Positions 1 through 64,000 of a stretch of 64,000 nucleotides of DNA are shown here, one piece after another; the stretch's first letter is position 1, and each line of letters begins with the position of its first letter. The notes under the pieces were generated by a model. The model had not been told where the DNA came from. It saw only the letters and a list, made by a program, of their open reading frames with translations, and ran no database searches. Source of the stretch: Corynebacterium occultum (GTDB lineage: Bacteria > Actinomycetota > Actinomycetes > Mycobacteriales > Mycobacteriaceae); contig NZ_CP046455.1 in NCBI RefSeq assembly GCF_009734425.1, positions 2,914,001 to 2,978,000 on the forward strand, in the 5' to 3' direction. Made by a program: the position numbers and the translations under genes.

Positions 1-547
1 TCTGCTGCCCACCCCAGATCACCATGGGGATCAGCGGAACATCGGCCTGCGCGGCAATGCGTGCCGCACCGGTCTTGAGTTCCTTGATCTCGAAGCTGCG
101 GGAGATGGTGGCCTCCGGGAAGATGCCCACGATCTGCCCCTGTTCCAGGCGGTGGACGGCCTCCTCCAGGGAGCCCCGTCCGGAGGAACGGTCCACGGAG
201 ACGTGGTCCATGCGGCGCATCAGATTGCCGATCACCGGCATCTCGAAGATCTCCTTCTTCGCCATGAAACGCACCAGCCGCTTGCCGCGCACATTGCCCG
301 GCACCTCACCGAAGATGAAGTCGTAGTAGCCGGTGTGGTTCATCGCCAGCAGCGCACCCCCCTCGGTGGGCAGGTGTTCCGCACCGAAGACGGTAATCTT
401 GATGCCCTGGGCCCGCATCAGGCCCTTGAGCGCCCTGATCATGAAGCCGTTGTAGAAGCTCTCTTTGCTCTCGACGGGGTGGTCGGGCACCTCCGGGAGG
501 TCCGCAGGCACCCGGAACATGCCGCCGCGGGTGGTGTATTCAGTCAT
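1..547 (-). CDS. 1-acyl-sn-glycerol-3-phosphate acyltransferase (3' end outside window)
   Basis: The 182 visible codons start at an ATG at 547 and run off the left edge. The protein has the acyltransferase motif NHTGYYD (an NHxxxxD block) near residue 74 and the second conserved block FPEATIS further on. These are signatures of the PlsC/LPLAT family, which acylates lysophosphatidate in membrane phospholipid synthesis. The gene begins 9 nt after the serS stop on the same strand, so the two are probably co-transcribed. Family assignment is firm; the exact acyl acceptor is inferred. Confidence 0.88.
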   Translation of the reverse strand, partial: MTEYTTRGGMFRVPADLPEVPDHPVESKESFYNGFMIRALKGLMRAQGIKITVFGAEHLPTEGGALLAMNHTGYYDFIFGEVPGNVRGKRLVRFMAKKEIFEMPVIGNLMRRMDHVSVDRSSGRGSLEEAVHRLEQGQIVGIFPEATISRSFEIKELKTGAARIAAQADVPLIPMVIWGGQQ

Positions 548-556
548 CAGCGCGAC

Positions 557-1816
557 CTACTTCACCGGTTCCAGCACGTCCTTGCCCAGGAAGGGGCGCA
601 GGGCTTCGGGCACGATGACGGAACCATCGGCCTGCTGGTTGTTCTCCAGGATGGCGACCAGCCAGCGGGTGGTTGCCAGGGTGCCGTTGAGGGTGGCGGC
701 GGTCTGCGGCTTGCCGTTCTCATCCCGGTAGCGGGTGTTCAGGCGGCGGCCCTGGAAGGTGGTGCAGTTCGAGGTGGAGGTCAGCTCACGGTAGGTCCCC
801 TGGGTGGGGACCCAGGCCTCGGTGTCGAACTTACGGGCGGCGGAGGAACCGAGGTCACCACCGGCGACATCGATGATGCGGTAGGGCACCTCGACGGCGG
901 CGAGCATCTCGCGTTCCATGTTCAGCAGGGCCTGGTGCTGGGCGGCGGCCTCCTCCGGCTTGCAGTAGACGAACATCTCCAGCTTGTCGAACTGGTGGAC
1001 GCGCAGGATACCGCGGGTGTCCTTGCCGTAGGAGCCGGCCTCCCGGCGGAAGCAGGAGGACCAGCCGGTGTACTTCATCGGCCCATCGGAGAGGTCGATG
1101 ATCTCGTCCTTGTGGTAGCCGGCCAGGGCCACCTCGGAGGTGCCCACCAGGTAGAGCTCATCGCGTTCGAGGTAGTAGACCTCATCGGCGTGCTCCCCCA
1201 GGAAGCCGGTGCCCTGCATGATCTCCGGGCGGACCAGCACCGGGGGGATCATCAGCTGAAAACCGGCCGCGCGGGCCTTCTGTGCGGCGAGCACCATCAT
1301 GCCCAGCTGGAGGAAGGCGCCGTCACCGGTGAGATAGTAGAAGCGGGCCCCACCAACCTTGGTGCCACGCTTCATGTCGATCAGGCCGAGGGACTCCCCG
1401 AGCTCCAGGTGGTCCTTGGGCTCAAAGTCGAACTTGGTGGGTTCACCGACGTGCTCGAGGACCACGAAATCATCCTCGCCACCGGCGGGCGCACCCTCGA
1501 CCACGTTGTTCAGCTTCAGCTGCAGCTCCTGGACTGCCTGCTCAGCTGCGGCCTGGGTCTCCTCGGCCGCCTTGACCTTGGCCTTGAGTTCATTGGAGCC
1601 CTCGAGCAGGGCGGGGCGCTCCTCGGGGGCGGCCTGGCCGATCTTCTTGCCGAAGGCCTTATGCTCGGCGCGCAGGTCATCTGCGGCCTTGATCGCCTCG
1701 CGACGGGACTCGTCGGCGGAAATCAGCTGGTCCACCAGCTGCGGATCTTCGCCACGGGTTTCCTGGGAAGCACGGACGATGTCGGGGTTCTCGCGGAGGA
1801 ATTTAAGATCAATCAC
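557..1816 (-). CDS. serS: seryl-tRNA synthetase
   Basis: Cytoplasmic class II aminoacyl-tRNA synthetase that charges tRNA-Ser. The 419-residue protein has an N-terminal coiled-coil arm (about residues 25-105), the TSE motif at 226-228, motif 2 ([15 protein letters not shown], 256-270) and motif 3 ([15 protein letters not shown], 377-391). The reading frame is open another 138 nt upstream, but the family begins with [11 protein letters not shown], so the GTG at 1816 is chosen and the longer version rejected. The length matches bacterial SerRS. plsC follows after 9 nt; farR is divergent. Confidence 0.95.
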
Positions 1817-1963
1817 ATCCTGCAGCCTACCGCGCGAGACCATCCCCTGTCCTGCAGGCCCGCCCACGCTTATCGACGCCCCACCCCTTCCGTAGCGTCC
1901 CCACCCCTCCCCCGGGTCAGGGAGGGGGCGGGGTGGGGCATCCTCACGCACCAAAAACCTAGA

Positions 1964-1977
1964 CTGGTAATAACCAG
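1964..1977. promoter_or_regulatory. candidate FarR autoregulatory operator
   Basis: CTGGT-AATA-ACCAG is a perfect inverted repeat ending 5 bp before the farR -10 box. GntR/HutC-family regulators bind short dyads with GGT...ACC half sites, and this one sits where a bound protein would block the -35 region. Autoregulation is an inference; the dyad itself is seen directly. Confidence 0.5.
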
Positions 1978-1982
1978 CGGGC

Positions 1983-1988
1983 TATCAT
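1983..1988 (+). promoter_or_regulatory. farR -10 box, leaderless transcript
   Basis: TATCAT ends 6 nt before the farR ATG at 1995, so transcription would begin at or next to the start codon. No Shine-Dalgarno sequence is present before this ATG, which fits a leaderless mRNA. Confidence 0.5.
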
Positions 1989-1994
1989 GGGTCC

Positions 1995-2753
1995 ATGCCC
2001 GACTCAACCCGCCACGTGCTGCCTGATGTCACCCTCTCCGCTGGCCCGAAGCCAAAGCACCAGCAACTGCGGGAGATTCTCGAGGAATACTGTGCCAGTC
2101 AGCTCAGCCCCGGGGACATGTTGCCCGGGGAAAGGGTGCTGGAGGACACCTACCAGGTCAGCCGGATCACCGTCCGCCGCGCCATCGGTGACCTGGTGGC
2201 CAGCGGTCGACTGACCCGGGAACGGGGCAAGGGCACCTTCGTCGCCCCCAACCCCCTGGTTTCCCGGCTGCATCTGGCCTCCTTCAGCTCTGAGATGCAG
2301 GCCCAGGATGTGTCCGCCAGCAGCCAGATCCTGCTCTCGGAACGTGCCACTCCCCCGGCTGCTGTGCAGGAATACTTCGGCGGCGAACCCGGTGAGGCAC
2401 ATATCCATCTGCGCCGTCTCCGGCTCGGGGATGGGCGCCCCTACTCCATTGACGATGCCTGGTACAACGCCCACCTGGCGCCGAACCTGCTGGAAAATGA
2501 CGTCTACAACTCCGTCTACACCATCCTGGAGGAGAGCTACGGGCTGGCGATCTCCGATGCCGACCAGATCGTCACCGCCATTCCTGCGGATCAGAGCAGT
2601 GCCGCGCTCCTGGAGGTGCCGCTGGCTTCCCCGCTGTTGCGGATCGTGCGTCACTCCCGGGCAGAAGACCGGCCCCTGGAGTGGTGCGACTCGGTGTACC
2701 GCACTGATCGCTACCACCTGCGCACCAAGGTGACCCGGGCGCTGGATCTCTGA
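1995..2753 (+). CDS. farR: GntR/HutC-family transcriptional regulator, FarR-like
   Basis: A 252-residue cytoplasmic DNA-binding protein. The N-terminal winged helix (about residues 20-90) contains PGERVLEDTYQVSRITVRRAI, the GntR signature, followed by the RGKGTFV wing. Residues 105-248 form a UTRA effector domain. In C. glutamicum the regulator next to serS is FarR, implicated in amino-acid metabolism; that name is carried over by synteny and domain type. A dyad just upstream suggests autoregulation. The effector ligand cannot be read from the sequence. Confidence 0.82.
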   Translation: MPDSTRHVLPDVTLSAGPKPKHQQLREILEEYCASQLSPGDMLPGERVLEDTYQVSRITVRRAIGDLVASGRLTRERGKGTFVAPNPLVSRLHLASFSSEMQAQDVSASSQILLSERATPPAAVQEYFGGEPGEAHIHLRRLRLGDGRPYSIDDAWYNAHLAPNLLENDVYNSVYTILEESYGLAISDADQIVTAIPADQSSAALLEVPLASPLLRIVRHSRAEDRPLEWCDSVYRTDRYHLRTKVTRALDL

Positions 2754-2799
2754 GATTTGCCGAGGGGGGTGCGCCCCGGTGGTTTTCCACCCCATGTCA

Positions 2800-2819
2800 G
2801 TGCCCTCTTTTGAGGGCAC
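2800..2819 (+). terminator. hairpin after farR
   Basis: GTGCCCTC-TTTT-GAGGGCAC is an 8-bp perfect stem, 46 nt past the farR stop. A smaller stem (GGTGG-TTTT-CCACC) lies just before it at 2778-2791. There is no T run after either, so this is a hairpin-type terminator candidate only. Confidence 0.45.
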
Positions 2820-2957
2820 CCCCACCGGGCAGTCGAGTGTCGCATGGGACAGATGTGAGAACTGGTGTTGGCCGGGGGCCTAAATTCCACTAAATTTCTA
2901 CTGTGATGCGGCTCGGGAGGTGCATTTTGGCACCACGAGCGGCAAGATAGGTGCATC

Positions 2958-4034
2958 ATGTCAACTTCGCAGTCCTGGCGTTCCGCCACCGCCATCCGCA
3001 CCGGCCTGGTTGCCGCACTCGCCGCAACCGTCGCCGTGGGCACGTACAGCTATGTCGATGGCGCGGCTGATCCCAGTGGAGACAACGGCACCGGTGCCAG
3101 TGGCTCCGCCACCACCTCCGTCGTCGAAATCACCCCTTTCACCACCGCTGACTCCGGGGACTGCCTGACCTGGGACATCGATGAATCAGGTGTGGTCAGC
3201 AACTTCGAGCAGACCCCCTGCAGCAGCGAGCACCGCTTCGAGATCTCCGCCCGTGAAGACCTGGCCACCTACCCCTCCTCCGAATTCGGTCTCGAAGCCG
3301 CCGCCCCCGACCTGACCCGGCAGGCCCAGCTGCGGGAGGAACTCTGCTCCACCGCCACCATCCACTACCTGGATGGTCGTTATGATCCGGTCGGCCGCTA
3401 TTCCATCGCACCCATCCTGCCGCCCGCCGAAGCCTGGGCCGCCGGGGACCGCACCATGCTCTGCGGCATCCAGGCCACTGATGGGTTGGGTAACCCCGTC
3501 CTGACCATCGGCCCGGCAGCGGAACAGGACCAGGCGCGGGTCTCCCAGCCCGGGGAATGTGTCTTCTTCGACAATGCCCGCGCCCCGCACATCCTGGACT
3601 GCGCGGAGGACCACCATCTGGAGACCACCGCCGTGGTCAACCTGCGGGAAACCTTCCCGGACCGGGTGCCCAGCACCGAGGAACAGGATGGGCACCTGGC
3701 TGAGGTGTGCACCGCCGCCGCCATCGACTACCTCGGGGAAGAGGAGATCCTCTACCAGTCCACCCTGCAGCCCTACTGGGCCACCATCCCCAGCTCCTCC
3801 TGGAACGGCGGCAGTCACTCCGTGAACTGTTCCCTGATGTCCGCCCACCCGGAAGGTGGCTTCTCCCTACTCAAGGGCAGCGCCACCGGTGAGTTCACCA
3901 TCAACGGCAACCCGCCGGAGCCGCAACCGGAACGCGATCCACTGACCTCCGAGGGGGAAGCCGAGGGCACGGCAGTTCCTGGCGAGGCGGGGTCCCTGCA
4001 GAACTCCGCTGAAGCCCCCATCCCACAGCTCTAG
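2958..4034 (+). CDS. secreted/membrane-anchored septum-formation-family protein
   Basis: 358 residues. A single hydrophobic segment at about residues 14-32 follows an Arg-containing N terminus (signal anchor). The exported part contains two cysteine-bearing repeats of the pattern GDCLTWD...PCSSEHRFE and GECVFFD...LDCAEDHHLE, typical of the septum-formation domain family. The C-terminal 50 residues are Pro/Glu/Gly-rich and probably unstructured. A 5'-UTR hairpin lies at 2911-2940. The zincin-like gene follows after 22 nt and is probably co-transcribed. A role in division or envelope stress is family-based inference. Confidence 0.72.
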   Translation: MSTSQSWRSATAIRTGLVAALAATVAVGTYSYVDGAADPSGDNGTGASGSATTSVVEITPFTTADSGDCLTWDIDESGVVSNFEQTPCSSEHRFEISAREDLATYPSSEFGLEAAAPDLTRQAQLREELCSTATIHYLDGRYDPVGRYSIAPILPPAEAWAAGDRTMLCGIQATDGLGNPVLTIGPAAEQDQARVSQPGECVFFDNARAPHILDCAEDHHLETTAVVNLRETFPDRVPSTEEQDGHLAEVCTAAAIDYLGEEEILYQSTLQPYWATIPSSSWNGGSHSVNCSLMSAHPEGGFSLLKGSATGEFTINGNPPEPQPERDPLTSEGEAEGTAVPGEAGSLQNSAEAPIPQL

Positions 4035-4056
4035 AAGGGTTGTTGAGTTTCCCCAG

Positions 4057-4407
4057 ATGACCTACCGTGTCAGCGCCGAACGTTTCGATGAAATGGTCGA
4101 TGATGCGCTCGATGAAATCCCCGATGAGTTCCTGCCCCACATGCGTAACACCATCATTCTGGTCCAGGAGCGCAATGCGGAGCATCCCTCCCTGCTCGGC
4201 CTCTACGAAGGGGTTGCCCTGACCGAGCGGACTTTCGACCACACCGGTTTCCTGCCCGATGCCATCTCCATCTACAAGGCGGCCCTGGAGGATATCTGCC
4301 ACAGCGAGGAACACCTGGCCGCAGAGGTGCGGGTCACCGTGCTGCACGAGGTGGGACACTATTTCGGGATGTCCGAGGAGCAGCTGCACGAACTGGGCTG
4401 GGGTTAG
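4057..4407 (+). CDS. small zincin-like metallopeptidase family protein
   Basis: 116 residues with the zinc-binding HExxH motif as HEVGHYFG near residue 98, followed by the EEQLHELGWG tail. This matches the minimal metalloprotease (zincin_1) family common in actinobacteria. It has no signal peptide and should be cytoplasmic. It directly follows the septum-formation-type gene. The motif implies peptidase activity; no substrate is known. Confidence 0.85.
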   Translation: MTYRVSAERFDEMVDDALDEIPDEFLPHMRNTIILVQERNAEHPSLLGLYEGVALTERTFDHTGFLPDAISIYKAALEDICHSEEHLAAEVRVTVLHEVGHYFGMSEEQLHELGWG

Positions 4408-4445
4408 AGCGGGGGTCAGCGTATTTCAGGGGCTGATGCATTCTA

Positions 4446-4506
4446 GAGTGGGGAAACAGGGGCTTAGCATCAGGATCTGGCACCTTAAGGGCGGTTTTCC
4501 CCACTC
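4446..4506. repeat. long-loop perfect inverted repeat between convergent genes
   Basis: GAGTGGGGAAA (4446-4456) and TTTCCCCACTC (4496-4506) are perfect 11-bp arms 39 nt apart, lying between the stops of the zincin gene and the convergent DnaB-N-like gene. The arms could pair in either transcript and act as a bidirectional terminator, although no T tract follows directly. Confidence 0.5.
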
Positions 4507-4534
4507 AATCCATCATCCAGCCCCAGAGCGCGAG

Positions 4535-5047
4535 TCAGCGCTCTTCCTTCTCATCCATCACCACGGGATGGAAGTTCCGGCGCCGTTCCCAGGCCTGCCG
4601 CTGTGCCTTACCCAGCTCCACCAGCGTGTCGAAGAGCTCCCCTTCCGGGGCCTCCCGGCTGATCTGGGCAAGACGCTCCGTCATCCGGACGAATTGTCGA
4701 CGGTAGGAGGCTGCCAGTACACGGTCCGCCCACCAGGTGGCCTGATCCGGGACGGTCCCCAGGCCGGCAATATTGGCCAGGGTGATGTGGTGGCTGCCAT
4801 CCGGCCAGATCTCATTTTTACCGCTGGCATCAATGCAGCTGACCAGCGAGGCGACATCCATGGGCAGCCCGGCGCGGACCTGGGCGCGGATGAGCCGGAA
4901 GATCCGGCCGTGAACGGGGTTGAAGAAATCCGCTTCGTGGAGGTAGTCCAGCAGGTCCTTGACCTGTTGGGGCACCTTGGGTCCGACCCACATCAGGGAG
5001 CTGAGCAGGAGTGCCTCGGGGTCGATGTTCATCCCGCGGATGTCCAC
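4535..5047 (-). CDS. DnaB-helicase N-terminal-domain-like protein
   Basis: About 170 residues. The core NIDPEALLLSSLMW...FFNPVHGRIFRLI...VASLVSCIDASG resembles the N-terminal primase-interaction domain of replicative helicase DnaB, without the ATPase domain. The GTG at 5047 is chosen because GAGGAA stands 6 nt before it and an in-frame stop lies further upstream; the ATG at 5032 is an alternative. It is convergent to the zincin gene. A free-standing DnaB-N domain could regulate or mimic helicase-primase contacts, but that is inference. Confidence 0.68.
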   Translation of the reverse strand: MDIRGMNIDPEALLLSSLMWVGPKVPQQVKDLLDYLHEADFFNPVHGRIFRLIRAQVRAGLPMDVASLVSCIDASGKNEIWPDGSHHITLANIAGLGTVPDQATWWADRVLAASYRRQFVRMTERLAQISREAPEGELFDTLVELGKAQRQAWERRRNFHPVVMDEKEER

Positions 5048-5177
5048 CGGATGTTCCTCGGGTTCCGGGGGGGAATCCGGCGAGGGGCGGTGGGTTATGG
5101 CTCATTGTGGTTCAACTCCGCTCTGGGTTTCGCCGAGAGGGGGAAGTACTCCCTCCCTTGTTGCAGCCTGTCGGGGT

Positions 5178-5858
5178 CTAGATCTGGTGGTCCAGGTCCG
5201 CCCAGCGCACCAGTTTCCAGGCACCGAATTCGGCGTCCCCTGGTTCCAGGACGATATAGCGGCAGTTGGCGATATATCCGGCGAAGGCGAAGTCTCCGTC
5301 CACCCCGGTGGCGTAGGTGGCGGCGGTGCGGATGGCGGTGCCGTGGCTGACGATGATGGTGTCCTTGTCCCGGGCGGCGACCTCCTCCTGCACTGATTCC
5401 AAAACGGGGCGGAAACGTTCGAGGACCTGGGGGTAGGTTTCCCCGTTGGGGAGGCAGGCGAGGGTGTCTCTTTCGAGCTGTTGGCGCAGTATCTGGGCGT
5501 AGTTCCGGTGGGTTTCCTCATCGTTGTAGCCCTCATGGTCGCCGGCGAAGACCTCGTGGATTCCCAGGCGTACATCAATCGGTATGGAGCCGGGGTCCTT
5601 GCCGGCGGCCTGCTCATAGGAGGCCATCGTGAGCACCGCGGTCTGCTGGGCACGGAGTGCCACCGAGCTGATCACCGCTCCGAGGCTGCCTTCACTGTCC
5701 TGCCCGGCGCCGAGGAAGTCGGCGAGTTCCCGGCCGACCTCATCAGCCTGGGCGCGGCCGAGTTCGGTCAGTTCCGCACCCGGGGGGCGGGTGTCCAGGA
5801 TGTGGGAGACATTGGAGTGGGTCTGGCCGTGCCGCAGGAGGATGATTCTGCCGCTCAT
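5178..5858 (-). CDS. histidine phosphatase (phosphoglycerate-mutase-like)
   Basis: 226 residues beginning MSGRIILLRHGQTHSN; RHG is the catalytic histidine motif of the PGM/acid-phosphatase superfamily, and VSHGTAIR near residue 164 supplies the second conserved histidine. The longer frame is rejected because it would overlap the end of pheA. It lies 8 nt after pheA on the same strand, an arrangement kept in C. glutamicum. Most members of this subgroup are phosphatases, not glycolytic mutases. Confidence 0.85.
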   Translation of the reverse strand: MSGRIILLRHGQTHSNVSHILDTRPPGAELTELGRAQADEVGRELADFLGAGQDSEGSLGAVISSVALRAQQTAVLTMASYEQAAGKDPGSIPIDVRLGIHEVFAGDHEGYNDEETHRNYAQILRQQLERDTLACLPNGETYPQVLERFRPVLESVQEEVAARDKDTIIVSHGTAIRTAATYATGVDGDFAFAGYIANCRYIVLEPGDAEFGAWKLVRWADLDHQI

Positions 5859-5866
5859 TGCTTCAA

Positions 5867-6802
5867 CTATTCCTTTCCTTCGCGGGCGTTGTTCACCCAC
5901 TGTGTGGCCTGCTCCAGGCGGGCGAGGTCCGCGGCCAGCTTATCCTCGCCGCCTTCCCCTGTCTCGGCGGGCCAGGAGCCCAGGAAGACGAGGTCCTCGG
6001 TGCGCAGCCACAGGGCCCGCAGGGCTTCGGCCAAGGGGGTGTCGTCGATGTGGCCGATCAGGTCGATGTGGAAGTTATAGCTGCCCAGTTTCCTGCGGGT
6101 GGGGCGGGACTCGATGCGGGAGAGGTCCACGCCGCGTTGGGCGAATTCGGTGAGTGCGTTGACCAGGGTGCCTGGTTCATTGGGCAGGCTGAAGACCACG
6201 GAGGTGCGGTCATTGCCGGTGCGTGGGGTGGGTACCCCCCGCGGCCCGACCGCCACGAAACGGGTGGTGGCCCCGGAGAAGTCGGCGATATTGTCGGCGA
6301 TGGTCTCCAGGCCGAAGAGGGCGGCGGCGCGTTCGGGGGCGGCGGCGGCGTCGACGCGTCCTTCGGCGACCGCTTCGGCACCGGCGGCGTTGGAGGAGGC
6401 GGAGCGGTACTCCGCAGCCGGGATATTCTCCGCCATCCAACCCTTGACCTGCTGGTATCCCACAGGGTGGGTGGCCAGGGTCTTGATGTCCTCAAGTGTG
6501 GTGCCGGGGCGGACCATGATGGAGAAGGCGATGTCGAGGTCAACCTCCCGGTAGATCTGCACCCCTTCCCCGGCGGAGAGCGCATCGAAGGTCGGGGTGA
6601 CGGGACCGTCGACGGAGTTCTCGATGGCCACGCAGGCGAAGGCGGCTTCCCCGGAACGCACCGCGTCGAGGGCCAGCGCCGGGCTGGACACCGCCAGCGG
6701 GGTGATCTCCGAGGTGCCGAAGACACCCGTGCTGCGTAGCTTCAGCAGGGCAGCTTCAGTGAAGGTTCCGGCGGGGCCCAGGTAGGCGACGGTTGTGCTC
6801 AT
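5867..6802 (-). CDS. pheA: prephenate dehydratase
   Basis: 311 residues. It converts prephenate to phenylpyruvate in phenylalanine synthesis. The catalytic part starts VAYLGPAGTFTE and contains IENSVDGPVTPTFD and the hallmark TTRF motif. The C-terminal ACT domain (about 205-285) carries the ESRPTRRKLGSYNFHID allosteric block for phenylalanine feedback. The frame is open far upstream, but the start at 6802 matches the family and leaves 45 bp to the divergent amidase gene. The histidine phosphatase gene follows in the same transcript. Confidence 0.95.
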   Translation of the reverse strand: MSTTVAYLGPAGTFTEAALLKLRSTGVFGTSEITPLAVSSPALALDAVRSGEAAFACVAIENSVDGPVTPTFDALSAGEGVQIYREVDLDIAFSIMVRPGTTLEDIKTLATHPVGYQQVKGWMAENIPAAEYRSASSNAAGAEAVAEGRVDAAAAPERAAALFGLETIADNIADFSGATTRFVAVGPRGVPTPRTGNDRTSVVFSLPNEPGTLVNALTEFAQRGVDLSRIESRPTRRKLGSYNFHIDLIGHIDDTPLAEALRALWLRTEDLVFLGSWPAETGEGGEDKLAADLARLEQATQWVNNAREGKE

Positions 6803-6834
6803 GTTCCCAGCATATCCGCCCACCCTGCAATGGT

Positions 6835-6840
6835 TAGGGT
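6835..6840 (+). promoter_or_regulatory. -10 box of leaderless amidase gene
   Basis: TAGGGT preceded by TGGT (extended -10) ends 7 nt before the ATG at 6848. This supports 6848, not the ATG at 6830, as the real start because the upstream ATG would lie in front of the transcript. Confidence 0.5.
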
Positions 6841-6847
6841 GGAAACC

Positions 6848-8080
6848 ATGACAACAGCCCCCGGGGACTTGAACGCCACCACCACCATGAGTCGTTTCAC
6901 CGCGGCGATCGCCGACCTCAGCCCGGCGGAGCACGGCTTCTCCCACCTGGATCTGGAAGGTGCCCGGGCCCGCGCGGAGCTTCTCGACGCCCTCCCGCTG
7001 GCCCGGCGCGGTGCCTGGCACGGTCGGTTGGTGCCCATCAAGGATCTGATGGATGTGAAGGGGATGCCCACCACCTTCGGTTCGGCGCACCGCACCCGGG
7101 TGGCCACCGAGTCCGCTGACCTGGTCGAGTATCTGCTGGCGCAGGGCGCGATCATCCCCGGTAAGACCGCCACCCCGGAGCTGGGGATGACCGGGTACAC
7201 CGAACCGGTGGGGTTGCCTGCCCCGATCAATCCGCTCTGGCCGGGGGAACACCGCACCCCGGGCGGTTCCTCCGGTGGAGCGGCGGTGGCGGTGGCCCGC
7301 GGGTTGGTGGACATCGCCCACGCCTCGGATGGTGGGGGTTCCATCCGGATCCCGGCGGCGGCCTGTGGTCTGGTCGGTTTCAAACCCTCCCATCATGCGG
7401 TGGGTGGGGCCTTGAGCGTGCAGGGGGTGATCACCCGCACCCTGGCGGAGACCGCCGCTGCCCACAACCTGCCTCTGCTCACCCCGGAACGGCTGCGGAT
7501 CGGGGTGCTCACCACCCCGCTGCTGGCGGAGACGGAGGTGGCTGCCGCGGCACTCAAGGCCGTGGACCTGGCCGCCGGGGAGCTGTCCGACCTGGGGCAT
7601 GAGGTGGTGTCCCTGCGTGCCGCGGACCTGGATTCGGCGGGGCTCTTCGAGTCCTTCCGGAAGGTGTTCAGCCATAAGGTTTCCCGGGTGTCGGACCCCG
7701 CCAGTGATATTGTCGCCTGGTTCCGGGAGACCTCCGGCCCGGATACCCCGCATGAGGCGATCCTGCGGCTGGAGGGCTCAGCCGCCGAGTTGGCCCGTGC
7801 CTGGGGGGTGGATGTGCTGCTCAGTCCGATGCTGGCTTTCTCCCCACCGAAGATCGGGGCCTTCGCTGCACTGGGCCCGGCCGGGGATTTCGAGTACCAG
7901 ACCCGTTGGACCCCCTGGGGGTCGATCTTCAACATGAGTGGTGGGGCGGCGATCAGCGTGCCCCTTGATATCGGTGGCCCCCGGCCCGTCAGCATCCAGC
8001 TGGGTGCCGTCCGCACCGACAACACCCGGATCCTGGGGCTGGCTTCCCAGCTTCACCGCATCACCTCGGAGCAGCGATGA
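6848..8080 (+). CDS. amidase (amidase-signature family)
   Basis: 410 residues with the Ser-cisSer-Lys triad context: Lys in VPIKDLMDVKG, the glycine/serine-rich GGSSGGAAVAVARG loop and the nucleophile in DGGGSIRIPAA. These define the amidase-signature hydrolases, which cleave carboxamides. Cytoplasmic. The protein lacks the GatB/GatC partners of glutamyl-tRNA amidotransferase, so it is a free-standing amidase of unknown substrate. Its stop overlaps the next start (ATGA), indicating translational coupling with the CPBP protease. Confidence 0.88.
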   Translation: MTTAPGDLNATTTMSRFTAAIADLSPAEHGFSHLDLEGARARAELLDALPLARRGAWHGRLVPIKDLMDVKGMPTTFGSAHRTRVATESADLVEYLLAQGAIIPGKTATPELGMTGYTEPVGLPAPINPLWPGEHRTPGGSSGGAAVAVARGLVDIAHASDGGGSIRIPAAACGLVGFKPSHHAVGGALSVQGVITRTLAETAAAHNLPLLTPERLRIGVLTTPLLAETEVAAAALKAVDLAAGELSDLGHEVVSLRAADLDSAGLFESFRKVFSHKVSRVSDPASDIVAWFRETSGPDTPHEAILRLEGSAAELARAWGVDVLLSPMLAFSPPKIGAFAALGPAGDFEYQTRWTPWGSIFNMSGGAAISVPLDIGGPRPVSIQLGAVRTDNTRILGLASQLHRITSEQR

Positions 8081-8838
8081 CTTCCACCCCTCCCACCCTG
8101 AGCCCCACCCGGCGCCGGCGGCTCCGACAGGAACTCGCCATCGTCCTGCTGGTCACCTTCGGCATCTCCGGGTTGCGTGCCATCCTCCGCCTGATCGACG
8201 GTCTGCTCGCCGAACCGGCGCTCAATGAACAGCAGGTGGTGCTCAACGCCCCACAGTCGGAGTTTCCCTGGCTGGATCTGAGCCTGCAGCTCTGCTCCGC
8301 CGGGGTGCTCTTCGGTTATGGGGCCCTGGCACTGTTCCTGCTCAGCGGGGACGGCACCCGCCCCCACCGGGCCCGGCAGATCAGGGACTGGTGGCACGGT
8401 GCCGGCCTGGCCGCCCTGATCGGTCTGCCCGGCCTGGCCCTCTATGTTTTTGCGGTGCACACCGGCCTGTCCCGTCAGGTGGTGCCCAGCACCTTCGAGC
8501 ACATCTGGTTCGAGGTGCCGGTGCTGCTGCTCTGGTCCCTGGCCAATGCCTTCGGCGAAGAGATCGTGGTGGTCGCCTGGTTGATGGTGCGGCTCAAACA
8601 GTTGGGCTGGTCACTGCCCTGGATCATCCTCACCTCCGCCCTGCTACGGAGCAGCTACCACCTCTACCAGGGCATCTCCGCCGGTTTCGGCAATATCATC
8701 ATGGGTGTCATCTTCTGCTGGTACTTCCACCGCACCGGCAGGGTGTGGCCCCTGGTGGTGGCCCACTTCCTCATCGACGCCTTCGCCTTCATCGGCTACT
8801 CCGCCATCGGTGGGGATCTGAGCTTCCTGGGACTTTGA
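8077..8838 (+). CDS. CPBP-family intramembrane metalloprotease
   Basis: 253 residues with about six hydrophobic segments. The conserved EE pair appears in ANAFGEEIVVVAWL, followed by SSYHLYQG and VAHFLIDAFAF, the two histidine motifs of the CAAX-protease/bacteriocin-processing (CPBP, Abi) family. The protein should sit in the cytoplasmic membrane. It overlaps the amidase gene by 4 nt. Substrate unknown. Confidence 0.85.
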   Translation: MTSTPPTLSPTRRRRLRQELAIVLLVTFGISGLRAILRLIDGLLAEPALNEQQVVLNAPQSEFPWLDLSLQLCSAGVLFGYGALALFLLSGDGTRPHRARQIRDWWHGAGLAALIGLPGLALYVFAVHTGLSRQVVPSTFEHIWFEVPVLLLWSLANAFGEEIVVVAWLMVRLKQLGWSLPWIILTSALLRSSYHLYQGISAGFGNIIMGVIFCWYFHRTGRVWPLVVAHFLIDAFAFIGYSAIGGDLSFLGL

Positions 8839-8909
8839 CGGGGCCCCGAAGATGGGGGCCGAGGTAGCGGCCGAACCCGCGTTCTCACGGCCGTATCAGG
8901 CAGTCGGGT

Positions 8910-8915
8910 TATCCT
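8910..8915 (+). promoter_or_regulatory. -10 box of leaderless lcpA
   Basis: TATCCT ends 7 nt before the ATG at 8923, with no ribosome-binding site between, fitting a leaderless transcript. Confidence 0.45.
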
Positions 8916-8922
8916 GTGACCC

Positions 8923-10293
8923 ATGGATTCACGTGGCAGCGACGAACAGCGCAGACGGATCCCCCGGGGCGAACGCCCCCGCGGGGATTTCCGCTCACCC
9001 CCCAGCTCCCGTGACCGGGGGAAAGCAGGCGAGCCGGGTGAGTTCGCCCGGGACAGTCAGGGACGTCCCATCGTGGACCGTTTCGGCCGGCCGGTGCGCA
9101 ACCGCCCCCGCCCCGGCGGTGTCCCGGGAAGCACCCCGCGTCCTTCTGCCACCGGCAGCGGCGGCGGCAGCGGCGGCACCCCACCCCGGCGGCGCCCACC
9201 GCGACGTCGCGAAGCAGCCCAACCCACCCGCTTCGAAGCCCCCCAGGCAGAACCCCAACGACCCCGGCAGTACATCCCCACCCACCAACCCCCACACCAG
9301 CAACCACCGCAACCTTCCCAGCAACCCCTGCACCAGCAGCAGGCCACCCCACCGCGCCGACGCCCCCCGCGCAAAAGACGCGGCCTCCGACTCCCCAGAT
9401 CCGGCTGCCTGACCCCTTTCATCGGGATCCTCGTGGTCATCCTGGTGCTCGTGGGAGCCACCACCTTATGGGCGGACTCCAAGCTCACCAGGGTGGAGGC
9501 CACCCCGGAAAACCAGGTCTCCAACACCGCCGGCACCAACTGGCTCCTCGTCGGCTCGGACTCCCGCGCCGGGTTGAGTGAGGAGGAGACACTCGAGCTG
9601 GGCACCGGTGGAGACATCGGGGTGGGACGCACCGACACCATCATGCTGCTGCACATCCCCACCACCGGTTCCGCCCGGCTGGTGTCCCTGCCCCGGGACT
9701 CCTATGTGGAGATCCCCGGCTACGGCATGAACAAGATCAATGCGGCCTTCACCTTCGGTGGTCCGCAGCTGCTGGCGGAGACGGTGGAGTTGAGCACCGG
9801 GTTGCGCGTCGACCATTACGCCGAGATCGGCATGGGTGGGCTGGCCCGCATCGTGGACTCCATCGGCGGCATCGAGATGTGTGTGGATGAGGCCATCCAG
9901 GATCCCTTGGCGAACCTGGACATCCAGGCTGGTTGCCAGGAGTTCGACGGGGCCGCCGCGCTGGGTTATGTCCGCACCCGCGCCACTGCCCTGGGAGATC
10001 TGGACCGCGTGGAACGCCAGCGTGAGTTCTTCGCCGCCCTGCTGGACAAGGTGACCTCCGCCGGGACCATCGCCAACCCCTTCCGGCTGATCCCCCTGGT
10101 CTCTGACACCGCCTCCACATTCACCGTCGGTGATAATGACCATGTGTGGCACCTGGCACGTGTGGCGCTGGCGATGCGTTCCGGGGTGGGGACCGAGACT
10201 GTGCCCTTCGCCGGTTTCGCCGACTATGACGTGGGCAATGTGGTGCTCTGGGATCCGGCCGGTGCCGAGGCCCTCTGGTCCTCCATGCGTTAA
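8923..10293 (+). CDS. lcpA: LytR-CpsA-Psr family cell-wall ligase
   Basis: 456 residues. Residues 1-150 are a cytoplasmic, Pro/Arg/Gln-rich disordered tail; a single membrane span (FIGILVVILVLVGATTLWA) follows at about 166-184; the LCP domain occupies about 200-370 with SDSRAG, GRTDTIMLLHI, LVSLPRDSYVEIPG and YVRTRATALGDLDRVERQ, which carry the conserved Asp/Arg residues that bind polyprenyl-pyrophosphate. LCP proteins attach arabinogalactan to peptidoglycan in Corynebacterium. The position between amidase and glpQ matches C. glutamicum lcpA. Confidence 0.9.
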   Translation: MDSRGSDEQRRRIPRGERPRGDFRSPPSSRDRGKAGEPGEFARDSQGRPIVDRFGRPVRNRPRPGGVPGSTPRPSATGSGGGSGGTPPRRRPPRRREAAQPTRFEAPQAEPQRPRQYIPTHQPPHQQPPQPSQQPLHQQQATPPRRRPPRKRRGLRLPRSGCLTPFIGILVVILVLVGATTLWADSKLTRVEATPENQVSNTAGTNWLLVGSDSRAGLSEEETLELGTGGDIGVGRTDTIMLLHIPTTGSARLVSLPRDSYVEIPGYGMNKINAAFTFGGPQLLAETVELSTGLRVDHYAEIGMGGLARIVDSIGGIEMCVDEAIQDPLANLDIQAGCQEFDGAAALGYVRTRATALGDLDRVERQREFFAALLDKVTSAGTIANPFRLIPLVSDTASTFTVGDNDHVWHLARVALAMRSGVGTETVPFAGFADYDVGNVVLWDPAGAEALWSSMR

Positions 10294-10348
10294 CCCCCTC
10301 CTCCGGGGGCCGCATGCCCTGAACTGGCCCCCACCGGGGTGGACAGAA

Positions 10349-10395
10349 CATCCCCCCTGTCTCAGTCCGTGAAGGACCGGGGCAGGGGGGGGATG
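10349..10395. terminator. hairpin between convergent lcpA and DUF5926 gene
   Basis: CATCCCCCCTG and CAGGGGGGGATG pair across a 23-nt loop that can itself fold (AGTCC/GGACC). It sits between the two convergent stops and probably terminates both. Confidence 0.55.
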
Positions 10396-10424
10396 ACTGT
10401 TGGGTTCAGGGAGGTGGGTGCCGC

Positions 10425-11345
10425 CTAGCGGATGGTGACCTGGCGGGACTTGATGTTCTGCAGCTGCTTGTGCTCATCGCTGCTGAGCTGGGCATCATTG
10501 TCCAACTCTGCGGCGATGGCCTCGTTCACGCGCTTGAGCTCATCACCGTAGGTGTCGGCGGCGCGCTCCGGATCCAGGTCGAAGACCGGGACGATGACAC
10601 CGTGGGTGCGGAAGACACCGGCGAACTTGGTGCCCTCGCCCAGGTTCAGCTCCTGGCGGGCAGCCACCCGTGCCAGAGCGTTGAGCAGGGAATTTTCCTC
10701 GGTGTCCGGGCGGACCCAACGGATGTGGGCCTTGCCGCCACCCGGGTTGACCCACCAGAGGGAGCCGGGGACATCGGTGGCCACGCGGCGGGAGGGGACG
10801 ACTGCATCATTGGCGGCCTGGAGGCTGGCCTGGACCTGCGGATCCAGGGTGATGCCCTCAGGCATCCACCAGTTGAAGTCATCGGCCTCGGTGATCTCGA
10901 GGGTGGCTTCGGTGTCCAGCAGTTCCCGCAGCTCCGGCTCGCTGCCATCCGCGGCGGTGGAACCCAGGGTCTCGCCCGGCTCGGCCTGCTTGACCCAGTT
11001 CAGGGCATAAGCCAGGTCGCGGCCCGGGTTCTGGGAATGGCTGCTGGCCTGGAGGGCGACGAAGGCCTCCCCGCCGTGCTCCGCATCGCGCACCAGTGCG
11101 GCACCGGCACCGGGCAGCACAGTGGCCAGGTAGACGGTGCGCTCGATGCCCTGCACCGGGAGCTTGGCGTAGGCGGCGGGAACGAATTCCTGCAGCGCAA
11201 CCAGGTCAGCTTCCATTGCGAAACCACCGAAGGGACGTGGGTCCTTCTCCAGTGCGGCCCGCTCAGCTGCGCGGGCAGCCAGCTTGGCCTGGCGGCGGCT
11301 CATGCCCTCGGGCAGATCCTCGTTCTTCTTGCTCTTCTTTGCCAT
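10425..11345 (-). CDS. DUF5926 family protein
   Basis: 306 residues starting MAKKSKKNEDLPEGMSRRQ; the first 40 residues are basic and likely flexible. The rest is an acidic, soluble domain with WWMPEG and SLWWVNPGGG blocks. It matches the actinobacterial DUF5926 family, whose function is unknown. The longer frame upstream is rejected because it runs into glpQ1. It lies 26 nt downstream of the glpQ1 stop on the same strand and may share its transcript. Confidence 0.75.
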   Translation of the reverse strand: MAKKSKKNEDLPEGMSRRQAKLAARAAERAALEKDPRPFGGFAMEADLVALQEFVPAAYAKLPVQGIERTVYLATVLPGAGAALVRDAEHGGEAFVALQASSHSQNPGRDLAYALNWVKQAEPGETLGSTAADGSEPELRELLDTEATLEITEADDFNWWMPEGITLDPQVQASLQAANDAVVPSRRVATDVPGSLWWVNPGGGKAHIRWVRPDTEENSLLNALARVAARQELNLGEGTKFAGVFRTHGVIVPVFDLDPERAADTYGDELKRVNEAIAAELDNDAQLSSDEHKQLQNIKSRQVTIR

Positions 11346-11371
11346 GGGTACCAAGATACCTGCCGGTTCCC

Positions 11372-12091
11372 TCAGTTGCGGGCCAACAGTGCCGCAGCAC
11401 GCCCCGGAACATTCGTGGCGAGCATGTCCACCCCCTGTTTCTTGGCCCAGCGGATGTCGGAGGCATTGTCCACCGTCCAGACATAGGTGGGTAGCCCCCA
11501 CTTCCCGATGAACTCCGGGTTTTTCCGGGCCCGTTCCACCGAGATCCCCAGGCCGGTGGGGTGCCCCACGAAATTCGGCACCGGGTTCAACCACTTCTCC
11601 CAGGAGCGACGCAGATGGATCCGGTCGAGCTGGGGTGCCATCTCCTTCATCCAGGTGATGGAGGAGGCGGCGAAGCTGATGATGTGGATCCGCGGGTCGA
11701 AGAGCAGACCGTGATAGCGCAGTCTCAGCACCACCTGCTCCTCCAGGATCCGGGAGAAGCGCACGGGGTGCTTGGTTTCAATGTAGAGGTGCTTGTCCTC
11801 ATATTGGACGAGCATCTCCAACAACTCATCGAGGGTCAGCACCGACTGCTTCATCGCCTCGGTGCCGAAGTTGTAGCCCCGCAGCTGCTGCAGCGTCAGC
11901 TCCGACACCCTGCCCCGACCATCGGCAACCCGGTCGATGATGGGGTCGTGAACGCACACCACGATGCCGTCCTTGCTGAGCCTCACATCCGTCTCCACCC
12001 CGTGGATATCTAATTCCAGGGCCTTGGCGAAGGCGATCTCGGTCAGCTCCGGGTAGAGCGAGGACAACCCGCGGTGGGCGATCAGTTTCAT
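11372..12091 (-). CDS. glpQ1: glycerophosphodiester phosphodiesterase
   Basis: 239 residues, family-typical length. It hydrolyses glycerophosphodiesters to glycerol-3-phosphate and an alcohol. It begins MKLIAHRG, the catalytic AHRG motif, then ELDIHGVETDVRLSKDG (metal ligands) and HDPIIDRV. There is no signal peptide, so it is cytoplasmic. Its ATG overlaps the pyk2-like stop (ATGA). In C. glutamicum gntP lies between glpQ1 and pyk2; here that gene is absent and the two genes are coupled. Confidence 0.92.
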   Translation of the reverse strand: MKLIAHRGLSSLYPELTEIAFAKALELDIHGVETDVRLSKDGIVVCVHDPIIDRVADGRGRVSELTLQQLRGYNFGTEAMKQSVLTLDELLEMLVQYEDKHLYIETKHPVRFSRILEEQVVLRLRYHGLLFDPRIHIISFAASSITWMKEMAPQLDRIHLRRSWEKWLNPVPNFVGHPTGLGISVERARKNPEFIGKWGLPTYVWTVDNASDIRWAKKQGVDMLATNVPGRAAALLARN

Positions 12092-13941
12092 TGTTCAGAA
12101 CCCCAGCTCTTGATGCGGCGCAGCAGCATCCGGTTCTTACGCTGGGAGGCCCCCAGGGTCTGGGACAGGGAGTTCAGGATGTGGATGGCGTCGTTGATGT
12201 AGGGGCCCTTGTTCAGCATCACGGCCTCGGCGCGCAGGGCGTAGGCAGCGTCGGTGATCTCGGCGCGTGCCGGCAGGCCGGTCTTGGCCAGGTTCTCCAG
12301 CACCTGGGTGGCCATGATGGTGGGCACATGGGCAGCCTCCGCGATGGACATGATCAGGCGCGGCACCTCCGCCATCCGCTCAAAACCGAGTTCCACGGCC
12401 AGGTCACCGCGGGCCACCATCACCCCGAGGTTGGCATGCCGCATCCCCTCCAGCAGGATCCCCGGCAGACCCTCATAACCCGGAATGGTCTCGATCTTGA
12501 GCACGATCCCCAGGTTGCGCACCCCCTCCGGGTCCTCCGACTCCTGGGCGATCTGCTCCAGGGTGTCCAGCAGGAAGCTCACATCCCCGGCGTTACGGAT
12601 GAAGGAGATATCCGCGATATCAGCGTGCTGGGCCACAAATCGCAGGTGGGCGATGTCATCGGCGGTGAGACTCGGCAGCGGCAGATCGGTCTCGGGCAGG
12701 TTGATGCCCTTGTAGGCCGCCAATTTGGTACCGCCCGGCTTGGCTCGGATGATGTCCAGCTCCACCTCGCGGTAACCGTTCTTATTGAGACGCTTATCGA
12801 CGGCCTTGGCCGCGATCGCGCCATCATCGAAGAGGACGTTCTGCCCCACCTCGATCGCCTCGACGGCTTCCGGCAGGGTGCAGCTGATCACCGGTGGTTC
12901 CTGGGAAGGGTCACAGGGGGTCTGTTCGGCGCTGAGCACCAGCTGGTCGCCAACCTCGAGCCGCAGGTTCTGCTCCAGGGGTTCCACCCCATGGACCCGG
13001 CTCTTCTCGAAGTCATGCTCCAGCAGGGTGGAGGTGGAGATATAGGCGTTCTGGTGTCCCTCTGCCAGCACCGCCCCCTCCGCCACCCGGGTGACGGTGA
13101 ACTGGCGGCGGGAGTCACGGACATCCACCAGACTGATCCGGGAGCCCTCCTCCAGCTTCTCGAACCAGGCCGGATCCACCTGCAGCTCCAGGGTGGGGCG
13201 GCCCGGCAACTCCGGGGCCTCGGGGGCTTCCTGCCCGGCGGGGGAAAGCCAGAGCTTGGCCAGGGAGGTGACCTCACCGGCTTCGGTGCGGGTGACCCGG
13301 GCGCGGTTCACCGCGGGGCCCGGCTCAATCTCACCGGTACGGACCTTCGGCCCCGCCAGGTCCATGGCCACCCTGACCTCACGGCCGACCTCCGCAGCTG
13401 CGGCGCGGACATGGTCGATCATCCCCTGCCAGGCCTGTTCATCATCGTGGGCACAGTTGATCCGGGCGACCTCCATGCCAGCCTCCACGAAACCCCGGAC
13501 CAGTTCCGGGTCGGTGGCCGCCTCGGCAGGCAGGGTCACCATGATGCGGGAGTGGGTGTTGTCATCAGCTTTCCCGAGCAGGAGATCCGCATGATCCTCG
13601 AGGATCTCATCAGCCCGGGAAAAGGCATCCTCGGATGCCTCCCAGGGTTTCTCCTGCGGTTGACCACCCAACGCCAGGGTCACCGCACGGGCAGCCTCAA
13701 GCCGGGCCTTCACCGCCGGTTCGGTGGTGGTCAGCCGGGTGGCACCGATCTGGGTGAGCTCGGACTGCAGCTCCCGGATGTCGAGGGTGCGCAGACGGGC
13801 GTAGTGAACCAGGTTGATGGCACCGTCACGATGGGCCGGGGCCACCGCATCAATTTCCGCAGCGTGGTTGGCCACCTCCTCATCCAGGGCGGCGAGCAGT
13901 TCATCAATCTGCGAAATAATCTTTTCGAGCCTCGGGTCCAC
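12088..13941 (-). CDS. pyk2: pyruvate kinase-like protein with N-terminal extension (Pyk2 type)
   Basis: 617 residues. The first about 125 residues are a helical extension not found in canonical pyruvate kinase. The catalytic barrel follows with DLAGPKVRTG, an enlarged B domain, VLFDDGAIAAKAV, ISFIRNAGDV, LKIETIPG (catalytic Lys and acidic metal ligand) and MVARGDLAVELG. The ATQVLENL...PARAEITDAA block is present, but the C-terminal allosteric domain is missing. The normal N-terminal RRTKIV and MNFSHG are altered to HSRIMV and INCAHD. Length and synteny match C. glutamicum Pyk2. Activity as pyruvate kinase is uncertain. Confidence 0.85.
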   Translation of the reverse strand: MDPRLEKIISQIDELLAALDEEVANHAAEIDAVAPAHRDGAINLVHYARLRTLDIRELQSELTQIGATRLTTTEPAVKARLEAARAVTLALGGQPQEKPWEASEDAFSRADEILEDHADLLLGKADDNTHSRIMVTLPAEAATDPELVRGFVEAGMEVARINCAHDDEQAWQGMIDHVRAAAAEVGREVRVAMDLAGPKVRTGEIEPGPAVNRARVTRTEAGEVTSLAKLWLSPAGQEAPEAPELPGRPTLELQVDPAWFEKLEEGSRISLVDVRDSRRQFTVTRVAEGAVLAEGHQNAYISTSTLLEHDFEKSRVHGVEPLEQNLRLEVGDQLVLSAEQTPCDPSQEPPVISCTLPEAVEAIEVGQNVLFDDGAIAAKAVDKRLNKNGYREVELDIIRAKPGGTKLAAYKGINLPETDLPLPSLTADDIAHLRFVAQHADIADISFIRNAGDVSFLLDTLEQIAQESEDPEGVRNLGIVLKIETIPGYEGLPGILLEGMRHANLGVMVARGDLAVELGFERMAEVPRLIMSIAEAAHVPTIMATQVLENLAKTGLPARAEITDAAYALRAEAVMLNKGPYINDAIHILNSLSQTLGASQRKNRMLLRRIKSWGSEQ

Positions 13942-14176
13942 GGTGTTCTCATCGTCCTTCAGTTTGACGGAGTCAAAATTGCGGTATTCACTTCAGGTTC
14001 CATTCTGCCCGCATCCGGGGCGTTCGGCATGCCGAAAACGAAGTTCCTCCGGGGGACTTGGGGGCCATGCCCCAGAACAACACCGCGCATCTGCTCGAGC
14101 AGCACGCCGGACCTCCCCCTGGGGTGGTTGCCCCGAGGTGGCCCCCTCAGCCGCAGTTGAAACTGACACCCTGCGA

Positions 14177-14206
14177 AGGTGTGATTTATCTGCCACTATC
14201 ACACCT
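14177..14206. repeat. 9-bp inverted repeat touching the start codon of the next gene
   Basis: AGGTGTGAT (14177-14185) and ATCACACCT (14198-14206) are perfect arms separated by 12 bp, so half-site centres are 21 bp (two helix turns) apart. The right arm abuts the ATG at 14207. It may be an operator or an mRNA hairpin over the start. Confidence 0.55.
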
Positions 14207-16060
14207 ATGGCCAAACCAAGCCGCAATGAGCTGCTCCGAATGCTTCGCACCGGAGCACTTCGTGCCAGTGTCACCGGACTTCGTGGAGCTGTGATGGTGC
14301 TCGACATCGCCGCCGACATCTCCCCCGGCCTGCGGGTCACCCGCCGCCGACGCCTCCCCACCAACCTGGGTGCCGGTCTGCTCGGAGCGGAAATCACCTC
14401 CTGGATCGCCCTCTCCCCCTCCCTCCTGCCCCGCCGCTGGTGGCAGACCGCCGCCAATGTCGCGGTCTGCCAGGCCCTCGGACATGCCGCCCTGGCGGGG
14501 CTGACCTGGTCACTGGATCAGATCCCGGCGCGCTATCAGCGCCAGTTCAACACCGGGCTGACCGTTGCCTCCCGCAACACCACCCACCTGATGATCGCGG
14601 GGATGACGGCCTGGTTCACGGTCCGCAGTCTGCAGAACCAGCAGCGCGCCGCCGAGCTCATCGAGGATCCGGTGCGCCGCGGCTACCGGGAGGGGCTGCT
14701 GGGTCTGATCGTGGGCACCGCCGGTTATGGTGGCCTGCTCCTGCTCGGGGAAACCGCGCAGTACACCACGGACCGGGTCACCTCTTTCCTGGGACGATGG
14801 CTACCGGGGTGGGTGGGGTGGCCGATCGCGGCCGGCGGCGCCACCTATCTGCTGATCCTGCTCAGCAATAAGGTGGTGCTGCGCCGCCTGATCGCCGACA
14901 TCACCCGCCAGGCGGAGGAACTGAACAAGGCGGTGTTCCCGGGCACCAGTCAGCCCTGGGAACCGGAGCGTTCGGGTAGCCCCTGGTCCCTGGAACCCTG
15001 GCATGCGGTGGGCTCCCAGGGCCGCGCCCTGCTTTCCGGGGGTCCCCGGGCCCGGGACATCACCCAGGTCACCGGGCTCCCCCCGGATGAGGTGCATGAG
15101 CCGATCCGGATTTTCGCGGGCCTGGTGCGGGGCCGCAGCCTGGCGGCCACCGCCGATGTGGTGCTGGCGGAGATGGACCGCACCGGGGCCTTCCACCGGG
15201 ACACCCTGGTGATCCACACCTCCACCGGCACCGGTTGGATCACGGACTGGGGGATGTCCGCGGTGGAATTCCTCACCGGCGGCAACTGCGCCACCATGTC
15301 GATGCAGTATTCCTTCATCACCAGCGCAGTCAGCTACTACATCGACCATGACACCCCGGTGCAGGCCGCCCGGATCCTGATCGAGAAGATCCTGGCCCGG
15401 GTGGAGCAGATGCCGAACCCACCGAAGGTCTATGTGACCGGGGAGTCCCTCGGCGCCTACGGCACCTGCGCGGTGTTCGAGGATCTGGATGATCTGCTGG
15501 CACGCACCGACGGCGCGGTGTTCACCGGCGCCCCACGCTTCACCGACATGATCCAGTCCCTGACCGCACAGCGGGACGCCGGCTCCCCGGAACGGCTGCC
15601 GGTGATCGATGGTGGAAGCCATGTCCGTTTCGTGGCCCACCCAGCCCACCTGAACCATGACTTCGCCGGCCTGCCCTACAAGAACGCCTGGCAACACCCC
15701 AGGGTGGTCATCGGCCAGCATGCCTCCGACCCCGTGGTGTGGTGGGATCTTCCGCTGCTCTACCGGCGCCCCGACTGGCTGCGAGAGAAAGGTTCCCGCG
15801 GGGTGGCGGCCCCGGCTGCCCAACATCTGGATGTGCCACCCGGTTTCCGCTGGTTCCCCTTCGTCAGTGGTTGGCAGGTGGGCCTGGACCTGGCGATGTC
15901 CATCAAGACCCCAGGGCTGCACGGCCATAACTATCACGGGGAGTTCATGTCCTACTGGGCGGCGGTGCTGGGCACCCGGCATGGCATCCCGGTGCGGCTG
16001 ACCCCGGCCATGGAACGCCGGGCGGTGACATGGATCGGGCAGAACACGGTGCGTCGCTAA
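14207..16060 (+). CDS. membrane alpha/beta-hydrolase (DUF2319 / Abhydrolase_9 type)
   Basis: 617 residues. The N-terminal third has four to five membrane segments (about residues 40-250). The C-terminal domain is an alpha/beta hydrolase with the nucleophile elbow GESLGAYG near residue 412 and a late histidine in LHGHNYHGEF. A WITDWGMSAVEFLTGG block is typical of this actinobacterial family of membrane hydrolases. The frame extends far upstream, but MAKPSRNELL at 14207 is the first start past the inverted repeat. Substrate unknown; an envelope-lipid role is inference. Confidence 0.8.
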   Translation: MAKPSRNELLRMLRTGALRASVTGLRGAVMVLDIAADISPGLRVTRRRRLPTNLGAGLLGAEITSWIALSPSLLPRRWWQTAANVAVCQALGHAALAGLTWSLDQIPARYQRQFNTGLTVASRNTTHLMIAGMTAWFTVRSLQNQQRAAELIEDPVRRGYREGLLGLIVGTAGYGGLLLLGETAQYTTDRVTSFLGRWLPGWVGWPIAAGGATYLLILLSNKVVLRRLIADITRQAEELNKAVFPGTSQPWEPERSGSPWSLEPWHAVGSQGRALLSGGPRARDITQVTGLPPDEVHEPIRIFAGLVRGRSLAATADVVLAEMDRTGAFHRDTLVIHTSTGTGWITDWGMSAVEFLTGGNCATMSMQYSFITSAVSYYIDHDTPVQAARILIEKILARVEQMPNPPKVYVTGESLGAYGTCAVFEDLDDLLARTDGAVFTGAPRFTDMIQSLTAQRDAGSPERLPVIDGGSHVRFVAHPAHLNHDFAGLPYKNAWQHPRVVIGQHASDPVVWWDLPLLYRRPDWLREKGSRGVAAPAAQHLDVPPGFRWFPFVSGWQVGLDLAMSIKTPGLHGHNYHGEFMSYWAAVLGTRHGIPVRLTPAMERRAVTWIGQNTVRR

Positions 16061-16069
16061 GCGCGGGCG

Positions 16070-16580
16070 GGCTGCACCTCCCTGAGCTGCGCGCCGCCAA
16101 AGGGCCAAAACCACAGGCCGCGGTAGATGCTCCCACCCCTTGGAAGGGGCTATGACCGCGAGATGGGCAACCACTCGAGATAGGGCCAGCATCGCCGCTT
16201 CACGACGCCCCTCCCAGGTGCCATTGGCGATCGCATGATCACCCCAGGTCACCACCCAGGGCAGTGCCACATGCACGGCCCGCTCCGCAATATCACGGTA
16301 GGCGCTGAAATAACCCGACTCGTAGTTGACGCAGGAGCTCACCACCAGACGCAGCGCGCCGGGGTCAACATCAGCGGCCGGTGAGGTCCCTGGTGGTGAC
16401 CACGAAGCGGAAGTAGTACACCTGCGTCGGTTGCAGTCCCCAGACCTCCACCTGGCTGGTGTGGTCCGTGGCGGTGGTGGCGGTGACTTCACCGCGGGTG
16501 ATGGTTTCCCCGAACTCCGGGGTGGTGGTCACTTCCCAGACGAGGGGCACCGCCGCCGTCACACCGAGGGCAAAAGAGCT
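16070..16580 (-). pseudogene. decayed alkaline phosphatase D (PhoD) remnant
   Basis: Pieces of PhoD can be read in shifting frames. First VPLVWEVTTTPEFG...VWGLQPTQVYYFRFVV, the N-terminal PhoD fold. After an apparent extra G in a GGG run, LRLVVSSCVNYESGYFSAYRD (the metal-site Cys block) follows. A direct jump leads to LPWVVTWGDHAIANG (normally WDDHE), then another frame change to YLEWLPISRS and a stop. The GDYIYEY metal-binding section, both ends and the downstream active site are missing. Clearly non-functional. Confidence 0.75.
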
Positions 16581-16651
16581 GCTATTTCACGCACGCTTCA
16601 TACCTGGTGCCGGAAGTTGAATCCCAGGGGGTCACGCCCCCCTTGGTCCGA

Positions 16652-17326
16652 CTAGGCAGACACCGGGCCGCAGGCCACACCGGTGGAGTGGTGCGGGCAG
16701 TAACCGTTCGGCACCTTGTGCAGGTACTGCTGGTGTTCGTCCTCGGCCAGGAAGTACTTCCCCGAGGGGGTTTCGCTGAGCTGCCTGACCTCGGTGGTGA
16801 TCTTCCCGAAGCCATGTTCCGCCAGACGCTGACCGTAGTGTTCGACGATGCGGGAGACCTGCTCGGCCTCCGCTGCGGCATCCTCACCGAGGGTGAAGAT
16901 GGCGGAACGGTACTGGGTGCCCACATCATTGCCCTGGCGGTAACCCTGGGTCGGGTCATGGGCTTCCATGGCGATGATCACCAGCTGCTCCAGGGACACC
17001 TTCGCCGGGTCATAGACCACTTCGACCACCTCGGTGTGGTTGGTGCGGCCGGTACAGGTCTCCCGGTAGGTGGGGTTCTCGGTGACACCACCGGCGAAAC
17101 CGACGGAGGTGGATTCCACGCCCTCGGTCTCCCAGTAGATCTTCTCCACACCCCAGTAGCAGCCGATGCCGATGATCACTGATTTCTGGTGGGGCAACCA
17201 GGGCCCGGTGATGGGGGTGCCCAGCACCGCATGCGGCCTCGGGTTCGGCAGCACCGGGTGGGAGCCACCCTTGAGGGCCTCATTCTCCGGAACAAGTTCT
17301 GGGGTTCGGGCAAATAACCATCCCAT
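16652..17326 (-). CDS. msrA: peptide-methionine (S)-S-oxide reductase
   Basis: 224 residues. It repairs oxidised methionine. The catalytic cysteine is in GCYWGVEKIYW (usual form GCFWG; Tyr for Phe is a mild change), followed by SVGFAGG and GRTNHTEVVEVVYDP. A C-terminal cysteine pair (GYCPHHSTGVACG) probably resolves the disulfide. The start at 17326 has TAGGAG 8 nt upstream. Its neighbour sodA is divergent, forming an oxidative-stress pair as in C. glutamicum. Confidence 0.95.
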   Translation of the reverse strand: MGWLFARTPELVPENEALKGGSHPVLPNPRPHAVLGTPITGPWLPHQKSVIIGIGCYWGVEKIYWETEGVESTSVGFAGGVTENPTYRETCTGRTNHTEVVEVVYDPAKVSLEQLVIIAMEAHDPTQGYRQGNDVGTQYRSAIFTLGEDAAAEAEQVSRIVEHYGQRLAEHGFGKITTEVRQLSETPSGKYFLAEDEHQQYLHKVPNGYCPHHSTGVACGPVSA

Positions 17327-17519
17327 GAGTGCAACTCCTAAATTCGGTGGGTATTTCTCTCGGGCAGCATCAGGCAGTGAGGGTTCTCCCCTGCTCCAAC
17401 GCCTTGTCCCCCGACTCTATTCCGCTGCCGGGGGTCTCTGCCGCCCACCGGAGGGCGGGGCGCAGGGCGAACGGGGGCACCATTCGACTGGGGTTGTGCG
17501 GCAGCTCGCATTTATTTCA

Positions 17520-17547
17520 TTGCTGAATCCCCGAACTTGCCTATCAT
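17520..17547 (+). promoter_or_regulatory. sodA promoter
   Basis: TTGCTG (17520-17525) and TATCAT (17542-17547) are separated by 16 bp. The transcript would carry a leader of about 55 nt with the ribosome site GAAAGG before the ATG at 17612. Confidence 0.5.
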
Positions 17548-17611
17548 GGAGTCAAGCGCGGTGAGGGTCACAGATCCTCGGCCGCGGTAACTTAGACGAA
17601 AGGTTTTACAC

Positions 17612-18214
17612 ATGGCTGTTTACGAGCTTCCGGAACTGGATTACGCCTACGACGCACTCGAGCCGCACATCGCCGCCGAGATCATGGAGCTGCACCACTC
17701 CAAGCACCACGCCACCTACGTCGGCGGTGCCAACGCAGCCCTCGAGGCACTGGAGAAGGCACGCGAGGAGGGCACCAACCCGGACCAGATCCGCGCACTG
17801 TCCAAGAACCTGGCCTTTAACCTCGGTGGCCACACCAACCACTCCATCTTCTGGAAGAACCTCTCCCCCAACGGTGGCGGCGAGCCCACCGGCGAGCTGG
17901 CTGAGGCCATCAACCGTGACTTCGGCTCCTTCGCCAAGTTCCAGGACCACTTCAACTCCGCCGCACTGGGCCTGCAGGGCTCCGGCTGGGCCGTCCTGGG
18001 CTACGACCACATCGCAGGTCGTCTGGTCATCGAGCAGCTGACCGACCAGCAGGGCAACATCTCCATCGACATCACCCCGCTGCTGATGCTCGACATGTGG
18101 GAGCACGCCTTCTACCTGCAGTACAAGAACGTCAAGGCCGACTACGTCAAGGCCGTCTGGAACGTCTTCAACTGGGAAGACGTCGCCGCACGTTACGCTT
18201 CCGCCGCCAAGTAA
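17612..18214 (+). CDS. sodA: superoxide dismutase (Mn/Fe type)
   Basis: 200 residues. It dismutates superoxide in the cytoplasm (no signal peptide). Metal ligands are His28 in [12 protein letters not shown] with gateway Tyr36, His in [10 protein letters not shown], and Asp/His in [11 protein letters not shown]. The GG in the FNLGGHTNH block and the overall sequence favour manganese. Codon usage is strongly biased to C-ending codons, suggesting high expression. Two strong hairpins follow the stop. Confidence 0.97.
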
Positions 18215-18221
18215 GCACCCC

Positions 18222-18253
18222 CTCCCCGGGGGCGCTGTAGCGCCCCCGGGGAG
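18222..18253 (+). terminator. GC-rich hairpin after sodA
   Basis: A perfect 14-bp stem (CTCCCCGGGGGCGC / GCGCCCCCGGGGAG) with TGTA loop starts 7 nt after the sodA stop. Confidence 0.7.
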
Positions 18254-18259
18254 GTACAC

Positions 18260-18297
18260 ATGCCTGTTCTCGTTGAGAGAACAGGCATTTTGCTTTT
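18260..18297 (+). terminator. Rho-independent terminator of sodA
   Basis: A 12-bp perfect stem (ATGCCTGTTCTC / GAGAACAGGCAT) with loop GTTGA is followed by TTTTGCTTTT, a textbook intrinsic terminator directly behind the first hairpin. Confidence 0.85.
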
Positions 18298-18709
18298 CCT
18301 CTTCCTTTTCAAAAACCGCTGGTCTCCCACGCTCCCACTCCCCCACCCCAACGTGACCTCGAGTTCACCTACCGGCCACCTGGGGGCGAATCCCCCTCCT
18401 CCTACCCTGCCCTCAGGACATTCTCATCACACCATTCGGGTGACAAGAAGCTCCCCCAGAGTGCCTGTGGATGCGTTCCGGGTCACATATAAGTCTCAAT
18501 AATTGTGATCTCGCCTACGCGTGCGAAACTCTCAGGAAATTGTTCCTGACCCCATTTCGCACCCCTGAGCTGGAGCTTTAGGGGGTCAAAACAAAACGGA
18601 CATTTCTTTTCCGGAGGATTTTTGCTTGCCGCCTCCCCCGGAAAGGATTAGCGTGTGCGAACAGATCACGGAACGATAACGAAACTGTCACGGTAAGGCA
18701 GCTAGGAAA
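18298..18709 (+). other. non-coding leader region of the M23 peptidase gene
   Basis: About 410 bp without a credible gene. A sigma-70-type promoter TTGCCG (18626-18631), 17 bp, TAGCGT (18649-18654) fits the downstream peptidase gene. TTTCCGG...CCGGAAA arms (about 18607-18644) flank the promoter. No known riboswitch was recognised. Confidence 0.45.
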
Positions 18710-19405
18710 ATGGAGAATCAGAGAATGAATTTCGAGTCTGCCGCAGCACAACAGTCCACCACCACCAAGCGCACCATTGGCCGCCGCGTCGGCGTGGCTG
18801 CAGTGGTCGGCGTCATGGCCAGCACCACCGGCGTCAGCGCCGCCAACGCCCAGACCCTGGACTACAACACCGTCCAGACCGCTGTCGACCAGTACGCCCC
18901 GCAGGCCGCCGCCATGGTCAATGACTATGTCGCCACCGGCAGCTCCGCCAGCGTCCTGCAGAACCTGCCGGTCTCCGACTACGGCACCGGCTTCGGTGTC
19001 ATCGAGGAGATCGCCGCACCGAGTGTGGTCAAGCCCGCCCAGGGCACCTTCACCTCCGGCTTCGGCCCGCGCTGGGGCAGCATGCACAACGGCATCGACA
19101 TCGCCAACGCCATCGGCACCCCGATCCAGGCAGTCATGGCCGGCACCGTCATCGACTCCGGCCCCGCCTCCGGTTACGGCCAGTGGATCCGCATCCGCCA
19201 CGAAGACGGCTCCATCTCCGTCTACGGCCACATGTCCTCCCTCTATGTCGGTGTCGGCCAGTGGGTCTCCGCCGGCCAGACCATCGCCGGCATGGGCTCC
19301 GAGGGCTTCTCCACCGGATCCCACCTGCACTTCGAGATCTGGCCCAATGGTGTCACCCCGGTGGACCCCCAGGCCTGGCTCGCCGGGCACGGCATCTACC
19401 TCTAG
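18710..19405 (+). CDS. secreted M23-family metallopeptidase
   Basis: 231 residues. A signal peptide with KRTIGRRVGVAAVVGVMAS and a likely cleavage after AANA (about residue 46) exports it. The C-terminal LytM/M23 domain (about 110-225) has HNGIDIAN (zinc His and Asp), YGHMSSL and HLHFEIW. Such proteins cut peptidoglycan cross-bridges or activate other hydrolases. The ATG at 18725 (MNFESAAA), with GGAG 9 nt upstream, is an equally good start. Confidence 0.9.
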   Translation: MENQRMNFESAAAQQSTTTKRTIGRRVGVAAVVGVMASTTGVSAANAQTLDYNTVQTAVDQYAPQAAAMVNDYVATGSSASVLQNLPVSDYGTGFGVIEEIAAPSVVKPAQGTFTSGFGPRWGSMHNGIDIANAIGTPIQAVMAGTVIDSGPASGYGQWIRIRHEDGSISVYGHMSSLYVGVGQWVSAGQTIAGMGSEGFSTGSHLHFEIWPNGVTPVDPQAWLAGHGIYL

Positions 19406-19430
19406 GCCCGGCACCGACCGGACAGCAGCG

Positions 19431-20042
19431 TCAGCTATTGCTGCCCTGTTCATCCTTCGCCCGCATCAGATCGAGCGTGACCACCCCGCCGATGATCGCC
19501 GCCCGCAACTGTGGTGGCACATCAGTGGCGAAGGAGAGGACATAGGTACTGCGTCCCAGCAGTCCCCGCGCCAGGCCCGACCATTGCCGTGATACCCGGG
19601 CTGGCACGAGTTCCCCGATCCGGAACTCAAATTCGAAGTCGAAGATGTTACCGTGCAGCTCGACTATCGTCCCCTCGGCCAGGTGCATATCCACCTGCCG
19701 ACGGAAGAAGGTGAACCGCTTGCGCAGCTGCGCAAGCGGTTTTCCCTGTGGTTCACGCAGTTCAAAGGTGTCCCGACCGAAGTTGAGCGTGTCCTCGATC
19801 TCCAGCAGTGGACGACCATCCGCCTCCTGGACCTGCAGCAAACGGCTGCCCATGAAGAAACGGGAGAACCCGGAACCGGAGGTGTGGATGACACCCACCA
19901 CCTGGCCGTGCTGATTCTCGATATGAAAGTTATTGCTCATGAAGCTGCTCATCTGATGCAGCACCAGCAGATCCTCCTGCAGCAGCGAAGGGGGCCGCTG
20001 GGGCTGGGGCGGATCAGAAACCGGCGGCGTGGGGATATCCAT
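19431..20042 (-). CDS. LURP-one-related / scramblase-like protein
   Basis: 203 residues from MDIPTPPVSD. A Pro-rich start is followed by a beta-rich domain: FHIENQHGQVVGVIHT, SRLLQVQEADGRPLLEIEDTLNFG, HGNIFDFEFEFRIG. This alternation resembles the LURP-one/tubby-like scramblase fold found in many actinobacteria with no assigned role. It ends 26 bp from the M23 gene (convergent). The upstream frame is open but has no better start. Confidence 0.65.
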   Translation of the reverse strand: MDIPTPPVSDPPQPQRPPSLLQEDLLVLHQMSSFMSNNFHIENQHGQVVGVIHTSGSGFSRFFMGSRLLQVQEADGRPLLEIEDTLNFGRDTFELREPQGKPLAQLRKRFTFFRRQVDMHLAEGTIVELHGNIFDFEFEFRIGELVPARVSRQWSGLARGLLGRSTYVLSFATDVPPQLRAAIIGGVVTLDLMRAKDEQGSNS

Positions 20043-20110
20043 TCCCCCATCTTCAGCGCCACAGTCATCCGACGCCAGACCAGCCCGGGAAAAGTTACCC
20101 CTCCGCAACC

Positions 20111-21022
20111 TCAGCGGGGTTCGACTACCCGGGCAGCGACAAAGGCCCGGAACTGGTCCACCGGTGGGGCCGGCTCCTCCGCCCGACGCCAGACCATGCC
20201 CAATTCGCGCTGCGCCGGAGGATCCAGGGGACGCAGCACCACCCCGGTGGGTGCGAGATAAGGGTCATCCATCGGTAGCAGCGCCACCCCAAGCCCCGCA
20301 CTGACCAGTCCCGCCACGGTGGAAAGTTCCATGGACTCGAAGACGAAGGAGGGCTGTAACTCAGCCTTCCGGAACAGTTCATCCAGCAGGAGGCGGGTGC
20401 CGTAACCGGGGCGCATGGAAATGAAGTCCTCCCCCGCCACCTCCGCCAGCCGGATCGGCACAGAACCGACACCTGCCAACCGATGATCCTCGGGCAGCGC
20501 GATGGCCAGACGTTGGCGGCTCAACCGCACCCACCCCAACGGGGAATCCGGTTCCCCCGCCCCAGTGGGACGTGGCCCCACCAGGGCGATGTCCGCGGTG
20601 TCGTCAAGCACCCTTTCCACCAGGCCCTGGGCGGCGTCCTGGTGGAGGGAAAAATGCACCCCGGGATGCGCACTCCGATAGGAACGCAGCAGTTCCGGCA
20701 CCAGCCAGGTTCCCAGGGAGTGCATGAAATCCAGGCGGACCGTGCCATGTTCGGGATCCATCAGGCGTCGTACCTGGCTCACCCCATTGTCGAGGGCGGC
20801 CAATGCGGCCTCCGCCTGGGGGAGGAAGGCCCGGCCCCGGCTATTGAGACGCAGCCTGCGCCCGTGGCGGTCGAAGAGGGTCGCCCCCACCTGCGCCTCC
20901 ACCCGGGCGATCCGGCGACTCAGGGAGGGCTGGGAGATATCCAGATCCGCCGCGGTGTCACTGAGGTGCCCACTGGCGGCGACGGCCACGAAGCCGGCGA
21001 GTTCGGCGAAACCCAGGTTCAT
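20111..21022 (-). CDS. LysR-family transcriptional regulator
   Basis: 303 residues. An N-terminal winged helix contains DLDISQPSLSRRIARVEAQVGATLFDRHGRRLRLN, split here only as the family signature, followed by a periplasmic-binding-like effector domain (about 90-295). The start MNLGFAELAGF at 21022 has GGAGGG upstream; the longer frame from 21052 lacks support. It is divergent from an MFS transporter and likely controls it through the dyad between them. Confidence 0.9.
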   Translation of the reverse strand: MNLGFAELAGFVAVAASGHLSDTAADLDISQPSLSRRIARVEAQVGATLFDRHGRRLRLNSRGRAFLPQAEAALAALDNGVSQVRRLMDPEHGTVRLDFMHSLGTWLVPELLRSYRSAHPGVHFSLHQDAAQGLVERVLDDTADIALVGPRPTGAGEPDSPLGWVRLSRQRLAIALPEDHRLAGVGSVPIRLAEVAGEDFISMRPGYGTRLLLDELFRKAELQPSFVFESMELSTVAGLVSAGLGVALLPMDDPYLAPTGVVLRPLDPPAQRELGMVWRRAEEPAPPVDQFRAFVAARVVEPR

Positions 21023-21043
21023 GCCCACCCTCCCTTCATGCAG

Positions 21044-21060
21044 ATTATGCATGTATAAAT
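21044..21060. promoter_or_regulatory. LysR-type binding dyad between regulator and transporter
   Basis: An AT-rich imperfect dyad ATTATGCATGTATAAAT contains the T-N11-A pattern (T21045...A21057) characteristic of LysR boxes. It sits 22 bp upstream of the regulator start and 50 bp upstream of the transporter. Confidence 0.55.
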
Positions 21061-21109
21061 GCTATTTCCTTCATTTTACTAATCATGTCGGAAGGGGCAG
21101 CATGAACAC

Positions 21110-22318
21110 ATGATGGAAGCGGGACTGCGGGTGGGCGAACGCACCTATAAGCGCGCCACCCTGGCCATGCTCGCCGCCGGGTTGGCGTCCTTTAACGCCA
21201 TGTACAGCACCCAGGCGATGCTGCCCACCCTGGTGAAGGAACTCGGGATCTCACCCACCGCCTCAGCACTGACGGTTTCCGCCACCACCGGGATGCTGGC
21301 ACTGTGCATCGTGCCGCTGTCCATCCTCTCCGAGCGTTTCGGACGCGGCCGGATCCTGATCCTCTCCGCACTGCTGGGCACCCTGCTCGGCCTGGCCCTG
21401 CCCTTCGTCGCGGGGGCCGGCAGCCTGATTCTGCTGCGCGGCCTGCAGGGCGCACTGATCGCCGGGGTCCCGGCCGTCGCCATGACCTGGCTCAGCGAAG
21501 AGGTCCACCCCAAGGACCTCGGCCGGGCGATGGGCACCTACATCGCCGGCACCACCCTCGGCGGGCTCAGCGGCCGACTCATCCCCGCCGGGGTACTTGA
21601 GATCGCAGACTGGCGCTGGGCCCTGGGAATCAGCTCAGCGGTGGCACTTGCTCTGGCGATCGCCATGGCGCTGCTGCTGCCCAGGCAGAAAAACTTCCAC
21701 CCCAAGCAGATCAGCTTCCGATCGGAGCTCTCCGCCATGGCGGGGCACTGGCGCAACCCCCGCCTGAGCGGGCTCTTCCTCATCGCATTCCTCGGCATGG
21801 GATCCTTCGTCTCGGTCTACAACTTCCTCGGCTTCCGGCTGATCGAGAGCTTCGGACTCAGCGAGGGTCTGGTGGGCCTGGTGTTCCTGATGTACCTGGC
21901 CGGGACCTGGAGTTCCGCCCGCACCGGTGATTGGAGCGATAAATTCGGTCGTGACCGCACCATGATCATCGCCGCCCTGCTCATGCTGGCCGCCCTGGCA
22001 CTGACAGCGGTGCCGAAGCTGGGGGTGGTGCTCACCGCCCTCTTCCTCTTCACCGCCGCCTTCTTCACCATCCACTCCGCCGCCTCCGGGTGGGTGGGCA
22101 CCATCGCCACCACGCACCGCGCCGAGGCCTCGAGCATGTATCTCTTCTGCTACTACCTCGGTTCCTCCCTGCTGGGCTGGCTCTCCGGTTTCTTCTTCGC
22201 CGAGTTCGGCTGGGCCGGGATGCTCCTCTGGTTGGCGGGCATCCTGCTGGGGCTGCTGGTCCTGGTGGTCTTTCTCACCCGGCGCGAGGCCCCGACACCA
22301 GGGGCGGAGGCAGCCTGA
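21110..22318 (+). CDS. MFS transporter (YnfM/AraJ-like)
   Basis: 402 residues with twelve predicted membrane segments and the MFS loop motif SERFGRGRILI after helix 2, repeated as GDWSDKFGRDRT in the second half. Drug- or metabolite-efflux members have this size. It is divergently transcribed from a LysR gene. The ribosome site GGAAGGGG is better placed for an ATG at 21102, which opens a three-codon ORF (M-N-T-stop) overlapping this start. Substrate unknown. Confidence 0.87.
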   Translation: MMEAGLRVGERTYKRATLAMLAAGLASFNAMYSTQAMLPTLVKELGISPTASALTVSATTGMLALCIVPLSILSERFGRGRILILSALLGTLLGLALPFVAGAGSLILLRGLQGALIAGVPAVAMTWLSEEVHPKDLGRAMGTYIAGTTLGGLSGRLIPAGVLEIADWRWALGISSAVALALAIAMALLLPRQKNFHPKQISFRSELSAMAGHWRNPRLSGLFLIAFLGMGSFVSVYNFLGFRLIESFGLSEGLVGLVFLMYLAGTWSSARTGDWSDKFGRDRTMIIAALLMLAALALTAVPKLGVVLTALFLFTAAFFTIHSAASGWVGTIATTHRAEASSMYLFCYYLGSSLLGWLSGFFFAEFGWAGMLLWLAGILLGLLVLVVFLTRREAPTPGAEAA

Positions 22319-22377
22319 GGCAGGGGCACAATTCCCGGGCTCTGGCCGTCGTCCCGGATGCAGGGTTAAATAAGGGC

Positions 22378-23199
22378 ATGGACCCTCGACAGGCGAAGAA
22401 CAAGGTCGGAAACTCCGCCGACCGGGCTGCCCAGCAGGCTGCCGATCATCCCGTGGTGCTAATTCTCGCCCGAAGCGGTTTCGTGGTGCTGGGGGTGCTC
22501 CACATCCTCATCGGCTGGATCGCCATCCGCATCGCCACCGGCAGCGGAACGGAAGAAGCCTCGAACTCCGGCGCACTGCAGGCCATCGCCGAAGCCCCGG
22601 GCGGCCAGGTGATGCTGTGGGTGGCGGCGGTGGCACTGGCCGCGCTCGGCCTGTGGCGGTTGAGCCAGCTGTTCACCGGCGAGGAGCTCAAGGACAAGGC
22701 CAAGGGGGCGGTCATGGCGGTGGTGTACTTCGCATTGGCTTTGACCACCTCCACCTTCGCTCGGGGTGGTTCCTCCTCGGATGGGGACACCGCCTCGGAT
22801 GTCACCGCCACGGTGCTGGCGCAGCCGGCGGGCATGGCCCTGGTGATCCTCGCCGGTGCCATCGTGCTGGGGGTCGGTCTCTTCAGCATCTACCGTGGGG
22901 CCACCCGCAGCTTCAAGAAGGATCTCGAGGCCCGGGCCGGGGCCGGCAATACCGGTTCCGCGATTGTGGCGGCAGGTGTGGCGGGTTATGTCGCCCGGGG
23001 CATCGCCTTCGCCATCCTGGGTGGGTTGATCATCTGGGGTGCCTGGACCAATGATCCGGAGAAGGCCAGCGGGCTGGACATGGCGCTGCGCACCCTGGGT
23101 GAGCAGCCCGCCGGGGCGATCGCGCTCATCGTGGTCGGTGTTGGCCTGGCACTCTACGGTCTCTACTCCATCGCCCGGGCCCGCTATATCCGCATGTAG
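22378..23199 (+). CDS. DUF1206 membrane protein
   Basis: 273 residues with six membrane segments arranged as three two-helix repeats, each beginning with an Arg/Gly-containing block (ARSGFVVLGVLHILIG; ...; ARGIAFAILGGLIIWG), the hallmark of DUF1206. Function unknown. TTAAAT (22366-22371) lies 6 nt before the ATG, so the mRNA is probably leaderless. Confidence 0.85.
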   Translation: MDPRQAKNKVGNSADRAAQQAADHPVVLILARSGFVVLGVLHILIGWIAIRIATGSGTEEASNSGALQAIAEAPGGQVMLWVAAVALAALGLWRLSQLFTGEELKDKAKGAVMAVVYFALALTTSTFARGGSSSDGDTASDVTATVLAQPAGMALVILAGAIVLGVGLFSIYRGATRSFKKDLEARAGAGNTGSAIVAAGVAGYVARGIAFAILGGLIIWGAWTNDPEKASGLDMALRTLGEQPAGAIALIVVGVGLALYGLYSIARARYIRM

Positions 23200-23205
23200 T
23201 CCGCT

Positions 23206-23250
23206 GCCCCTTCCCCCAGCCCGGGGAGGGGGAGCGAGTTTTTCTTTTTC
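23206..23250 (+). terminator. terminator after DUF1206 gene
   Basis: CCCCTTCCCC and GGGGAGGGGG pair around AGCCC, followed by GAGCGAGTTTTTCTTTTTCT. Confidence 0.7.
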
Positions 23251-23292
23251 TCCGGATTGCCACGTTTTTATTCGGCGGATTATGTTGGGGTC

Positions 23293-24969
23293 ATGAGCGA
23301 GAAGCAGCCTGCCGCACCGGCGCGGAACCGCCGCAGCTGGCACCGTAAGGCCAGCAAACCGGTTTCCCTGTGGCTGGTGTCCCTGGTGGTGGCAGGGCTG
23401 ATCCATCCGATCATCCCGGAGTACCGCTGGGTGCTCATCCACATCTTCACCCTGGGTGCGGTGACCAACTCGATCCTCATCTGGTCGCAGTATTTCACTG
23501 AGAAATTCCTCAACCTGCGACTGCCGGAGGACACCCGGCCAGGTCAGTTGTTGCGCATCCGGATCCTCAATGCCGGCATTCTGCTCACCTTGGCGGGGCA
23601 GATGTTGTCGGGGATGTGGGAACGCTCCTGGATCATCACCCAGGTGGGTGCTGCGGTGGTGGCGTTGATCCTGTTGTGGCATGCCGTGTCTTTGGCGCGG
23701 CAGTTCTTCCGGGCGGAACGGGGCCGTCGTTTCCGTTCCGCTGTGGTGGCCTATGTGCTCAGTGCGCTCTGCCTGCCGGTGGGGGCGGTCTTCGGGGCGA
23801 TTCTGGCGACCGGACCCGGTGGTGGTTGGCATGAGCGGCTGCTCTTCGGGCACCTGGTGGCCAATCTGCTGGGTTTTCTGGGTCTGGCGGCGATCGGTTC
23901 CCTGGTGGTGCTCTTCCCTGCGATCTGGCGCACCCGGGGTGGCCCGGACCGGACGGCTGTGGTGGTTGCCCTGGCCGCGGGGGGTGTGGCCCTGGCGATC
24001 ACCGCCGCGCTGCTGGATCATGCTCCGCTCTTCGGCATCGGGCTGCTGCTTCATGCGGCGGGCTGGGTGGTGGCCGGGGTCGGGTGGGCCGGCAATGTGA
24101 TCACGGTGCTGAAGGATCCCCGGGACCGGGTCAGTTTCGCTGCGGTCTCCATCGCCTGCGCCCCCCTCTGGCTGGTGGGCACCCTGATCTACCTGGCGGT
24201 GCAGTCCTTCCTCACTGGTCCGCACCTGAATGAGGTGGCGGTGCCGAGCATCCCCCTGCTGGTGGGTTTCGCCGGCCAGTTGTTGATCGGGGTGATGAGC
24301 CACCTGCTGCCCAGCACCATCGGTGGTGGGGCGGGGCCCTTGCGGGCTTCTTCCCGGGAGCTGAACCGTGGGGCACTGCTGCGTTCCACCCTGATCAACG
24401 GTGGCCTGGTGTTCTGGTTGCTGGCGGATTCCTCCTGGTTGAAGATCTTCATGTCGCTGCTCAGCATCGGTTCCCTGGCGGTCTTCGTGGTGCTGCTGCC
24501 CCGCGGGGTCAGGGCCCAGGCTGCGGTGCTGCGTGGTGCCGCCGAGGCCCCGCCCATCCCGGAGAACCCGAAGCCCCGCACCAACCAGATCACGGCCGCC
24601 CTGGCGGTGCTCGCTCTCATCCTGGGCGCTTTCGGCGGCCTGGGAGGACCCGCGGCGGTGACCCCGGTCGCCCCGCAGCCCGCCAGCAGTGCCGGGAATG
24701 TCACTGAGGTGGATGTCATCGCCGGGGACATGGTGTTTGAGCCCTCCCAGGTCACCGTCCCGGCAGGGAATCAGCTGATCATCACGCTGCGTAATGAGGA
24801 CGGGACCGCCCATGATCTCCGCCTGGGCAATGGCATCCGTTCGGGTCGCCTGGTGCCCGGTCAGGAGATCCGGATTGACGCCGGGGTCATCACCGCCGAT
24901 CTGGCTGGCTGGTGCACCATCGCCGGGCACCACACCCGCGGCATGACCTTCGACATCCTGGTCGGCTAG
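23293..24969 (+). CDS. polytopic membrane protein with C-terminal cupredoxin domain
   Basis: 558 residues. Residues 20-445 contain about eleven membrane segments with conserved-looking histidines (HIFTLGAVTNS, HERLLFGHLVANLLG, HLLPSTIGGG). This resembles NnrS or heme-copper-type membrane proteins. After a final span (about 425-450), residues 465-558 form an exported cupredoxin fold. Type-1 copper ligands are visible: His in GTAHDLRLG, then Cys, His and Met in GWCTIAGHHTRGM. TATGTT lies 6 nt before the ATG (leaderless). A role in copper or nitrogen-oxide handling is inferred. Confidence 0.7.
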   Translation: MSEKQPAAPARNRRSWHRKASKPVSLWLVSLVVAGLIHPIIPEYRWVLIHIFTLGAVTNSILIWSQYFTEKFLNLRLPEDTRPGQLLRIRILNAGILLTLAGQMLSGMWERSWIITQVGAAVVALILLWHAVSLARQFFRAERGRRFRSAVVAYVLSALCLPVGAVFGAILATGPGGGWHERLLFGHLVANLLGFLGLAAIGSLVVLFPAIWRTRGGPDRTAVVVALAAGGVALAITAALLDHAPLFGIGLLLHAAGWVVAGVGWAGNVITVLKDPRDRVSFAAVSIACAPLWLVGTLIYLAVQSFLTGPHLNEVAVPSIPLLVGFAGQLLIGVMSHLLPSTIGGGAGPLRASSRELNRGALLRSTLINGGLVFWLLADSSWLKIFMSLLSIGSLAVFVVLLPRGVRAQAAVLRGAAEAPPIPENPKPRTNQITAALAVLALILGAFGGLGGPAAVTPVAPQPASSAGNVTEVDVIAGDMVFEPSQVTVPAGNQLIITLRNEDGTAHDLRLGNGIRSGRLVPGQEIRIDAGVITADLAGWCTIAGHHTRGMTFDILVG

Positions 24970-24993
24970 TCCGCCGCTCACCATCCCCCGGGC

Positions 24994-26529
24994 TTAACGA
25001 CGCCCCTCGCCCAGCAGCGGGGCGCCGGGGGCGCCTGCCTCCAGCCAGGCGCGTACCGCCGCGGTGGCCCGGCAATCATCACCGTTGTAGCTGAGCAGCT
25101 GAGCCCGGGCGCGGGCTGCCGCCGCGGAGTCCTCCCCCACCGCGATGCGGTAGGCGTGCACTGATTCCTCACCATCGAAACCTGCCTCCGCCCAGTGGAA
25201 TCCGGCAGCCGGGGCGACGATCTTCAGCCCCAGCCCACCCGGGCCGACCAGCTGCTCCTTGACCAGGCGGAACATGTCGATCCACTGTGCTGAGGAGATG
25301 AACTCCCGGACCTCATCCTCAGCCGGGATCCGATGATCGCCATAGCGTTTCCCGGCGAAACGGCGGGCACTGCCCAGCATCCAGTGGTTCTCCCCGTGGG
25401 CGGAGTAACAGTAGGCGGCGAAGCTTTCCCCCGCCGCCGCGGCCTGCTCGCGACGCTGCATCAGCCAGGTCCAGAAACGGGCGAAATTCTCCCCCTCAGC
25501 ATCCCCGCCCAGGCCCTCCCAGGTGACGAAGGGCAGGTACTCCCGGCCGTCGAACACACCCCAGAGGTAGGCCCCCTGATCCAGGTAGGCCTCCACATCT
25601 ATGTCGATCTCGACATCCGCCCGCGGGGCCTGGAGTTGCGCGCGACGACGCAGCACCGGGATCTCATCCCGCCAGGCCCTGGCCAGGGCGGAGGGTTCCC
25701 CCAGCGCGGCGTCGATAAGCCCGGTCACGGTATGGATGCCCTGTTCGCGGTAGGACTGCGCCCGATCCCCGGAGAGGAAGAGACTGATCTCATCCACGGC
25801 CTCCAGTTCGGGGGCGCAGAAAGACCAGTAGCGGCAGGAGTCGCATTCCTTGACCCGCCGCGGTTGGGTGGGTGGGGTCACCTGCAGGGCGGCATCCAGG
25901 GCCTGCTGGTGGGTGTTACTGGGGGCGAGGAACACCTTGGTGCGATCCTGGCCGATGGCGGCACCCCACCCGGAGTCCAGCTCCACCTCCGCCAAGGCCC
26001 GGGCCGCCAGGCTGAGCCGGTAACCGTCGATGGCGTGGTGCCGTTGCTGATAGGGCAGTTCCGTGGGTTTGCGGGCCAGGCCGAGTCTGGTGGTGGATAT
26101 CGCCAGCATGCTCGCCCCCTCCCTGGGGCGGGCGACCCGGTGATTGCTCACGATCACCGGCAGGTAGGTGCCGTGTGCCATCCGGGCCAGGGCATCTACT
26201 TCCAGATACCAGCTGCTCTCCCCGGAACGGCCCCGGAAGACCACCCCGGTGATCAGGTCAGCCTCGGCGGCCAGGGCCTCCAGGGTGTCAAACTCGGCGG
26301 ACTCGCCATCGGGGATGTCGATACGCAGGAACTTCTTGGGATCGCCCAGGGCCGGAGCCTGGGGCAGGAGTGCGAACACCTCGGCGCGGGCCGCCCTCAG
26401 ACGGCCCGCACGCTGCTGTCCCACGGAGCTGGGTTCAGTGTCCGGATAACGGTGCCGCTGCACCTGCCGATAACGACAACCCACCAGATCCGTGGGCTGT
26501 AATTCCAGTTCTTCGAAGTTTGCACCCAC
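24994..26529 (-). CDS. TM0106-type RecB-like nuclease with RNase H-like domain
   Basis: 511 residues. The first half carries a PD-(D/E)XK RecB-like nuclease region (AEFDTLEALAAEADLITGVVF...SWYLEVDALAR). It ends in a cysteine cluster KECDSCRYWSFC that could bind an iron-sulfur centre. The second half is a YprB-type RNase H-like domain (VEIDIDVEAYLDQGAYLWGVF ... YNGDDCRATAAVRAWL). The GTG at 26529 is the only start after an in-frame stop. Likely DNA or RNA repair/processing; exact role unknown. Confidence 0.8.
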   Translation of the reverse strand: MGANFEELELQPTDLVGCRYRQVQRHRYPDTEPSSVGQQRAGRLRAARAEVFALLPQAPALGDPKKFLRIDIPDGESAEFDTLEALAAEADLITGVVFRGRSGESSWYLEVDALARMAHGTYLPVIVSNHRVARPREGASMLAISTTRLGLARKPTELPYQQRHHAIDGYRLSLAARALAEVELDSGWGAAIGQDRTKVFLAPSNTHQQALDAALQVTPPTQPRRVKECDSCRYWSFCAPELEAVDEISLFLSGDRAQSYREQGIHTVTGLIDAALGEPSALARAWRDEIPVLRRRAQLQAPRADVEIDIDVEAYLDQGAYLWGVFDGREYLPFVTWEGLGGDAEGENFARFWTWLMQRREQAAAAGESFAAYCYSAHGENHWMLGSARRFAGKRYGDHRIPAEDEVREFISSAQWIDMFRLVKEQLVGPGGLGLKIVAPAAGFHWAEAGFDGEESVHAYRIAVGEDSAAAARARAQLLSYNGDDCRATAAVRAWLEAGAPGAPLLGEGRR

Positions 26530-26612
26530 AACAGCACAAGCCTAAGCCAGGAACAAGGGTAATGTTGAATCCAGACTGCACACGGAACAAACTGGGAGTT
26601 GGACGGAAAAAC

Positions 26613-27245
26613 ATGGGCATTCTCGAGTCGATCCGGAAACGCCGCGCCAAGACCAAGGCGGAGATCCAGGCTGCCAAGGTACGCGCCAAGACCGAGGCCA
26701 AGGAGACCGCCAAGTTGGAGCTCCGCCGCTCTAAGCTGTTGGCCAGGCAGGAGAAGAACCTGCTCAACGCTGAAAAGAAGGGCCTGAAGAAGAAGCGCAA
26801 GCATGAACGCAAACTGGCTGAGACCGAGCTGGCACGCATCAAGGCGGGCCGCTTCAACAAGGACAAGGTCAGCCGCCTGCTCAGCACCTCACGCCTGCTG
26901 CTGCCGGTGCTGCTGCCCCTGGTCTATCGGGCGGTGAACGCCGGCCGCGAGAAGTTCATCGAGGCCCGCGCCAACAATCTCGGCGTCAGCAGCGATGAGC
27001 TGGCCCAGTTCTCCGGCCACGGCGCCCCGATCAAGGCCCGGATGCAGGGCCTCCAGCACAACCTCGAGAACTCCTCCCTGCCCGTGGGCTTCATCCGGGA
27101 TGCCGAGGAGCGTCTCAAGGAACTCGGTGCGGCCGTGGACAACGCTGAATACATGACTCCGGAGCAGCGTCGCCGCGCCCACCGGACCATCAACCAGGAC
27201 ATTGATCTGCTGGTGGATGAGATCCAGGTCAAGCTCCGCCAGTAG
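26613..27245 (+). CDS. DUF6474 family protein
   Basis: 210 residues starting MGILESIRKRRAKTKAEI. Residues 10-90 are an extremely Lys/Arg/Glu/Ala-rich helix, probably coiled coil; one hydrophobic stretch (LLLPVLLPLVYRAVNAG) near 95-112 may touch the membrane; the rest is soluble and helical. It matches an uncharacterised actinobacterial family. GGACGG precedes the ATG; the in-frame ATG at 26562 would add 17 residues. Confidence 0.7.
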   Translation: MGILESIRKRRAKTKAEIQAAKVRAKTEAKETAKLELRRSKLLARQEKNLLNAEKKGLKKKRKHERKLAETELARIKAGRFNKDKVSRLLSTSRLLLPVLLPLVYRAVNAGREKFIEARANNLGVSSDELAQFSGHGAPIKARMQGLQHNLENSSLPVGFIRDAEERLKELGAAVDNAEYMTPEQRRRAHRTINQDIDLLVDEIQVKLRQ

Positions 27246-27267
27246 CTGCACCCCCCTGGCAAGGCAA

Positions 27268-27317
27268 CACCGCAGCACTCCCCCTGACTTTCCCAGGGGG
27301 AGTGCTGCGGTGCTTTT
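27268..27317 (+). terminator. strong intrinsic terminator
   Basis: A perfect 19-bp stem (27268-27286 with 27294-27312) and a 7-nt loop, followed by CTTTTT. One of the longest perfect stems in the window. Confidence 0.9.
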
Positions 27318-27385
27318 TCATGTCCGGCCCACTTAAGGGACGGATGGCAGGGGTTAGGGCAATACGCCCAGCCCCGAGGCCGGGA

Positions 27386-27832
27386 TCAGTTGCCCAACCC
27401 CGCCGCAGTCTGCCGATAAAGATCCTCCAGAGAGCGCACCGCCGGGTCGTGCCAACGCTTTTCCACCATGCTGATCGGCAGCAGCGTGTTCTCCCCGGGA
27501 CCACCCCAGAGCACAATCTCCACGGCGGTACTCTTCTTCAGTCCCACCCAGTCCAGGTCGTGCTCCATCGCCAGCAGCTGGCCGAAGGCCACTGCATAGA
27601 GCCGGATGATCCGGCCCGGCTCCGGTCGGCGGTGCGCCGGCTGGGCCGCCCAGTCCTCCCGCTCCGCCTCGAAGGCCTCGCCCAGGGTGTCGATCCCCTT
27701 GAGCAGTCCCCTGGACTCCGCGGTGGCCAGCAACCCGCCAAGCCACTCCTCTTCCACGGAACTCAACTCAACCAACTGAGGTTCGGCAGTTTCACGGCGG
27801 TCATCCGAGGGAATTTTTCCTGAAGTATCCAT
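27386..27832 (-). CDS. DUF3806 family protein
   Basis: 148 residues from MDTSGKIPSDD. The block LLAMEHDLDWVGLKKSTAVEIVLWG followed by PISMVEKRW matches DUF3806, a small soluble domain of unknown function. It is convergent with the DUF6474 gene. The 42 extra codons upstream are in an AT-richer, unlikely frame. Confidence 0.7.
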   Translation of the reverse strand: MDTSGKIPSDDRRETAEPQLVELSSVEEEWLGGLLATAESRGLLKGIDTLGEAFEAEREDWAAQPAHRRPEPGRIIRLYAVAFGQLLAMEHDLDWVGLKKSTAVEIVLWGGPGENTLLPISMVEKRWHDPAVRSLEDLYRQTAAGLGN

Positions 27833-27959
27833 GCCCCGCAGGCTAATGGTTCTTTCCCCGCTTCTCAGCGGAAAAGAGAAATGACCCGAAAATCCGCCGG
27901 TGATAAGGGGGAGATAAGGGGATGAATGTCCATTTCGATGGGAAAATACACGATGCATA

Positions 27960-28499
27960 GCGGCTATTTACCCTCCTTCTTTCCACCACTTCCCGACTCG
28001 GGCTGCTTCTCCATTCTCAGGTCGGCACCTCGGGATGAATTCTCCACATAATTCTCCTACCCGCCAGGGGCAGGGAGGTAACCCGGATTACCCACCCACT
28101 GAAATTCAACGGAAAGACGCGCAAAGTGATTTAACTCCCCATCCCCGGACATAAAGAGAAGATCAGACACCACCTGAAGCATCATTGAAAACACGACGAC
28201 ACTGAATGGGGTCTCAATAAGTCCCAAAGAAGACGATGGGGATTCAAAAACCTCACCGGAATTAATATCCACCCCATAATGGAGGACCCATTTTAAGGGG
28301 GCATATTCATAATGTTCCGGGGAAGAATTTATCTTCCCCTCCCCATTTCATTATTAGATAATTTCTTGACCTGCATTTTTAATTAATTTTCCGGGAAAGG
28401 CCGGGAAATAAGCGCAGGGAGTTTCAGGGACAATATTAATGGAGGTCTCTTCCCTCATGCGGCCATCACCTATATAATTCAGTGGTGCCTCAGGCCTTT
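27960..28499. other. AT-rich intergenic island
   Basis: Base composition falls sharply compared with both flanks, with runs such as TTATTAGATAATTT and TTTTTAATTAATTTT. A TATAAT hexamer lies at 28473-28478. Apart from the weak ORF at 28057-28272 no gene is seen. The region precedes an lsr2 gene, whose product binds AT-rich DNA. Confidence 0.55.
28057..28272 (-). CDS. hypothetical 71-aa ORF in AT-rich island
   Basis: GTG-started ORF with a hydrophobic middle (PFSVVVFSMMLQVVSDLLFM). No ribosome-binding site or relative was recognised. It may be a remnant of a foreign gene or chance. Confidence 0.25.
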   Translation of the reverse strand: MDINSGEVFESPSSSLGLIETPFSVVVFSMMLQVVSDLLFMSGDGELNHFARLSVEFQWVGNPGYLPAPGG

Positions 28500-28511
28500 A
28501 AGTCCGGACTT
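28500..28511. promoter_or_regulatory. perfect 12-bp palindrome upstream of lsr2 promoter
   Basis: AAGTCCGGACTT, ending 18 bp before the -35 hexamer. Confidence 0.4.
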
Positions 28512-28529
28512 TGTAACCCGTTTTAGACT

Positions 28530-28558
28530 TTGCTTAATGGACATGATAATTGTACAAT
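28530..28558 (+). promoter_or_regulatory. lsr2 promoter with overlapping palindrome
   Basis: TTGCTT (28530-28535), 17 bp, TACAAT (28553-28558). The -10 lies inside the perfect palindrome AATTGTACAATT (28548-28559). The leader would be about 145 nt. Confidence 0.6.
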
Positions 28559-28709
28559 TTCCCTGACATCAGGGTGGATATTTTAAAAACCGACATGAAT
28601 ACGGTGCCCCTGAATCAGGTGGCTATTTTTCAATTCATGTCAGTCATATCCATCGCCCGCAGGTACTTGATCGACGCCTCGGGTGAATCTTCACTTTCTA
28701 GGAGAATTA

Positions 28710-29042
28710 ATGGCACGCCGGGAAATTACCCAATACTTCGACGATCTGGATGACACCCCCTTGGAAGAACATCAACTCCACGTGGTCCGCTTCTCCTATG
28801 AAGGCAGTGACTATATTCTCGACCTCTCTGAGGAAAATGCCGAGAAATTCCGCGAAATGGTGCACCCCTATCTGGAGGTCGCCCGCAAGGTCACCCCGAC
28901 CCGTGGCGGCAGCGCCGACTCCCGGACCCCGGTCAACTCCCGGGATGTCCGCCGCTGGGCCCTGGAGAAGGGCCTGAAGGTGGCCAATCGTGGCAAGATC
29001 CCCTTCGAGATCATCGAGGCCTATCAGAAGGCCCACGCCTGA
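28710..29042 (+). CDS. lsr2: Lsr2-like nucleoid-associated xenogeneic silencer
   Basis: 110 residues, typical Lsr2 length. The N-terminal dimerisation domain begins REITQYFDDLDDT and contains the YILDLSEENAEKF strand-helix. A flexible linker (60-75) leads to the DNA-binding domain with RRWALEKGLKVANRGKIP. The AT-minor-groove loop is RGK (94-96) where mycobacterial Lsr2 has RGR. AGGAGA precedes the ATG. The AT-rich upstream island is a natural target for autoregulation. Lsr2 proteins coat and silence AT-rich foreign DNA. Confidence 0.9.
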   Translation: MARREITQYFDDLDDTPLEEHQLHVVRFSYEGSDYILDLSEENAEKFREMVHPYLEVARKVTPTRGGSADSRTPVNSRDVRRWALEKGLKVANRGKIPFEIIEAYQKAHA

Positions 29043-29115
29043 TCATCCCTCTCCCCGGCCCCCGGTGAACTGCCCCCACTAAAAGAGGCCACCGGGAACC
29101 CCTGAGAAAGTGCCG

Positions 29116-29168
29116 CCGACGTTCCCGCTGCCCCCATCCCCCCAGGGGCCTCCGGAACGTCGGTTTCC
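29116..29168. terminator. terminator between convergent lsr2 and hrrA
   Basis: CCGACGTTCC (29116-29125) pairs perfectly with GGAACGTCGG (29154-29163); the loop contains a nested CCCC/GGGG stem; TTTCCCTGTTTCT follows on the plus strand. Confidence 0.65.
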
Positions 29169-29208
29169 CTGTTTCTCCCCCCGGCCCCCCGGCTGACCCA
29201 ACCCCCTC

Positions 29209-29847
29209 TTAAAGCACGCCCTGCTCGCGAGCGGAGGCCACCGCCGAGGTGCGGGAACGAACCCCCAGCTTGTCGTAGATGTGCACCAGATGGGATTTCA
29301 CGGTGGCCTCACTAAGCAGCAGCAGCCGACCGATCTCCCGGTTTGAGGCACCCCCGGCCACCAGCTTGAGCACCTCCAGCTCCCGCGGGGTCAGGGAGCT
29401 GCGTGGGGTACGAACCCTGGTCATCAGTTTGTCGGCGACGATCGGGGAGAGCGCGGAGTCCCCCTCCGCGGTGGAACGCACCGCGGCGAGCAGTTCCACC
29501 GGCGGGGCATCCTTGAGCAGGTACCCCACCGCGCCGGCTTCAATGGCGCCGAGGATGTCGGCGTCGGTGTCATAGTTGGTCACCACCAGCACCTTGGGTG
29601 GGGTGCTCATGGTGGAGCGGATGGTGGCGGTGGCCTCCGCCCCACCCATCACCCGGGTGCCTTCCACACCAGCCCCGAAGCGCAGGTCCATCAACATCAC
29701 ATCGATGCCCCCGGCCTGAGCGGCGGCGATGGCGGCTTCGGCGGTGGCAACTTCGCCGACCACCTCAATGTCTTCGGCGCTTTCGAGCACAGCCCGCAAC
29801 CCCATGCGGACGATCTCGTGGTCATCTGCGAGTAGCACGCGGATCAT
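29209..29847 (-). CDS. hrrA: response regulator HrrA (heme-responsive)
   Basis: 212 residues, the length of C. glutamicum HrrA, and very similar as recalled. Receiver domain: acidic pair in LLADDHE, phospho-acceptor Asp54 in MLMDLRFG, Lys in YLLKDAPP. C-terminal LuxR-type HTH: LTPRELEVLKLVAGGASNREIG...EATVKSHLVHIYDKLG. HrrA activates heme oxygenase and represses heme synthesis in C. glutamicum. AAGGAG stands before the ATG; a perfect palindrome lies 54 bp upstream. The longer frame upstream is rejected. Confidence 0.9.
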   Translation of the reverse strand: MIRVLLADDHEIVRMGLRAVLESAEDIEVVGEVATAEAAIAAAQAGGIDVMLMDLRFGAGVEGTRVMGGAEATATIRSTMSTPPKVLVVTNYDTDADILGAIEAGAVGYLLKDAPPVELLAAVRSTAEGDSALSPIVADKLMTRVRTPRSSLTPRELEVLKLVAGGASNREIGRLLLLSEATVKSHLVHIYDKLGVRSRTSAVASAREQGVL

Positions 29848-29900
29848 GACAGACAACAGCTCCTTCGGATACGCCGGAGGCAGGTGGCATCCGGCTGCTG

Positions 29901-29910
29901 AGGTATACCT
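29901..29910. promoter_or_regulatory. palindrome upstream of hrrA
   Basis: AGGTATACCT is a perfect 10-bp palindrome in the hrrS-hrrA gap. It carries AGGT/ACCT half sites like DtxR boxes but spaced half a turn closer, so regulator identity is open. Confidence 0.4.
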
Positions 29911-29957
29911 TAGCTGTTGGGGCCCACCGGTCCCGAAGCCCAACTTCCTCCCTGCTG

Positions 29958-31202
29958 TTACGCTCCGAATTCCGGTACTTCCCGGGGAAGAGCCACCGAT
30001 ACCGCGGTCCCCTGCCCCGGCGCGGATTCCACCTCAAGGCTGCCACCGAGTTCCCGGGCTCGCTGGCGCATCGCGTCCAGGCCGACATGTCCCAGGCCGA
30101 CGGGCCGTTGGGCGACCTCCCCGGGGTCGAAGCCACAGCCGTCGTCCACGACGTCGAGACGCACCTCCTCCTCCCCGTAGGAGAGGCTGATGCGGCAGCG
30201 CTCGGCCTGGGAATGGGCGACCGCGTTGGCGACCGCGCCCTGGGCAATGCGCAGCAAGGCGGCCTCAATCTTCATCGGCAGTTCCCATTCCGCACCGTCG
30301 ACATCCACGGCAATGTCCAGGCCGCTGACGGCCCCATGGTTGGCGGCCACCCGCTCCAGGGCACCACGCAGGGAACGCTGGGAGAGGGCGGCGGGCTGCA
30401 GGGCGGCGATCATGGCGCGGGCCTCGCTGAGGTTCTCCGCCGCCGCGGAGCGCGCCAGCTGGATGCGTTGGATGGGGGCGGCTTTTTCTTCCTCGCTCAG
30501 GGGGGAGGCGATGATCTCGCTTTCGGCGACATGCAGCAGCATCTGGATGCTGGACAGGCCCTGGGCGAGGGTGTCGTGGATTTCATGGGCGATGCGCTGC
30601 CGTTCGGCGATGACACCGGCGGTGTGCTGGGTTTTGGCCAGTTCAGAGCGGGTGGCCATGAGTTGGTCGATCAGTTCCTGTCTTTCCAGGTTGGCGCGCG
30701 CAAGCCGGCGGAAGGCGTAGTGGATGGCGAGGGTGACCAGGGCGGACACCCCGGGCCCCATCACCCCGCCGATGGTCAACCCTTCCGCCGCCTGGGAGAG
30801 GATGGCCACGGCCGTGGCCGCCACCACCGCGATCCGCCCATAGGTGTCATTCATCACCTGCAGGTAGAGGAAGAAGAGGGTGAACACCAGGTAGATGGCC
30901 ACGCTGCTGACCGGCAGCATGGCGATCCACAGGCCACTGAGCAGGAACACCCACAGCAGCTGCAGCTTCGGCGACCATTGGCTCAGCAGCGAAGCGCCGA
31001 AGAAGTAGATGAAGGCGAAGAGTGAACACAGGAGCAGCGTGATCGCCGCCTCGGTCAGTGGCAGGCGGATCGCGGTGCCCAGCGCCACCACCAGCAGCAC
31101 GGAGGTCAGCACATGAATGCCGTTGCGCAGGCCGTTATCGCCGACACCCGGTTCCTGCCCGACGGTGGATTCCGCTTCCCTCGGCCCTATTCTGGTCTGC
31201 AT
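29958..31202 (-). CDS. hrrS: sensor histidine kinase HrrS
   Basis: 414 residues. About six membrane segments span residues 25-165. The HisKA_3 dimerisation domain carries the phospho-accepting His in RIAHEIHDTLAQGLSSIQ, and the ATPase domain has VDDGCGFDPGE and GLGHVGLDAMRQRARELGG. It forms the heme-sensing pair with hrrA, 110 bp downstream. The ATG at 31202 lies 7 nt behind TAAAGT on the minus strand, so the mRNA is probably leaderless; the start codon overlaps that of the divergent lipoprotein gene. Confidence 0.9.
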   Translation of the reverse strand: MQTRIGPREAESTVGQEPGVGDNGLRNGIHVLTSVLLVVALGTAIRLPLTEAAITLLLCSLFAFIYFFGASLLSQWSPKLQLLWVFLLSGLWIAMLPVSSVAIYLVFTLFFLYLQVMNDTYGRIAVVAATAVAILSQAAEGLTIGGVMGPGVSALVTLAIHYAFRRLARANLERQELIDQLMATRSELAKTQHTAGVIAERQRIAHEIHDTLAQGLSSIQMLLHVAESEIIASPLSEEEKAAPIQRIQLARSAAAENLSEARAMIAALQPAALSQRSLRGALERVAANHGAVSGLDIAVDVDGAEWELPMKIEAALLRIAQGAVANAVAHSQAERCRISLSYGEEEVRLDVVDDGCGFDPGEVAQRPVGLGHVGLDAMRQRARELGGSLEVESAPGQGTAVSVALPREVPEFGA

Positions 31203-31215
31203 GGTTCGTACTTTA
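31188..31215. promoter_or_regulatory. face-to-face leaderless promoters of hrrS and lipoprotein gene
   Basis: Plus strand: TATTCT (31188-31193), 7 nt, ATG 31201. Minus strand: TAAAGT (31215-31210), 7 nt, ATG 31202. Each -10 box lies inside the first codons of the opposite gene. Confidence 0.5.
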
Positions 31216-31773
31216 CCCACCGCAGTTCTACTGTTGAGTGCTGCGCTCCTGGTCGGCTGCAGCCCCCAGCCGGGCCCGCTTGACGACGCCCCGCCCAGCT
31301 CGAGCACCCCCGTGCCCGCCACCGGGGATGGCCTGCCGGTGGATGCTGCCCCGCAGATCTCAGGTGGGCGAGAAAGTTGGGTGGAGTGCCCTTATCTGGA
31401 CACCGACTGGGTGGCGGAGACCAATGGGCAGAAGGTGACCGGGGTGGGTGTCGACGACAATTTCAGCCACCCGGCCTGTGTCTTCTGGTCCTACCCGGAG
31501 CAACCCCAACTGGAGGTCACGATCCGGGAGCTGCCGGATGCTGGCACCGCCACCGCGGTGGTGGACTGGGCGGCGCCGGTCGACACCACCGAACCGGCCG
31601 AGGAGATCGAGGGATGGTCCGGGGGTCGGGCCGGGGCCGGGATCGGTGGGCACGAATCCGCGGTCTATGCGGTGGCCAAGGAGAATTGGGCGGTGGTGGT
31701 GCGCAGCAACCAGGCGCAGTCCCTGAAGGCGGAGCTGGTGGCCCGAGAGGTCATCAACAACCTCGGGCTTTAG
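31201..31773 (+). CDS. lipoprotein, DUF2020-type
   Basis: 190 residues. A lipoprotein signal MVRTLPTAVLLLSAALLVGC ends in the lipobox LVGC, followed by a Pro/Ser linker and a domain with WVECPYLDTDWV and HPACVFWSYPEQP. This fits the actinobacterial DUF2020 lipoproteins near hrrS. Outer face of the cytoplasmic membrane. Function unknown. Confidence 0.75.
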   Translation: MVRTLPTAVLLLSAALLVGCSPQPGPLDDAPPSSSTPVPATGDGLPVDAAPQISGGRESWVECPYLDTDWVAETNGQKVTGVGVDDNFSHPACVFWSYPEQPQLEVTIRELPDAGTATAVVDWAAPVDTTEPAEEIEGWSGGRAGAGIGGHESAVYAVAKENWAVVVRSNQAQSLKAELVAREVINNLGL

Positions 31774-31922
31774 ACGGCAACCTCGTTATAGGGCAGCATC
31801 GGGGAGATCCAGGGGAAGACCACCTCCATCAACAGCAGGAAGATCAGGGCCCCGAGCACCAGGGTGATCAGGGTCTTCAGCGGCCAGCGGCCGGGCAGGT
31901 TCCGCCAATACCAGCCGTACAT
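31770..31922 (-). CDS. 50-aa single-span membrane protein next to sortase
   Basis: MYGWYWRNLPGRWPLKTLI, then a hydrophobic helix LVLGALIFLLLMEVVFPWI and the tail LPYNEVAV. Its ATG immediately abuts the sortase stop (no gap), so the two are co-translated. Its stop overlaps the convergent lipoprotein stop by 4 nt. Small partners of this W-R-LPG...P-N-E-V type occur beside class E sortases in other actinobacteria. Function unknown. Confidence 0.75.
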   Translation of the reverse strand: MYGWYWRNLPGRWPLKTLITLVLGALIFLLLMEVVFPWISPMLPYNEVAV

Positions 31923-32750
31923 CTAGTTCTTCTCCAATGCGGCCGGGCGGGCATCCCCGGACGCTTCCTTGGGGGTGGAGTCCACGAGCATGGCGTGGAC
32001 GATCATGCGTTGCTCATTGGAGAAACGCGGGTGGCAGGTGGTCAAGGTCAAGATCCCCCCCAGGTCCTCGGTGAGCGTCATGTCCTGGCCCGGCACCGGG
32101 GAGAGCACCCCGATATCACCGGGCAGGGTGATGTGCCGGCCCTGCACCCCGGAATAGGACCCCTGCGTGAGGGACCTGGCCTGCTCCGGGCTGAAGCAGT
32201 CCCCGGCCTGTTCCGCCCGCTCTGATGAGGTGCCGGCGATGGGTAGGATCCGGTAGGTTTCCCAGGAGTTCCGGGTCTCGATCACCACCGCATCACAGAC
32301 CTGGAGGTTGCCCAGGTCATTGAAGGGCGCCCCCTTGCCCACGCGGTGGCCGGCCACCGCGAAATTACCTACCTGCCCCGGCAACTGGGTCTCCACGTAG
32401 TGACCCGGCCCGGCGAGCAGATCCCGCTCATCGGTGCCCTCGAGGATGGCGAAGTGGAAATCAGAGCCGAAGGTGGGGATGTGGAGGCGGGCGAAGGCCT
32501 CCCCCATCTCCGGGTTCAGATTCTGCCGGGGGTTGACCCGCTCCACCTCCCACTGCCGGGCCAGGGCCTCTTCGGCACGGTCCTGGCGGCGCCCGGCATC
32601 CAGGTTCGTCCAATAGGCCTCGTAGAAGACGAAGAGGAGCAGGAGCACCCCGAAGGTCAGCAGGAGCTCCCCCAGCACCTGGCTGGGCCGGGCCCGTCGT
32701 GGGCGGGGCGGGGTGGGCGTCGATACGCGTCCGGCTGCGGGATGGTTCAT
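31923..32750 (-). CDS. class E sortase
   Basis: 275 residues. A Pro/Arg-rich cytoplasmic start and one membrane span (ELLLTFGVLLLLFVFYEAYW, about 29-48) precede the catalytic domain. The triad is visible: His in VAGHRVG, Cys in LTTCHP, Arg in NEQRMIV. Class E enzymes in actinobacteria join LAxTG-type surface proteins to the wall. MNHPAAG at 32750 has AGGAAG upstream, better than the TTG at 32762. No obvious substrate gene lies nearby. Confidence 0.9.
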   Translation of the reverse strand: MNHPAAGRVSTPTPPRPRRARPSQVLGELLLTFGVLLLLFVFYEAYWTNLDAGRRQDRAEEALARQWEVERVNPRQNLNPEMGEAFARLHIPTFGSDFHFAILEGTDERDLLAGPGHYVETQLPGQVGNFAVAGHRVGKGAPFNDLGNLQVCDAVVIETRNSWETYRILPIAGTSSERAEQAGDCFSPEQARSLTQGSYSGVQGRHITLPGDIGVLSPVPGQDMTLTEDLGGILTLTTCHPRFSNEQRMIVHAMLVDSTPKEASGDARPAALEKN

Positions 32751-32837
32751 CTGCTTCCTCAACTCATGGGGATCCGCCTGATTCTAAGCCGGGTGTCCTG
32801 AACTGTGCACAATGACCGGGGAAAGCGGGTGGAGAAT

Positions 32838-32843
32838 TATGCT
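32838..32843 (+). promoter_or_regulatory. -10 box of the YidC-like gene
   Basis: TATGCT about 30 nt before the start; a matching -35 is not clear. Confidence 0.35.
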
Positions 32844-32872
32844 TAGGCAGCGTCATCCCTAATTCAGGAAGG

Positions 32873-34057
32873 TTGTCCCCACCCGTGCTGTTGGATCTCT
32901 TCGTCTATCCGGTTTCAGGCATCATGAAGCTCTGGCACCTGCTGCTTCATGTTGTCTTCGGTCTCGACGACTCGATGGCCTGGGTGCTGTCGGTCTTCGG
33001 CCTGGTGATCGTCGTCCGGGGCCTGATCGCCCCCTTCTCCCTGATGCAGTCCCGCTCCGGACGCATCTCCGCCATACTGCGCCCCAAACTCAAGGCCCTG
33101 GATGCGGAATACCACACCCGTGCCGATAAGGAATCGGTGGCCGAGCACGCCGAGAAGCGCAAACAACTGCGGGAGGACTACGGGCACAGCACCGCCGCCG
33201 GCTGCATCCCACCCCTGATCCAGCTGCCGGTATTCATCGGCCTCTACCAGTTTCTGCTGCGCATGGCCCGCCCCGCCGAAGGTCTGGACAGTGCCCAGCG
33301 CTCCTCCATCGGGTTCCTCAGCTCCACCGAAGTTGAGGCCTTCCTCGACGGCCACATCTTCGGGGTGCCACTGCCGGCCTATATCGCCATGAGTGAGGAA
33401 CAGTTCACCCAGCTGGGCACCACCCAGGGAGAGGTGCTGCAGGTGGTGCTGCCGATGCTGGCCGTCGCCATCCTCTTCACCATCCTGAACTTCCGACTCT
33501 CCTTCCACCGCAACAACCTCACCATGGACTGGGACTCCAAGGTGGCGCGTGTCCTGGGCAAAGCCCTGGTGGTCCTCTTCGTGCTCATCCCCTTCCTGTT
33601 GATCTGGCTGGCACTGGCCGGGCCGCTGCCCGCCGCCATCATCTTCTACTGGGTGGCCAATAACCTCTGGACCCTGGTGCAGGCCAACACCATCCACCGC
33701 ATCATCCAACGTCAGCTTCCCCTGGATGATGAATTCATCCAGCACCGGGACCGGGCCCGCGCCGCCCACGAAGCTCGGGTGCAGGAGGAAAAGGAACTGA
33801 AGCAGCTGGCCCGCGCCGCCCGCCGCGACCCCGAACTCGCCGCCCAGCTTGCCGCCAAGGAGAAGGAACTCCAGGAAGCCCGCGCCGCCGAGAAGTCCGA
33901 GAATAAACGCCTGAACAAAGCCAAAACCCGGGCCCGCTTAGAAATGAATCGGGAAAAACGAGCCCAGAAACGGGCGGGAAAGCAGAAACCGGCCCACGAT
34001 GGCGGGCCGGTTCCAGGGGACGCGGGGCAAGAGGGCGTCGCAAAGCCCGGAGACTAG
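32873..34057 (+). CDS. YidC/Oxa1-family membrane insertase paralogue
   Basis: 394 residues (390 if the GTG at 32885 is used; CAGGAAGG touches the TTG and lies 12 nt before the GTG). Five membrane segments with GCIPPLIQLPVFIGLYQFL, the YidC family core, and an Arg in VIVVRGLIAPF facing the groove. The C-terminal about 110 residues are a charged Lys/Arg/Glu/Ala tail. YidC inserts and folds membrane proteins. The usual housekeeping copy lies beside rpmH-rnpA, so this is a second paralogue. Confidence 0.85.
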   Translation: MSPPVLLDLFVYPVSGIMKLWHLLLHVVFGLDDSMAWVLSVFGLVIVVRGLIAPFSLMQSRSGRISAILRPKLKALDAEYHTRADKESVAEHAEKRKQLREDYGHSTAAGCIPPLIQLPVFIGLYQFLLRMARPAEGLDSAQRSSIGFLSSTEVEAFLDGHIFGVPLPAYIAMSEEQFTQLGTTQGEVLQVVLPMLAVAILFTILNFRLSFHRNNLTMDWDSKVARVLGKALVVLFVLIPFLLIWLALAGPLPAAIIFYWVANNLWTLVQANTIHRIIQRQLPLDDEFIQHRDRARAAHEARVQEEKELKQLARAARRDPELAAQLAAKEKELQEARAAEKSENKRLNKAKTRARLEMNREKRAQKRAGKQKPAHDGGPVPGDAGQEGVAKPGD

Positions 34058-34701
34058 ATGGAGTAATCCGGCGGCGGGGCGGAAATCAGCTGCCGCGCCA
34101 GATCCCGGGCGGTCTCCAGAGGACCGGAATCCTTATTCAGGCTGGCTCCCGCCAAACCACCATCCAGGAAAATCAGCAGCTGATTGGCCTGGGTGGCACT
34201 GGGGTAACCATTCTTCTCCGAGAGCAGGTCCGTCATGGTCTGATGACACCAGCGGCGGTGCTCCCCCACCGCGGCAATGATGCCCTCCTCCGTCTCGGTC
34301 TCCGGTTTCGGGTATTCACTGGCCGCATTCTGGAAATGGGAACCCCGGTAATTATGCTCCGGTTCCTCGGCCAGACACTGGTCGAAGAACGCCAGGATCT
34401 TTTCACCCGGGTCAGACACCCCAGCGACCCGGGCCTCCCAATCCGCACGCCACTTCTGGTCCAACGCCTCCAGGTAGGCGATGACCAGGGCATCCTTGGA
34501 GCCGAAAAGCGAGTAGAGAGAAGCTTTCGCCACATCCGCCTCCCGCAACACCCGGTCAATGCCGATCACCCGGATGCCCTCCGTGGTGAAGAGATGGGTG
34601 GCACTATCGAGCAACCGCTGACGCGGGCTCGGCCGATTACGCCGCCTACTGCTGACTGACTTCGGCTTGGCGCTGGATTTACTGGGCGTCGTCCCGGGCA
34701 T
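34054..34701 (-). CDS. TetR-family regulator
   Basis: 215 residues. After a basic 28-residue tail, the HTH reads RLLDSATHLFTTEGIRVIGIDRVLREADVAKASLYSLFGSKDALVIAYL (shown here only as the TetR signature region), followed by an all-helical ligand domain. It ends overlapping the YidC-like stop by 4 nt. A long leader with several hairpins and a TetR-like dyad lies upstream. Confidence 0.88.
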   Translation of the reverse strand: MPGTTPSKSSAKPKSVSSRRRNRPSPRQRLLDSATHLFTTEGIRVIGIDRVLREADVAKASLYSLFGSKDALVIAYLEALDQKWRADWEARVAGVSDPGEKILAFFDQCLAEEPEHNYRGSHFQNAASEYPKPETETEEGIIAAVGEHRRWCHQTMTDLLSEKNGYPSATQANQLLIFLDGGLAGASLNKDSGPLETARDLARQLISAPPPDYSI

Positions 34702-34896
34702 GTCCTGATTCTTCCTTTCCTTCACGTGCTGGAGCTTTAGTTCTTTCTGGGGGTGTTCTCCGGGAAGGGGACCTCCCCGGCACCAGCCACATCGGTGCAC
34801 ACCATCACTTTCACTGTGTGCACCACCGGAGCCGGGAACTTCATTCCGGTCATATCTGCTCATTCCGGGAGTGCCTGAGCACTCCCCCTCAGAGGT
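34702..34896 (-). other. structured non-coding leader before tetR
   Basis: Three inverted repeats lie here: GGGGA/TCCCC (about 34777-34788), GGTGCACAC/GTGTGCACC (34794-34802 with 34816-34824) and GGGAGTGC/GCACTCCC (34867-34874 with 34879-34886). No other gene is seen. Confidence 0.45.
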
Positions 34897-34897
34897 T

Positions 34898-34999
34898 TTA
34901 AGTTCCCGCTGGGCTACCCGCAACTGGTTCACACCATTGGCTGTGGATCTCCCAGCACCCCTCAGGGAGCCGCCGGTTCCGGGGCTCCGGTTCCGTCAT
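34898..34999 (-). CDS. possible 33-aa leader ORF upstream of tetR
   Basis: ATG at 34999 with GGAGGA about 11 nt upstream; product begins MTEPEPRNRRLPEG and ends at TAA just before the 34867 hairpin. Its position between a TetR-like operator and tetR suggests a leader peptide or the stub of a lost target gene. No homology recognised. Confidence 0.3.
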   Translation of the reverse strand: MTEPEPRNRRLPEGCWEIHSQWCEPVAGSPAGT

Positions 35000-35023
35000 G
35001 ACTGAGTTTATCCTCCAATATAG

Positions 35024-35037
35024 ACAAACCGGTATGT
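35024..35037. promoter_or_regulatory. candidate TetR operator
   Basis: ACAAACCGGTATGT is a 12-of-14 palindrome centred on ACCGGT, beside a TATATT hexamer on the minus strand (35022-35017). Confidence 0.4.
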
Positions 35038-35175
35038 TTTAATCGAACCGTTGCAGTTCCGGAAACAAAAAAGTCTGTCTCCTGCTGTTCTACCGTTGCG
35101 TGCAGGGACAGCATCTGAGGAGTCCCTGTGGTCCGGGTTGCCGGGAAGCACCGGAAGCCCCCGGGAGAGAAGAAA

Positions 35176-35226
35176 ACCGTCCACCGGGGCCGCTCCCCTT
35201 TTAACGGGGGAGCGCCGGTGGACGGT
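35176..35226 (-). terminator. terminator of the GlsB-like gene
   Basis: Long stem ACCGTCCACCGG...CCGGTGGACGGT with inner CGCTCCCC/GGGGAGCG and a short bulge, followed on the minus strand by TTTTCTTCTCT. Confidence 0.8.
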
Positions 35227-35269
35227 GAGGTTGAGAAAGTGGGGAACCAGGGGTTCCCCGACAGTCCGG

Positions 35270-35542
35270 CTAGACCTTCTTCCTCCCGGTGAAGAACTGC
35301 ACGATGCTCAGCAGAATCACTGCACCGACCAGACAGGTGATGAAGCTGAAGATCCAGCCAGCACCCTCAACATCAACATTGAAGAGGTAGAGAATGAAGC
35401 CGCCCAGCAGCCCGCCAGCAATACCGGCAATGATATTAGCGAGCAAACCCATCTGGGCATTCTTGCCCTTAATCATGGAAGCTACCCAGCCTGCTAGGCC
35501 GCCGATGACAATCCAGCCAATGATTCCAAGTCCAAGTGCCAT
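35270..35542 (-). CDS. GlsB/YeaQ/YmgE-family stress membrane protein
   Basis: 90 residues with three membrane helices: GIIGWIVIGGLAGWVASMI, GLLANIIAGIAGGLLGGFIL and FSFITCLVGAVILLSIV. The glycine-rich pattern is that of transglycosylase-associated proteins. GAGGAG precedes the ATG at 35542. Usually stress-induced; biochemical role unknown. It lies beside a universal stress protein gene on the same strand, each with its own terminator. Confidence 0.88.
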   Translation of the reverse strand: MALGLGIIGWIVIGGLAGWVASMIKGKNAQMGLLANIIAGIAGGLLGGFILYLFNVDVEGAGWIFSFITCLVGAVILLSIVQFFTGRKKV

Positions 35543-35868
35543 TTTCTGCTCCTCAATTTTTCCGCAGCGAAGTGATGCAATTTCCAAGACACGAAGGATT
35601 TCCTCCTGGGATTTCCTCCTGCCACTACTCCAGCTTGTCAGCTTGCACCGGAAACCGCTCCCTGGTTTCCGAAATGATTTCAAATCGAAACCTAAACATA
35701 AACTTTCATTGACCTTTATTCCACCTCCAAAAACTGCCCTGAACTGTGCCAAGGACACTTCGGCCGGGTTGCTGACCGAAGAGGTGCAGGACCTCGGGAA
35801 ACGCCTGGGTCAAGCGTGCCGAGGATGGTCGGATGGTCGTTTAAAAGCGAAGAAGCTTCGGAAAAGAC
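35543..35868. other. intergenic region between uspA and GlsB-like gene
   Basis: About 325 bp containing only upstream control DNA of the GlsB-like gene; short ORFs here lack start signals. No RNA gene recognised. Confidence 0.4.
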
Positions 35869-35909
35869 ACAACCTCCGTGCCCCCGGGGAGAACCGGGGG
35901 ACGGAGGTT
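35869..35909 (-). terminator. terminator of the universal stress protein gene
   Basis: CAACCTCCGT/ACGGAGGTTG plus CCCCCGG/CCGGGGG with one bulged G and a 6-nt loop; TTTT follows on the minus strand. Confidence 0.85.
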
Positions 35910-35926
35910 GCGTGTCGGGAATGGGA

Positions 35927-36835
35927 CTACTTCTTGGGGTGGCCCTCCGGACGGACAACCATCATCGGGCAGGGAGCGGACTGGAGCAGCGCGCGGGAGG
36001 TGGAGCCCAGCAGCATGCCCTTGAAGCCACCACGGCCGTGGGAGCCGACAACCAGGAGCTGAGCGCCCTCGGCCTGCTCAACCAGGGCACGGACCGGGCG
36101 GTCCCTGGTGATGACCTTCTTCACCGGGACAGCCGGGAACTTGTCGATCAGGGGCTGCAGACGCTCAGTGAGCAGCTCGGACTGCTCGCGCTCAACCTCC
36201 TCCCACTGCTGCTGTGCAGCGGAGAGGCCGGCGAGAGAAGCCTGGACCTGCATGTCCATCCAGGTGTGAACCGCAACCAGCTCAGAGCCGCGGGCCGCAG
36301 CCTCAGTGAAGGCGTACTCGGTGGCACGCTGGGAGACATCGGAACCATCCACACCGACGACGATCGGACCGTACTTGGTGTTTTCGTTGACGTGGTTGTC
36401 CTGACGAACCACCACGACCGGGCAGGAGGCGTGGCTGACCACTGCGGCAGAAACTGAACCCATCACCATGCCGGAGAGTCCCCCGAGGCCCCGGGAGCCC
36501 ATGACGATCATGGTGACGTCGTGGGACATGTCCAGCAGCATATCGATCGGGCTGCCCTCAGCGATGGTGTGTCCGATCTTCAGCTCCGGAGCAACCTCAT
36601 GGGCGATGTTGCGGGCCTCATCGACCTTTTCCAGGGTCTCGGCCTGGAGGTCATCGAACAGCTCCTGCGGGGGAACCATGCCTTCGGCGTAGAGGAACTG
36701 AGGCATGGTGTAGCTGGCGGCCAGACGCAGGGGAATGCCACGTTTATTAGCGGTATTTGCCGCCCAGCGAACCGCAACCTGAGAGGCCTCGGAGCCATCA
36801 ACTGCAACGACGACGATATCTTCCTTGGTGGTCAT
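35927..36835 (-). CDS. universal stress protein, tandem UspA domains
   Basis: 302 residues made of two Usp domains (about 1-150 and 155-300). Each has the ATP-binding loop: GSRGLGGLSGMVMGSVS near 115 and GSHGRGGFKGMLLGSTS near 270. Both start with a VVVAVDGS/IVVGVDGS strand. Cytoplasmic stress protein. AGGAGAAAGG precedes the start at 36835; TACAAT on the minus strand (36940-36935) is a likely -10 with a leader of about 95 nt. Confidence 0.92.
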   Translation of the reverse strand: MTTKEDIVVVAVDGSEASQVAVRWAANTANKRGIPLRLAASYTMPQFLYAEGMVPPQELFDDLQAETLEKVDEARNIAHEVAPELKIGHTIAEGSPIDMLLDMSHDVTMIVMGSRGLGGLSGMVMGSVSAAVVSHASCPVVVVRQDNHVNENTKYGPIVVGVDGSDVSQRATEYAFTEAAARGSELVAVHTWMDMQVQASLAGLSAAQQQWEEVEREQSELLTERLQPLIDKFPAVPVKKVITRDRPVRALVEQAEGAQLLVVGSHGRGGFKGMLLGSTSRALLQSAPCPMMVVRPEGHPKK

Positions 36836-36934
36836 GATCAGCGACCTTTCTCCTTCGAACTGTTGCACGGTTTCACCATGTTCACGAAAGCCTACGCTCA
36901 GATCTCGGATCCCACGGTTTCCGTCTCACTACCC

Positions 36935-36940
36935 ATTGTA
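36935..36940 (-). promoter_or_regulatory. -10 box of the universal stress protein gene
   Basis: TACAAT read on the minus strand; no convincing -35. Confidence 0.4.
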
Positions 36941-36993
36941 TCCGCTCTCAGCTCATATTAAATGGGACTTGGTTATTCCCCTCATAAATTAAA

Positions 36994-37028
36994 CCCCTCG
37001 GACTACCATTGCTGGCTGCACCGAGGGG
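36994..37028 (-). terminator. terminator after the 48-aa ORF
   Basis: CCCCTCG/CGAGGGG stem followed by TTTAATTTAT on the minus strand, 77 nt past the ORF stop. Confidence 0.55.
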
Positions 37029-37104
37029 CGGGTTAAGCTGGAGGAATATGTCTTGGTGACACAGGAGCGGCCGAAAAAGTTGTTCTCCGGTCGCGGAACA
37101 GGTT

Positions 37105-37251
37105 TTAGAGCGGGATCTCAACCGGGGTAGCCGGGTCTGCGTTGGAAGGGTAGGAGAGGTTGTAGAGCACCTCACCGACGCTGGCGATGATCGCGCCAAT
37201 GCCCTCAGAGAAAAATTCGATAACCGGAGCAAGGATCTCTTCAAAGTTCAT
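37105..37251 (-). CDS. 48-aa amphipathic/hydrophobic small protein
   Basis: Starts MNFEEILAPVIEFFSEGIG, continues with a small-residue helix (AIIASVGEVLYNL) and ends in a polar SYPSNADPATPVEIPL tail. It has no signal peptide. TAATCT lies 7 nt before the ATG (leaderless) and a terminator follows, so it is an independent gene. Size and composition recall the short corynebacterial porin-type peptides (PorA/PorH), but no direct match was recognised. Confidence 0.6.
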   Translation of the reverse strand: MNFEEILAPVIEFFSEGIGAIIASVGEVLYNLSYPSNADPATPVEIPL

Positions 37252-38239
37252 GAGTAGAAGATTAGTACAACGTCTCGGTAAGGTGCCACCGCTTCCCATT
37301 AAGGATGGGCTCAACGCCTCCCGGGTGAGGGTGCCCGAGGAGGCAGCAGGCATCAGCGCCCGCGATTTCGTGGAGCACCTGATCAACTCACAACGCCACC
37401 GCAGCCCCCAGGATGATGCTGCAGCGCTCGACAGACGCTTCGTGGAGGAACTGGTGGTGGACAACCGCTCCCAGCCGTATACGCCCGATGAGCCCCTGCC
37501 CGCGGGAGCGGATGTCTGGTTCTACCGTGTTCCCGCTGAAGAACCCCACGTCCCCTTTGAATGCGAGATCATCCATCAGGATGAAAATATTCTCGTGGTG
37601 GACAAACCCTCTTACCTCGCGACCATGCCACGTGGCCGCCACATCACCGAGACCGCTCTGGTTCGGATGCGCCGCAGTACCGGCATCCAGGAGCTCTCCC
37701 CCGCCCACCGCCTCGACCGGTTGACCTCCGGGGTGCTGGTGTTCACCGCGAAACCCGAGGTCCGAGGCGCCTACCAGACGCTCTTCGCCCGCCGGGAGGC
37801 CATGAAGACCTATCTGGCGGTGGCTGATCACGACTCCTCCCTGGACCCCACCCAGGGCCCCATCCTCTGGGAGAGCCGGATGGAGAAGACCCCCGGCCAT
37901 ATCAAGGGAGAGATCGTCGAGGGCGAGCCCAATGCCCTCACCTGGCTGACGAAGGTCACACCGGTCAGCGATGAGGAGCAGGCGGCGCTGGAAGCCGTGC
38001 ACGGCCCCCTGGCCCGGCAGGCGCATTATGAGCTCAAGCCGGAGACCGGCAAGACCCACCAGTTGCGACTGCACATGTGGGCCGCCGGCATTCCCATCCT
38101 CGGGGACCCCGTGTACCCCCGCGTCTACACGGAGGAAGAGGAGGACATGTCGATCCCGATGCACCTCAACGCCCGGGAACTCACCTTCACCGACCCCTTC
38201 AGTGGGGAGCTCCGCATCTTCCGTTCCACCAGGATCTAA
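37250..38239 (+). CDS. RluA-family pseudouridine synthase
   Basis: 329 residues. The catalytic aspartate is in HRLDRLTSGVLVF (near residue 153), with the later KTHQLRLHMWAAGIPILGDPVYP block, both RluA hallmarks. There is no S4 domain. It isomerises uridine in rRNA or tRNA. Its ATG overlaps that of the divergent 48-aa ORF; no good ribosome site is visible at this start. Confidence 0.88.
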   Translation: MSRRLVQRLGKVPPLPIKDGLNASRVRVPEEAAGISARDFVEHLINSQRHRSPQDDAAALDRRFVEELVVDNRSQPYTPDEPLPAGADVWFYRVPAEEPHVPFECEIIHQDENILVVDKPSYLATMPRGRHITETALVRMRRSTGIQELSPAHRLDRLTSGVLVFTAKPEVRGAYQTLFARREAMKTYLAVADHDSSLDPTQGPILWESRMEKTPGHIKGEIVEGEPNALTWLTKVTPVSDEEQAALEAVHGPLARQAHYELKPETGKTHQLRLHMWAAGIPILGDPVYPRVYTEEEEDMSIPMHLNARELTFTDPFSGELRIFRSTRI

Positions 38240-38354
38240 CCCCAGACCGGGGTTGCTCACCGACAGCTACCCGCTTATCGACGCCCCCCTGGACCAAGGC
38301 CTCAGGCAAAGAGAAGGCAGGCCTTTGGAAGGGGATATGGAAACCCAAAAAAGA

Positions 38355-38390
38355 CGGGGTGTTCAAGGAATAAAATCCTTGAACACCCCG
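38355..38390. terminator. terminator of rRNA operon 1 (bidirectional)
   Basis: Perfect 15-bp stem CGGGGTGTTCAAGGA/TCCTTGAACACCCCG; TCTTTTTT follows on the minus strand and CCTTTGTTTC on the plus strand. Confidence 0.85.
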
Positions 38391-38414
38391 CCTTTGTTTC
38401 TTGCATGAAGTTAA

Positions 38415-38533
38415 AGGTTGGCAGCGACCTACTCTCCCACACCCTCCCAGGTGCAGTACCATCAGCGCGAACGGGCTTAGCTTCCGGGTTCGGAAAGGGA
38501 CCGGGCGTGACCCCGCCGCAATAAACCACCAAC
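38415..38533 (-). rRNA. 5S ribosomal RNA, operon 1
   Basis: Recognised from conserved blocks (CCGAACCCGGAAGCTAAG, GATGGTACTGC) and from pairing of GUUGG at the 5' end with CCAAC at the 3' end. Ends approximate by a few nt. Confidence 0.93.
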
Positions 38534-38679
38534 ACACTCAAACAACACGAACCAACCACACCCCACCACACAGGGGGATGCGTGTCGTGTCAGACACTGC
38601 ACAGTGGACGCGAAGCAACCCTCAAGATCACTCGTTACAAGTTACGCACAACCACCAACCCCAAGGGCCAGCAGATATA

Positions 38680-43630
<4,951 letters not shown>

Positions 43631-44262
43631 AACCAACACCCCGAAGGACGCCGATCAATCAGACTGAAAAGCCCGACAACCTGACAAACAAACCACGACC
43701 CACCCCCCACAAAGAGGAACAGGCCACTGGCAATTCATCCAAAAAATTACTGATCAACCATCAGACCCCCCCTTCCCTGACGGGGAAAAACAAACGGGGA
43801 TCCGACATAAAAACTTAGTCAACCATACCGACTGACCCCACCCCGAAAGATGCGGCCCATGATTTACAGTGCAAGCAACGATCTCTCACACCCGGTATGA
43901 CCCGACCCACCACACCCAAACCGGATGCAGGCAGGCCACGACAAACAAAAAATAAAATGGCACACTATTGAGTTCTCACACAACACAACCACACCACCCA
44001 CACCCACCACCACACAGTGACAGTCAATGAGGATCCCTGCAGCTCGTTAATTATCCCGCCAACGAAGAATGTTTTCCTACCGCCACACGAGGAACACACT
44101 GTGCTCCGGGGCGTTGTCGGTCTCGCTGACTCACATAAATATACTCACCACCCCACCAAATGACAAAACGCCAGCTCATGGCCACTAAATGACAATGCCA
44201 TAGGACCATTCACCTGCCAAGAGAATCTGCAGTTCCCTTTGCCGTCTATTTAAAAACATTCT
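43631..44262 (-). other. rRNA operon 1 leader and promoter region
   Basis: Non-coding. It carries a boxA-like element and, further up, TTGACT (minus, 44037-44032). Identical to operon 2 up to 44139, where the two diverge abruptly. Confidence 0.6.
43958..43984 (-). promoter_or_regulatory. rRNA antitermination (boxA-like) site, operon 1
   Basis: Minus-strand GTTGTGTGAGAACTCAATA resembles the actinobacterial rrn boxA region; repeated before 23S. Confidence 0.55.
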
Positions 44263-44793
44263 TCACCCTCCAGAGCATCTCGAGAAGAAGCAGAGGCGAT
44301 TTGGGTTCGACAGAGACCGGGGATGCAGCGTGTAGCACTCAGTGGGGATTCCCATCTCTGCCAAGGCTCTCGACGGTAAATGCTGAAAGGACACTTCGAT
44401 GAGCTGGGTCATCTCCCGGGCCCAGACAGGAGTGTCTTCGATCGCCTTCGGCAGGAAGGCCACGATGGTGAGCACGCCATACATGTCTTTGGACTGAGCC
44501 GGGGTTCCGAAGTCCTGGAAGTATCCTTTAATGCCTTGAGCATCAGATACGTCTTTGGCACCGAAAGTCCAGTCCTCCAAAGGAGCATGGTGGGCGGGGA
44601 GGTTGCAGACCACCAAGAGTTGGTGGAGCCAGCCGTCGAGGTTGCTCGGACGTGGTTTTCTTTTCCGCGGCGAATCGTTCAAACCGAGATCTCGGGCAAG
44701 GTCTCGCTGATCGGTAGAGTGCAGCTGAGCAAACAGCTTGGACAGATCAGAGAAGTCAAGCAGCTCCGTCCATGCCCAGACTGGGAGATGACC
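44263..44793 (-). pseudogene. Abi_2 abortive-infection gene, 3' part
   Basis: C-terminal half of an Abi_2 (AbiD/AbiF) protein: GHLPVWAWTELLDFSDLSKLF, WLHQLLVVCNLPAHHAPLEDW (the RN..AHH.RLW-type core) and LAEMGIP near the end. It is cut at codon level by the IS21 element at 44794 and continues at 47436. A chance ORF runs out of the IS end into this fragment. Abi_2 proteins stop phage growth by killing or arresting the cell; they have a HEPN-like RN..AH motif. Confidence 0.7.
44787..44793. repeat. target-site duplication, left copy
   Basis: GATGACC, identical to 47436-47442. Confidence 0.75.
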
Positions 44794-44890
44794 TGTTTGG
44801 GACGTGCTTCCAGTAGCGCGGTTCTGACGATCCGATAGCACCCGGATGAGCACCGGATAGCGGTGCCTAGTCCGGGTACCGGCGGGGCTA

Positions 44891-45640
44891 TTATGCGTCG
44901 GCGAGGTGTCGGCGCATGTTCGGCCCGTCGAGTGCGACGATCTCGGCGTTGGCCACGATCCGGTTGAGGATCGACTCGGCGATCACCGCGTCATGCAGGG
45001 ATTTGTACCAGTCCTGCGGCTCGAACTGGGAGGTGACCAGGGTCGAGCCACGGCCGTCCCGGGCCGCGAGGATGTTGAGCAGCTCCGCGACGGTGTGCTG
45101 GTTGATGGGCGTGATGAGGAAGTCATCGAGGACCAGCAGGTCGCAGTTGTGCAGGTCGGTGAGGAAATCCAGCCGCTTCTGCGAGGAGGGGTCCATGACC
45201 GCGAGTTGGTTGGCGAGATCATCGAGTCTGAAGAACCGGGCGGTGTAGAACTTCCGGCACGCGGCGTTGAGCAGCGCCAGCGCGAGGTAAGTCTTGCCGA
45301 CGCTGGATTTTCCCAGGATGACCATGTTGTGGGTCTGGTCGATCCATTGACAGCTGGACAGCCGTGCGATTAGCTCACGATTGAGGTTGCGGTCGGGAAG
45401 GTAGCGGATTTCTTCTACGCAGGCGTCAGGGTTTGGCGATCTGGATGCCTTGAGTAGTTTCTGGGTCCGGCGTTGCTCCCTGGCCGTGATCTCCTTATCC
45501 AGGGCGTGGAAGATCTTCTGTGAGAACGTCCACTCATCGCAGGCGGGGTCGTTGGCCAGGTCGATGACGGTTTTGCCGAAGGCGGTCATTCGTAGCTGGG
45601 TGAACAACGTCATGTCGGCGTCGGTGAGGTGTCGATCCAT
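44891..45640 (-). CDS. istB: IS21 helper ATPase IstB
   Basis: 249 residues. AAA+ ATPase with Walker A GKSSVGKTYLA and Walker B LLVLDDFLITP, sensor region LVTSQFEPQDW. It assembles on target DNA and recruits IstA. Its ATG shares one base with the istA stop (TAATG), giving translational coupling. Confidence 0.92.
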   Translation of the reverse strand: MDRHLTDADMTLFTQLRMTAFGKTVIDLANDPACDEWTFSQKIFHALDKEITAREQRRTQKLLKASRSPNPDACVEEIRYLPDRNLNRELIARLSSCQWIDQTHNMVILGKSSVGKTYLALALLNAACRKFYTARFFRLDDLANQLAVMDPSSQKRLDFLTDLHNCDLLVLDDFLITPINQHTVAELLNILAARDGRGSTLVTSQFEPQDWYKSLHDAVIAESILNRIVANAEIVALDGPNMRRHLADA

Positions 45641-47268
45641 TACGCCTGACCTCCTTTATCGTGGGTGGGATCTGTCTTTTTCAGCAGGGCGTCAAGGCTG
45701 AAGTGCTCAGGGCCGGCCAGGTGCGCACCGGAGGTGTCCCGTGAGCCTGGGGCCGGGTCGATGCGTGGGGCCGGCGGCGGCGCAGCATCTGTGGTTGTGG
45801 GCCGGGCATGGGCTTGGGCACGCAACCCCGCCAGGTGTTGCTTGACTGCGGTGTAGCTGATCGCCCGCGGGCGATCAGCGTCGAGCAGGTGTCGGCAGGC
45901 CTGTTCCAGTAGTGCCTTGTTGTCGCCTTTGCCCAGGGCGAGGATGTTTTGGCAGGTGCGATATCCCTGGGCTTCGATCGGGCGGGCATCGAGCACGCTG
46001 GTGATCGCGGCGACGGTGTGGGGTCCGATCTTGTGGGCCTGACGCAGGAAATACGCCCTGGACCACAGGTCCGAAGACTGCTGATGCTGGTCAGGAACAT
46101 GATCGGGGTCGGTGACGTAGGCATGCTGGCGCGGGGAGACGGTATGGGTGGCGATGATGTCTGCGTCGCACATGATGGTCAGGCGGTCGCCGGTGATCTT
46201 CACATCGACATGCCGGCCGGCGAAGGTGTGGGGCACCGAGTACTTCACCGTGGCGATTTCGATGTGGTAATCACGGTTGACCTTGGATTTGCGCCAGGTC
46301 ACCGGCTGCCAGCGGGATTCGGGCAGCCCAAGCAGTTCCGGCCGCTCATGCTCATCGAACAGATCCTTACGGCTGATCTGCTGTCCGCGAAACGGTGTTC
46401 TGGTGTTGATCGCGGTGATCTGGTCGGCTACCGCAGCATTGAGGTCATCCAGACTGGCGAATCGCCGGTCCGCGAGCCGGTTGATTACCCAGTTGGTCAC
46501 GATCTTGACGCCGGCTTCGACGTTGCCTTTGTCCTGCGGTTTCACCGGCCTGGTCGGTACCGCGGCGGTGTGATGGTGTTCGAGGAAGTCCCGGTAGGCG
46601 CGGTTGACGTCCCGGGCCCGGTCCCCACGAGCGATCTGATTCGATGCGGTGGAGGCGTTGTCCGGGATGACAACCTGCGCGATGCCGCCGAAGAACTCGA
46701 AGGCCTGCTGGTGGGCGTCCAACCAGTTCGGGGATTTCTCATCGAGATAACCGCGAGCAAAGACCATCCCGGAGTACGGCAACGAGGCCACAAACACCGA
46801 CACCTTGGTCTTGCGCCCGGTGATGGGATCAAAGACAGCCATCTTCGTGCCTGCCCAGTCGACCTGCATCGTGTGGCCGGGAGCGTGGGTGATCCGCATG
46901 GTCAGGTCATTGACGTCGACGTACTCGCCGATGATCTGGCAGAACCGCTGATAGCTATAGTGCCGCTGACCAGGGGCGCGGTCCGTGTCGAGGTAGTCAG
47001 CCCACAACACGCGCAGAGGCAGTTTCTTCTTGCCCGAGCGTTTGGTGACCATTGCGGCCACGTCGAAGGCGACGAACTCATCCGAGGGCGTCTTGCGTCC
47101 GTCGGTGAACAAGGCGTCGAGTTCTTCTGCGGTGAGGTTTTTCACCTGGGCGGTGGAGGTAAAGCCCTGCTCTTGGCAGATTCTCTTCGCTTTCGCGATG
47201 GTGGTGTGTGAGCATCCCGCCCAGGCTTCGATCTGTCGGTAGGACAGATTCTGGATCAATAGTGACAT
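45640..47268 (-). CDS. istA: IS21 transposase IstA
   Basis: 542 residues from the ATG at 47268. N-terminal HTH (SYRQIEAWAGCSHTTIAKAKR); DDE core with Asp in MQVDWAG, Asp in VIPDNAS and Glu in KGNVEAGVK; C-terminal beta domain (VKYSVPHTFAGRHVDVKI). Intact. Catalyses transposition with IstB. Confidence 0.93.
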   Translation of the reverse strand: MSLLIQNLSYRQIEAWAGCSHTTIAKAKRICQEQGFTSTAQVKNLTAEELDALFTDGRKTPSDEFVAFDVAAMVTKRSGKKKLPLRVLWADYLDTDRAPGQRHYSYQRFCQIIGEYVDVNDLTMRITHAPGHTMQVDWAGTKMAVFDPITGRKTKVSVFVASLPYSGMVFARGYLDEKSPNWLDAHQQAFEFFGGIAQVVIPDNASTASNQIARGDRARDVNRAYRDFLEHHHTAAVPTRPVKPQDKGNVEAGVKIVTNWVINRLADRRFASLDDLNAAVADQITAINTRTPFRGQQISRKDLFDEHERPELLGLPESRWQPVTWRKSKVNRDYHIEIATVKYSVPHTFAGRHVDVKITGDRLTIMCDADIIATHTVSPRQHAYVTDPDHVPDQHQQSSDLWSRAYFLRQAHKIGPHTVAAITSVLDARPIEAQGYRTCQNILALGKGDNKALLEQACRHLLDADRPRAISYTAVKQHLAGLRAQAHARPTTTDAAPPPAPRIDPAPGSRDTSGAHLAGPEHFSLDALLKKTDPTHDKGGQA

Positions 47269-47309
47269 CACCAATCGGTGAGTGCGTCACGGTGTCTCCT
47301 CTTCGAGGT

Positions 47310-47337
47310 CCACACGCAGCCGAATTACTGCGTGTGG
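47310..47337 (-). repeat. hairpin in istA leader
   Basis: Perfect 10-bp stem CCACACGCAG/CTGCGTGTGG, between the IS end and istA. Confidence 0.6.
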
Positions 47338-47435
47338 CCCTGAGATCACCACAGACCACCGGGTCCCGCTATCCGAAGCTCATACCGGTGCTATCCGATC
47401 GTCAGAACCGCGCTACTAAAAGCACGTCCCTAACA

Positions 47436-47568
47436 GATGACCGCCGTAATGGACTGAATGATGCAGGGCGACCTCATCGTTTCCGCCAAGTGCTTGATCG
47501 GCATGGTGGTAGATTACCTTTCCCAGCATCCTGCTGGTTTCAAGGTGTCCACCAACCCGGATTTTCGT
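47436..47568 (-). pseudogene. Abi_2 gene, 5'-side fragment
   Basis: Reading on in the same frame upstream of the IS gives MLGKVIYHHADQALGGNDE then VALHHSVHYGG, joining GHLPVWAW after removal of the IS and one duplication. A stop at 47569 blocks the frame, and the N-terminal half is missing, so the gene was probably already truncated. Confidence 0.55.
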
Positions 47569-47757
47569 CTAGAGAAAAACGAAGACCCTGAGTCCAGTCG
47601 TCCCGGCTGGGGCCCAAGGCATCCTTCCGACCCTGTCGTAACAGGTGGCAATGTCTTTAGTGCAGAACTAGTGCCTCCGCTATTCAGAAAGCATCCGCAG
47701 GCCCTCTGAGGGTGTGCAATCAGAGTTGCCGGGAGACAGCCTCAGCCAGGAAGAAAC

Positions 47758-48495
47758 TCACCAGAAGAAGTTTGCGTCACCTTCCGATTCATTCTTCTCC
47801 CCACGTGCCGGCCTCAGCACTCTCGGATCACTGACTGTCACCATGTCCACCCCTGCCCTCTCGACTATCCTCAACGCTTCTTCATCCCGGACGGTCCAAC
47901 ATCCAACCTTGATGCCACGGGCCTGAAGAGTCATAATCATCGAGATTTCCAGTGCCTTCACTGAGGGAAGGAATGCGGCTGCGTTGGCTTCTCCCAGTTC
48001 CTCAAAAATCTCCAAATCAAATATTCGTGCTGGCTCCCGGAGCACACCCAGTCGGATCTTCGGTACGCGGGCAGCAAGTTCGCTGAGAATAATGTCGTGG
48101 AAGCTGATGCAGAGCACCCTCTCAAGGTCTTCTGGTCTAAATTCAAATAGCTCCGCAAGTGCCGGCACCGCTCCTGCCGCTTTCACCTCAACTTGGAGGG
48201 GAAGACTCACTTCCTCGAGGACCTCTTCAAGGGTGGGAATTCTGCTGCCATCCTGGAGGGTGATCGCCTTGATCTCTGACAGGGTCAGGGAAGCGATCGG
48301 AGAATCCAGATATGGGGAGTCGGCACTTCCGACTCTGACAGCCGTAGTGTCATGAATGACAACGATTTTGTTATCCCGGGAAGCGTGGACGTCAAGCTCA
48401 ATGGCATCAGCCCCAAGGGCTTCGGCCATCCGAAAACTTTCGAGGCTGTTCTCCAGCGCCAGGTCCTCCGCACCGCGATGCGCGACAATCTTCAT
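47758..48495 (-). CDS. second glycerophosphodiester phosphodiesterase
   Basis: 245 residues from MKIVAHRGAEDLALENS: AHRG catalytic motif, IELDVHASRDNKIVVIHD metal-binding block, VEVKAAG and GCWTVRDEEA, the whole GDPD barrel. Alternative ATG at 48510. It is distinct from the copy at 11372 and lies isolated between rRNA operons with lower GC, suggesting later acquisition. Cytoplasmic. Confidence 0.88.
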   Translation of the reverse strand: MKIVAHRGAEDLALENSLESFRMAEALGADAIELDVHASRDNKIVVIHDTTAVRVGSADSPYLDSPIASLTLSEIKAITLQDGSRIPTLEEVLEEVSLPLQVEVKAAGAVPALAELFEFRPEDLERVLCISFHDIILSELAARVPKIRLGVLREPARIFDLEIFEELGEANAAAFLPSVKALEISMIMTLQARGIKVGCWTVRDEEALRIVERAGVDMVTVSDPRVLRPARGEKNESEGDANFFW

Positions 48496-48722
48496 CTTCT
48501 CTGACTCCATTTCCAGGGCGGATATCTGCTGATGAAGATAACAGCGGGGAACCTGGCCCGCTGGAAAAGAACTCATTTTATACAGAAGAAACCTTTCCGG
48601 AGACTTCATCAATGGCTCTTTCGACCCGGGGAGAGAGATCCCTGCCGGCGGTCTGCCTGCAGCTCAATCAAGCGCTTCTCGACGCCCGTGTTTCCTGCGC
48701 TCCCGCATCGAAACTCCCCTGT

Positions 48723-48915
48723 TTGTGGTGGTTCTGTAGTGGTCGGCCCCACCATCTACCTGCCCCACCATCCAGGCCAGACACCCCATAACGTCACATG
48801 ACGAAACCCCCACCACACCCAACCACCCTCTGGGCAACACAAAAAGAGGTAGGCCCCGGGAAGAGAAACCATGTTCTCTTCCCGGGGCCTACCCCTTATT
48901 TTTTCTTGCATGAAG
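48723..48915. repeat. extended 3' flank shared by rRNA operons 2 and 3
   Basis: About 193 bp nearly identical to 62258-62450 (one base differs near the terminator) but absent from operon 1. Confidence 0.8.
48848..48893 (-). terminator. terminator of rRNA operon 2
   Basis: Perfect 20-bp stem with ACCATG loop; TCTTTTTGTG follows on the minus strand. Confidence 0.88.
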
Positions 48916-48919
48916 TTAA

Positions 48920-49038
48920 AGGTTGGCAGCGACCTACTCTCCCACACCCTCCCAGGTGCAGTACCATCAGCGCGAACGGGCTTAGCTTCCGGGTTCGGAA
49001 AGGGACCGGGCGTGACCCCGCCGCAATAAACCACCAAC
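48920..49038 (-). rRNA. 5S ribosomal RNA, operon 2
   Basis: Identical to operon 1 copy. Confidence 0.93.
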
Positions 49039-49179
49039 ACACTCAAACAACACGAACCAACCACACCCCACGGTGGGGTGCGTGTCGTGTCAGACACTGC
49101 ACAGTGGACGCGAAGCAACCCTCAAGATCACTCGTTACAAGTTACGCACAACCACCAACCCCAAGGGCCAGCAGATATA

Positions 49180-54130
<4,951 letters not shown>

Positions 54131-54457
54131 AACCAACACCCCGAAGGACGCCGATCAATCAGACTGAAAAGCCCGACAACCTGACAAACAAACCACGACC
54201 CACCCCCCACAAAGAGGAACAGGCCACTGGCAATTCATCCAAAAAATTACTGATCAACCATCAGACCCCCCCTTCCCTGACGGGGAAAAACAAACGGGGA
54301 TCCGACATAAAAACTTAGTCAACCATACCGACTGACCCCACCCCGAAAGATGCGGCCCATGATTTACAGTGCAAGCAACGATCTCTCACACCCGGTATGA
54401 CCCGACCCACCACACCCAAACCGGATGCAGGCAGGCCACGACAAACAAAAAATAAAA

Positions 54458-54484
54458 TGGCACACTATTGAGTTCTCACACAAC
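54458..54484 (-). promoter_or_regulatory. rRNA antitermination (boxA-like) site, operon 2
   Basis: Same sequence as 43958-43984. Confidence 0.55.
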
Positions 54485-54841
54485 ACAACCACACCACCCA
54501 CACCCACCACCACACAGTGACAGTCAATGAGGATCCCTGCAGCTCGTTAATTATCCCGCCAACGAAGAATGTTTTCCTACCGCCACACGAGGAACACACT
54601 GTGCTCCGGGGCGTTGTCGGTCTCGCTGACTCACATAAAGTTACACACCCACCCGAGAAAACACAAAACCACTGGTCAAGGCACTGTCTTGGGATGGCCG
54701 ATGAACGGGAGGTGTCGAGAGGGGAAACCTGCCGTGCACACTCCAGGGCCCGGAAGGGCTGCAGCGTCGATAAGCAAGTTTGAACAGATACCCCGACCTT
54801 TGCCACGACACCGAGCACTGCCGACAGTGATCGGTTTGAAA

Positions 54842-54857
54842 TGTTTCATGTGAAACA
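54842..54857. promoter_or_regulatory. parS-like ParB-binding site 1
   Basis: TGTTTCATGTGAAACA, 15 of 16 match to the parS consensus TGTTTCACGTGAAACA. Confidence 0.8.
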
Positions 54858-56139
54858 TTGCAGACCAACCCCAGTTAACGACCCCCTCGGCTCCAATAAT
54901 CGATATCGATGCCCCAATGCCAATAGAGCAGTCAGATAAACAACTGGTTTCTCAGGGGAAGGCGGAAGGATTGATCTCAGTATTCAGTGGAAGCCTCATC
55001 GACACCTGGGGATCACCCTGGGATGAACTGCCACTTAGTCCGTTGCCGCACTGGTGGCCAAGATGAACACTGGAAAGTCCTCACCTTCGGGATAGTTCTG
55101 CGCAAGACATTCAAGCTGGGCGCATATCTCACTGTCAGCGAACTCACCTGACTGCCAGTAGGTATGGATTGAGCTGTTCATGCCATCACCGCACCGGCAC
55201 CCCGTGGTGGGACCTCCCCGAGAAATTCCACCCCCCGGCAAACGGTAAGGACGCGTAACAGTCACTTCAGAACAACTGGCACCTGAGACGCCTGATCCAG
55301 CAGGCTCTGCGCACCGATGTGAGAGCTGCCGGACAGATCCGCTGGAGATGTCAAGGGGAGGCCGCAGTCCAGCACATACCAACACGCGGTGACTTTAACG
55401 AGGCATAAGTGACTGAATGGCCAGCGATCCGATGCTTCCCGAAGGGTGGGCGACATGGGGACAGCGCCCTGCACCCGAAATTCGATGATCGAAAACCTCA
55501 GCAGAAAATAGACCAGCTGGTAGTTCGCCCACCCCTTGATGCAGGCACCAACCTGGGGCACACCATGATGAAACGAAATTCTGCGAGAATAGGAAGCGGC
55601 GGGGCACAGACGCCCGCCATAAAGAACTCACCGTTATAGATCGAGAAGAAACTACCCCAGGGGATATCGTCCGCTAACTAGATCGCAGGAGAAGACATCC
55701 ACCCTATTAACTACGATGCCTCCCCCACTTCGCACCTTGTAGCTTCCACAGCCATCCCAGTCTCATTCCTCGAGATTTTCCACTACCCGAGAATCAGTTC
55801 TGGCATCACACCCCCACCCGGACTCCAACTCGGTCTTGCACCAGTCAGCGGAAATTCTCAATAACGATAAACCTCGAAACCGAGACGGATATTTGGGCGC
55901 TTTCCGATTTCAGAAAGTGGAATGAAGTTCTCCCAGCGCTATCCCGGAAGGTTTCTTGGAGGCCTCTGGTGAGGAAGACGAAAGGGATGCATTGAATCTG
56001 AAGAGGTCTCCCCAATTCTAGTGACCTGATTACCCACCCATCGACGGTCCATAGCCATCCTGGATCTCTGCGCACGCTCCCCCGTGACCGCTCTCAATTC
56101 ACATTGAAAACCTGGCGGTCCACTTGTCAGATCCACAAA

Positions 56140-56155
56140 TGTTTCACGTGAAACT
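56140..56155. promoter_or_regulatory. parS-like ParB-binding site 2
   Basis: TGTTTCACGTGAAACT, 15 of 16 match; the inner 14 bp GTTTCACGTGAAAC is a perfect palindrome. Confidence 0.85.
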
Positions 56156-57701
56156 CGCCTACATTTTCCTCTCTACTCTGCAGGGAATTCCATCGGGATT
56201 CCCCTCGGCATGGGGGACAAGTTTGAGTGGCGCCCTGAAAGAACCAGAGCGACTCCCCACCCCCCTCCCCCACGAGTACCCGTCTTAACCTCGACCACAC
56301 TTCCCAGGGGTATTCGGCGCTACACAATCGGGCCAGCTCTGCCCCACCCCAGGTTTTAGACCTGCTGGTTTTAATAATTCTTTATGGGCTGGTCGATCTC
56401 AGTGTCCTTCCCGGACCCAAAGAGCACCAGCGGTGCTGGGGATCAGCAGTCTGGGGTCGAAGAAATTCCTCTCAGCGGACTCCACATCCCTGGCGCACAA
56501 GGATCGACGGGCACCCGATATCTCCATTTCTGGGTTGGATGCTGGAAGGCCCGCGGGATAATCAATGCACTCCTGGCCGGAGTGCCTAAGAACGGTTGGA
56601 CTGCCGGGGTCACCCAGGCACACCGCTTCCTTGCCTGAGCGTTCCAGCAGCACTCAGACAGGCTCCACGGCATCTAGATCGAGGCCAGTGGATAAGCGAT
56701 CACCGGATCATGTCTCGACCACTTGGCTGGCGGCAGGGCCTGTCCCGTAGCCGGGGAGAGAACCGTGCCGTCTCCATCCGGTGAATTCACACTCGGGAAA
56801 TGGGATCTGAGATGAGCCCCCTGATCGGCAAAATCTCCAGCCCAGGATCTCACCGCCCCGCTGGCAGTCACGGGTGCCAGTTATAGGAATGCCAATGTGT
56901 TCCTTAGCGCTTTAACCAAGCTGGGAACCGAGTACATCATTCAGGTTAAATCCACCATGAGTCCATCTCGCGAGCGGGTCGTAGGAAATCCCACCCACCC
57001 CAGGGGGCCGGCCTGTCCAGCCCGGTTCTAGGGCGAGGCGCTGTCAAGGGATACGGCCCGACTAAACAGTTCGAGCACCTCACTGACCTACGACTAACCG
57101 CGGACAAGGCCCGCCAGCACCGTTACTGACTGAGTACCTCGCAAGCATCAGGAAAACTGAGGAGCTACTGGCTGTTGATCCTGTCCACCGACACCTCATC
57201 GAGCATCTGGAGCGGTGAGGGAAGGCCTGTCAACACATTGATCAATATCTACCGAGAGCTCAAACATGGTTTGTGTCTGGGCTAACTCCAGGGATCTCAC
57301 TGATCTAACTGTGGACACCACGCCATCGTGGTCGCGGCAGGACATCTTTCCCCTACGGCAATATCCCGATCAACAACCTCGCCTCCAGAGCTCATAAACC
57401 ACATAAGACTTCCCAGGGAATTAGGGCAAGACGATGGATAGCCCTCATGAGCATCCCGCTCTCGGGCGCCCCGATCCGGCTGTTCTGCATCTCCGACTTT
57501 GGCCATGATCAAGGGCCTAGTTGCCCACAACCGATTGCTTACCGCAGAACCCTCCCCCAGGCCATATTTTGCGACTTCATCTCGATGGAGCATCCCTCTG
57601 AGAGTCAGACAGTTCCGCCCTCCACCGTTACCCGTCTCGGCCGGACTGGTCTTCACATTCAGGATCCCTTTCATCATTCAGGTAGATGAATTAGTACTGC
57701 G

Positions 57702-58761
57702 TCAGGCAACCTTTGCCCTTTTAATGATGCCGGCTCGGGTGATGACTTTCCGGAGGATCAGACCGGTGGTGTGGGTATTACGCCAGGCGATGTAACGACG
57801 GATCATCCGCGCCGACTCCCGGTAGCTGGCAAAGTCGGTGCCACCCAGCACGAAGTAGCGCAACCCGGTGAACTGCGCCTTGATCCGGTTCAGCCAGGAA
57901 CCTGAGAGCGGCGTGTAGGCGGATTCCACGTTATTGGCCTCCGCCCAGTCCCCGACCCGACTATCGACCTGGGTCGAGCGGTGCGGGGAGAAATTATCCA
58001 GCACAATCCCGATCCACACCTGTGATGGGTGCAGAGAACGTAGATAACGGCGAAACGCGAGGAACTGCGTCCGGGTCTTGGCTGGTTTGATGTGGCCGTA
58101 GAGCAGGCCAGTGGACAGATCAAAAGCGGTCAGCAGGTGACATACCCCTGCGGGCGGGTGTAGGTCGCTCGTCGTCGACGACACCTCGGGATCCTCTCGG
58201 CCCGGTACCGTCTTACCGTCGGCGATGGCGTAGAGCTCAAGCACCCGATTCTTTTTGGTCTCAAAGTCAGGGTCGGTCGAGGTTTTCCATGTTTTGACAG
58301 CCCGGGAAGGAGCCACCTTCCTCACGCAGCAGCACGCGGAGTCCTTCGTCGGAGATGTCGTCGACCACCCCCTGGTCCATCAGGTGGTGTGCGAGCTTCG
58401 CCAGACTCCAGGCGAAAAACGGCAGATCGTGATCGACGGGGCGGGAGAGGGTGATCTTAGTAATCTCGGCCCGTTGGTCGAGGTCGAATTTTCTGGGCCT
58501 GCCGCCGGCGTATTTCGGTGTCAGGGTCGGGGAGTCGAAGCAGTCGGTGCTGAAGGCATGGATGACACTACGGACTCGGTCGGGGCTGGTGAAGGTCACC
58601 TCGGCGATGGCGGTGGGGCCCATGCCCTGGGCGGACAGCAGGATCATCTGGGCGCGGCGCCAGGTCACCACAGGTCCGGTGGTGCGTCGTACGGTGCGGA
58701 GTAATCGGTTGCCTTCGTCATTGGTAATCTCCCGGACCCGAACACGGTTCGGCGATAGCAA
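57702..58761 (-). pseudogene. IS630-family transposase, frameshifted and deleted
   Basis: The N-terminal HTH part (TNDEGNRLLRTVRRTTGP..., 58267-58761) and the catalytic part (57702-58325) lie in two frames, joined by a shift near 58305 inside AVKTWKT. The first catalytic Asp block (normally DEFGPL) is missing between DGKTVPGREDPEVS and GVCHLLTAFDLS. The second Asp survives in GIVLDNFSPH, and the third position in SWLNRIKAQF reads K where E is usual. Dead element. Confidence 0.82.
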
Positions 58762-59134
58762 TTCTCCTCAGGGAACAGGGCCGGATGTGATCCTTTAAGC
58801 CTGCAACCCCGACCACCGCATGGTCAACCGCTTTCTTTCCTGTCCGAATATGAACAAGACCCGAGGGCCGAGCGGCCCACGGGGAAAAGTTCACAGCCGC
58901 AGTACTAAGGTCAGAATTTTATCCCGGGCAGCAATGCTCGAGCTCATGCTTGGACAACTACCGTCATGTGCTGCCCTGGATGCCCCCTGCACCCTTCGTG
59001 CCTCACCCCTAACATCCCCGAGTGTGCCGACACAATCTACTGCAGCCGGATAAGAGCCAGCTTCGAGGTGGGAGCTGGAAATCCCCTTCAGTCCCACTCC
59101 CCTCCCCCACCAGATCCATCTGTAGAAATAAAAT

Positions 59135-59172
59135 CTCCCATGTTTCACGTGAAACTATGTGAAACATGGGAG
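59135..59172. repeat. inverted repeat enclosing parS-like site 3
   Basis: Perfect 14-bp arms CTCCCATGTTTCAC (59135-59148) and GTGAAACATGGGAG (59159-59172) around GTGAAACTAT; the right arm supplies an extra parS half site. Confidence 0.75.
59141..59156. promoter_or_regulatory. parS-like ParB-binding site 3
   Basis: TGTTTCACGTGAAACT, 15 of 16 match, same variant as site 2; sits in the inverted repeat 59135-59172. Confidence 0.85.
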
Positions 59173-59197
59173 CTTTCAACCTTTAAGCACTTCCCCC

Positions 59198-59643
59198 TTA
59201 AATAAACCCCGGGATCTCCCAGACCAAGTCCTGGAAAGCAGTGTTTCTGTCTTTCGGCAAAGCAAGCTGAATGAAAGCAAGCTGAATGAGAGCATCAGGA
59301 TAAGGAACCATCGCGGACCTCGCGCTGAGTCTGACTCCCGCCGCCACCTCCTGAGCGCCGTTGCCGGCGTCGATCACGTTGACTGCCGTCACGCTCTTCG
59401 CTTGCTCCAGGCCGTTCAACGACATATACCGCTTCTGCCGGATCCAGGGATCACGCTGCTCCGCCAAGACCACATCAACCAGGCGGGCCACAGCATCACA
59501 GCAATGAAGATAAATTCAACTCGGCCAGACTGATCATCATCCTGACACTCGAACCCCGCCAGCACGGCGCCCTGAACCATCAGAACCACCGGACGGAATT
59601 CAACCTTCCACATTTGGTAGACATACCTCGCCAACTCGAGCAT
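59198..59643 (-). pseudogene. eroded hypothetical gene
   Basis: Two overlapping minus frames (59416-59643, starting MLELARYVYQMWKVEFRP, and 59198-59491, VDVVLAEQRDPWIRQKRYM...) look like one about 145-residue protein broken near 59480. No family recognised. It contains a 2 x 15-bp in-frame tandem repeat. Confidence 0.35.
59260..59289. repeat. 2 x 15-bp perfect tandem repeat
   Basis: AAGCAAGCTGAATGA twice, five codons per unit in the eroded ORF. Confidence 0.7.
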
Positions 59644-59649
59644 GGTCAG

Positions 59650-59674
59650 CGCCCTGCATCAGGGATGCAGGGCG
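59650..59674. repeat. hairpin at left edge of IS21 remnant
   Basis: Perfect 11-bp stem CGCCCTGCATC/GATGCAGGGCG with 3-nt loop. Confidence 0.6.
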
Positions 59675-59773
59675 GTGACGCGCGCGGGTATTTGGTACTG
59701 AAGTTCTGGGGATCGGGTACCCACGTTCTGCTCATCGGGTACCGGGGGTAATTAGCTGCGATCCTGTGACCGA

Positions 59774-59802
59774 CGGCTTGCGCACAGTGGACGCGCAAGC
59801 CG
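59774..59802 (+). repeat. hairpin in istA leader of the second IS21 element
   Basis: Perfect 10-bp stem CGGCTTGCGC/GCGCAAGCCG, placed like the one in the first IS21 element. Confidence 0.6.
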
Positions 59803-59827
59803 CATGGTCAACAAAGGAGACCCGCAG

Positions 59828-61365
59828 ATGACCGACTACCGGCCCATTTTGCTGTAGTTGCACGACGGCAGGTCCTACACCCAGATCGCCTCCTACCTGG
59901 GATGTTCCCGCCGCACCATCAGTCAAGCCCGAACTGTCCTGGATGCCCAGGGCTTCTCAGCCGCAGACATCAAAGCCCTGAGCACCACCGACCTGGAGAT
60001 CTTGTTCCCCGATCACCGACGACGCGACCCTGGTAGGTTCGTCCAACCGGATTTCGAGGCCGTCGCCCACCGCCGGAAAACCTGCACACGCATCACCCGC
60101 AAAGTCGAGTGGGAACGCTACCGGAAACTTCCCGCCGCACCCGGTCTGGAGTTCTACTCCTACCCGCAGTTTTGCTCTCTGTTCGACGACTACGTCCACG
60201 AACATGAGCTGACCACCCAACTCGACCACCTTCCCGGGGAAAACATGCAGGTCGACTGGGCCGGTGAGACGATGACGGTGGTTGATCCGTTGTCGTCGCA
60301 GCGCTACCGGGTCTACCTGTTTGTCGCGAGTCTGCCGCACTCCGGGATGATCTACGCCTGCGGATGTCTGGATATGCGGATGCGTAACTGGTTGCAGTCC
60401 CACCAGCAGGCCTTCCGCTATTTCGGTGGCGTCCCCAGGGTGGTCATCCCTGATAATGCCACGACCGCGACTTCCCAGGTGGCCCAGGGCACCCGGGTGA
60501 GGGATCTGACTGATGAATATTTTAAGTTCAGCACCTACTTCGGTTTCGGTGCCGTCGCCGCGCGTTCCTACACCCCCAAAGACAAAGCTCATGTGGAAAA
60601 GAGCGTGGACATCGCTGAGCGCTGGATCATCGAGTACCTGGCCGACCGTAGTTTCTTCAGCCTGGAGGAATGCAACGAGGCAATCGCTGAGCAGGTGGAG
60701 TGGATCAACCACCGGGATCAGTTCCGCGGCCGGTCCCAATCGCGGTGGCAGCTGTTTGAGCAGTATGAACGTGATCAGTTGCTGCCGCTACCCGATCATC
60801 CCTGGTCCTGGGCCGTGTGGCGTAAGTCCAAGGTGGGGATGAACTACCACATCAGGGTCGACAACCACTTCTACTCCGTGCCCTGGCAGTTGGCGGGGAA
60901 AACCGTCGAGACCTGCATCCTGGACGACGCCATCGACATCATCCACGACACCGACATCGTCGCCCGGCACCGGAAAGGCCCCCGCAATTTCCAGTACTCC
61001 ACCCTGGATGAACACGTGCCACCCTCACATCAGGATCTGCGTACTCGGTGGGACAGGCAACGCATCGAACAGTGGGCGGGAAGTCTAGGAGCTTCTACCT
61101 TCGCGGTCATCGAGCAGATGTTTAACGCCAGGAAAGTCGAAGCTCAGGCCTATAATAGCTGCCTTGCGGTGCTGGCACTGTCGAAGGATTTCTCCCGTAG
61201 TGAACTCGAGCAGGCCTGCGACGTCATCATCCGCACCCGCCAGGTGCCGTCGGTACGCAGGATCAAAGAGCAGCTGACCGATCATCGCAAACATCCCCCA
61301 GTCACGGTAGAACCCACCGACCCCGCAGCGTCGACGACCCCGGGTGTGAGGTTACCCTCGAGTAG
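59828..61365 (+). pseudogene. IS21 transposase istA, nonsense-mutated and 3'-truncated
   Basis: The natural start ATG at 59828 has AAAGGAG upstream and reads MTDYRPILL, then TAG at 59855, then LHDGRSYTQIASYLGCSRRT. The DDE residues survive (MQVDWAG, VIPDNAT, DKAHVEKSV). The last about 30 residues are replaced at about 61365 by IS3 DNA. A TTG restart at 59858 is conceivable but would lack the first 10 residues. Confidence 0.8.
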
Positions 61366-61727
61366 TGGACACCCAATGAAGATGGGCCACCGGCCCATCA
61401 GTCAAGGATGCCTACCGATATGTCTACGAGGAAGAAGTACACCCCGGAGTACCGGCCAGGTTGCCGCCCGACTGGTCATCGACACCGGCCGGCCGATCGT
61501 CCAGGTCGCCCGCGAACTGGGAGTCAACCCAGGACTGTTGGGTCGCTGGGTCAAAGCAGAACGCGAACGCTCTGGTGAGATCCCAGCCACCGAGCTGGAA
61601 ACTGATGAACGCACCGAACTGGATCGGCTGCGCAAGGAAATCGCCGAACTGAAGATGGACAACGAGTTCCTGGGAAAAGCAGCAGCCTTGCTTGCGTCGA
61701 AGCGCAGTCAACCCCACGGCGCGTAAA
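61366..61727 (+). pseudogene. IS3-family orfA fragment
   Basis: Begins at a likely IS3 tip TGGACACCCAATGAAG. OrfA starts MSTRKKYTPEYR (ATG 61422 region), then an extra C shifts the frame before QVAARLVIDTGRPIVQVAREL...LLGRWVKAE and the RLRKEIAELKMDNEFLGKAAA coiled coil. orfB is missing. Confidence 0.72.
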
Positions 61728-62060
61728 GAGTTCCTGGCGTCGCTGGTCAAGCCAGCGTTGCTGGTACTAGATGATTTTCTGGCAACGACGGTGTCTGACC
61801 ATGCGTTGTTCCAGGTCTTCAATCTCCTGGTCGCCCGGGAGAATTCCTCGACGGTGCTGACCAGCCAGCACCAACCAGAGTACTGGTACTCGGTGTTCAC
61901 GGATTCTGCTGTGGCGGACGCGGTGTTGAGCAGGCTGTCGAATAATGGTCTGCTGCTACGGCTGCGGGGAGAGGATATGCGCACACGTACGGACCTGAAC
62001 GTGGATCATCCTTATCCCAATACCACGATTCCGAGGCATCTGCGACGCGCAGAACGATAG
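61728..62060 (+). pseudogene. istB 3' fragment of second IS21 element
   Basis: Only the C-terminal half remains: LASLVKPALLVLDDFLATT (Walker B), VLTSQHQPEYWYSVF and SRLSNNGLLLRLRGEDMR. Walker A is lost. Confidence 0.8.
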
Positions 62061-62382
62061 GAGGGGGTGAAAACAGCGGTACCGGAGGTTCAGACCTGCG
62101 GTACCGCTTCACCATATTCCCGGTCCCCGAAACAAGCGCAGGTCAGGGCGGGGGCGAATAAGGACTCTCCCCCGCGGCCGTAGCGCCCAGGAACCCTCCC
62201 CTTGATTCCATTCAGCCCCAGGGCCGCCCAGCCACGAAACGCCAGACCATTCGTTGGTTGTGGTGGTTCTGTAGTGGTCGGCCCCACCATCTACCTGCCC
62301 CACCATCCAGGCCAGACACCCCATAACGTCACATGACGAAACCCCCACCACACCCAACCACCCTCTGGGCAACACAAAAAGA

Positions 62383-62428
62383 GGTAGGCCCCGGGAAGAG
62401 AAACCATGTTCTCTTCCCGGGGCCTACC
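62383..62428 (-). terminator. terminator of rRNA operon 3
   Basis: Same 20-bp stem as operon 2. Confidence 0.88.
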
Positions 62429-62454
62429 CCTTGTTTTTTCTTGCATGAAGTTAA

Positions 62455-62573
62455 AGGTTGGCAGCGACCTACTCTCCCACACCCTCCCAGGTGCAGTACC
62501 ATCAGCGCGAACGGGCTTAGCTTCCGGGTTCGGAAAGGGACCGGGCGTGACCCCGCCGCAATAAACCACCAAC
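62455..62573 (-). rRNA. 5S ribosomal RNA, operon 3
   Basis: Same sequence as the other two copies. Confidence 0.93.
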
Positions 62574-62714
62574 ACACTCAAACAACACGAACCAACCACA
62601 CCCCACGGTGGGGTGCGTGTCGTGTCAGACACTGCACAGTGGACGCGAAGCAACCCTCAAGATCACTCGTTACAAGTTACGCACAACCACCAACCCCAAG
62701 GGCCAGCAGATATA

Positions 62715-64000
<1,286 letters not shown>

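Follow-up and report, generated by a model that had tools for sequence, protein, structure and literature searches.

Three parS-like palindromes lie between two rRNA operons of Corynebacterium occultum, within a window of 64,000 nucleotides (C1:2914001-2978000; contig C1 comprises 3,109,186 bp and a second contig 108,872 bp), and they are probably genuine chromosomal parS sites of the organism's own ParABS system, which would form a lineage-specific secondary cluster with an auxiliary, predicted role in the loading of ParB and SMC. Judged from the DNA sequence, the assignment to parS appears well supported for two of the three sites, and the sites were most likely gained in non-coding DNA of the origin zone. 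The element would be of a known kind, and its placement beside rRNA operons appears unusual in the sample examined.

A search of the window with the consensus TGTTTCACGTGAAACA, allowing up to three mismatches, returned exactly three matches, at 54842, 56140 and 59141, each with a single mismatch, which confirms to the base the three 15/16 sites reported by the first-pass annotation (Table 1). Shuffled versions of the window sequence contained 0.06 matches on average, and none of 100 shuffles contained three. At 56140 and 59141 only the outermost base deviates and the 14-bp core GTTTCACGTGAAAC is perfect; both are 16-bp palindromes close to the consensus with an intact core, a description that fits 54842 in part. 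The central CG, changed at 54842, was unchanged in all 106 listed parS sites of 18 relatives (40 collected at up to two mismatches and 66 at up to one), suggesting that this site is atypical and may be weak. Binding of ParB may still be possible there because the GTGAAA half is retained, which is the half conserved among the parS sites of Caulobacter (PMC5815017).

Table 1. Features around the three parS-like sites, in window coordinates
Feature	Position	Strand	Remarks
rrnA	38416..43626	(-)	rRNA operon
rrnB	48921..54126	(-)	16S 52610-54126, 23S 49176-52250, 5S 48921-49038; transcribed away from the trio
rrnB upstream/promoter block	54480..54690	(-)	common to other rrn operons of the same genome; site 1 about 150 bp beyond
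Non-coding spacer with sites 1 and 2	54690..57690	.	only sub-threshold IS4/5 and DDE transposase traces
parS-like site 1	54842..54857	.	TGTTTCATGTGAAACA; central C changed (CG to TG), GTGAAACA half intact; predicted weaker site
parS site 2	56140..56155	.	TGTTTCACGTGAAACT; perfect 14-bp core
IS630-type transposase	57692..58761	(-)	two overlapping frames (HTH and DDE_3 pieces; Pfam)
Larger inverted repeat around site 3	59135..59172	.	arms CTCCCATGTTTCAC / GTGAAACATGGGAG, 10 between; includes an extra half-site
parS site 3	59141..59156	.	TGTTTCACGTGAAACT; perfect 14-bp core
IS21-type remnant	59858..62060	(+)	istA-like frame ending in an HTH_Tnp_1 piece; istB fragment
rrnC, 3' part	62456..64000	(-)	5S 62456-62573, 23S from 62711; 16S past the window end; transcribed towards the trio

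Across the genome (3.2 Mb), the same consensus with up to two mismatches gave 12 sites and a reversed-pattern control none; relative to dnaA (C1:106), which served as a proxy for oriC, these sites are located at -208, -140, -139, -136, -33, -28, -23, -22, -20, -3, +93 and +155 kb. With up to three mismatches, 15 sites were found versus two for the reversed control, and the three additional ones (+237, -262 and -274 kb) correspond roughly to the number given by the control. The first-pass annotation had suggested that such a scan be mapped against oriC and parAB, and the outcome supports both the parS identity and the clustering near oriC: all 12 sites fall within 208 kb of dnaA, so that sites of this sequence appear confined to the origin side rather than equally frequent elsewhere, and the origin (again with dnaA as proxy) is about 4.5% of the chromosome away from the trio. 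Three probabilities, all framed after the data had been seen, describe this distribution. Under uniform placement, P is about 3e-11 for all 12 sites to lie within the farthest site's distance of dnaA, a limit set from the data itself; of the six sites that do not belong to the main cluster, three would fall in a given 13.3 kb with a probability of 0.0005; and when 12 sites were placed randomly within the origin zone, a group of three lay within 4.3 kb in 6% of trials, which makes the tightness of the trio alone weak evidence. The main cluster consists of six sites from -33 to -3 kb around parAB, one of them within trpCF, and the distance of the trio from dnaA is 136-140 kb, which puts it about 105 kb farther from the origin than the main cluster. 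The trio, which is neither beside parAB and oriC nor common to relatives as a primary origin-proximal cluster would be, is thus best regarded as a second cluster, and the earlier suggestion that it is the centromere was not borne out, since the primary cluster is elsewhere and the trio was unseen at the same locus in relatives.

A single ParB exceeded the family cut-off (C1 3103323-3103865), and genes for ParA and GidB/RsmG adjoin it. The protein contains ParB_N, HTH_ParB and ParB_C domains and matches solved ParB/Spo0J structures; its best-ranked match among genome contigs, a ranking from which own-genome records may be left out, was in C. pilosum (60% in the best segment). Residue positions were found by counting in the alignment of this ParB to Caulobacter ParB (6t1f), in which the counterparts of R173, T179, A184 and G201 are R, M, G and G, respectively. 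R173 and G201 are described as absolutely conserved in ParB and replaced by Q and R in Noc (PMC7383237), suggesting that the ParB of this genome, encoded together with ParA, should read parS. A Noc-type reader would carry Q/K/K/R at the four positions, and the half-site of a Noc-binding site (NBS) would have A at position 1 and C at position 6, where the trio has G and A; neither this protein nor the sites are of the Noc type.

Three rRNA operons, all on the (-) strand, form a tandem array in this region (16S at 2956110, 2966610 and 2980145 of C1). As dnaA is at C1:106, they should be co-directional with replication, which runs down the coordinates, on the assumption that oriC lies beside dnaA and that the contig is circular. 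On one side of the trio lies the 3' end of rrnC (5S at 62456) and on the other the promoter block of rrnB (about 54480-54690), in agreement with the first-pass annotation, which had placed the trio between two co-directional rRNA operons. The same annotation had called this region a gene desert amid dead transposons. No Pfam family above the cut-off overlaps a site in the 19 open frames scanned from 54465 to 62060, but the region contains remnants of IS630-type and IS21-type transposases. The IS630 copy, which consists of two frames that overlap, is not provably dead, as programmed frameshifting occurs in some IS630 elements. A coding function for the spacer was considered and rejected, the Pfam matches of its open pieces being all sub-threshold (Kelch_2, E 0.0021; DDE_5, E 0.012; DUF3966, E 0.022; DUF4096, E 0.026; T4SS-DNA_transf, E 0.15). 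An origin of the spacer as duplicated main-cluster DNA was also rejected; when it was compared by blastn with the main cluster, the dnaA region and the remaining parS regions, it had only the parS motif and further matches of at most 34 bases in common with them.

The comparison with relatives was based on 29 genomes including that of C. occultum, i.e., 28 relatives with both parS and 16S positions, whose parS sites were taken at up to one mismatch among the sites listed (10 genomes), up to two (six) or up to one (12); G015, G018, G030, G040 and G057 were left out because the 16S position was lacking or the assembly was in many contigs. The nearest listed parS lies 716 bp from a 16S gene in C. 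occultum versus at least 23.8 kb in the 28 relatives, with 25 of these in the range of 39-125 kb. In 22 of the relatives, only parS with up to one mismatch was considered, the fetched rrn loci of G113, G235 and G044 being the exception; the distance used for G033 is linear and becomes about 180 kb around the circle, based on a rounded genome size. The rrn locus itself appears to be old. In all five relatives in which the stretch reached its neighbours (G116, G096, G113, G086 and G235; the G086 stretch includes just the end of the pseudouridine-synthase gene), one or two rrn operons are flanked or accompanied by a pseudouridine-synthase gene on one side and by genes for a GntR regulator and an NYN-domain protein on the other. 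A universal-stress-protein gene adjoins the locus in G116, G113 and G235, and in G235 this gene and the pseudouridine-synthase gene sit between the two rrn operons; the stretch from a sixth relative, G044, extends to an ABC-transporter gene on one side only. No parS with up to three mismatches was found in the fetched rrn loci of these six relatives (18-20 kb each), and among the 29 genomes parS beside rrn was seen only in C. occultum. In addition, a spacer query (54500-57700) had matches in 132 of 242 genomes of the genus, its own included, and all listed matches fell in its first 197 bases, which correspond to the promoter block; for the spacer proper (54690..57690), there was none in the 241 other genomes among the matches listed, weaker ones being outside the list. 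The lack of parS at the relatives' rrn loci and of listed spacer matches beyond the promoter block suggests that the trio is lineage-specific. Conservation of the trio in relatives was not found, so that any selection on it is hypothetical.

It is possible, albeit unlikely, that the sites are bound by ParB and have no selected role, the parS-like palindromes having appeared or been retained through drift in non-coding DNA under no constraint, inside the zone in which extra parS does no harm. The spacer without a listed relative and the lack of parS beside rrn in the 28 relatives would fit such a history, and so would the permissive zones reported around oriC, where Caulobacter tolerates a second parS cluster within about 500 kb (PMC5815017) and parS of Pseudomonas aeruginosa works within about 650 kb (PMC5098823), as well as the sufficiency of a single parS in C. 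glutamicum (PMC7083940). However, from base composition only 0.003-0.012 exact 14-bp cores are expected in 3.2 Mb, and two perfect cores 3 kb apart are very unlikely on this account. Copying between sites 2 and 3 is conceivable, yet a shared origin was considered and rejected, as they have only a 17-bp match that includes parS and their flanks are unrelated beyond it.

The remaining explanations are much less probable. An origin as relics of a mobile element, in which a plasmid or phage partition site matching the host consensus arrived with the spacer, is improbable: the spacer is absent among the listed matches in relatives and IS remnants adjoin it, but no phage match was obtained, the ten plasmid records listed out of 80 have matches confined to the IS630 part, and no second ParB (TIGR00180, E 0.001) was found in either contig. 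Misplacement of an rrn-spacer-rrn cassette during assembly is more improbable still; as judged from the assembly, the three rrn copies have equal 16S scores and near-identical flanks that might permit it, but the sequences bordering the array on the outside correspond to those of the rrn locus in relatives, and the other three rrn copies are single. That the palindromes are transcription terminators or regulator sites instead of parS is the least probable of all. Sites 3 and 1 do lie in hairpins (the inverted repeat of site 3 folds on either strand, with -26.6 and -23.7 kcal/mol for a 49-base stretch; site 1, -16.2 kcal/mol), but site 2 hardly folds (-3.5 kcal/mol, no extended hairpin), the terminator scan reports neither hairpin (although site 3 may escape it, as loops are limited to 8), and confinement to the origin zone would be unexpected for terminators.

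If the trio is a secondary parS cluster, as preferred here, ParB acting as a CTP-dependent clamp would nucleate at 56140 and 59141, and perhaps weakly at 54842, then spread across the spacer and towards the rrn operons and recruit SMC-ScpAB; a transcription bias and any selected benefit are likewise inferred. In C. glutamicum, ParB reaches up to 16 kb from a single parS and an ectopic parS recruits SMC (PMC7083940). SMC bound for ter would move in the same direction as rrnB and rrnA transcription, and SMC bound for oriC would run head-on against the polymerases of rrnC; SMC moving from parS is reported to be hindered by head-on transcription (PMC5583512). A minor ParB enrichment at rRNA operons has also been described in C. 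glutamicum (PMC7083940), which is a weak point because SMC enrichment at highly transcribed genes was considered probably artefactual by the authors of the Caulobacter study (PMC5583512). An ectopic parS far from oriC can harm segregation (PMC7083940); since the trio lies within the distance from oriC at which other bacteria tolerate extra parS, it would supplement rather than replace the main centromere.

A more specific proposal, to be held with somewhat less confidence than even the drift account, is that the trio is a second ParB/SMC platform rectified by rRNA transcription, in which rrnC would block origin-ward SMC and rrnB and rrnA would let ter-ward SMC pass, so that loops would be extruded in one direction and the rRNA array would form a domain border; in this proposal the sites were gained with or after local rrn amplification. 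In Bacillus subtilis, which has a natural parS at -304 kb, strong parS sites placed far apart lead to SMC collisions, and rifampicin relieved the hindrance partly in one mutant and not in cells with excess SMC, in which SMC-SMC collisions were held responsible (PMC8357415). This partial or absent relief suggests that transcription may matter less than SMC traffic and counts against rectification by rRNA transcription.

The cluster of C. glutamicum, with ten parS sites in 35 kb and parS1 in trpCF (PMC7083940), resembles that of C. occultum in the 16-bp consensus, in having one main-cluster site in trpCF and in being an origin-proximal cluster on one arm; however, C. glutamicum has a single cluster, whereas C. 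occultum has a second within the rrn array. In G113, which is taken as C. glutamicum, the nearest 16S gene is 86 kb from parS, compared with 0.7 kb in C. occultum. Like the trio, the -304 kb parS of B. subtilis is found on one arm at a considerable distance from the main cluster, and loop extrusion from it towards oriC is hindered by head-on encounters (PMC8357415), but it is a single site, whereas C. occultum has three, which sit where one rrn operon has ended and the promoter of the next has yet to begin. In Caulobacter (PMC5815017), P. aeruginosa (PMC5098823) and C. glutamicum (PMC7083940), ParB/SMC loading sites have been moved or added away from the native cluster by engineering, and the case of C. 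occultum differs in being natural. No natural parS cluster beside rRNA operons was found in the listed titles and abstract beginnings of the open-licence literature on parS with rRNA or rrn or on secondary parS.

Wherever it has been tested, parS works only within a certain distance of oriC. Head-on transcription hinders the movement of SMC, as does SMC coming from other parS sites. The trio, which apparently adds loading sites 105 kb away from the main cluster and amid strong transcription units that are co-directional, may represent a natural version of experiments that have so far mostly been engineered, and it would be a natural setting in which to test how the machinery that organises chromosomes deals with heavy transcription. 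It also indicates that Corynebacterium species differ in their parS layout, which is not always the single cluster of C. glutamicum.

The 38-bp imperfect palindrome around parS site 3, the last of the trio between the rRNA operons rrnB and rrnC, also takes in an extra parS half-site (see the table), and near-complementary arms (CCGGGA ... TCCCGG) lie on either side of a parS of the main, dnaA-proximal cluster at C1:3076561 (around position 6561 of the fetched stretch L023). Because this main-cluster site is flanked in the same manner, embedding of parS in a hairpin may be a recurrent feature. Elsewhere on the chromosome contig (C1), the parS nearest to dnaA (C1:3106287; L024:16287-16302) overlaps the gidB/rsmG frame at its start, and a site with an intact 14-bp core (C1:155125; L027:5126) lies within the frame of a GntR/FCD regulator, which is adjoined by a lactate permease gene. 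An imperfect parS-like site (TGTTTCACGGGAAACC; C1:2901309; L028:4310) is located upstream of a glfT2-type galactofuranosyltransferase gene.

Among Corynebacterium relatives, the matches listed for G045 include one perfect-core parS in mid-chromosome (C1:1239293), with an rRNA operon 24 kb away, and the parS sites of G141 are broadly scattered, from C1:51361 to 274626 and at 2584011.

Coordinates of individual features in the C. occultum genome
Feature	Position	Context
Imperfect palindrome, 38 bp	window 59135-59172	encloses parS site 3 and an extra half-site
Glycerophosphodiester phosphodiesterase (GDPD) open frame	window 47758-48612	between rrnA and rrnB
catA (catechol 1,2-dioxygenase)	L129:3020-3807	109-kb contig 2

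Also in the window, a long IS21 istA-like frame (59858-61726) ends in an HTH_Tnp_1 (IS3-type) segment, which reads as if one element had been inserted into another. The catA of contig 2 is ~80% identical to that of Rhodococcus plasmids.

In five relatives (G086, G096, G044, G235, and G115), two 16S genes are spaced within ~6-13 kb of one another on the left arm, and because of this close spacing the left-arm rRNA locus seems prone to amplification.
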